Assembly (NCBI GenBank): GCA_028716265.1
Contig: JAQUQD010000029.1
Coordinates: 1 to 36,238, forward strand
From: Bacteroidales bacterium
Lineage (GTDB): Bacteria; Bacteroidota; Bacteroidia; Bacteroidales; JAGONC01
Length of the DNA stretch: 36,238 nucleotides
Direction: 5' to 3'
The stretch's first letter is position 1, and each line of letters begins with the position of its first letter. Below, piece by piece: positions 1 through 36,238 of this stretch. The notes beneath the pieces are model-generated. The model saw only the letters and a program-made list of their open reading frames with translations. It did no database searches and was not told the DNA's origin. The translations under genes and the position numbers were made by a program.

Positions 1-1
1 G

Positions 2-121
2 GAGGGATTTAATAATAAAATCAAAGTACTTAAGCGAAGAGCCTATGGGTACAGAGATATGGAATATTTCGCCTTGAAAATTTATGCCCTTCATGAGAAC
101 AGGTACGGATTATTGCGATGA
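2..121 (+). pseudogene. C-terminal fragment of an ISL3-type (IS204/IS1001-like) transposase, truncated by the window start
   Basis: Open frame from base 2: EGFNNKIKVLKRRAYGYRDMEYFALKIYALHENRYGLLR*, resembling the ISL3-type DDE transposase C-terminus (EGFNNKIKVLKRRxYG). It may be an intact gene that starts outside the window. Confidence 0.65.
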
Positions 122-834
122 ACCAAATTTATAATACACCAACTTTGGATAGCAAAAGAATGAAATCTACAAAATTAATTAGTAAACTCGGGAAGATCTT
201 GAAGATCAGGAAAATCCATAAAGTGTTCCCGGGATCAGTAAATTACTGGGAGGAAAGGTATGCAAAAGGAGGCACTTCAGGGGCCGGTTCATATAACAGA
301 CTCGCCGAGTTTAAAGCCGGCGTAATCAACTCTTTTATCCTGGATCACCACATTCAGACGGTTCTTGAACTTGGATGCGGTGACGGGAATCAGTTGTTAT
401 ATGCCCATTATCCGAAATACATTGGATTGGATGTTTCGGTTTATGCAATAAGGAAATGCATCTCCCTCTTCAAAAATGACTTCACAAAAAGCTTCTATTT
501 ATATGATTCCCTGGCTTTTATGGACAATCATAAATTATTTGCCTGCGATCTGACTTTATCGTTGGATGTCATTTTCCATTTGATTGAAGACGAGATCTTT
601 GACAGTTACATGAATCATCTTTTCGATCATTCCAATCATTATGTCATCATTTATTCAAGTAACTGTGACACACCTCAGACATTTCATGAGCGTGACAGGA
701 AGTTCTCCGATTGGGTAGAGAAAAACAAAAAAGAATGGATATTGATAAAGATGATTGAAAATGCTTATAAGAATGATCAAAGGGATCCTATGAACGCGTC
801 AAAGTCTGATTTTTACATCTATGAGAAGAAATAA
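118..834 (+). CDS. class I SAM-dependent methyltransferase
   Basis: 238 aa; VLELGCGDGNQLLY motif I followed by IGLDVS; ATG overlaps the stop of the upstream transposase fragment. Confidence 0.8.
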   Translation: MNQIYNTPTLDSKRMKSTKLISKLGKILKIRKIHKVFPGSVNYWEERYAKGGTSGAGSYNRLAEFKAGVINSFILDHHIQTVLELGCGDGNQLLYAHYPKYIGLDVSVYAIRKCISLFKNDFTKSFYLYDSLAFMDNHKLFACDLTLSLDVIFHLIEDEIFDSYMNHLFDHSNHYVIIYSSNCDTPQTFHERDRKFSDWVEKNKKEWILIKMIENAYKNDQRDPMNASKSDFYIYEKK

Positions 835-865
835 TACCATGAACAGATGGATGTAATGCTGCCAG

Positions 866-2179
866 CTACTTGAGATCATGACTTTCCAACAATTCATTCA
901 ATATATCTGACAGGAAGCCCGTCTGTTTTCTTCTTGTCAGCCAGGTTAGATTGTTTGTCTTTAAACAAAGAGTATCTTTCTTATATTTATTAAAATAGTT
1001 AAGAAGTTGGGTGTACAGTCCCTGTTCATCATTTATCTTCACGATACTTCCAGTATTGAACTCCCTGATGATTCCCGCCGCATCCCCATCCTCAGGACCA
1101 ATAAACAGTATCGGACGCCGGGCCGCCAGGTACTCGAACAGCTTCCCGGTGACGATCAGGCGTGCCCCTGGATCCGGATTGATCAGCAACAGCAGTACCT
1201 GAGACCGCTGCATCTCCTTTACCATCTTGTCATGTTCAAGGTAAGGAATGCGCAGAAGAAACGGAGTCAGTCCATGTACTTCAATGGATTCCATAACGCT
1301 ATGGTCAACCTGTCCCACCATTTTGATCTTCAGTACCCTGGCAAAATCAGGAAGTTCTTTGACCATATCGCCCAATATCTGCCATAAAACGACCGGGTTA
1401 GCTTTTTGACTGAGCGAGCCGAAGTGGGCCATACTGAAAAATGGATCCAGTTCCACTGCTCCGTTTTTAAAATCCTCTTCATCATATCCATTGGTGATGA
1501 CAGGATAAGGGCGGTCGACGATCTGCCTGAAATCATCCGCCATTCCCTGGCTGACAACAGTGATCCTGTCGGCTGTACGGAGTACCTGTTTCTCGAAGTA
1601 TTGATGCTTATGGTCGGCCCATTTCATCAGATGCAACTCTCTGTAAAAATCCACCTGGGTCCAGGGATCCCTGAAATCGGCCAGCCAGGGCAGGCCCACT
1701 TCCTTTTTCAATTTCAGTCCGATCATATGCACTGACATGGGAGGCCCGGTGGTGATGATCGCATCCACCGGATTATCTTTCAGGTACGTTGCAAGAAACT
1801 TTGCAGAGGGCTTTATCCAGAACTTACGGGCATCCGGGATGAAAAAATTCCCGCGGATCCAGAGTGACAATGCCTGAAGCCCTTTAGAAGTCCTCCTTTC
1901 CATGATAAATCCGGCTCCCATCCGGTCGTTTTTTTTACGGCCGGTCAGTATTTTATAGATCTTGAATGGCTCCCAGACAGGTCCTTTGAGTATGGTCAGA
2001 TCTGAAGGAACATCCTTCAGCAACGAATGATCATAAACCGGATATTCGGGATTTTCCGGGATAAAAACGACGGGCTCCCAATGATATTCCCGCAGGTACT
2101 TCACAAACTTCAGCCATCGCTGTACGCCGCTCCCGCCACTGGGAGGCCAGTAATACGTTATGACCAGCACTTTTTTCAA
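866..2179 (-). CDS. glycosyltransferase family 4-like protein
   Basis: 437 aa; N-terminal MKKVLVITYYWPPSGGSGVQRWLKF and C-terminal GKLFEYLAARRPILFIGPEDGDAA. Confidence 0.85.
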   Translation of the reverse strand: MKKVLVITYYWPPSGGSGVQRWLKFVKYLREYHWEPVVFIPENPEYPVYDHSLLKDVPSDLTILKGPVWEPFKIYKILTGRKKNDRMGAGFIMERRTSKGLQALSLWIRGNFFIPDARKFWIKPSAKFLATYLKDNPVDAIITTGPPMSVHMIGLKLKKEVGLPWLADFRDPWTQVDFYRELHLMKWADHKHQYFEKQVLRTADRITVVSQGMADDFRQIVDRPYPVITNGYDEEDFKNGAVELDPFFSMAHFGSLSQKANPVVLWQILGDMVKELPDFARVLKIKMVGQVDHSVMESIEVHGLTPFLLRIPYLEHDKMVKEMQRSQVLLLLINPDPGARLIVTGKLFEYLAARRPILFIGPEDGDAAGIIREFNTGSIVKINDEQGLYTQLLNYFNKYKKDTLCLKTNNLTWLTRRKQTGFLSDILNELLESHDLK

Positions 2180-2199
2180 CAGGACGGGATATTATAGCT

Positions 2200-4698
2200 T
2201 TACTTTTTCATTCCCGGTTCCGGAGGATTCAAGGCACCCCTTCGTATTTCCAGAAAGATGGCCGCCAGTAATAAAAGTATCAGTGCCAATGAGAAGATCA
2301 GCGAAATCGTTTCTCCAAGGTGATAGGACCGGGGTTCAAACCTGAATTCAACTTTATGGGAGCCAGCCGGAAGTACCATTGCGCGCAAGACATAATTTGC
2401 CCTGAAGTGCGGTGTTTCAACTCCGTCAACGTACGCATTCCACCCCTTCGGGTAATAGATCTCTGAAAACACGGCTAACTGATCCGCTTTTGACTGGCTT
2501 TCGTATTCCAGCCTGTTCGGCTGGTAATGTGTCAGCCGGATGGTCGCTGTTGAATCAAAGCTTGTCGAATACGGCTGAACCTCCTCTTTGAAGGATTGAT
2601 TGACAATCATTGCCTTTGCCGGTTCAAAATCATTTAGATCCAGTATCTCCTGGTCAGCATTTTCAACATAGCGGATTTCCGGTACAAACCAGGCATTTCC
2701 AAGCGCATATGGATTTAACAGTGGCCCGGCATCAGGATTATAGATGAAATATTTGGTATTCAGCATTCCGGCAACCTTCAACTGACTTAATCCAAAGGTA
2801 AATATCTGCTGGTCGGGTCTTTCCGTGATCAGCTTCACCAATTTCTCCCGTTCCCCGGATAAATGGTAATCGTACAGTTCCTGGTATCTTTTCATTTTAA
2901 CCGCATGATACCCGCCGATGTTTTTGTGGAAATAGGAAGTCCGGGCAGATTTGTCAAAGTCTTCCGTCAGGTTCCAGACCCTGAAATAGAGAGTTTTATC
3001 CGCCAGGATCTGTTGATCAGCTGTAGTGGCCTGATAAGGTTTTTCGAGTGCAGATTTACGGACAAAATCATCCGAATTCAGATATCGTCTGTCGACAGGC
3101 CATAAATCGATCAGGATGATCAAACCGATTGAAACCAGCATGACAGGTTTTTTGATCTTCCCGGAAAGATAGAATCTGATCAGCGCATAGGTCAAACCCA
3201 TGAAGATGAGTGATCGCAGTGCATCCAGCCTGAGCAGCCGCATGCGGTCTTCCCTGAGTGCTGCCATGAACCAGTCGGGATATTTATACTGTGCATCGTT
3301 GACGGAGGCAAAATCAAACAGGCTTGAGGCGAAGACAAGAATGAAAAGAGCAATCCCTCCCAGAATAGCAAATGCGTAGGTAAGGATACGATTCAAGTTC
3401 GGAATGTTCTTCGGTTCATTCACAATTTTATTCAGTGCCAGAAAACCCAGCAAGGGAATCGTCACCTCAGCGATGACCAGGGTCATCGAGACTGCCCGGA
3501 ACTTATTATATCCCGGCACATAATGCATGAAGAAGTTGGTCAGGGGCATGAAGTGGTGCCCCCAGGCCAGCAGGATCGAAAGGATGGTCAGGGCCAGCAT
3601 CCACCACTTCGCGGGACCCCTGAGGATGAACAGGCCCGCGATGAACAGGAGCAGTACAGCTGCTCCAACATAAACAGGACCGGATGTAAAGGGCTGGTCA
3701 CCCCAGTAAAGCGGTAATTGCTGCATGATCTGCCGGCTGTTGGGGACATTATTGTCGGCTAGTATGCGGTAGGTGGCCGAGTTATCACCCAGGGTGCCAA
3801 AGGATGAACCTCCGTACAGGTTGGGGATAAGCAGGGTCATGGTTTCAGGGATACCATAACTCCAGCTGGTGGCATAGCTTTTATCCAGACCTGAGGTTTG
3901 ATCTTCCTTGTTGAAGGTTAGTTCGGATTTGCCACGGGTGGAGTAGATGCTTTGCTCGTAGGTGGTCCACAACCGGGAAGTGTTCACTGCAACAGCCATC
4001 AGGGCTGCAACGACCAGGATAGATGAAGCCCTGAAGAAGTGAGCAAAGGTTTTCTCCCGGATCGTCCTGATGATTTCCGCAATGGCCAGGAAAATAACAA
4101 TGATGAGCAGATAATAGGTGATCTGAAGGTGGTTGGCGTTGATTTCCAGGCTGAGAAACAGGGCCGTAAGGATCCCGCCCAGGAGGTATTTACCCCGGTA
4201 GGTGAGGATGATCCCTGCAAGCACGGGTGCCATATAACTGATGGCAAGTGCCTTTGTGTTGTGACCGGCTTCCAGGATGATGAAAAAATAAGAGGAGAGG
4301 GCAAAGCCAATGGCCCCAATGAGGCTGATCCACCGATCCACCTTTAATGACAGCAACAGGATAAAAAAACCAAGGAAATAGAGGAATACGATGCCCATGG
4401 GGTGAGGCAATCCAAGTTTTAGTACCTTATCGACCGATGAGATCAGGTTAGCAGGAAACCTGGTCGAGATCAGGTATGCAGGCATTCCGCTGAACATGGA
4501 GTTCGTCCACAGGGGTTCTTCACCAGTTTTCTCACGGTAATCAACGATTTCCTGAGCGGCCCCCCGAAAGGTAACCGCATCGGTTGATTGTATACCTTTC
4601 CCTTCGAAGACAGGAAAAAGATAGGCCATGGCAAGAATGACAAAAATGACAATGGCGATCAGGTAGGGTGAGATTTGCTTAAAGGTGATGTTCTTCAT
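2200..4698 (-). CDS. YfhO family multi-pass membrane protein
   Basis: 832 aa; many TM segments; FSGMPAYLIST and C-terminal YYPKGWNAYVDG motifs typical of Bacteroidetes YfhO proteins. Confidence 0.85.
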   Translation of the reverse strand: MKNITFKQISPYLIAIVIFVILAMAYLFPVFEGKGIQSTDAVTFRGAAQEIVDYREKTGEEPLWTNSMFSGMPAYLISTRFPANLISSVDKVLKLGLPHPMGIVFLYFLGFFILLLSLKVDRWISLIGAIGFALSSYFFIILEAGHNTKALAISYMAPVLAGIILTYRGKYLLGGILTALFLSLEINANHLQITYYLLIIVIFLAIAEIIRTIREKTFAHFFRASSILVVAALMAVAVNTSRLWTTYEQSIYSTRGKSELTFNKEDQTSGLDKSYATSWSYGIPETMTLLIPNLYGGSSFGTLGDNSATYRILADNNVPNSRQIMQQLPLYWGDQPFTSGPVYVGAAVLLLFIAGLFILRGPAKWWMLALTILSILLAWGHHFMPLTNFFMHYVPGYNKFRAVSMTLVIAEVTIPLLGFLALNKIVNEPKNIPNLNRILTYAFAILGGIALFILVFASSLFDFASVNDAQYKYPDWFMAALREDRMRLLRLDALRSLIFMGLTYALIRFYLSGKIKKPVMLVSIGLIILIDLWPVDRRYLNSDDFVRKSALEKPYQATTADQQILADKTLYFRVWNLTEDFDKSARTSYFHKNIGGYHAVKMKRYQELYDYHLSGEREKLVKLITERPDQQIFTFGLSQLKVAGMLNTKYFIYNPDAGPLLNPYALGNAWFVPEIRYVENADQEILDLNDFEPAKAMIVNQSFKEEVQPYSTSFDSTATIRLTHYQPNRLEYESQSKADQLAVFSEIYYPKGWNAYVDGVETPHFRANYVLRAMVLPAGSHKVEFRFEPRSYHLGETISLIFSLALILLLLAAIFLEIRRGALNPPEPGMKK

Positions 4699-4754
4699 AG
4701 GATCAGGAGATGAATGTTGATGCGAATTTATGATATTTTTAAAGGAACCGGTAC

Positions 4755-4784
4755 AAAAAAAAAGGCCAACCTTTCCGGATGGCC
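4755..4784 (-). terminator. Rho-independent terminator for the minus-strand rpmH transcript
   Basis: Minus strand reads ggccatccggaaaggttggcc followed by ttttttttt. Confidence 0.65.
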
Positions 4785-4821
4785 CCTGATAGAATATTTA
4801 CGGGCATCAAAGCCCGGCTAC

Positions 4822-4983
4822 TTAACTTTTATCCAGCTTTTCGTCGGATACGGTGAGCTTCTTTCTTCCTTTCGCCCGGCGTCTTGCCAGTATTTTCCGT
4901 CCATTGTCCGTTGACATCCGTTCCATAAAACCATGTTTATTGCGTCTCTTGCGCTGGGAGGGCTGAAATGTTCTCTTTGACAT
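4822..4983 (-). CDS. rpmH: 50S ribosomal protein L34
   Basis: Minus-strand translation [53 protein letters not shown] (53 aa); below the length cutoff of the supplied ORF track, which shows only an out-of-frame ORF here. Confidence 0.95.
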
Positions 4984-5125
4984 GATGCTAACTTTTTAGG
5001 GACTGCAAAGGTAGAAAGATTTTTTAAACTGGCAAAATATTTTATCGATTTCCGTTTCAACCCGTAATTCCATAATCCTCAAACAATTTGACAATTTGAC
5101 AGTTTAACAATTGAACAATAAATTC

Positions 5126-6586
5126 CTATTTTACCGGAACATTCTTCAGCGTCTCCACGAGAAATTCCCAGAACTTCCCCACCGATTCAATATTGACCTT
5201 TTCGTCGGGTGAGTGAGGATGGCGGATGGTAGGACCGAAAGAGATCATATCCCAGTGAGGGTAGGCGGCTCCCATAATACCACATTCCAGTCCGGCGTGG
5301 ATCGCTTTGATCGCGGGTACCTTGCCAAATCTCTTCGTGTACACCTCTAGCATTTCCTTCAGGATGGGTGAATCCGGATTGGGTTTCCAACCCGGGTAAC
5401 TTCCATCAAACCAGACCTCGGCGCCTGCCAGTTTGAAAACACTTTCAATGGCATAACCCAGGTCTTCCTTGGCTGAATCTACCGAACTCCTCATCAGGCA
5501 CTGGATCATCACCTCCTTTTGACCGGATCTCACGGTGGAAAGGTTATTGGATGTTTCAACCACTCCGGGCATGGTGTCACTCATGCGCACCACTCCATTC
5601 GGACAGCCATAAATGGCACGGATAAGCCGGTTCTGACTTCTTCTGTCCATAACAAATGCAGGCAGGCCGACCGGGATGGCTTCGATCTGCAGGCTGGGTT
5701 CTGTCACCGACAGTTCTTTTTTTACTGTCTGGAAAAATTCCATAACACATTTCTCAAATTTCTTCTTGTTCCCGGAAGGAATGGTCAGTAACGCTGAAGC
5801 ATCCCTGGGAATGGCATTGCGTAGATTTCCCCCGTCAATGGAGGTCAACCGCATACGGTGGTGTTTTTGGCAGTGCAGCAGGTAACGAAAGAGGATCTTG
5901 TTGGAGTTTCCCCGGCCCAGGTGAATATCCAGACCAGAATGCCCTCCCTTGAGTCCTCCGATAACCAGCTTATAGGCGATCCGGTCAGCGGGGACCGGTT
6001 CCTCCCTGAACTTCATGCGGATATTGGCATTGGTGCCACCGGCGCAACCCACATAAAGCTCACCTTCATCCTCCGAATCCAGGTTCAGGAGTATGTCTCC
6101 GTCCAGCAGTCCGGACTTAAGCCCGAATGCACCGGTCATTCCGGTTTCTTCATCAATGGTGAAAAGGGCTTCCAGTGGCCCGTGTTTCAATTCCCTGGAT
6201 TCCAGGACTGCCATCGAGGCAGCCACTCCCATGCCATTGTCGGAGCCCAGCGTTGTACCCCGGGCTGCCACCCATTCACCGTCAACGTGAGCCTGGATGG
6301 CGTCTTTTTCAAAATTAAAATCAACATCCGTATTTTTTTGAGGGACCATATCCAGGTGACCCTGAAGGATGATACCCTTTCGATTTTCCATTCCGGGTGT
6401 GGCCGGCTTTTTGATGATCACATTACCCACCTCATCCACGATGGTCTTCAATCCAAGCCCCTTACCGAATTCAACCATGAACTGAACGACTTTGTGTTCC
6501 TTTTTGGAAGGACGCGGGATTTGTGTCAGCGAATAAAAATGTTTCCAAACGTTCTTTGGTTCCAGTCCTGAAATTTCTTTGCTCAT
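5126..6586 (-). CDS. pepD: aminoacyl-histidine dipeptidase (PepD, M20 family)
   Basis: 486 aa; LQGHLDMVPQKN, DEETGMTGAFGL, GLKGGHSGLDIH, HAGLECG motifs. Confidence 0.92.
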   Translation of the reverse strand: MSKEISGLEPKNVWKHFYSLTQIPRPSKKEHKVVQFMVEFGKGLGLKTIVDEVGNVIIKKPATPGMENRKGIILQGHLDMVPQKNTDVDFNFEKDAIQAHVDGEWVAARGTTLGSDNGMGVAASMAVLESRELKHGPLEALFTIDEETGMTGAFGLKSGLLDGDILLNLDSEDEGELYVGCAGGTNANIRMKFREEPVPADRIAYKLVIGGLKGGHSGLDIHLGRGNSNKILFRYLLHCQKHHRMRLTSIDGGNLRNAIPRDASALLTIPSGNKKKFEKCVMEFFQTVKKELSVTEPSLQIEAIPVGLPAFVMDRRSQNRLIRAIYGCPNGVVRMSDTMPGVVETSNNLSTVRSGQKEVMIQCLMRSSVDSAKEDLGYAIESVFKLAGAEVWFDGSYPGWKPNPDSPILKEMLEVYTKRFGKVPAIKAIHAGLECGIMGAAYPHWDMISFGPTIRHPHSPDEKVNIESVGKFWEFLVETLKNVPVK

Positions 6587-6612
6587 AAAACTTTACCTCC
6601 CTATGGATTCTA

Positions 6613-6655
6613 TTGTTAAATTGTTAAATTGTTAAATTGTTAAATTGTTAAATTG
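6613..6655. repeat. tandem 8-mer microsatellite (ttgttaaa)x5.4
   Basis: Five perfect ttgttaaa copies plus a partial copy in the pepD-dnaN intergenic region. Confidence 0.95.
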
Positions 6656-6717
6656 CTGACTGCTGACTGCTGACTGCTGACTGCTGACTGTTGACTGCTG
6701 GTTGCCGACTGGCTACT
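6655..6717. repeat. tandem 7-mer microsatellite (gctgact)n, 5 perfect copies then decaying copies
   Basis: gctgact x5 (6655-6689), gttgact, then degenerate copies running into the dnaN stop codon. Confidence 0.93.
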
Positions 6718-7837
6718 GATTCAGCATCACCGGCATGACCAGCATCAGCAGTTCCTCCACTTTGTTTTCATCATCCATCGGAATGATAAGCCCGGCACGG
6801 TTGGGAGCCGACATTTCGAGCCGGAGCTGTTCAGTGTCCACGTTTCCAACCATTTCCTGCAGGAAGCGGGAATTAAATCCGATCTCGATGGAATCACCCT
6901 GGTAACTGCAGCTGAGCCTTTCTTTGGCTTCATTGGAGAAATCGATGTCTTCCGCCGACATCGTGAGCTCCTTGCCGCTTATCCTGAGGCGGACCTGATG
7001 CGTAGATTGATTGGCAAACAACGCGATACGCTTTATGGAGTTCAGGAATAAAGCTTTGTCGATGAGCAATACGTTGGGATTGTCGCGGGGAATGACTGCT
7101 TCATAGTTGGGATATTTACCCTCGATCAGACGGCACACCAGATGAACGTTCTCGAAGGTAAAAAAGGCATTGGTTTGATTGTATTCGATCGTCACTGGAA
7201 ATTCTTTGTTGACTAGAAGGGACTTCAGTTGGTTAAGAGGCTTTTTGGGCAGTATGAACGAAACGGTTTCCTCAGACCTGGAGTCCAGCCGTCGGTAACG
7301 CACCAGTTTGTGCGCATCTGTAGCCACAAAGGTCAGGTCGCTGGGAGATAACTGGCAAAACACCCCCGACATGACGGGGCGCAATTCATCGCTGCCGGCG
7401 GCAAAAACCGTTTTGTTGATTGCTTTTGCCAGCGTGGAGCAGTCCAGGGTTAGGGTGGTCACGTTCTCTTTCACAGGTACCTTGGGAAACTCATCGCTGT
7501 TATGTCCAGTCAGTTTATATTTTCCCTCACCCGTTGAGATTTCCACACCGAAAGTTTCATCATTGATCGTGAAGGTAAGCGGCATGTCGCTGAACGTCTT
7601 CAACGTATCAATGAGGATCTTGGCGGGGATAGCCACAACACCCGGCTCTTCAGCCTTCGTCGTCTGGATCGAAACGGTCATGGTCGTTTCCAGGTCGGAC
7701 GCTGTGATCTCCAGTTCATCTTCCTTCAGACGGAAAAGGAAATCATCCAGAATAGGAAGAGTATTGGCTGCATTCAGGACTCCGCTGATCGCCTGAAGAT
7801 TTCTTAATAGGGACGTACTCGATACAATGAACTTCAT
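6713..7837 (-). CDS. dnaN: DNA polymerase III subunit beta (sliding clamp)
   Basis: 374 aa; MKFIVSSTSLLRNLQAISGVL, GKYPNYEAVIPRDNP, C-terminal VMPVMLNQ. Confidence 0.96.
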   Translation of the reverse strand: MKFIVSSTSLLRNLQAISGVLNAANTLPILDDFLFRLKEDELEITASDLETTMTVSIQTTKAEEPGVVAIPAKILIDTLKTFSDMPLTFTINDETFGVEISTGEGKYKLTGHNSDEFPKVPVKENVTTLTLDCSTLAKAINKTVFAAGSDELRPVMSGVFCQLSPSDLTFVATDAHKLVRYRRLDSRSEETVSFILPKKPLNQLKSLLVNKEFPVTIEYNQTNAFFTFENVHLVCRLIEGKYPNYEAVIPRDNPNVLLIDKALFLNSIKRIALFANQSTHQVRLRISGKELTMSAEDIDFSNEAKERLSCSYQGDSIEIGFNSRFLQEMVGNVDTEQLRLEMSAPNRAGLIIPMDDENKVEELLMLVMPVMLNQ

Positions 7838-7950
7838 ATTCTGCGCTTCTTTAAAGGTTAATTTTTGTAAAAATATTAAAAATTCGGAATCAAACGTTCA
7901 AAAGCGAAATATTTGCAATCCGAACGTGATTTGTATCATTCTATTGAAAA

Positions 7951-8514
7951 TCAATTTCTTAATATCGTATAGGTGCCGTCCAGCCTCACCTTGATGATCA
8001 TTGATGCTTTCATGGTATTGATTTTATCCCTGTTGTAGTTCACCGCATAATCGACCTTGGTGACCAGTTCTTTCGAAATATTGCTGAAGATCCGGGGAGG
8101 GGGTTCGTTCGAAAAATTGGCTGAGGTTGACACAATGGGTTTCCCAAAGTAACTGATCAGTCTCTGGCAGAACACGTCCTTTACGATGCGGATTGCGATG
8201 GACTGATCCGGTGCGATGACGTTTCTGGCCAGATTCCTTGCTCCCGGATAAACGACCGTGAGTGGGGCCTCAACGCTGGGCAGCAGGTCCCAGATAATCT
8301 CAGGCACTTTTTCCACATAATGCTCAAGTTTCTCGGGCTGGTCAAGAAGGACAATAAAACTTTTCCGCTCCGTCCGGTTCTTCAGCTGAATGATCTTTTC
8401 AACGGCTTTATAATTGGTGGCATCGCAGCCAATACCCCAGATGGTATCGGTGGGATAAAGGATGGTTCCGCCCGATCGGAGCACTCTTGCCGCATTCATT
8501 ATTTCTTCTCTCAT
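7951..8514 (-). CDS. L-threonylcarbamoyladenylate synthase (Sua5/YciO/YrdC family)
   Basis: ORF 7951..8562; likely start at internal MREEIMNAARVLRSGGTILYPTDTIWGIGCDA; KNRTERKSFIVLLD and PIVSTSANFSNEPP motifs. Confidence 0.9.
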   Translation of the reverse strand: MREEIMNAARVLRSGGTILYPTDTIWGIGCDATNYKAVEKIIQLKNRTERKSFIVLLDQPEKLEHYVEKVPEIIWDLLPSVEAPLTVVYPGARNLARNVIAPDQSIAIRIVKDVFCQRLISYFGKPIVSTSANFSNEPPPRIFSNISKELVTKVDYAVNYNRDKINTMKASMIIKVRLDGTYTILRN

Positions 8515-9509
8515 ACCGGGATCCTTTCTAGCAATTGTTCTATCTGAATGGTGACAGCGCATTTAAAGTGCCTTTCGGGGCATTCGTTATGCCCGTGCAG
8601 GCCGCAGGGGCGGCATGTCAGCGGCTCCACCGTTTCAATGACAAACGAATCCCGGGACAACGGCCCAAAACCGAACGAAGGCACGGTGGAACAAAAGATG
8701 GTTGACACCGGGGCATCCATCGCGGATGCCAGATGCTGGGGAGCGGAATCGTTTACGAAGTTCATCCGTGCGTCCTTCATCAGGACAGCCGTCTGAAGAA
8801 GTGTAAATTTACCAGCCAGGGGGATCACCGAAGGGTGTTTTGTCATACCGGCTATATGTTCACAAAGCGCCTTGTCCGCTTCAGCGCCGATAAGGTAGAC
8901 AGTCAGGCTTTCCGGTATTTCGTTAAGGAATCCGACCCATTGGGCAGCAGGAAATTGTTTTGTAAACCAAAGAGATGCAGGAGCAATGCAAAGGTAAGGC
9001 ACTTGCTTGTACCTTGCGACCATTGCCTCATCCGACGATGATGGATAGAGCTTGGGCTTTCGCAGGGATGTTATCTTCAAATATGCGATCAGCGACAGGT
9101 TGCGGTCTACCTCATGCAGGGAATTACCGTCAGCGGAGATGATATGTTCTGCACGGTGGGTGAAAAAGATGGAAAAAGGATTCTTGGTAAATCCCGATCT
9201 GAACCTGGAGCCCGAACAGGCTGTGATCAACCCCGTGGAGCCAAAACGCTGAACATTGACCACATGCTGATACCTGCTACTTCTGATCAAATGGGTGAGC
9301 CTGATCAGTTGGAGGTACTTTCCGGAGGATTTGTCCCAGGTGATGATCTTGTGCAGAAAAGGATGTCCTTCGAATAAAACCTCATGACCCTGCTTCACCA
9401 GAAGATCAATTTTCGCGTCCGGAAAAGCAGCATGGAGCGTTTCCATCACCGGTGTAACCAGGATGGCATCCCCTATCGAAGCCGTTTGTATGATTAAAAA
9501 AGACACCAT
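8511..9509 (-). CDS. glycosyltransferase family 9 (heptosyltransferase-like)
   Basis: 332 aa; LIIQTASIGDAILVTPVMETLHAAFPDAKIDLLV and FVNDSAPQHLASAMDAPVSTIF. Confidence 0.9.
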   Translation of the reverse strand: MVSFLIIQTASIGDAILVTPVMETLHAAFPDAKIDLLVKQGHEVLFEGHPFLHKIITWDKSSGKYLQLIRLTHLIRSSRYQHVVNVQRFGSTGLITACSGSRFRSGFTKNPFSIFFTHRAEHIISADGNSLHEVDRNLSLIAYLKITSLRKPKLYPSSSDEAMVARYKQVPYLCIAPASLWFTKQFPAAQWVGFLNEIPESLTVYLIGAEADKALCEHIAGMTKHPSVIPLAGKFTLLQTAVLMKDARMNFVNDSAPQHLASAMDAPVSTIFCSTVPSFGFGPLSRDSFVIETVEPLTCRPCGLHGHNECPERHFKCAVTIQIEQLLERIPV

Positions 9510-9544
9510 TCCTGAACCATAAATGACAATGAATGACTGTTCCC

Positions 9545-10381
9545 CTAGATCTGCACGTTAAACTCCCTCAATGCTTCATTCAGCGAAGTTTTCCTGTCGG
9601 TTGATTCCTTCCTTTTACCGATGATGAGTGCGCAGGAGACCTGGAAATCGCCCGCCGGGAATTGTTTGGTGTAGGATCCCGGAATAACGACTGAACGGGG
9701 AGGCACATATCCTTTCCACTCGAGCGGTTCATCTCCTGTAACGTCGATGATGCGTGTAGATCGGGTTATCACCACATTGGCCCCGAGCACGGCTTCTCTC
9801 CCTATCCTGGCACCCTCCACCAGGATGCACCTGGAACCAATAAAACAATGATCTTCAACGATCACCGGTGCATCCTGAATGGGTTCGAGCACACCTCCGA
9901 TACCCACTCCGCCGCTCAGGTGAACGTTCCGGCCGATCTGGGCACAGGAGCCCACCGTTGCCCAGGTATCGACCATCGTACCAGCATCGACATAGGCTCC
10001 GATGTTGACGTATGACGGCATCAGTATGGCCCCCGGTGCAATGAAAGCACCGTAACGCGCAATGGCATGGGGCACGACACGCACACCCAGCGCCTGGTAA
10101 CCCTTTTTCAATCCTATCTTGTCGTGGAATTCAAACGGTCCTACCTCCGTCACCACCATATCCTGCAAAGGAAAATACAGCACCACCGCCTTTTTGATCC
10201 ATTCGTTCACCCTCCATTCCACCACGCCTGTTTTGTGATCTTCAACCGGTTCTGCCACCCGGATCGCCCCCCTGTCGAGCAGTGCAATCACTTCCCGTAT
10301 GGCCATACAGGCTTCATTTTCATGAAGTTCGGCACGATGTTCCCACACGTGTTCGATGATTTCCTGCAGCGGATGATGCAT
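9545..10381 (-). CDS. dapD: 2,3,4,5-tetrahydropyridine-2,6-dicarboxylate N-succinyltransferase
   Basis: 278 aa; left-handed beta-helix hexapeptides, MVDTWATVGSCAQIGRNVHLSGGVGIGGVLEP. Confidence 0.94.
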   Translation of the reverse strand: MHHPLQEIIEHVWEHRAELHENEACMAIREVIALLDRGAIRVAEPVEDHKTGVVEWRVNEWIKKAVVLYFPLQDMVVTEVGPFEFHDKIGLKKGYQALGVRVVPHAIARYGAFIAPGAILMPSYVNIGAYVDAGTMVDTWATVGSCAQIGRNVHLSGGVGIGGVLEPIQDAPVIVEDHCFIGSRCILVEGARIGREAVLGANVVITRSTRIIDVTGDEPLEWKGYVPPRSVVIPGSYTKQFPAGDFQVSCALIIGKRKESTDRKTSLNEALREFNVQI

Positions 10382-10444
10382 GTTCGATTTTTCTTCAAAA
10401 TTACAAATTTATGGGGCTGCCTCCCATGGCTGGGGAAAATTCGC

Positions 10445-10452
10445 TAATTTTG
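10445..10452 (+). promoter_or_regulatory. candidate Bacteroidetes sigma-ABfr -7 element (TAATTTTG) upstream of ruvX
   Basis: Matches TAnnTTTG 26 nt before the probable ruvX start; -33 element not clear. Confidence 0.35.
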
Positions 10453-10477
10453 TTGCCTGTTTCCCATGCTAGAAGCC

Positions 10478-10915
10478 ATGGCACGAATACTTGCGATCGA
10501 TTATGGAAGAAAAAGGACCGGGCTGGCCGTGACCGATGATCTTCAGATCATTGCCAGCGGCCTTACGACCGTACCCTCTGCGGAAACGATCGCATTTTTG
10601 TCCGGTTATCTTTCCCGCGAAAAGGTGGAGTGTTTTGTTGTCGGATTGCCCCGTCAAATGAACAATTCCCCCTCGGAATCTGTTGTAATGATTGAATCAT
10701 TCATCCGGGCACTGGAAAAAAATTTTCCTCATGTACCTGTGGTACAGACAGATGAACGGTTCACCTCAAAGATTGCATTTCAAACAATGGTCAGCGCAGG
10801 TCTGAAAAAAAAGGACCGGCAGAACAAAGGCCTTGTTGACCAGGTTAGCGCCACCATTATCCTGCAGTCTTATCTTGAAGCTAGAAATAATATCTATCAG
10901 CGCAGCAAACCATGA
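10478..10915 (+). CDS. ruvX: Holliday junction resolvase-like RuvX/YqgF
   Basis: ORF 10466..10915; likely start MARILAIDYGRKRTGLAVTD; QTDERFTS motif. Confidence 0.92.
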   Translation: MARILAIDYGRKRTGLAVTDDLQIIASGLTTVPSAETIAFLSGYLSREKVECFVVGLPRQMNNSPSESVVMIESFIRALEKNFPHVPVVQTDERFTSKIAFQTMVSAGLKKKDRQNKGLVDQVSATIILQSYLEARNNIYQRSKP

Positions 10916-11490
10916 TGTTACCCATCGTCGCATACGGCCACCCCACCCTTCGCAGTAAGGCGGAAGAGATCGATGAATCGTATCCGGGGCTCGAAGAACT
11001 GATTGAATCCATGTTCGTTACCATGCGGGAATCAAACGGAGTCGGACTGGCGGCGCCCCAGATCAACCGTTCGATCCGGCTTTTCGTTATCGATGCTTCT
11101 CCCTATGCCAAGGACTATCCCGAAGTGACCGATTTTATGCAGGTGTTCATCAATCCATATATCCTAAAGGAAACCGGGAGGGAATGGACATTCAACGAAG
11201 GATGCCTCAGCATCCCTGATATCAGGGAAGATGTGATTCGTAAATCAAGGGTCCGCATCCGTTATCTGGATGAACATTTCCAGCCACATGAAGAAACCTT
11301 CGAAGGAGTAGCAGCCCGGATCATCCAGCATGAATATGATCACCTGGAAGGGATCATGTTCGTCGACCGGATCAATTCACTGAGGAAAACGCTGCTGAGA
11401 AGAAAATTAAATGATATTTCCAGGGGGGCTGTCGAGGTGGATTATAAAATGATCTTCCCCCTTCAGAAAAAATCCATGGCTGTCAGATGA
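10912..11490 (+). CDS. def: peptide deformylase
   Basis: 192 aa; NGVGLAAPQI, EGCLSIPD, QHEYDHLEGIMF motifs; ATGA overlap with the ruvX stop. Confidence 0.96.
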   Translation: MMLPIVAYGHPTLRSKAEEIDESYPGLEELIESMFVTMRESNGVGLAAPQINRSIRLFVIDASPYAKDYPEVTDFMQVFINPYILKETGREWTFNEGCLSIPDIREDVIRKSRVRIRYLDEHFQPHEETFEGVAARIIQHEYDHLEGIMFVDRINSLRKTLLRRKLNDISRGAVEVDYKMIFPLQKKSMAVR

Positions 11491-11525
11491 CACCATAACA
11501 AATGGAATAATTAAAATACCTGGCC

Positions 11526-12056
11526 ATGAATCGACTGGCATATTCAGGACTGCTAATGGTGCTTGTCCTGCTGGTTTCTTCCTGCTCACAGAAGAACAAA
11601 CTCGAAAAACAGATCAAGGACCTCGAGGCAGAAATTTTTTCTGCGACCGGTCAGACCATCAACGCTGATATGACGGTCCAGCTGGTGGATGCCTATGTTA
11701 AGTACGCAGATGCGTATCCCGGGGAGAAAAAGTCAGCGGAATTCCTTTTCAACGCTGGCAATGTGGCCATGAACCTGTTGGACCCCAGGAAAGCCATCTC
11801 CATTTTCGACCGCATCCTGCAGAACTATCCGGATAACGAACGTATCCCCCACTGCTTGTTCCTGAAAGCGTTTATCTACGAAAACCAGCTGAACCAGCTG
11901 GGACAGGCAGAGATGCTTTACAAGGAATTTCTGGAGAAATATCCCGGGCACGAATTTGCCGATGATGCGGAGCTTTCGCTGAAAAACCTTGGAAAATCTC
12001 CCGAAGAGCTACTGGAACAGTTCCAGAAAATGGCAGGTGCCGACAGCATCCAATAA
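11526..12056 (+). CDS. tetratricopeptide-repeat lipoprotein
   Basis: 176 aa; signal peptide with lipobox VSSCSQ; TPR-like helices (AISIFDRILQNYPDNERIP, AEMLYKEFLEKYPGHEFADDAE). Confidence 0.75.
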   Translation: MNRLAYSGLLMVLVLLVSSCSQKNKLEKQIKDLEAEIFSATGQTINADMTVQLVDAYVKYADAYPGEKKSAEFLFNAGNVAMNLLDPRKAISIFDRILQNYPDNERIPHCLFLKAFIYENQLNQLGQAEMLYKEFLEKYPGHEFADDAELSLKNLGKSPEELLEQFQKMAGADSIQ

Positions 12057-12866
12057 TCAGTTGAACTCTTCCTCCAAAAAATTTTTTAGGTTTGCCGGTG
12101 TGATCCTGGTAAAAATCTCCCCTTTTTTGCTATAGGCGATCTCCCCTGTTTGTTCTGAAACGATGATCGCCACAGCGTCCGAAATTTCAGTGATGCCTGC
12201 TGCAGCACGGTGACGTAGACCATAATCGGCCGGGAAATCCCTGTTCTTGGTAATGGGCAGCACGCACCGGGCAGCTTTTATCCGGTTCTTCAGGATAATG
12301 ATAGCGCCGTCATGCAGGGGATTGTTCTTGTAAAAGATGTTCTGGATCATAGGCTCTGAGATCAGTGCGTCGAGCATGACACCTGTGTCGGAAAAAGATT
12401 GCAGCTCATTCAATTTTGCGCAGACAATCAGTGCACCGGTACGGGTATTCCCCATTTCCATACAGGCTTTGGTGATTTTGTCAACGTCCAGGTTATCCTT
12501 CCTGTCGCCGTGAAGCATCCATGTAAACAGCCGCCTGCGATCTTTCAGCAGACGGGGAGTCCCGACGATCAACAGGAAGCGCCTTATCTCCGGCTGGAAG
12601 ACGACGATGAGAGCAATGAATCCGACACTGATGAAAGCACCCAGGATCTCCCCCAGCAGGTCCATATCCAGTGCGGTAACCACCTTCCAGACCAGGTAAA
12701 TGGAAAGAAGTCCAAAAAAAATGTTGATGGCTGCAGTCCCTTTGACCATCCGGTAAAAAGCAAACAACAGGATGGCAACCAGAAGGATATCGATAACATC
12801 CACAAGCCGCACCTGGAAAAAACCACTGAGTACTATGCTGGGAACAACTTCCATAACCGGCTGCAA
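12057..12866 (-). CDS. cdaA: diadenylate cyclase CdaA (c-di-AMP synthase)
   Basis: 269 aa; three N-terminal TM helices; DGAIII and RHRAAAGITE DAC motifs. Confidence 0.93.
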   Translation of the reverse strand: MQPVMEVVPSIVLSGFFQVRLVDVIDILLVAILLFAFYRMVKGTAAINIFFGLLSIYLVWKVVTALDMDLLGEILGAFISVGFIALIVVFQPEIRRFLLIVGTPRLLKDRRRLFTWMLHGDRKDNLDVDKITKACMEMGNTRTGALIVCAKLNELQSFSDTGVMLDALISEPMIQNIFYKNNPLHDGAIIILKNRIKAARCVLPITKNRDFPADYGLRHRAAAGITEISDAVAIIVSEQTGEIAYSKKGEIFTRITPANLKNFLEEEFN

Positions 12867-12875
12867 AAGTACGGA

Positions 12876-13757
12876 TTAATTTGAAGCGGCAGTGACGAAT
12901 TCCCTGCACAGCCTCACGGTCTGGAAGGCTTCCCTGACATCGTGTACACGCAAGATGTGAGCTCCTTTCAGGATGGCGATGGTATTCAGGACCGTCGTCC
13001 CGTTCAGGGCTTCCGACGGATTGGTATTCAATACTTTGTTGATCATGGATTTGCGTGACAATCCAACCATCACCGGTCTGCCGAAGGACTTGAACTGCTG
13101 CAGACTGGCCAGAAGCTTGTAATTATGTTCCACGGTCTTGCCGAAACCAAATCCGGGATCGATGATGATATCCTGAATGCCACCCTGAGCGGCACATGCA
13201 ATCCGCTCTTCAAAGAAGCGGTGGATCTGGCCGACCACATCCTCATAGGTCGGATTGAGCTGCATGGTGGCAGGTTGGCCCTGGATATGCATCATGATGT
13301 ACGGAATATGCTGACCGGAGAGAACGGTGATCATGGCAGGATCGAACCTGCCTGCCGAAATGTCGTTGATCATGTCGGCCCCATGGTCAATGGCTTTCCG
13401 GGCGACACCCGACCGGTATGTGTCCACCGATAACAGGATTTCCGGAAATTGTTCCCGGATGACTTTAAGAACAGGCAGAAGCCTCTTCTCTTCCTCCTGC
13501 CCGGATACTTCCTTTGATCCTGGTCGCGTCGAAACAGCTCCCAGATCGATGATGTCGGCACCGGCCTGAATCATCTGATCGGTGTGCCGCAGAACATCCT
13601 GCAACAAAGGGAAGTACCCGCCATCGTAAAAGGAATCTGGAGTCAGGTTCATGATCCCCATGATCAGGGGATGATCAATTATTAGATCTCTCCCCTGGCA
13701 ATTTATCCTGTGCGCTGTTGAAAAAGCTGTATTTTTACAATCCATTCGGTTTTCCAT
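12876..13757 (-). CDS. folP: dihydropteroate synthase
   Basis: IMGIMNLTPDSFYDGG, GADIIDLGAVSTRPGS, IIDPGFGFGKTVEHN, VGLSRKSMI motifs. Confidence 0.95.
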   Translation of the reverse strand: MENRMDCKNTAFSTAHRINCQGRDLIIDHPLIMGIMNLTPDSFYDGGYFPLLQDVLRHTDQMIQAGADIIDLGAVSTRPGSKEVSGQEEEKRLLPVLKVIREQFPEILLSVDTYRSGVARKAIDHGADMINDISAGRFDPAMITVLSGQHIPYIMMHIQGQPATMQLNPTYEDVVGQIHRFFEERIACAAQGGIQDIIIDPGFGFGKTVEHNYKLLASLQQFKSFGRPVMVGLSRKSMINKVLNTNPSEALNGTTVLNTIAILKGAHILRVHDVREAFQTVRLCREFVTAASN

Positions 13758-13789
13758 AGGTCATGGTTCATTTGTGCTAATTTACAACA

Positions 13790-14338
13790 ATGAGCGATAT
13801 TACATCCAAACAATTTGATCAGGTGGTCACAGCCTGCCGCAAGGTTTTCACGGACAAAATGAAAGACTATGGAGTTGCGTGGCGAATTCTGCGGACTCCC
13901 TCGCTCACCGATCAGATCTATATCAAGGCGGAACGGATCAGAAGCATCGACCGGAAGGGTTTGCGTAAAATTAAAGAAGGCGCCGAACCTGAATTCACAG
14001 GGATCATCAACTACTCCGTCATGGCGTTGATCCAGCTTGAATTGGGTGAGGATAATCCCTCCCTGCTCGAAGTGAACGATGCGGTGGCGCTGTATGATAA
14101 GTATACAAAAAAGGCAAAAGACCTGATGATGGATAAGAACCACGATTATGGTGAGGCATGGCGCAATATGAGGATTAGTTCGCTCACCGACATCATCCTG
14201 ATGAAACTGCTCCGCATCAAGCAGATTGAGGATCATGAGGGAAAGACTCTTGTTTCGGAAGGCGTGGATGCAAATTATTACGACATCATCAACTATGCGG
14301 CATTTGCGCTGATCAAATTACGTGGGGATAACATATAG
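13790..14338 (+). CDS. DUF1599 domain protein with internal duplication
   Basis: 182 aa; KMKDYGVAWRILRTPSLTDQIYIKAERIRSID and KNHDYGEAWRNMRISSLTDIILMKLLRIKQIED halves. Confidence 0.85.
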   Translation: MSDITSKQFDQVVTACRKVFTDKMKDYGVAWRILRTPSLTDQIYIKAERIRSIDRKGLRKIKEGAEPEFTGIINYSVMALIQLELGEDNPSLLEVNDAVALYDKYTKKAKDLMMDKNHDYGEAWRNMRISSLTDIILMKLLRIKQIEDHEGKTLVSEGVDANYYDIINYAAFALIKLRGDNI

Positions 14339-14349
14339 ACCGTTTACAA

Positions 14350-15468
14350 ATGAAATGGATGAAACTGATAAGGCTGATCAGCCGGTACATCGTCGGGGCT
14401 GTTTTTGTACTCAGTGGATTTACGAAAGGAGTGGATCCGCTGGGGACCATCTTCCAGTTTGAAGATTACATGATCGCCTATGGTATGCCATGGGCATTGC
14501 CCCTGGCTTTACCGGCCACTGTGATCCTCTGCACCCTTGAGTTCACCATTGGCGTAGCCCTTCTGCTCAACGTTAAGATGAAAATCACCCGCTGGGCTTT
14601 GCTGGTGATCATGGTGTTCTTTACGATCCTGACCTTTTTGGACGCAGTGTATAACCTGGTTACAGATTGCGGGTGTTTCGGAGAAGCCATTATTCTTACC
14701 AACTGGCAGACCTTTTATAAGAACGTGGTGCTGATGGTCTTTGTCCTGATCATCTTTTTTACCCATAAATATTCATTTTCAATATTTTCCAGGAAAGCTC
14801 AAAACATAATGGCGATTATCACGATGCTGGTATTCAGTGCCTTCACGGTCTATTCATACAACCGTTTACCAATCGTAGACTTTCTGGATTGGGATATTGG
14901 CCAGGACCTGACGCCGGAGAATCCCGGAAAACCGTTGACCTACCTGATCTATAAGAATAAGCTGACAGGAGAAACTACAAAGATGCTCTCCGGGGATCTT
15001 CCCTGGCAGGACTCTGTTTGGATGAGCCAATGGGAATTCTCCGACATGGAAATCGACAATACGCAGGTTAAGAAATCCCACGGCCTTAAGATCGAGGACT
15101 CTACGGGGATGGACCTGACAAGCTTCTATATCGGCAATCCCGGATACCAGTTCATCCTGGTAGCCTATGATCTTGAAAAGGCCAATGAGAAAGGAATGGA
15201 AAAGATGGTGCGTTTCTGCGACGAAGCCATACACTACAATATCTCTTTCATCCTGCTTACAGCCAGCCTGCCCGAAGAAGCGGAAAATTTCAGGGAACAA
15301 AATAAAGCATCCTTTGAGATCTTTTATGCGGACGACATCATCCTGAAGATGATGGTACGATCCAATCCGGGTCTGATGCTGCTTCACAACGGAGTAATCA
15401 TCGACAAATGGCATTTTCATGATTTTCCCGAATTTGATGTAATATCAAAGCAGTTAAATACTGACTGA
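14350..15468 (+). CDS. DoxX-like (BT_3928-type) membrane protein with periplasmic C-terminal domain
   Basis: 372 aa; YIVGAVFVLSGFTKGVDPLGTIFQFEDY followed by 4 TM helices and DCGCFGEAI. Confidence 0.8.
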   Translation: MKWMKLIRLISRYIVGAVFVLSGFTKGVDPLGTIFQFEDYMIAYGMPWALPLALPATVILCTLEFTIGVALLLNVKMKITRWALLVIMVFFTILTFLDAVYNLVTDCGCFGEAIILTNWQTFYKNVVLMVFVLIIFFTHKYSFSIFSRKAQNIMAIITMLVFSAFTVYSYNRLPIVDFLDWDIGQDLTPENPGKPLTYLIYKNKLTGETTKMLSGDLPWQDSVWMSQWEFSDMEIDNTQVKKSHGLKIEDSTGMDLTSFYIGNPGYQFILVAYDLEKANEKGMEKMVRFCDEAIHYNISFILLTASLPEEAENFREQNKASFEIFYADDIILKMMVRSNPGLMLLHNGVIIDKWHFHDFPEFDVISKQLNTD

Positions 15469-15473
15469 TCTGT

Positions 15474-16556
15474 ATGTTCCGGTTTATTGTCAGACGATTA
15501 TGGTACGGATTTCTTGTTCTGCTGGGAGTGATTACGGTAGTGTTCTTGCTTTTCAACGTCCTGCCCGGGGATCCGGCACGAATGGTATTGGGTCAGCGGT
15601 CAGATATTTCGACCGAGGAAGCCATCAGGAAGGACCTGGGACTTGACAAATCCGGAATAATACAGTATTTCAGCTTCCTTAACGACCTTGCGCCCGTTTC
15701 ATTCCATCATACAACAGATCCATCCCATCACTGGTACCTGGACAGCACGCGCTATTCACCTTTCGTTAACATTGCCAATCTTGCCAATGACTGGACCGTG
15801 GTACTGAAAAAGCCGTATCTGAGGCGATCGTATCAGAGTAAAAGAGAGGTCACTGATATTCTTGCGGAGGCTTTTCCGAAAACCCTGCTTCTTGCCGCTG
15901 TGTCCATCAGCTTTACCATGGTGGTGGGGATTGCCATCGGGCTACTGTGCGCAATAAATAAAAACAAGTTGATTGACAGGATCTTCCTGATCTTATCCGT
16001 CCTTGGAATGTCGCTTCCCTCTTTTTTTGCCGCTATCCTGATCGGATGGATTTTTGCTTTTGTCCTGGCGGATTATACAGGCCTGAACATGTTTGGGAGC
16101 ATGTATTCGGTTGATGATTTCGGGCAGGGTGAATATCTTGACCTGAAGAACTTGATTTTGCCTGCTTTTACGCTGGGGATCAGGCCTTTGGCAGTAATCG
16201 TAGAATTGACGAGAAGCTCGGTGCTGGAAGTGCTTTCCCAGGATTATATCCGGACTGCCCGGGCCAAGGGTTTACCGGGAAGCAGGATCCTCTGGCACCA
16301 TGCACTGCGGAATGCGATGAATCCTGTTGCCAGCGCTGTCACCGGTTGGTTTGCCTCGCTCTTGGCTGGAGCTGTCTTCGTTGAATATGTATTTGACTGG
16401 AAAGGGATCGGTGTGGTGATCGTGGATTCGCTGGAGAAGTATGATTTCCCTGTGATGATGGGCGCCGTCCTGCTGATTTCAGTCATGTTGGTATTTATTA
16501 ATATTTTTGCAGATATTATATATGGGTATCTGGATCCCAGGATCAGGTACGAATAA
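15474..16556 (+). CDS. ABC transporter permease, OppB/DppB-like
   Basis: 360 aa; FVLLGVITVVFLLFNVLPGDPARMVLGQR; EAA-like loop QDYIRTARAKGLPGSRILWHHALRNAMNPV. Confidence 0.9.
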   Translation: MFRFIVRRLWYGFLVLLGVITVVFLLFNVLPGDPARMVLGQRSDISTEEAIRKDLGLDKSGIIQYFSFLNDLAPVSFHHTTDPSHHWYLDSTRYSPFVNIANLANDWTVVLKKPYLRRSYQSKREVTDILAEAFPKTLLLAAVSISFTMVVGIAIGLLCAINKNKLIDRIFLILSVLGMSLPSFFAAILIGWIFAFVLADYTGLNMFGSMYSVDDFGQGEYLDLKNLILPAFTLGIRPLAVIVELTRSSVLEVLSQDYIRTARAKGLPGSRILWHHALRNAMNPVASAVTGWFASLLAGAVFVEYVFDWKGIGVVIVDSLEKYDFPVMMGAVLLISVMLVFINIFADIIYGYLDPRIRYE

Positions 16557-16579
16557 TCATCATTCAATATTACACCGCC

Positions 16580-17341
16580 ATGAGAGAAAAAATCGTTGCA
16601 GGTAACTGGAAAATGAACAAGACATTCCTTGAAGCTGAGGAAGTGCTGTCAGAGATCACCGATCTTTTGTCGGAGCGTGAAGACCAGGATGCAAAGGTGA
16701 TCGTATGTCCGCCCTTTGTATTTCTGGAACTGGCCATCGACCTGTCGTATGAGGGTCAGTTCGATGTAGGGGCCCAGAACGTCAGTGAGTACGAAAAAGG
16801 GGCCTACACCGGGGAGGTATCCGCTGAAATGCTCAGATCCATGGACATTTCCTATTGCATTGCAGGGCATTCGGAGCGCCGTAAATACTTCCATGAAACC
16901 GATGAAATGATCAAGAACAAGGTGGATGGATTGCTCCGGAACAACATATCTCCGATCTTCTGCTGCGGGGAGGCGTTGTCGGAAAGGGAAGCATCAAAAC
17001 ACTTCAGCGTTGTGAAAACCCAGTTAAAAAAATCTCTGTTCCATCTTCCTGCAGATGAATTCCAAAAAGTGATCATTGCCTACGAGCCTGTCTGGGCGAT
17101 TGGCACCGGAGTAAATGCCACCCCGGAGCAGGCCCAGGAGATGCATGCCTATATCCGTGAGCTGATCGAACAAAAATATAGCAAGGAAATTGCCGGAAAC
17201 ACCACCATCCTGTACGGTGGAAGCTGTAATGCAGCCAATGCACATGCCCTGTTTTCCAATCCTGACGTGGACGGAGGCCTGATCGGGGGAGCCTCGCTGA
17301 AGGCAAAAGATTTTGCTGCCATCGCTTCGGCATTACATTAA
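16580..17341 (+). CDS. tpiA: triosephosphate isomerase
   Basis: 253 aa; VAGNWKMNKT, GHSERRKYF, AYEPVWAIGTG, YGGSCNAAN, DGGLIGGASL. Confidence 0.97.
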   Translation: MREKIVAGNWKMNKTFLEAEEVLSEITDLLSEREDQDAKVIVCPPFVFLELAIDLSYEGQFDVGAQNVSEYEKGAYTGEVSAEMLRSMDISYCIAGHSERRKYFHETDEMIKNKVDGLLRNNISPIFCCGEALSEREASKHFSVVKTQLKKSLFHLPADEFQKVIIAYEPVWAIGTGVNATPEQAQEMHAYIRELIEQKYSKEIAGNTTILYGGSCNAANAHALFSNPDVDGGLIGGASLKAKDFAAIASALH

Positions 17342-17386
17342 ACTTTCCTCATTGGCGTATTCATTGATAAACCTCTTTTCATTTCT

Positions 17387-18223
17387 ATGGATTACATCGA
17401 AGTGACCTGCCATTTTCCCGCCTCGCAGGAAACCACTGACCGGATGATTTCTGTTCTGGCATCCGTAGGTTTTGAAGGATTCGTCGAAGAGGCAGGTCAT
17501 CTGCAAGCCTATATCCCCACCTCCGTATTTGAGCCCGGAATGCTTGATTTACTGAATTTTACCGTTGATCCGCCTGAGGATCTGGAAATTACCATTAAGC
17601 GTATTGCCGAACAAAACTGGAATCAGCTCTGGGAATCCTCCTATGCATCGGTCCTGATCGGGGACCGTTGCCTGGTCAGGGCCCCTTTTCATACGACGTT
17701 GGAGGGTATCGCGTACGACATTGTCATTGAACCGCGTATGTCATTTGGGACGGCCCATCACTCAACCACCCAGCTCATGGTTGAGGCCCTGCTGAAAATG
17801 GATGTAAAAGGAAAGACGGTTCTGGACATGGGCTGCGGGACCGGTCTGCTCGCCATACTCGCAGCTAAAATGGGCGCCAGGCCGGTGACTGCGATCGATA
17901 ATGACGAATGGGCTTTTTCGAACACAAAGGAAAACATCATCAAAAATAATGTTGCCTCCTGCAACGTTTACCTTTCAGATGCCTCTGCCATCGGAAATGA
18001 CCGGTATGATGTGATCCTTGCCAACATCAACAGGAATACGCTGGTGAATGATATGTCGCTGTATGTCAACGGATTGCGTAAAGATGGCATTCTTTTGGTC
18101 AGCGGATTTTACAGCAGCGACATCGATAGTATAAACCGTTCAGCACAGAAGAATGGATTGGAAATGAGTGAAATTCAGTTCAAGGGGGAATGGGCATCGG
18201 TCAGGTACTTTAAAAAGGAATAG
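17387..18223 (+). CDS. prmA: ribosomal protein L11 methyltransferase
   Basis: 278 aa; MSFGTAHHSTTQLM, VLDMGCGTGLLAILAAKMGA, DVILANINRNTL. Confidence 0.94.
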   Translation: MDYIEVTCHFPASQETTDRMISVLASVGFEGFVEEAGHLQAYIPTSVFEPGMLDLLNFTVDPPEDLEITIKRIAEQNWNQLWESSYASVLIGDRCLVRAPFHTTLEGIAYDIVIEPRMSFGTAHHSTTQLMVEALLKMDVKGKTVLDMGCGTGLLAILAAKMGARPVTAIDNDEWAFSNTKENIIKNNVASCNVYLSDASAIGNDRYDVILANINRNTLVNDMSLYVNGLRKDGILLVSGFYSSDIDSINRSAQKNGLEMSEIQFKGEWASVRYFKKE

Positions 18224-18229
18224 GTTTAA

Positions 18230-21200
18230 TTGTCAGCATCCATGCCTTGGTCTAAATACAAGCATACACTTCTCATCACAGCCCTTATCCTGGTCGTAGC
18301 ACGAGGTATGGCTCAACCGGTAAAGGTTTTCACACCCGATTCCGCACTTTTTTTAACCGAACTGAATCAGTACCTGGAGACTACCCCCGGTCCGTATCAG
18401 CGGGACATGAAAAACCTGACCGACAAACTGGCTTTTGAATGGCAGTACGGTCAGTTCAAAGAACCCTACCGCAGCAGGATGTACCTGACGGCCAACCGGA
18501 TGCTTCAGGAAAAAATAAAGCCCTATCCTGATTTCTATACCTTCCTTAAAGTGATCCTGTATTTTTATGACACGCGGCAACCCCTGGCAGATTATGACTC
18601 CCTGCATGCCAGTTTCATTTCGTTGCTGGACCTTAGCAGCAAGAAACCTTTCAGTGAGTACCTGCAGAGCCTGGATCGGTTCTTCGAGGATCGGACGCTT
18701 AATGACTACCGGGGTGTAAAATGGAAATGCAGCAAAGCGGATTTTGTTTTTATCTACGACACGGTTCCCCGTTTTTCCCTGAAGAATGTCATACTGACTT
18801 GCTTTGTAAGCCGGGATAGTATCCGGATTGAGAATACGCAGGGAATATTTTATCCGGTTCAAAACCAGTGGAAGGGTTCTGGAGGTAAAGTGACCTGGGA
18901 GCGGGCTGGCTACAGTGCCGATTCGGTATTCGCTGAGCTGGAGGATTATGTCGTTGAACTGAAGAATTCAGGATACACAGCCGATGACGTTACTTTTTAT
19001 CACAAAACCTATTTCAAACACCCGCTTCAGGGGAAGCTGGAAGATAAAGTGACCTCCTTTACATCAAGGGATCTGGCAAATTACCCTGTATTTGAATCGT
19101 ACATCAAACGGATACAGATCGTCAATCTTTTCCGAGATATTCACTTTGACGGGGCTTTCCGGATGGAAGGGGCCGATGTACTGGGATCTGGTGCTGAAGA
19201 CAGGGATGCCGCGGTGACAGTGTATCATAAAAACAAGGAATTCATTGTGCTCAAGTCGCCGCGATTCATCATCCACCGCGACCGGATCAATGCACAACGC
19301 GCTGCAGTGTCGGTGTATTTTGAATCCGATTCGATCTATCACCCGGGACTCCAGTTCAAATATATCGACTCCTCCAGGGAGCTTTCGCTCTACAGGGGCA
19401 ATGAAGGCCTCTCACAAAGCCCCTTCTATGACTCATACCATGAAGTCGACATGTTCTTTGAAGCGTTCAACTGGAAAGTTGGGGATCCATTCATCCAAAT
19501 GGAAAAAATGAAAGGATTGAATCCGAAAAGTCAAGCAAACTTCGAATCCAATCAGTTCTACACGGAGGACAGGTTCGACCACATCATGGGAATAGACCAG
19601 CGCCATCCCTTGATCATGATCAGGAATTTCGTCAGAAACAATCCCGACCGATCTTTCTATATCCCGGACCTGGCTGCCCATCTTCAACAATCCGACGATC
19701 AGGTGAGGGCACTGATCATTCAGCTGACCAACCAGGGATTCCTGAATTATGATGTCGTCTCAGACCGGGCGACGGCAAAGGACAAGCTGTATGATTATAT
19801 CGACGCAAAAAACGGCAAAACAGATTATGATGCCATCTCCTTCGTTTCGGAAGTAGAAGGTCAGAGCAATGCTACTCTCAATGTCGAGACCTTTGATCTG
19901 TTGATAAAGGGTGTCCCCGTAGTAAGCCTGAGTGATTCACAGCAAGTCTATCTCTATCCAAACAACAACGAAATCCTGCTGCAGCAAAACCGGAACTTTG
20001 CCTTCTCGGGCAGGGTACACGCGGGATTGCTGGATTTTTATCCAAAGGAAAGTACATTCGACTATGACTCGTTCAAACTGAATATGCCAGTGATCGATTC
20101 GCTGAGTTTCATGGTACCATCACGCAGGAAAGACAAGAAAAGCAATCCTCCGCTGGAGAGGGTTAAATCGGTGATCAGGAATGTCAACGGTACCCTCTGG
20201 ATCGATCATCCGACGAACAAATCAGGTCTGAAGGATTTTCCCTATTACCCGTACTTTACCAGTGAGGATGATTCCTATGTATACTACAATGATCCTGATA
20301 TACAACATGGGGGTTACAGTGACAGTCTATTCTACTACCAGGTCTACCCGTTCACGTTCGACAGCCTGAACCAGTTCACCACCGAGGGGATCCAGTTCAA
20401 GGGCAAACTGGTTTCCGGGGATATCTTACCCGATATTGAACATCCCCTGTCCGTTCAGGAGGACTACTCACTGGGTTTCGTCAATAGGTCACTGGATGAT
20501 GGATATTCCATTTATCAGGGCAAGGGACAGTTCATGAATGACATTAAACTCAGCAACAACGGATTAAAGGGAAGCGGCGCCATCAAATACCTGGCTTCAA
20601 CGGCCATTTCAGGCGATTTCACTTTCCTGCCCGACCAAGTGACCGGGCCGGTCAATTCATTCTTAATAAAAGAAAGCACCTCAGGGGTGGAATATCCTGA
20701 GGTGGCGGCCGATAGTGGCTATTACCGCTGGCTTACCACCAGGGATTCTCTGTTGGTATCGTCGGTGAAAGATAAGCCGTTCAGCGTGTATCATGACCAG
20801 GCACTGATGAGAGGAACACTGAAACTGACGCCTGAACATTTATACGGGGACGGCACGGTCGCTGTAAAAGATGGCGAAATTGAGTCGAACGATATAGTCT
20901 TCAACCAGCATGTTTTCACTTCCGATACCACCAATTTCCGTTTGCTGACCATGGATAAATCCCAGCTGGCCCTTTCTACCTATGTTTACAAAGCGAACGT
21001 AGACATGAAAGAACGTGTTGGTGAGTTCAGTTCAACGGGAGGCACATCCCTGGTAGAGTTACCCGCCAACCAGTATGTTTGCTTCATGGACAAGTTTGAA
21101 TGGCTGATGGATGAGGAAAAGATCTCGCTTTACAACACACTTTCGGTGGATACCCTGGAAATTGGAAAACTTACCTATAAAGAGCTGATGGATGCTGACC

Positions 21201-22735
21201 TGAAAGGTTCTGAATTCATTTCAACGCATCCCAAACAGGATTCACTTGAGTTCTTCTCCCTAAAAGCATTGTACGATCTTAAAGAGAACATCCTGTACGC
21301 AGAAGATGTAAAATACATCAAAGTGGCTGACGCGGCGGTATTCCCTGTCGATGGCAAGGTGACCATCCGCAGGAATGCCCAGATGGAGCCTCTCGTCGGA
21401 GCTGTGATCATTGCGGATACGACCAGGAAATCCCATGTGATCTATGATGCGACGGTTACTATCCACTCCCGCAAAACGTACAAGGCATCAGGAAAATATG
21501 ATTATACGGATGAACTGGGCAATGTAAACCAGATCCTCTTTAATAATATATCCACTGACAGCAGCAACCGCACCTTCGCTGTGGCCCAGATACCTGATTC
21601 GGTCAGATTCCGTTTAAGCCCATATTTTGATTTCAAGGGGAAAGCCCTTCTGGTCACCTCCAGGGAATTCCTGACGTTTGACGGTGGCTACCGGATCCGG
21701 CAGGACTGTGATCCATTCCCCCCTTCCTGGGTGAAATTCACCGCCGAGGTGGATCCCGGTAACATCGCTCTCCCTGTGGAAGATACCCTGGTGGATGTCA
21801 CGAATAGAACGATCTCAGATGCTCTCGTACTGTCGGCGGGATATGAAATCTATCCTGTTTTTTTCGGAAGGAAGGACCGGATGGATGAGACCGAAATTCT
21901 GACAGCCAGTGGATTCATTGCTTACGATAAGCCCTCGGAGGAATACCGGATCGCTTCCGGTGACAGCCTCGCACGCGCCGAAGGTTTGGATAACTACCTC
22001 AGCCTCAGCAATAAAAGCTGTGTTCTGTATGGGGAAGGAGAGATCCATACAGGATTGAACTACGACGAGGTCAACATGACTACCTATGGTAACGGGACCT
22101 ACTTCATCGTTCCTGACTCGGCTATCTTCAATATGTTCCTGAGCCTGGACTTTTATTTTGCGGAGGAGGTCCTTGGGATCATGACCGAAAAACTCCTGGG
22201 TTCAAACATGCCAGGGATCGATATCACCAGCACATCATACAGAAAAGCGCTCACACACATGGCCGGAAAGGAAGCCGCCGAGGCATTGCTGACGGAATTG
22301 TCGTTGTATGGATCCCTGCGCAAACTGCCGCCGGCATTTCAGCATACCCTGGTACTCTCCGACGTGAACATGGTTTGGAACCAACGAACCAAATCCTACA
22401 TCTCCAGGGGGCAAATAGGAGTAAGCTCCATCCTGGACCGTTCGGTCAACAAGTATGCCGGCGGTGTCATCGAGCTGGCCAAGCGGCGCAATGGGGATGA
22501 ACTGAATATTTACCTTGAAACGGCTGAAAAGGAATGGTTCTATTTCAACTACTCCAACCATATCATGCAGTCCATTTCTTCAGATGACCGGTATAATACT
22601 ACGTTAAGCGAACTGAAAGAGACCCGGAGAGTGCTGAACCTTGAAAACTCAAAAAACATCTATCAGTATATCATATCGACCCGTCAGAAAATGATCGAAT
22701 TCATCAGCCGGATACAGGCAACAGAAAGACGATAA
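18230..22735 (+). CDS. large secreted protein of unknown function
   Basis: 1501 aa continuous ORF; N-terminal hydrophobic signal (LLITALILVVARGMAQ); no family recognised. Confidence 0.8.
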   Translation: MSASMPWSKYKHTLLITALILVVARGMAQPVKVFTPDSALFLTELNQYLETTPGPYQRDMKNLTDKLAFEWQYGQFKEPYRSRMYLTANRMLQEKIKPYPDFYTFLKVILYFYDTRQPLADYDSLHASFISLLDLSSKKPFSEYLQSLDRFFEDRTLNDYRGVKWKCSKADFVFIYDTVPRFSLKNVILTCFVSRDSIRIENTQGIFYPVQNQWKGSGGKVTWERAGYSADSVFAELEDYVVELKNSGYTADDVTFYHKTYFKHPLQGKLEDKVTSFTSRDLANYPVFESYIKRIQIVNLFRDIHFDGAFRMEGADVLGSGAEDRDAAVTVYHKNKEFIVLKSPRFIIHRDRINAQRAAVSVYFESDSIYHPGLQFKYIDSSRELSLYRGNEGLSQSPFYDSYHEVDMFFEAFNWKVGDPFIQMEKMKGLNPKSQANFESNQFYTEDRFDHIMGIDQRHPLIMIRNFVRNNPDRSFYIPDLAAHLQQSDDQVRALIIQLTNQGFLNYDVVSDRATAKDKLYDYIDAKNGKTDYDAISFVSEVEGQSNATLNVETFDLLIKGVPVVSLSDSQQVYLYPNNNEILLQQNRNFAFSGRVHAGLLDFYPKESTFDYDSFKLNMPVIDSLSFMVPSRRKDKKSNPPLERVKSVIRNVNGTLWIDHPTNKSGLKDFPYYPYFTSEDDSYVYYNDPDIQHGGYSDSLFYYQVYPFTFDSLNQFTTEGIQFKGKLVSGDILPDIEHPLSVQEDYSLGFVNRSLDDGYSIYQGKGQFMNDIKLSNNGLKGSGAIKYLASTAISGDFTFLPDQVTGPVNSFLIKESTSGVEYPEVAADSGYYRWLTTRDSLLVSSVKDKPFSVYHDQALMRGTLKLTPEHLYGDGTVAVKDGEIESNDIVFNQHVFTSDTTNFRLLTMDKSQLALSTYVYKANVDMKERVGEFSSTGGTSLVELPANQYVCFMDKFEWLMDEEKISLYNTLSVDTLEIGKLTYKELMDADLKGSEFISTHPKQDSLEFFSLKALYDLKENILYAEDVKYIKVADAAVFPVDGKVTIRRNAQMEPLVGAVIIADTTRKSHVIYDATVTIHSRKTYKASGKYDYTDELGNVNQILFNNISTDSSNRTFAVAQIPDSVRFRLSPYFDFKGKALLVTSREFLTFDGGYRIRQDCDPFPPSWVKFTAEVDPGNIALPVEDTLVDVTNRTISDALVLSAGYEIYPVFFGRKDRMDETEILTASGFIAYDKPSEEYRIASGDSLARAEGLDNYLSLSNKSCVLYGEGEIHTGLNYDEVNMTTYGNGTYFIVPDSAIFNMFLSLDFYFAEEVLGIMTEKLLGSNMPGIDITSTSYRKALTHMAGKEAAEALLTELSLYGSLRKLPPAFQHTLVLSDVNMVWNQRTKSYISRGQIGVSSILDRSVNKYAGGVIELAKRRNGDELNIYLETAEKEWFYFNYSNHIMQSISSDDRYNTTLSELKETRRVLNLENSKNIYQYIISTRQKMIEFISRIQATERR

Positions 22736-22736
22736 T

Positions 22737-23360
22737 ATGATCATCCTGATCCTGATCCTCGCATACCTGCTGGGTTCCATTCCGACATCTGTCTGGGTGG
22801 GTAAGACCTTCTTCGGTATCGACATACGCACCCAGGGAAGCGGTAATGCCGGTGCTACCAATGTGATCCGTGTTCTCGGACTAAAAGCCGGCATCCCGGT
22901 GCTGTTGTTTGACATCTCCAAGGGATGGGCCGCCATCCAGCTGATGCATATTTTTCATGTTCCCCTGGAAGCAGCGGACCAGATTGCACTCCTCAAGATC
23001 GGGCTGGGAGCCTCCGTGGTGATAGGCCATGTCTTCCCAATATTTGCCGGATTTAAAGGCGGAAAAGGAGTGGCTACTCTTCTGGGGGTGGGTATTGCCA
23101 TCTTTCCTGTGGCAACCCTTTGGACACTCGGGATATTCGTTATCGTTTTCTTCGCTTTCCGGTATGTCTCACTTGCCTCCATATCTGCAGCCATCGCTTT
23201 TCCTTTTATCCACATCGTCCTGCTCGGGCACAGGGAGATCTTGCCCCTGATGATCCTGGCCATCGCTATCGCGATCTTCATTCCGCTGACTCACCGTAAG
23301 AACATCCACCGGCTGCTACGCGGCACCGAATCCAGGTTCTGGTTCAGAAAGTCCAGATAA
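22737..23360 (+). CDS. plsY: glycerol-3-phosphate acyltransferase PlsY
   Basis: 207 aa; LLGSIPTSVWVGKTFFGIDIRTQGSGNAGATNVIRVLG; GFKGGKGVAT. Confidence 0.95.
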   Translation: MIILILILAYLLGSIPTSVWVGKTFFGIDIRTQGSGNAGATNVIRVLGLKAGIPVLLFDISKGWAAIQLMHIFHVPLEAADQIALLKIGLGASVVIGHVFPIFAGFKGGKGVATLLGVGIAIFPVATLWTLGIFVIVFFAFRYVSLASISAAIAFPFIHIVLLGHREILPLMILAIAIAIFIPLTHRKNIHRLLRGTESRFWFRKSR

Positions 23361-23389
23361 GCTATCCAGGATGGATTTGGAATTTATCC

Positions 23390-23397
23390 TATCTTTG
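23390..23397 (+). promoter_or_regulatory. candidate -7 element TATCTTTG upstream of mrp
   Basis: Matches Bacteroidetes TAnnTTTG consensus 24 nt before the ATG. Confidence 0.4.
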
Positions 23398-23421
23398 CCT
23401 CCCATTTCTTAAAACAAAACA

Positions 23422-24522
23422 ATGATCACAAAAGAACAGATCATAAATGCGCTCAGGCATGTCGAGGACCCGGATCTCAAGAAAGACCTGATCACCCTGA
23501 AGATGATCGAAAATATTGACATACAGAAAGATAAAATATCTTTTACCCTTGTACTCACCACTCCGGCCTGCCCGTTGAAAGGCAAAATGAAACAGGATTG
23601 CATCGACGCCATCCATCGCCATGTAGATTCCAAAATCCCGGTTGAAGTGGAAGTGACATCCCGTGTGACAAGCCGGAGGAAAGAGGCGGAAGAGGTTCTC
23701 AGGGGGGTAAAGAACATCATTGCCATCGCATCGGGAAAGGGTGGCGTCGGGAAATCCACGATAGCAGCTAACCTGGTAGTGGCATTAGGCCAGACAGGAG
23801 CGCGGGTGGGATTGCTGGATGCCGACATCTACGGTCCCTCGGTGCCTATGATGTTCGGCTTGCCGGTAGCGCGGCCCGACGTCGTCCAGATCGACGGCAA
23901 ACCAAAAGTGATTCCCATCTCCAGACATGGTATCCAGGTACTTTCCATCGGATTTTTCATCGATGCTTCCCAGGCGTTGATCTGGAGGGGGCCAATGGCG
24001 TCCAATGCATTGATGCAACTTTTCAAGGATGTTGAATGGGGCGAACTCGACTACCTGATCATCGACACTCCTCCCGGTACAGGAGATATCCACCTGACAC
24101 TGGCCCAGCAAGTCCCGATGACCGGTGTAGCCATTGTGACCACTCCACAGGAGGTGGCACTGGCCGATGCAAGAAAAGCGATCACCATGTTCAGGCAGGA
24201 ACAGATCCGCGTTCCCGTACTGGGTCTGATCGAGAACATGTCATGGTTCACCCCGGCCGAGCTCCCTGAAAACCGTTATTATATTTTTGGAAAAGAAGGC
24301 GGAAAGAGGCTGGCGGAAGAGTACCACATCCCCCTGCTGGGACAGGTTCCCGTCGTTCAGAGCATCTGTGAATCAGGAGACGAGGGATTGCCCGTCACCC
24401 TGACAGAAAACGCCCCGGGATCTTTGGCTTTCAGGCAAATGGCAGAAAATGTCGCACAGCAGATAGCCATCCGCAATGCGTTATACCCCTCCCCCGTGAG
24501 GCTGTGTCAAAATACAATTTAA
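23422..24522 (+). CDS. mrp: Mrp/NBP35 family Fe-S carrier ATPase
   Basis: 366 aa; N-terminal DUF59/MIP18-like domain; ASGKGGVGKSTIAANLVVAL deviant Walker A; LDADIYGPSVPMMFG. Confidence 0.94.
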   Translation: MITKEQIINALRHVEDPDLKKDLITLKMIENIDIQKDKISFTLVLTTPACPLKGKMKQDCIDAIHRHVDSKIPVEVEVTSRVTSRRKEAEEVLRGVKNIIAIASGKGGVGKSTIAANLVVALGQTGARVGLLDADIYGPSVPMMFGLPVARPDVVQIDGKPKVIPISRHGIQVLSIGFFIDASQALIWRGPMASNALMQLFKDVEWGELDYLIIDTPPGTGDIHLTLAQQVPMTGVAIVTTPQEVALADARKAITMFRQEQIRVPVLGLIENMSWFTPAELPENRYYIFGKEGGKRLAEEYHIPLLGQVPVVQSICESGDEGLPVTLTENAPGSLAFRQMAENVAQQIAIRNALYPSPVRLCQNTI

Positions 24523-24640
24523 CCACGGAGTGCATGGAGGATTCACGGAGATCACGGAGTTTAAATGACTCGTTATCAGTCCTCTGTGTTCTCCGTGGTT
24601 TAATATAAAACATTCATTTTGACACAACCCCGTGCAGGGG
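24486..24640. repeat. long imperfect palindrome (MITE-like), overlapping the mrp 3' end
   Basis: Outer arms (ctgtgtcaaaat / attttgacacaa, flanked by cccct / agggg) and inner arms aaccacggag (24521-24530) / ctccgtggtt (24591-24600). Confidence 0.8.
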
Positions 24641-24692
24641 TAGGGTACACTAATAATAAAACATATAAAGATTTTCAAATAGATATTATAAC

Positions 24693-24700
24693 TATCTTTG
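24693..24700 (+). promoter_or_regulatory. candidate -7 element TATCTTTG upstream of the NifU-C gene
   Basis: TATCTTTG 22 nt before the ATG at 24723. Confidence 0.4.
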
Positions 24701-24722
24701 CCCGCTCAAAATAATTGATATC

Positions 24723-24968
24723 ATGGAGCAAAATCTGCGCAGCGAATTAGAAAAAAAAGTCAGGAATGTCATCGATCAGATCCGTCCCTACCTGCAATCC
24801 GATGGAGGAGATATTGAGTTTATCAACCTGACGGAAGATAACGTGGTGAACGTTGAACTTCATGGAGCCTGTGGTTCCTGCCCCTACAGCCGTCTTACGC
24901 TCAAGAACGGTGTGGAGGAAGCCATGCGGAGAGCGGTCCCCGAGATCAAATCCGTCGAAGCCATCTAA
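24723..24968 (+). CDS. NifU C-terminal-domain Fe-S scaffold protein
   Basis: 81 aa; IRPYLQSDGGDIEFINL and GACGSCPYSRLTLKNGVE. Confidence 0.92.
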   Translation: MEQNLRSELEKKVRNVIDQIRPYLQSDGGDIEFINLTEDNVVNVELHGACGSCPYSRLTLKNGVEEAMRRAVPEIKSVEAI

Positions 24969-24983
24969 CTGCTATCTCTCCTC

Positions 24984-26663
24984 TCAGGAGAGATACCTCG
25001 CCACAATAGGCATTCGCCTCCCCATACCGAACGCTTTGGGCGATATCCGCAGGATGGGAGGTGTCTGATGACGTTTGTACTCATTCGTATTCACCATGCG
25101 AAGCACCTTCCTGACGATCGTTTCATCAAATCCCATGTTGATGATTTCCTGCGGTCCCTGCCGAAGCTCAATATACTGAAAAAGGATGCGGTCGAGCAGA
25201 TCATAATCCGGCAACAAATCAGAATCCAATTGGCCGGACCTGAGTTCAGCCGATGGTGGCTTCTGGATCGTATTGACCGGAATGATCTCTTTCAACCGGT
25301 TGATGTAGCTGGCCAGCTCATAGACCTGCGTTTTATACACGTCCCCCAGCACTGCAAGGCCACCGCACATATCACCATACAGGGTTCCGTAACCGACCGC
25401 AGCCTCGCTTTTATTGGAAGTGTTCAGCAAAATATACCCGAATTTGTTAGCCAGAGCCATAAGGACAACCGCACGGATACGCGCCTGGATGTTCTCTTCC
25501 GTAACATCCGGTGGACGGTCTTCAAACGCGGTCAGGAGCGTGGATTCACAACTCCGGAAAATTTCCTCGATGCTGATGGTCTGACAGGGCACTCCAAGAT
25601 TTTCAGCCAGTTCAACGGCATCCCGGACGGAATGGCCGGTAGAATACCGGGAAGGTAACAAAATAGCATGCACATGCTCGTTACCCAGTGCTTCGGCGGC
25701 CAGAACCAGGGTTACTGCGGAATCGATCCCTCCGGACAGACCAAGGATGGCGTCGCGGAAGCCAAGCTTGCGAAAATAGGTCCGGATACCCAGCACCAGT
25801 GCATCATAGATCAAAGCAATACGGGATGTGTCAAGATTCTGGGGACCCATGATCCCCCTGTCGGAAAGCTGGACGTCCTTCTTATCCTTATCGTAACGAT
25901 AGAACCTGAGATCCTCCTGGAAATAGTTGAGCTCGTCGACCACCTTTCCTCTCCGGTCCACCACCATCGATCCACCGTCAAAGATCAGCTCCGTCTGGGC
26001 ACCAATGTGGTTGACATAAAACACAGGAAGGCCATAGGTGGAGGCATTGCGGGACAGGACATCCCTTCGGATGTTCATCTGATCATAATGAAATGGTGAG
26101 GCGGCGATGTTGATCAGTAGGTCCGGATGCTGCCGGATTAGCATTTCCATCGGTGAAGCGGTATACAGGGGGGTATCCGTCATGTTCCAGAGATCTTCAC
26201 AGATCGTTATGGCTATTTTAATTCCTTTATAATCAATGACTTTAAAATCTTTATTGGGCTCAAAATAACGATATTCGTCAAAAACATCGTAATTGGGCAG
26301 GAGTGATTTATGAGTCATGGCCATTACCTTGCCCCCGGCCAGAAACCAGGCTGTGTTGAAAAGCTTCTTTCCCTTTGGATTGGGATTGAGTGACGGCGAA
26401 CCGACGATGGCAGCTATCCCCGTGCAATCCTGGGCGATGGAATGGATCCCCAGCTCGCATTCATGAATGAAATCGTCAAATTCGAGAAAATCCCTGGGAG
26501 GATAACCCGAAACGGCAAGCTCAGCAAACAGGATCAGGTCGGCGGACTCATCTCTGGCCTGGTGGATGGCTTCCCTGATCTTGCGGATGTTTGATTCAAA
26601 GTTGCCAATATGATAGTCAAGCTGAGCGATCGAAATTTTCACCTGGCAGGGATTAGACGTCAC
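24984..26663 (-). CDS. nadE: NAD+ synthase (glutamine-hydrolysing)
   Basis: 559 aa; nitrilase-type glutaminase domain (ITICEDLWN) plus synthetase domain (LGLSGGIDSAVTLVLAAEALG). Confidence 0.94.
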   Translation of the reverse strand: MTSNPCQVKISIAQLDYHIGNFESNIRKIREAIHQARDESADLILFAELAVSGYPPRDFLEFDDFIHECELGIHSIAQDCTGIAAIVGSPSLNPNPKGKKLFNTAWFLAGGKVMAMTHKSLLPNYDVFDEYRYFEPNKDFKVIDYKGIKIAITICEDLWNMTDTPLYTASPMEMLIRQHPDLLINIAASPFHYDQMNIRRDVLSRNASTYGLPVFYVNHIGAQTELIFDGGSMVVDRRGKVVDELNYFQEDLRFYRYDKDKKDVQLSDRGIMGPQNLDTSRIALIYDALVLGIRTYFRKLGFRDAILGLSGGIDSAVTLVLAAEALGNEHVHAILLPSRYSTGHSVRDAVELAENLGVPCQTISIEEIFRSCESTLLTAFEDRPPDVTEENIQARIRAVVLMALANKFGYILLNTSNKSEAAVGYGTLYGDMCGGLAVLGDVYKTQVYELASYINRLKEIIPVNTIQKPPSAELRSGQLDSDLLPDYDLLDRILFQYIELRQGPQEIINMGFDETIVRKVLRMVNTNEYKRHQTPPILRISPKAFGMGRRMPIVARYLS

Positions 26664-26665
26664 GG

Positions 26666-27349
26666 TCAGAAGATGATCCCGATATTTAAGGATAGCCCAT
26701 TGTAGTGCGCTTTTTCATTCAGCGACTTGTCGATGGCATTGGTGCCCTTCAGAACATTGGTGATCCCATTTTTAAAAGAGAGCGAGGCCACGATGCAGGT
26801 GGATTCGTCGATATAGAATTCAGTTCCGGCTCCGATGAGGACAGAGGTCCTGAAAAGATTAACGTCGTCGGTGATGTCCCGTTTGTTCTCCTCCGCGATG
26901 TTATTGTTTGAGAACCTGAACGAATCATCGGCGGTTGCACCGATCCTGAATCCCGGTGCCAGTCCTAGCTGTCCGAAGAAGGCCCATTTATCGAACTGAT
27001 TGGTCTTCATTTTAATGGACAATGGGATGTCAATGTACTTGAGTTTATAGTCCCTGGTAAGGGTCACGGTATCCGATTCATAGATATCCGGATACTGCAG
27101 CCCGCCGTAATTCCACTCCATATCAAAACCGGTGGCAAAAAAATAATTATCCGTCAGGGTGATATCACAAATGAATCCCCATCCAAATCCGATATCAACA
27201 CCCTGGGATTCGTAACCTTCCGTGTTTGGTTTGAGCCACCCCAGGCTGGGTGATAATTTGATCCCAAACCGGAACGGTTTTGATTGGGCAGTAACACTGG
27301 TCACGGCAACCAGTCCGGAGAAAAAGAGTATGAGCGCGATTTTTTTCAT
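26666..27349 (-). CDS. outer-membrane beta-barrel protein (PorT/OmpA-like barrel)
   Basis: 227 aa; signal peptide; alternating amphipathic strands; C-terminal aromatic (NGLSLNIGIIF). Confidence 0.75.
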   Translation of the reverse strand: MKKIALILFFSGLVAVTSVTAQSKPFRFGIKLSPSLGWLKPNTEGYESQGVDIGFGWGFICDITLTDNYFFATGFDMEWNYGGLQYPDIYESDTVTLTRDYKLKYIDIPLSIKMKTNQFDKWAFFGQLGLAPGFRIGATADDSFRFSNNNIAEENKRDITDDVNLFRTSVLIGAGTEFYIDESTCIVASLSFKNGITNVLKGTNAIDKSLNEKAHYNGLSLNIGIIF

Positions 27350-27484
27350 AGGATCAATTTTTTATTTGAACTTACAAAAATACGAAAAGAAGATAGTTGT
27401 TTGACAGACGAAAAAAAGAGCACGTGAAATAACATTTCACTGAATGTACCGTTTCTCATACTGGATTCTTTCTGCGAAAATCAC

Positions 27485-27492
27485 TATCTTTG
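27485..27492 (+). promoter_or_regulatory. candidate -7 element TATCTTTG
   Basis: TATCTTTG 18 nt upstream of the likely ATG at 27510; suggests the ORF start at 27444 is too far upstream. Confidence 0.4.
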
Positions 27493-27509
27493 CTTCATTC
27501 CTTCAGGCT

Positions 27510-28124
27510 ATGCGGATAAAGAAAACAGCATTCCTCCTGTGTTGTATCCTCCCCGCCCTCTCAACCCTGAGCCAGAACAGGGTGGATTTCGGCTTCAGGG
27601 GAGGCATTTCCACTTCACAGGTATACACAGACCTGAGCGACTATACCAGCGATAAGATCACAGGCTATCAGGGTGGTGCATTCCTGCGTATTTTTTTCAC
27701 CAAACACATCCTTTTTGAACCTGAGGCATACTTCACAAAAAAAGGTGGCGAGCTATTCAGGAATGACAATGGCGACGAAAACCAGATCCATTTTGAGATC
27801 AGCAGTATAGATGTACCGCTTCTAGTGGGAATTAAATTTTTTGATCTGGAGTTAACCAGACTGTTGGTCTATACAGGTCCTGTCATGTCGTTTGCCCATG
27901 AAAAGACCGTCCAATTCATTGAAAACGGCAAGGAAGACTTTCAGAAAAGTGCCGAGCACCTGCTTGAGAGCACCAACTGGGGTTATCAGGTAGGAGGATC
28001 GCTGGATATATTTATTTTCACGTTGGATCTGCGTTATGAATGGGGTCTGAACGATATCTACGAAGGCGATTGCCAGTTCAGGGAGAATGCCTTCCTGATC
28101 GGACTGGGGATCCGGATCTTTTAA
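27510..28124 (+). CDS. outer-membrane beta-barrel protein (PorT-like)
   Basis: ORF 27444..28124; probable start MRIKKTAFLLCCILPALSTLSQNRVDFGFRGGIS (signal peptide); ends in FLIGLGIRIF. Confidence 0.75.
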   Translation: MRIKKTAFLLCCILPALSTLSQNRVDFGFRGGISTSQVYTDLSDYTSDKITGYQGGAFLRIFFTKHILFEPEAYFTKKGGELFRNDNGDENQIHFEISSIDVPLLVGIKFFDLELTRLLVYTGPVMSFAHEKTVQFIENGKEDFQKSAEHLLESTNWGYQVGGSLDIFIFTLDLRYEWGLNDIYEGDCQFRENAFLIGLGIRIF

Positions 28125-28147
28125 CATAGCATAACAGCATTATTCGT

Positions 28148-29158
28148 ATGTTACAGAGAAAGCATCGAACATGTATCGTTGTCCTGTTGGTCTTGTTTAC
28201 ATTCTCGTGCAGCTCGCACAAAACACCCTGGCAGGAAACGGACATTGGACATATTCCCGCTCCCGGTTTGACGATCAGCCGGTATGAACAGGCGCTGTTT
28301 TCCGCCGACACAGACCGCATGAGCTCAGCGATAGCCGGAATGACGGATACGTACGGTGTTTTCCTGGGAGACATCCCGCCTGATTCCTCCGGGATTGTTC
28401 AACTGCTCAGTTACGTGCGTGATCCCTTTATTCAGCAGCTGTACAGGAAGACAGTGGAAGTTTTTCCAGCGATGGAGGAACAGGAACGTGAGCTGAATGA
28501 AGCCTTCAGGTATTACTCCTGTTATTTTCCTGACCAGGCCATTCCGAAAGTATTCACATACATTTCAGGGATCGACTACCAGCATCCCGTCCTTTTCGAA
28601 CCTCCTTCCATCCTGATCGCATTGGATATGTACCTGGGGAGTGAATTTGAACCCTACAAGCAACTGGGGCTGTCGTCTTACATGATCCGTAGGTTCACGA
28701 AAGAGTACCTGGTAAGGGATTGTGTCCGCGAGGTGGGCGATTATCACATGCAGGATCAGTATCCAGGTGATAACGTGTTGGATAAAATGATCGTGGAGGG
28801 CAAGAAGCTTTTTTTCCTGGATGCCTTATTGCCATTTGAGCCGGATTCAGTCAAGATCGGATTTACGGACAAACAAACCGCATGGTGTCAGGGAAATGAG
28901 GCAAACCTCTGGAAGTTCTTCATAGAAAACGAACTGCTCTATTCAACGGATATTCAGGTCATCAATAAATTCTTCACCGACGGACCTTTCACACGGGGGT
29001 TCCCTGAATCTCCGGCCCGTCTCGGCTCCTGGATGGGGTGGCAGATCGTCAGAGCATACATGGAGTCGTATCCCCGGAAAACAGTACGGGATCTGCTGGC
29101 TGAAAAGGATAACCGTAAGATCCTTCAGGAGTCAGGTTATAAGCCCGGAAAAAATTAA
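28148..29158 (+). CDS. gldB: GldB-like gliding-motility lipoprotein
   Basis: 336 aa; lipobox TFSCSS; SRYEQALFSAD, body composition and nadE neighbourhood typical of Bacteroidetes GldB. Confidence 0.75.
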   Translation: MLQRKHRTCIVVLLVLFTFSCSSHKTPWQETDIGHIPAPGLTISRYEQALFSADTDRMSSAIAGMTDTYGVFLGDIPPDSSGIVQLLSYVRDPFIQQLYRKTVEVFPAMEEQERELNEAFRYYSCYFPDQAIPKVFTYISGIDYQHPVLFEPPSILIALDMYLGSEFEPYKQLGLSSYMIRRFTKEYLVRDCVREVGDYHMQDQYPGDNVLDKMIVEGKKLFFLDALLPFEPDSVKIGFTDKQTAWCQGNEANLWKFFIENELLYSTDIQVINKFFTDGPFTRGFPESPARLGSWMGWQIVRAYMESYPRKTVRDLLAEKDNRKILQESGYKPGKN

Positions 29159-29200
29159 TCCATATTTTTTACGAAACAGGGTCACATTTGGGGGAGTTAC

Positions 29201-29229
29201 CGGATTAACAGGTAAAACAGGTTAATCCG
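29201..29229. promoter_or_regulatory. perfect 9-bp inverted repeat upstream of comM
   Basis: cggattaac - 11 nt - gttaatccg, 8 nt before the comM ATG. Confidence 0.5.
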
Positions 29230-29237
29230 ATCCAACC

Positions 29238-30300
29238 ATGCTTGTCAAAACTTTTGGGAGTGCCCTTCATGGCATCCATGCCATCACCATTACCATTGAG
29301 GTCAATATTGATCAGGGCGTCAACTTTTTTATGGTGGGATTGCCCGACAGTGCCGTCAAGGAGAGCCATCAGCGGATCGAGGCAGCCCTGAAAAACATCG
29401 GGCATAAGATACCGGGGAAGAAGATCGTGATCAACATGGCACCCGCGGATATCCGAAAAGAGGGTTCCTCCTATGACCTGACCATCGCGATCGGTATCCT
29501 GGCCGCCTCCGAGCAGATCAATCCTTCCAGGGTGGGGGATTTTATCATCATGGGCGAGCTTTCGCTGGATGGCAGCCTGCAGCCCATCAAGGGGGCACTG
29601 CCCATCGCCATTGAGGTTAGAAAGAAAGGATTCAAAGGCCTGATCATTCCCAGAATCAACGCCAGGGAGGCAGCCATTGTAAGCGATATTGATGTGTATG
29701 GCGTTGAGAACATCAGGGAGGTTATTGAGTTTTTCAATCAGCAGACCGAGCTGATACCCGTCAAGGTCAACACCAGGGCAGAATTTTATCAGAACCTCAA
29801 TGATTATGAATTCGACTTCTCGGACGTCAAAGGGCAGGAAAACATCAAGCGTGCGCTGGAGATCGCGGCTGCCGGCGGACACAACATCATTCTGATCGGT
29901 CCGCCCGGATCCGGCAAAACGATGCTGGCCAAAAGGCTGCCATCCATCCTACCGCCGCTGAGCCTCAATGAAGCTCTGGAGACCACCAAGATCCATTCGG
30001 TAGCCGGAAAGCTCAGTAATCATTCATCGCTGATCACCACCCGTCCTTACCGTGCGCCCCATCACTCCATTAGCGACGCAGGTTTGGTTGGTGGGGGGTC
30101 CTATCCACAGCCGGGGGAGATTTCACTGGCTCATAACGGTGTTTTGTTTCTGGACGAGCTGCCGGAATTCAAACGATCGGCCCTGGAGGTAATGCGCCAG
30201 CCCATGGAAGAAAGGATCGTCACCATCTCCCGCGCCCGGTTTTCCGTCGAATACCCGGCAAGTTTCCAGCTTGTAGCGGCCATGAATCCCTGTTCATGCG
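29238..30300 (+). pseudogene. comM: ComM/YifB family Mg-chelatase-like ATPase, truncated by island insertion
   Basis: [50 protein letters not shown]; homology stops at AAMNPCSC, where the family continues with G; the ORF then runs into [12 protein letters not shown]. Confidence 0.92.
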
Positions 30301-31761
30301 TTGACCATCTGTGGCACTTCTATAGGATGGTGGCATAAGGTATTTCAGGTTGATTGTTATATCTTCTGTCTGGACGATTATTGAATCGGTTACCGATTCA
30401 ATAATCGTCCTCTTTTCGTCTCGACTTAGTCGAGACCATTGACTGTATATGTTCTCTGCTTCTTTGAACATATACTTTCCGCTTTCTCCGTTTTGTTTGA
30501 GAGCTAATATTTCACCTTCAATCAAAGGTATCTGAGATTGAATTTGGTTTAGCTGTTCAAACAATGGGTTGAATTGGTGACCAAAACCTTCGGTTGGAAT
30601 TTCCTTCTTTTGGTGTAGGTCAAGCAGATTATCGAGCTTGGCTTGAATCTTTTCAGTTTCTTTTCGTAAAGTCCTTAATATATCTTCTTTATTCTTGATC
30701 AGAGTTTCATTAGCTTCAATGTACAATTGAATATTTTCATCAGTGATAATGTAATCAGTTAATTGCTGGTGAAATATTTCTTCCAAATCATCTTGGGGTA
30801 TTTTGTTTTTGCAATTCTGACAGACATATTTGAGATTGTTAGATGGTAAGTACATTTTGGAACCACAGCCACAGATAACAAAGCCAGTGAAAAGATGAGT
30901 TTTCTTATTTAGTGGTTGTTTCCGGCTCTTAGATTGATCAAGTAAGATAGCGTTGACTGTTTCCCATTTTTCCTCAGAGATTATTGGTGGAACTTCATTG
31001 AACACCCATTCTTCTTTAGCTTTCATCTTCCAGTGTTTCTTGTCACCGGTACTTTCAGTATAGTTAACTCGTCTTAAGCCCTTAGCGATTGGGTCTTCCA
31101 GTAATCTTTTAACGGTAGTATCTGAGAATCTCTCATTGTTTCTTGTTCGATAACCACTTTCATTTAAAATATTAGCGACTGTCTTTTTCCTTTTATGAGT
31201 AAGGAATAGGTCATACATTAAATTACGGATTGATGCTTCTTGATCATTTATGATCAGCTTTTTATCTTTCCAGTTATATCCATAAGGAGCTTGACCACCT
31301 AAAGATTTACCTAACTTAGCTCTGATTGGAACCGAAGCGGAAACTCTTTCAGCTATTTCTTCTCTTTCCCATTGTGCCATTGCTGAAATCAAAGTGTAGA
31401 AGAATCTTCCGGCAGGGGTTGAGGTATCAATACTTTCTTGCAAAGAAATCAGGTCAGCATTGTAGTCTCTGAAAATGTCGGCTATCTGCAGAAGTTCTCT
31501 GGTATTCCTGGCTAATCGAGCAATTTTAGAGAAGATCAGGCCGGTGATTTTGCCTGATTTAATATCTTTAATCATTCTTTCAGCTTCGGGATGATGGAGA
31601 ACTGTTTTACCACTGACTGCTTCCAGATGATATATTTCGACAACTTCCCAATTCTTTACTTCGGCATACATCCTAGCTCTAGCTTCATGATGTTCAGGAC
31701 TTTCACCTTTAGCCTGATCTTCAGTTGAGACTCTAATCCAAATTCCAACTTGCTTTTTCAT
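30220..31761 (-). CDS. large serine recombinase (resolvase + recombinase + zinc-ribbon domains)
   Basis: Start [80 protein letters not shown] zinc ribbon; coiled-coil-like stretch; last about 25 codons lie in antisense comM. Confidence 0.93.
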
Positions 31762-31962
31762 AGCTTTATATTTATCGCTATAAAAATACAAAAAGCAACG
31801 AAACAATGTTGCGTTGATAAATATTAAAAAGTTACTTTAAAAGTAGATAAAGTCAAAAATTTCTCTGTATAGAACATTTACCTGATCTCTATATCATTAG
31901 AATAACTTCTATCTTTAGCTTGATTTTTACTTTTATTTTATTTTGGGAATCTTAATAAAAAG

Positions 31963-31988
31963 AGTATTTTTGTATACTATAATTATCA
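31963..31988 (+). promoter_or_regulatory. candidate controller-protein operator/promoter of the MTase gene
   Basis: agtatttttgtatactataattatca; shares atactataatta with the sequence upstream of the XRE gene. Confidence 0.45.
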
Positions 31989-32002
31989 TTTATTTTTAGA
32001 TA

Positions 32003-33109
32003 ATGTCCTATACAGCAAATAGAGAGAAGGAATTCTTGAAAATAATTAAGGGTTTCAAGAAGGATGACATTTTTTCAACTGATAACTCATTGGTCATAAA
32101 AGGAGATTCTTTAGAAGTTTTGAAATCTATTCCAGATAATTCAATCTCACTTATTTTAACTGATCCTCCGTACCACAGCACAAAAAAGGATAATATCACG
32201 AATGATAAAGCATTTAAAACTGATCAAGAGTTTATCGAATGGATTGCGAATTATACCCATGAATGGAAAAGGATTTTAAGACAGAATGGTTCACTTTTTC
32301 TTTTTTGTTCATCAGCAATGTCCGCTAAATTAGAAACACTGCTTTCAGTAAATTTTAATGTGCTATCGCATATTGTTTGGACAAAACCAAATGATCCAGG
32401 ATTTGATGGATGGAAAGGGAAAATGAAAAAAGAAGCATTAAGACAATGGTATCCGCATTCAGAAAGAATTCTTTTTGCTGAACCAGCTATCAATAGCAAT
32501 CTTAAAAGATCATGCTTTGGACATTTTTTAAAAGAAAAAAGAATTCTTTGCGGTATGTCAAGTAACCAAGTGGCTGAAATCATTGGGGCTTATGGTAAGG
32601 TAAATCATGGAGGATCAGTTTCAAATTGGGAAGCTGGGAGAAATATTCCAAGCAAAGAACAATATTCGAAAATATGTCAAGCGTTTATTAATTCGGGAAA
32701 AATAGATAATATGCCGGATTATGAAGATGTTATTAGGAAATTTGAAGTATCGTCTGAGATCGAATTTACTGATGTTTGGAATTTTAATTCTGTAAAACCC
32801 TATAAAGGGAAACACCCAGCTGAAAAGCCTATTGATTTATTGGAACATTGTATAAGTGCAACCACTTTTGAAAGGGATATAGTTCTAGATTGTTTTGCTG
32901 GCTCTGGAAGTACTGCGATTGCGTCATTGAAGTTAGGAAGACATTCAATTTCGATTGAACTTGAAGACGAATGGGTGGAAAAAATTAAAACTAGAATTTT
33001 AAATATGAGTCAAACCCCAGAAAGTCATAATTATCCTAGTATTCAAAAGAACATAATGAAAATTGTGCAAAAATCTACTTTGTTGTATCAAAAATCATTA
33101 TTTGACTAA
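32003..33109 (+). CDS. type II DNA methyltransferase, beta-class (probable N6-adenine or N4-cytosine), with internal HTH-like segment
   Basis: Motif IV TDPPYHSTK near the N-terminus, AEKP, motif I DCFAGSGSTAIASLKLGR near the C-terminus; internal GMSSNQVAEIIGAYGKVNHGGSVSNWEAGRNIPSKEQYSKICQAF. Confidence 0.9.
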   Translation: MSYTANREKEFLKIIKGFKKDDIFSTDNSLVIKGDSLEVLKSIPDNSISLILTDPPYHSTKKDNITNDKAFKTDQEFIEWIANYTHEWKRILRQNGSLFLFCSSAMSAKLETLLSVNFNVLSHIVWTKPNDPGFDGWKGKMKKEALRQWYPHSERILFAEPAINSNLKRSCFGHFLKEKRILCGMSSNQVAEIIGAYGKVNHGGSVSNWEAGRNIPSKEQYSKICQAFINSGKIDNMPDYEDVIRKFEVSSEIEFTDVWNFNSVKPYKGKHPAEKPIDLLEHCISATTFERDIVLDCFAGSGSTAIASLKLGRHSISIELEDEWVEKIKTRILNMSQTPESHNYPSIQKNIMKIVQKSTLLYQKSLFD

Positions 33110-33128
33110 TACAGTGTCAATCAGTTAA

Positions 33129-34091
33129 TTATAATCTATTTCTTGCTAATACCTCTTTCATCCATAAAAGAGTATCGTTGATTCCAGAATCCTTGCAAAC
33201 TACATTACAAAAATGATGTCCCCAACCTAAATTGTACGGCTGATGATTAAATACTCCTGTTCGTAACTCGACAATATGGAATAGGCTGACTTGAGTGACA
33301 GTCAGATCAGGAACATCTCTTCCATCAGCTTGTTCTAAACGATTATAAAAGCCACTTGCTAATATTTTTTCTAGACAAAGAGGACAAGTAGTATGTCCTT
33401 CATCATTAATGACTCTTATTTTCTTAAGCTCTTCCTTGTTTAAAAGTCCTAATTGATTGCAAACTAATTCGATATTTGATTTCCTTATTTCAATATTTCT
33501 TTTAGTCATGCCTTCCTTTAAGGAGATATCAATAGAATCTGGACAACTCCAATATAAATATTCAAGTTGCAATTGACATTTTTTAATAATATCTGAACTT
33601 GCATATTCATAGACTCGAATTCCTGCACCTTTGATTTCAGAAGTAATGAATCCAAGGTTTATTTTCTCATCATCCTTTGACGTAGTAGAAGGAACTCTGG
33701 CAACGTATTCTCCACCAAGCGGAGCAATTCTACTTGATGCAACGTTCAAATTGTACCTTGTAGGATTGTATGCATTCCATTGATACCTTGTTTCATAGAA
33801 TAATAATGAATTTAATCCAAGGACTAAATCCTTCTCTTCCATATAGCTTCTAATCTGGGAGTTTTCGAAGTATTCTTCAGGTTTAATTAAAACAATATAA
33901 TCATTCTCAAAAATTCCCTGATTATCTGGAGCGTAAGCACAGTTATTAAATGAATTAATTGGAATTAAAACGGTACTATTTCTCTTTACCCTATTTTGAT
34001 ATATTACATCATCATCCGCACCACGTGTTTGACCAGTTTTATAGATTTTCCTATCAAGTAATTTGGGTAGTGGAGGTAGTCTATTCGCCAT
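33129..34091 (-). CDS. type II restriction endonuclease, BstXI-like, with putative Cys/His nuclease motif
   Basis: 320 aa, convergent with the MTase; KIYKTGQTRGADDDVIYQNRVKRNSTVLIP, HTTCPLCLEKI, LFHIVELRTGVFNHQPYNLGWGHHFCNVVCKDSGI. BstXI resemblance is from memory. Confidence 0.68.
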   Translation of the reverse strand: MANRLPPLPKLLDRKIYKTGQTRGADDDVIYQNRVKRNSTVLIPINSFNNCAYAPDNQGIFENDYIVLIKPEEYFENSQIRSYMEEKDLVLGLNSLLFYETRYQWNAYNPTRYNLNVASSRIAPLGGEYVARVPSTTSKDDEKINLGFITSEIKGAGIRVYEYASSDIIKKCQLQLEYLYWSCPDSIDISLKEGMTKRNIEIRKSNIELVCNQLGLLNKEELKKIRVINDEGHTTCPLCLEKILASGFYNRLEQADGRDVPDLTVTQVSLFHIVELRTGVFNHQPYNLGWGHHFCNVVCKDSGINDTLLWMKEVLARNRL

Positions 34092-34302
34092 TAAACAACT
34101 GATTTAAACTAACATTTAGGGCGATAGCAAGCCGTTCAATGTTAATCAGGGTTATATTTTTCTCTGCTCTTTCTATCATCCCAATGTAAGTTCGGTGTAA
34201 TCCTGCTTTTTCAGCTAACTCTTCCTGAGAAATACCTTTTTCTTTTCTTATCTCTCTAATCCTATTTCCAAACTTTATGAGTATTTCAGAATTTGATTCC
34301 AT
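34081..34302 (-). CDS. XRE-family HTH controller (C) protein of the R-M system
   Basis: 73 aa; GNRIREIRKEKGISQEELAEKAGLHRTYIGMIERAEKNITLINIERLAIALNVSLNQLF; overlaps the REase start by 11 nt. Confidence 0.9.
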   Translation of the reverse strand: MESNSEILIKFGNRIREIRKEKGISQEELAEKAGLHRTYIGMIERAEKNITLINIERLAIALNVSLNQLFNGE

Positions 34303-34367
34303 TGCTAATTATAGTATGTGTAAAACTAAACAAGGTTATTATTGTGTGCCACATACTAAAGTTAGCA
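34303..34367 (-). promoter_or_regulatory. candidate C-box: 18-bp inverted repeats upstream of the C gene
   Basis: tgctaattatagtatgtg (34303-34320) vs cacatactaaagttagca (34350-34367), 16/18 complementary, abutting the C-protein ATG. Confidence 0.6.
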
Positions 34368-34669
34368 TTTTTACAAAAATGAAATTTTTCTAAAATCTAA
34401 TCTATTTGAAAATATAACTTGATTTAAACTTATTGAAGTGATTTAACAAATTGTGCTTAGTACATGACAAAATTTCGTAATATTTTGAATATCAATAATA
34501 TATGTTAATAACTTGGTGATAACTTTTTAGTATAAAATGATATAAAGCCCTGATATTCAGTACCTTAGATAAAATACCGACAAGTATGAATCCAAGGTAC
34601 ACGAACCCCAGGGCTGAGAGTTAAAATAGCATTTTATTCGAAACATTGACACAAATTTTTGGGGACAAA

Positions 34670-34756
34670 ATGAATTTGGCCCGCATTAAGTTCTTTGGCT
34701 TATTTATCTGTGCTCTTTGCAAGGTTCAACCCGTCTGTTTCGAGAAACTAGCAACC
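34670..34756 (+). pseudogene. IS4 transposase N-terminal fragment
   Basis: MNLARIKFFGLFICALCKVQPVCFEKLAT, then loss of similarity. Confidence 0.7.
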
Positions 34757-34866
34757 GTCTTGCGGTCAATTTCCAGTTTACGACCAATCTCGGATTTAGA
34801 AAATCCCAGTTTCTTCAATTGATGGACCTGGTCAAACATGAACAGTTTCTTTAGGTGATCTCTCAT
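34749..34866 (-). pseudogene. IS21-family IstA transposase N-terminal HTH fragment
   Basis: Minus-strand MRDHLKKLFMFDQVHQLKKLGFSKSEIGRKLEIDRKTVA, then stops. Confidence 0.72.
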
Positions 34867-34945
34867 GGCTCATGGATTGGTGAGCCTTCTTTAACGATTT
34901 TTTCAGAAGGGGGTTCGGGGTGCCCCCTCACGCCCTTCTGAACCC

Positions 34946-35017
34946 AAAACTGTCCATTCTTATTTACCGAAAGTTGACCATTCTTATTTACCGAAAATTG
35001 TCCATTGTTATTTACCG
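34946..35017. repeat. three tandem 24-bp repeats = IS21-family terminal repeats
   Basis: aaaactgtccattcttatttaccg / aaagttgaccattcttatttaccg / aaaattgtccattgttatttaccg. Confidence 0.88.
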
Positions 35018-35023
35018 ATTACA

Positions 35024-35246
35024 TTTGGACCGTATCAATAAACTCCTGGCACTGGTTCTTTTTGCTTTTACCTGGGCTTATCTAGCAGGAATCTTTCTGG
35101 ACTTGCTCATCCCAATCAAAATCAAAAAGCATGGAAGAAGGGCAAAAAGCTTATTCAAATACGGATTAACCTATCTTGCGAGTGTCCTGTTTTCCAACGA
35201 TATAGATAAATTTAAAGATGTTTGTAAATTTTTGTCATGTACTTAG
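35024..35246 (+). pseudogene. IS4 transposase C-terminal fragment
   Basis: HLDRINKLLALVLFAFTWAYLAGIFLDLLIPIKIKKHGRRAKSLFKYGLTYLASVLFSNDIDKFKDVCKFLSCT*; the stop lies in the terminal inverted repeat. Confidence 0.75.
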
Positions 35247-35349
35247 CAAATATCTATAAACAATTACAGTTACTATTTAACCCCGAAACTTGAGTAAGTG
35301 ATATCACTTTCTCCAAGGAGCTGCTCCAATTCCGAAATAAATTTCAAGA

Positions 35350-35387
35350 AAAATAAAAGAGGCTGTCTCGTCTTTTGAGACAGCCTC
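35350..35387 (-). terminator. Rho-independent terminator for the minus-strand 214-aa gene
   Basis: Perfect 11-bp stem gaggctgtctc-gtctttt-gagacagcctc; minus strand followed by ttttattttt. Confidence 0.75.
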
Positions 35388-35442
35388 AATGTTCAAAGAG
35401 TAATAGGATCATGATTCATAGTAATGCACTGATGCAAAGCAT

Positions 35443-36087
35443 CTAGGCTTTCATCCTGCGGAGAAGAAAGGCATAGCCTTCAAGCCACTTATAGCCGAAA
35501 GTGCTCATACCCAGTTTGCGCTTACCATTGTCGCGCTGAGCCGAGAGAAAGCACAAGCTGCCACTCGCATTCGGGAGTAAAGAGGTTTCGTCAGTTGGCA
35601 ATACCACGGCTACATCAAGAGGGATGGCAATTTCTGCCAGTTTCTCTTCGCTCAAGTGTCTCATAGCACCCACCAGTAGGCTTGGATGAGCCTTTTTAGC
35701 CACTTTAAAGCCCTTTGACTTGAAGTAGTCGTAAATATCCGAGCTGCCCGGAACAACTTGGTCTTTGCCTTCCCAGTAAAGCACTAATTCTTCTTCGGCA
35801 GTACTCGTAATCGGAGCGAAAATCGCCTTACGGCAAGTTTCGTTGTTTTCAAGATGTTCGAAGTATCTATTGTTGAATCTGCCGATTTTGACTATTTCTT
35901 CAAACGAAGAAAACTGTTTTGGCGCAATTCTCACCGCCAGCCTTCCGTACTTTTTGAGAAGCAGAAATTCGTCTGCCATCCTTAAGCTGGTTTCAGTAAT
36001 TTCATTGATATTTGAATCCGGTAAATCAATACCGTGAGTGTTAAAGACCTTCTTAAAGTCTTCAGCAAAAATGTTAATTTCATACAT
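35443..36087 (-). CDS. hypothetical protein
   Basis: 214-aa ORF (MYEINIFAEDFKKVFNTHGIDLPDSNINEITETSLRMADEFLLL...) followed by a strong terminator; no family recognised. Confidence 0.65.
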   Translation of the reverse strand: MYEINIFAEDFKKVFNTHGIDLPDSNINEITETSLRMADEFLLLKKYGRLAVRIAPKQFSSFEEIVKIGRFNNRYFEHLENNETCRKAIFAPITSTAEEELVLYWEGKDQVVPGSSDIYDYFKSKGFKVAKKAHPSLLVGAMRHLSEEKLAEIAIPLDVAVVLPTDETSLLPNASGSLCFLSAQRDNGKRKLGMSTFGYKWLEGYAFLLRRMKA

Positions 36088-36169
36088 GTTTTTAGGTTTT
36101 AGTTAATACTTAAGGTTCTTCGTAAAGATGCGTACCTGATATATATTTGTTGAGTAAATCAGATGACCA

Positions 36170-36238
36170 ATGAGTACAAGTTTGTTGCATCATGCATTTG
36201 GGCTGACCGACCAGGAGTACCTTAAGACAGAATATAAA
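36170..36238 (+). CDS. N-terminus of a probable ISL3-type transposase, truncated by the window end
   Basis: ATG-initiated open frame to the last base: MSTSLLHHAFGLTDQEYLKTEYK; possible IS terminus ggttcttcgtaaagatgcgtacc at about 36114. Confidence 0.5.
   Translation, partial: MSTSLLHHAFGLTDQEYLKTEYK

Follow-up and report, generated by a model that had tools for sequence, protein, structure and literature searches.

A defence island in comM and a large serine recombinase that may carry its attachment site within its own gene

We describe a defence island that probably entered the host gene comM (yifB) through the large serine recombinase (LSR) encoded at its end; on this reading, the attachment site of the free element (attP) lies within one gene encoding both the LSR and a helix-turn-helix (HTH) domain, and the far end of the island lies on a second contig, C1. 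The island is a member of an already known pattern, the targeting of comM by LSRs; what appears to go beyond that pattern is an LSR family predicted to carry the attachment site inside its own gene. A search of the open-licence literature for such an LSR returned nothing relevant. The window, that is, the whole stretch analysed (36,238 nucleotides), is the entire contig C29 of a 3.09 Mb, metagenome-like draft genome of 166 contigs; the contig stops within the island, so only part of the island is visible.

Results

The break in comM and the recombinase beside it

The comM open frame spans 29238-30338 of the window and matches the TIGR00368 YifB family over residues 8-355 (profile scan, E=1.5e-141). 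Two genus-mates, G001 and G002, have an intact comM of 512 aa, 99% identical over the 354 shared residues, and alignment with these copies places the last host bases at 30291-30292, the TG of the MNP-C codon (Table 1). The initial annotation had set the break at the MNPC motif; the frame is intact to that motif, but the host sequence ends at the TG of the Cys codon, and the residues SC of MNPCSC come from the element (TG, then TTCAT, then GCGTTGACC). Past the break the DNA is AT-rich, as had been noted, with a G+C content of 35% in the island vs 48% in the host part. The annotation had also read the locus as comM interrupted by a serine-recombinase island with a type II restriction-modification (R-M) system, the LSR sitting directly at the junction, and the YifB, recombinase and RE_BstXI family matches agree with this description. 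Its expectation that the 3' half of comM would follow downstream failed: that half was found neither there nor elsewhere, and the right end abuts a different gene. The 3' third, with the C-terminal domain, was not found anywhere in the 166-contig assembly and is either lost or unassembled.

Table 1. Features of the comM junction and of the visible part of the island (window coordinates)
Feature	Position	Strand	Remarks
comM/yifB 5' part, host side	29238..30292	+	codons 1-351 and TG of codon 352
LSR frame continuing into antisense comM	30220..30292	-	about 24 residues and stop; host-supplied tail
Left attachment site	30270..30306	.	comM half ATGAATCCC, core TG, element half TTCAT-GCGTTGACC
Crossover core TG (CA on LSR strand), Cys codon of MNPC	30291..30292	+	common to both ends of related islands
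Large serine recombinase (LSR), element-encoded part	30293..31761	-	about 490 aa from likely ATG
Type II DNA methyltransferase, N6/N4 class, inserted HTH	32003..33109	+	N6/N4 methylase E=3e-40; PADLOC 4.1e-148
BstXI-family restriction endonuclease	33129..34091	-	RE_BstXI PF09552 E=1.4e-87, full length
R-M control protein, Cro/C1-type HTH	34081..34302	-	PADLOC control protein E=6.7e-24; overlaps endonuclease gene
Unknown island protein	35443..36087	-	without family match

The enzyme at the junction is a large serine recombinase, of the site-specific integrase class. It has Resolvase (E=1.7e-31) and Recombinase (E=7.8e-19) domains, a zinc ribbon that is present below its cut-off, and an RVSTEDQ motif close to its start. 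A TG/CA core stands at both ends, and attP in the relatives is of the type GGCAACGC-N5-CA-N5-GCGTTGCC, with imperfect inverted arms. The element half of the left site in the window, taken on the LSR strand, is GGTCAACGC-ATGAA; its counterpart in the relatives is GGCAACGC-N5.

Relatives of the recombinase and their target

A scan of the genome collection yielded 80 loci with relatives of the LSR, mostly in metagenome-assembled genomes and covering at least 15 phyla. The initial annotation had proposed a search for serine-recombinase insertions at the MNPC motif in comM loci of Bacteroidetes. Like the window island, 54 of the 80 relatives end at the same site (comM codon ~354), 52 adjoining the 5' half of the gene and two, flipped, adjoining the 3' half. 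In the 52, the C-terminal end of the LSR adjoins comM, which runs the opposite way. The junction also occurs in the named isolates Niastella populi and Sphingobium cyanobacteriorum. Within the Bacteroidia, 11 of 394 other genomes have an LSR relative, and 330 of 395 genomes contain the attB pattern ATGAAYCCNTGYCCNTGYGG.

Complete related islands are 25-55 kb long and have TG in common at both ends, the left reading comM...ATGAAYCCN-TG-N5-GCGTTGCC and the right GGCAACGC-N5-TG-YCCNTGYGG; the other half of the target stands at their far end, which is not so in the window genome. In serine integrases the core dinucleotide determines the orientation of insertion, and the TG found in place of CA on the LSR side of the flipped cases is what this rule would lead one to expect.

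In a tree of the family, unintegrated copies adjoin comM-inserted ones, often from other phyla; the copies outside comM are scattered among the inserted ones, which rules out that they form a separate clade. A phage or plasmid origin was likewise rejected, as neither PLSDB nor IMG/VR yielded a close relative, and the visible part of the island does not qualify as a prophage, its sole phage match being at 28.5% and none coming from IMG/VR.

Several genomes (G064, G068, G073, G089, G498, G508 and others) have an intact comM in addition to the broken one, many with an altered MNPCPCG. Recoding of the second copy to make it proof against integration does not hold as a general rule: the interrupted copies of G068 and G089 carry that altered motif as well, and the motif is the ordinary one in G524 and G489. 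Tandem comM 3' halves occur in G071, G082, G083 and G093. An element that restores comM was rejected as an explanation, because the tandem halves checked follow the right end of the island and the left end is without a restoring frame; they look like successive or rearranged islands.

An attachment site inside one LSR-HTH frame

In the complete islands that we inspected, the start of an HTH protein coincides with the right core. We recreated attP in silico by joining both element ends at the core. In 16 of 17 islands, which share ancestry and are not independent events, the joined ends put the LSR, attP and the Cro/C1-type HTH into a single frame, whereas a joint shifted by one or by two bases gave 0 of 17 in each case. 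The first set of islands was in frame throughout (13 of 13); to these were added the window with C1, G411, and the flipped islands G373 and G232, the last being the only one out of frame. Beyond the core the joined frame extends for 83-172 codons into the HTH. For the window LSR and the C1 HTH it is a single frame of 640 aa, in which residue 505 marks the core.

The same arrangement occurs in loci where nothing had to be joined. At eight comM-free loci the LSR, an att-like joint and the HTH are adjacent, in frame in seven (L027, L041, L045, L049, L056, L077 and L099) and frameshifted in L067. Six of the unintegrated copies scan as Resolvase-Recombinase-HTH_3 in one ORF of 589-693 aa. The register of the frame against the att palindrome differs among clades, yet the frame stays open, and changes in the linker between core and HTH fall mostly on third positions (for example 13, 10 and 32 at codon positions 1, 2 and 3 over 45 codons). 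A TTG within the right att arm is a possible separate start for the HTH in the Bacteroidota-type register.

With attP inside a single ORF, integration splits the gene. The first mark of a suicidal integrase, attP within the integrase frame, is therefore seen in these same joined islands and unintegrated copies; the second, inactivation of a tyrosine recombinase, is not, as the enzyme is a serine recombinase and its catalytic domains stay on the LSR side. Judged from the domain layout, integration would amount to a trimming of the LSR without suicide, the catalytic domains remaining intact.

The right end of the island

We searched the window genome (G000) with the HTH protein that marks the right ends in relatives and obtained one strong match, at the end of C1 (111922-112305, 65% identity); the family is represented in the genome by a single LSR and a single HTH. 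The start of the HTH on C1 is at GGACAGGGATTCATTGCC, a sequence like the comM attB inside a truncated gene with BNR-like repeats (assigned by eye). This junction has the CA core and is in a gene other than comM. C1 and C29 are separate contigs in the assembly; in G001, a single contig carries the sequences of the C1 end and of the comM/C29 end, separated by ~8 kb and matching in orientation. The simplest reading is that one island spans C1 to C29 and that the last third of comM, with some neighbouring DNA, would have been lost. In G002, comM is intact and a comM 3' fragment lies 9 kb downstream beside an HTH remnant with 91% DNA identity to the C1 HTH, indicating that the genus has met this type of island before.

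Restriction-modification genes and other defence cargo

Family matches predict that the R-M set of the window is of BstXI type II, with an endonuclease and its cognate methylase. A set of this kind beside an LSR of this family is typical. Taking the ORFs nearest the LSR, up to four per island, and PADLOC matches at E<=1e-10, we counted 301 families matched among 132 ORFs of related islands against 14 among 130 host-flank ORFs; these are counts of families, and redundant R-M models make the ratio overstate the difference in proteins, the direction being clear. Pfam matches in related islands include Eco57I, type I S, ResIII, AlwI, EcoRII and several methylases.

Discussion

Alternative explanations

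The continuous frame could be a by-product of the proximity of two genes to the joint: the island would then be an ordinary comM-targeting LSR island, with the HTH as a separate gene that has its own start. The conserved TTG of the right arm could serve as that start in several islands, and G232 and L067 lack a continuous frame. We nevertheless regard a separate HTH gene as unlikely, given the loss of the frame from every island in either shifted register, the lack, in most islands, of an ATG on the stretch from the core to the HTH, and islands of the G086/G087/G082 type, in which the TTG is out of frame and the frame is still open. Still less probable, in our judgement, is that the HTH on C1 marks a second island in another gene, with the right end of the window island and the comM 3' half left unassembled. 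The C1 junction is indeed in a gene other than comM, and the two contigs are not joined; against this, the genome has just one LSR and one HTH of the family, the ends of C1 and C29 flank the same G001 locus in the right orientation, and the LSR frame on C29 matches the HTH frame on C1.

Two further accounts of the junction itself have almost nothing to recommend them. Acinetobacter comM is likewise a target (PMC11472951), which might suggest a Tn7-like insertion of the AbaR type, but a serine recombinase stands at the island end, related islands have an LSR-type att core in common, and a search of the visible island ORFs for tns/tni-type genes found none. An assembly chimera at 30293 would fit a metagenome-like draft of 166 contigs that is missing the comM 3' half; we give it hardly any credence, as this junction, with its codon and att arms, recurs in dozens of independent assemblies, the two named isolates among them.

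A model for integration

We favour insertion by the LSR at an attP within an LSR-HTH gene. In this model, the LSR would recombine attP of the island with attB at the conserved MNPCPCG codons of comM, with crossover at TG/CA. The attP of the family would lie within the single gene encoding the LSR and a C-terminal Cro/C1-type HTH, so that integration would cut this gene: the LSR would keep its recombinase domains, followed by a short tail translated from the antisense strand of comM, and the HTH portion would be left behind at the island's far end. In the window genome, this far end would be the one on C1, joined at the CA core to a sequence in another gene that resembles the comM site. The 3' third of comM was perhaps deleted by a second LSR event, between the right end and the comM-like site, which seems the likeliest course.

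The joined frame suggests that the free circle produces an LSR-HTH fusion protein, and its loss on integration may act as a switch, for example by silencing further recombination or by changing the expression of the cargo. Cro/C1-type HTH domains are usually regulators; the role of the HTH is accordingly most likely to be autoregulation or control of direction, which would end on integration. More broadly, and with rather less than even confidence, we suggest that integration is a one-way switch in a widespread family of bacterial serine integrases: the circle would make the fusion, and insertion into comM would exchange the HTH for a short host-encoded tail, so that the integrase would act or be regulated differently and the timing of the defence cargo might change too. 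Serine integrases matter as tools for genome writing, and how their direction is controlled is a central question; a family of enzymes changed by the outcome of their own recombination would offer a natural control of direction or timing.

Comparison with known systems

The island has both its enzyme class and its target gene in common with LSRs described by Durrant et al. 2022. According to the passage of that paper on target sites, 12.4% of predicted site-specific LSRs target the magnesium chelatase/ATP-dependent protease gene and DNA competence genes are enriched among LSR targets, while the sites are not enriched in defence genes or their vicinity (PMC10083194). The comparison there concerns the sites of insertion, whereas in our islands it is the genes carried inside that are rich in defence functions; the passage makes no mention of an attP within an LSR-HTH frame, as seen here (PMC10083194). 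The serine recombinase sr1WO of phage WO integrates into a magnesium chelatase gene and splits it, another case of the same enzyme type and the same kind of target gene (PMC9203015). It belongs to a Wolbachia prophage, unlike the elements described here, which have no close phage relatives.

In Acinetobacter, comM is interrupted by AbaR and by defence-bearing elements, and transformation is reduced (PMC11472951). By analogy with that work, the loss of ComM together with the imported R-M set may restrict foreign DNA in two ways, as the initial annotation had proposed. AbaR of A. baumannii and our island both interrupt comM (PMC11472951), AbaR by Tn7-like transposition and our island by LSR recombination. 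The contrast that the initial annotation drew with AbaR, an insertion at the codons of a conserved motif by a site-specific serine recombinase, is borne out. Its idea of convergence on comM stands insofar as the mechanism is separate from that of AbaR; it is not new, as the published accounts, including the passage just cited, already describe LSR targeting of this gene (PMC10083194, PMC9203015). A comM target combined with defence cargo bears on why mobile elements disable transformation genes.

For a regulator gene cut by integration, the nearest likeness is the integration-dependent immunity of mycobacteriophages, in which attP lies within the repressor gene, integration removes its 3' end and the host can supply a stop (PMC9262239). 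The LSR family resembles these phages in having attP inside the gene of a DNA-binding regulator and a host-supplied stop (PMC9262239); the phages cut a repressor gene by means of a tyrosine integrase, whereas here the integrase gene itself would be cut and its HTH part lost (PMC9262239). The suicidal integrases of SSV1, pTN3 and pT26-2, archaeal tyrosine recombinases with attP in the integrase gene, have been described as exclusive to archaea (PMC8371274). As in those elements, integration would cut the integrase gene at an internal attP, but the enzyme is a serine recombinase, its carriers are mostly bacterial, and it would keep complete catalytic domains and lose only a DNA-binding domain. 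If integration does act as a one-way switch, this family would be the bacterial serine-recombinase counterpart of the self-splitting archaeal integrases, and self-splitting serine integrases would contradict the published view that only archaea have recombinases that disrupt their own gene (PMC8371274).

Multiple comM copies and fragments at island loci

Several comM 3' halves occur on one contig in the genomes G071 (locus L167), G083 (L170), G093 (L171) and G082 (L155, L157). In the checked cases, these halves each follow an island right end, the end far from the large serine recombinase (LSR), an arrangement suggesting that comM received islands one after another or that islands there were rearranged.

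An additional comM, this one intact, lies within or next to some comM islands (G068, G064, G498, G508; L143, L152, L220, L221): it is a few kb before the island right end in G068, G498 and G508 and adjoins the LSR in G064. The attB motif is changed in several extra copies (MNSC, RNPC, NPCLC); across this set, no consistent motif difference separates the extra intact comM from the interrupted copy.

In the genus-mate G002, two comM fragments lie downstream of an intact comM, one adjoined by a Cro/C1-type HTH remnant of the window's island type.

Additional features of the window island

The BstXI-type methylase contains an inserted HTH_3 domain. Elsewhere, a stretch resembling, by eye, an IS21-type transposase N-terminus remnant includes short repeats.

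Coordinates of comM fragments and island features
Feature	Location	Positions	Methylase residues
comM fragment	L172 (G002:C8)	11878-12422	
comM fragment	L172 (G002:C8)	15536-15892	
HTH_3 domain	window	32528-32686	176-228
IS21-like stretch	window	34680-35050	
Short repeats	window	~34950-35020	

LSR relatives beside intact attP

Intact attP sites lie beside the LSR relatives at L027, L045, L049, L056 and L099 in Patescibacteria-type genomes, in which comM is also intact; these relatives mostly group with comM-inserted LSRs from other phyla.
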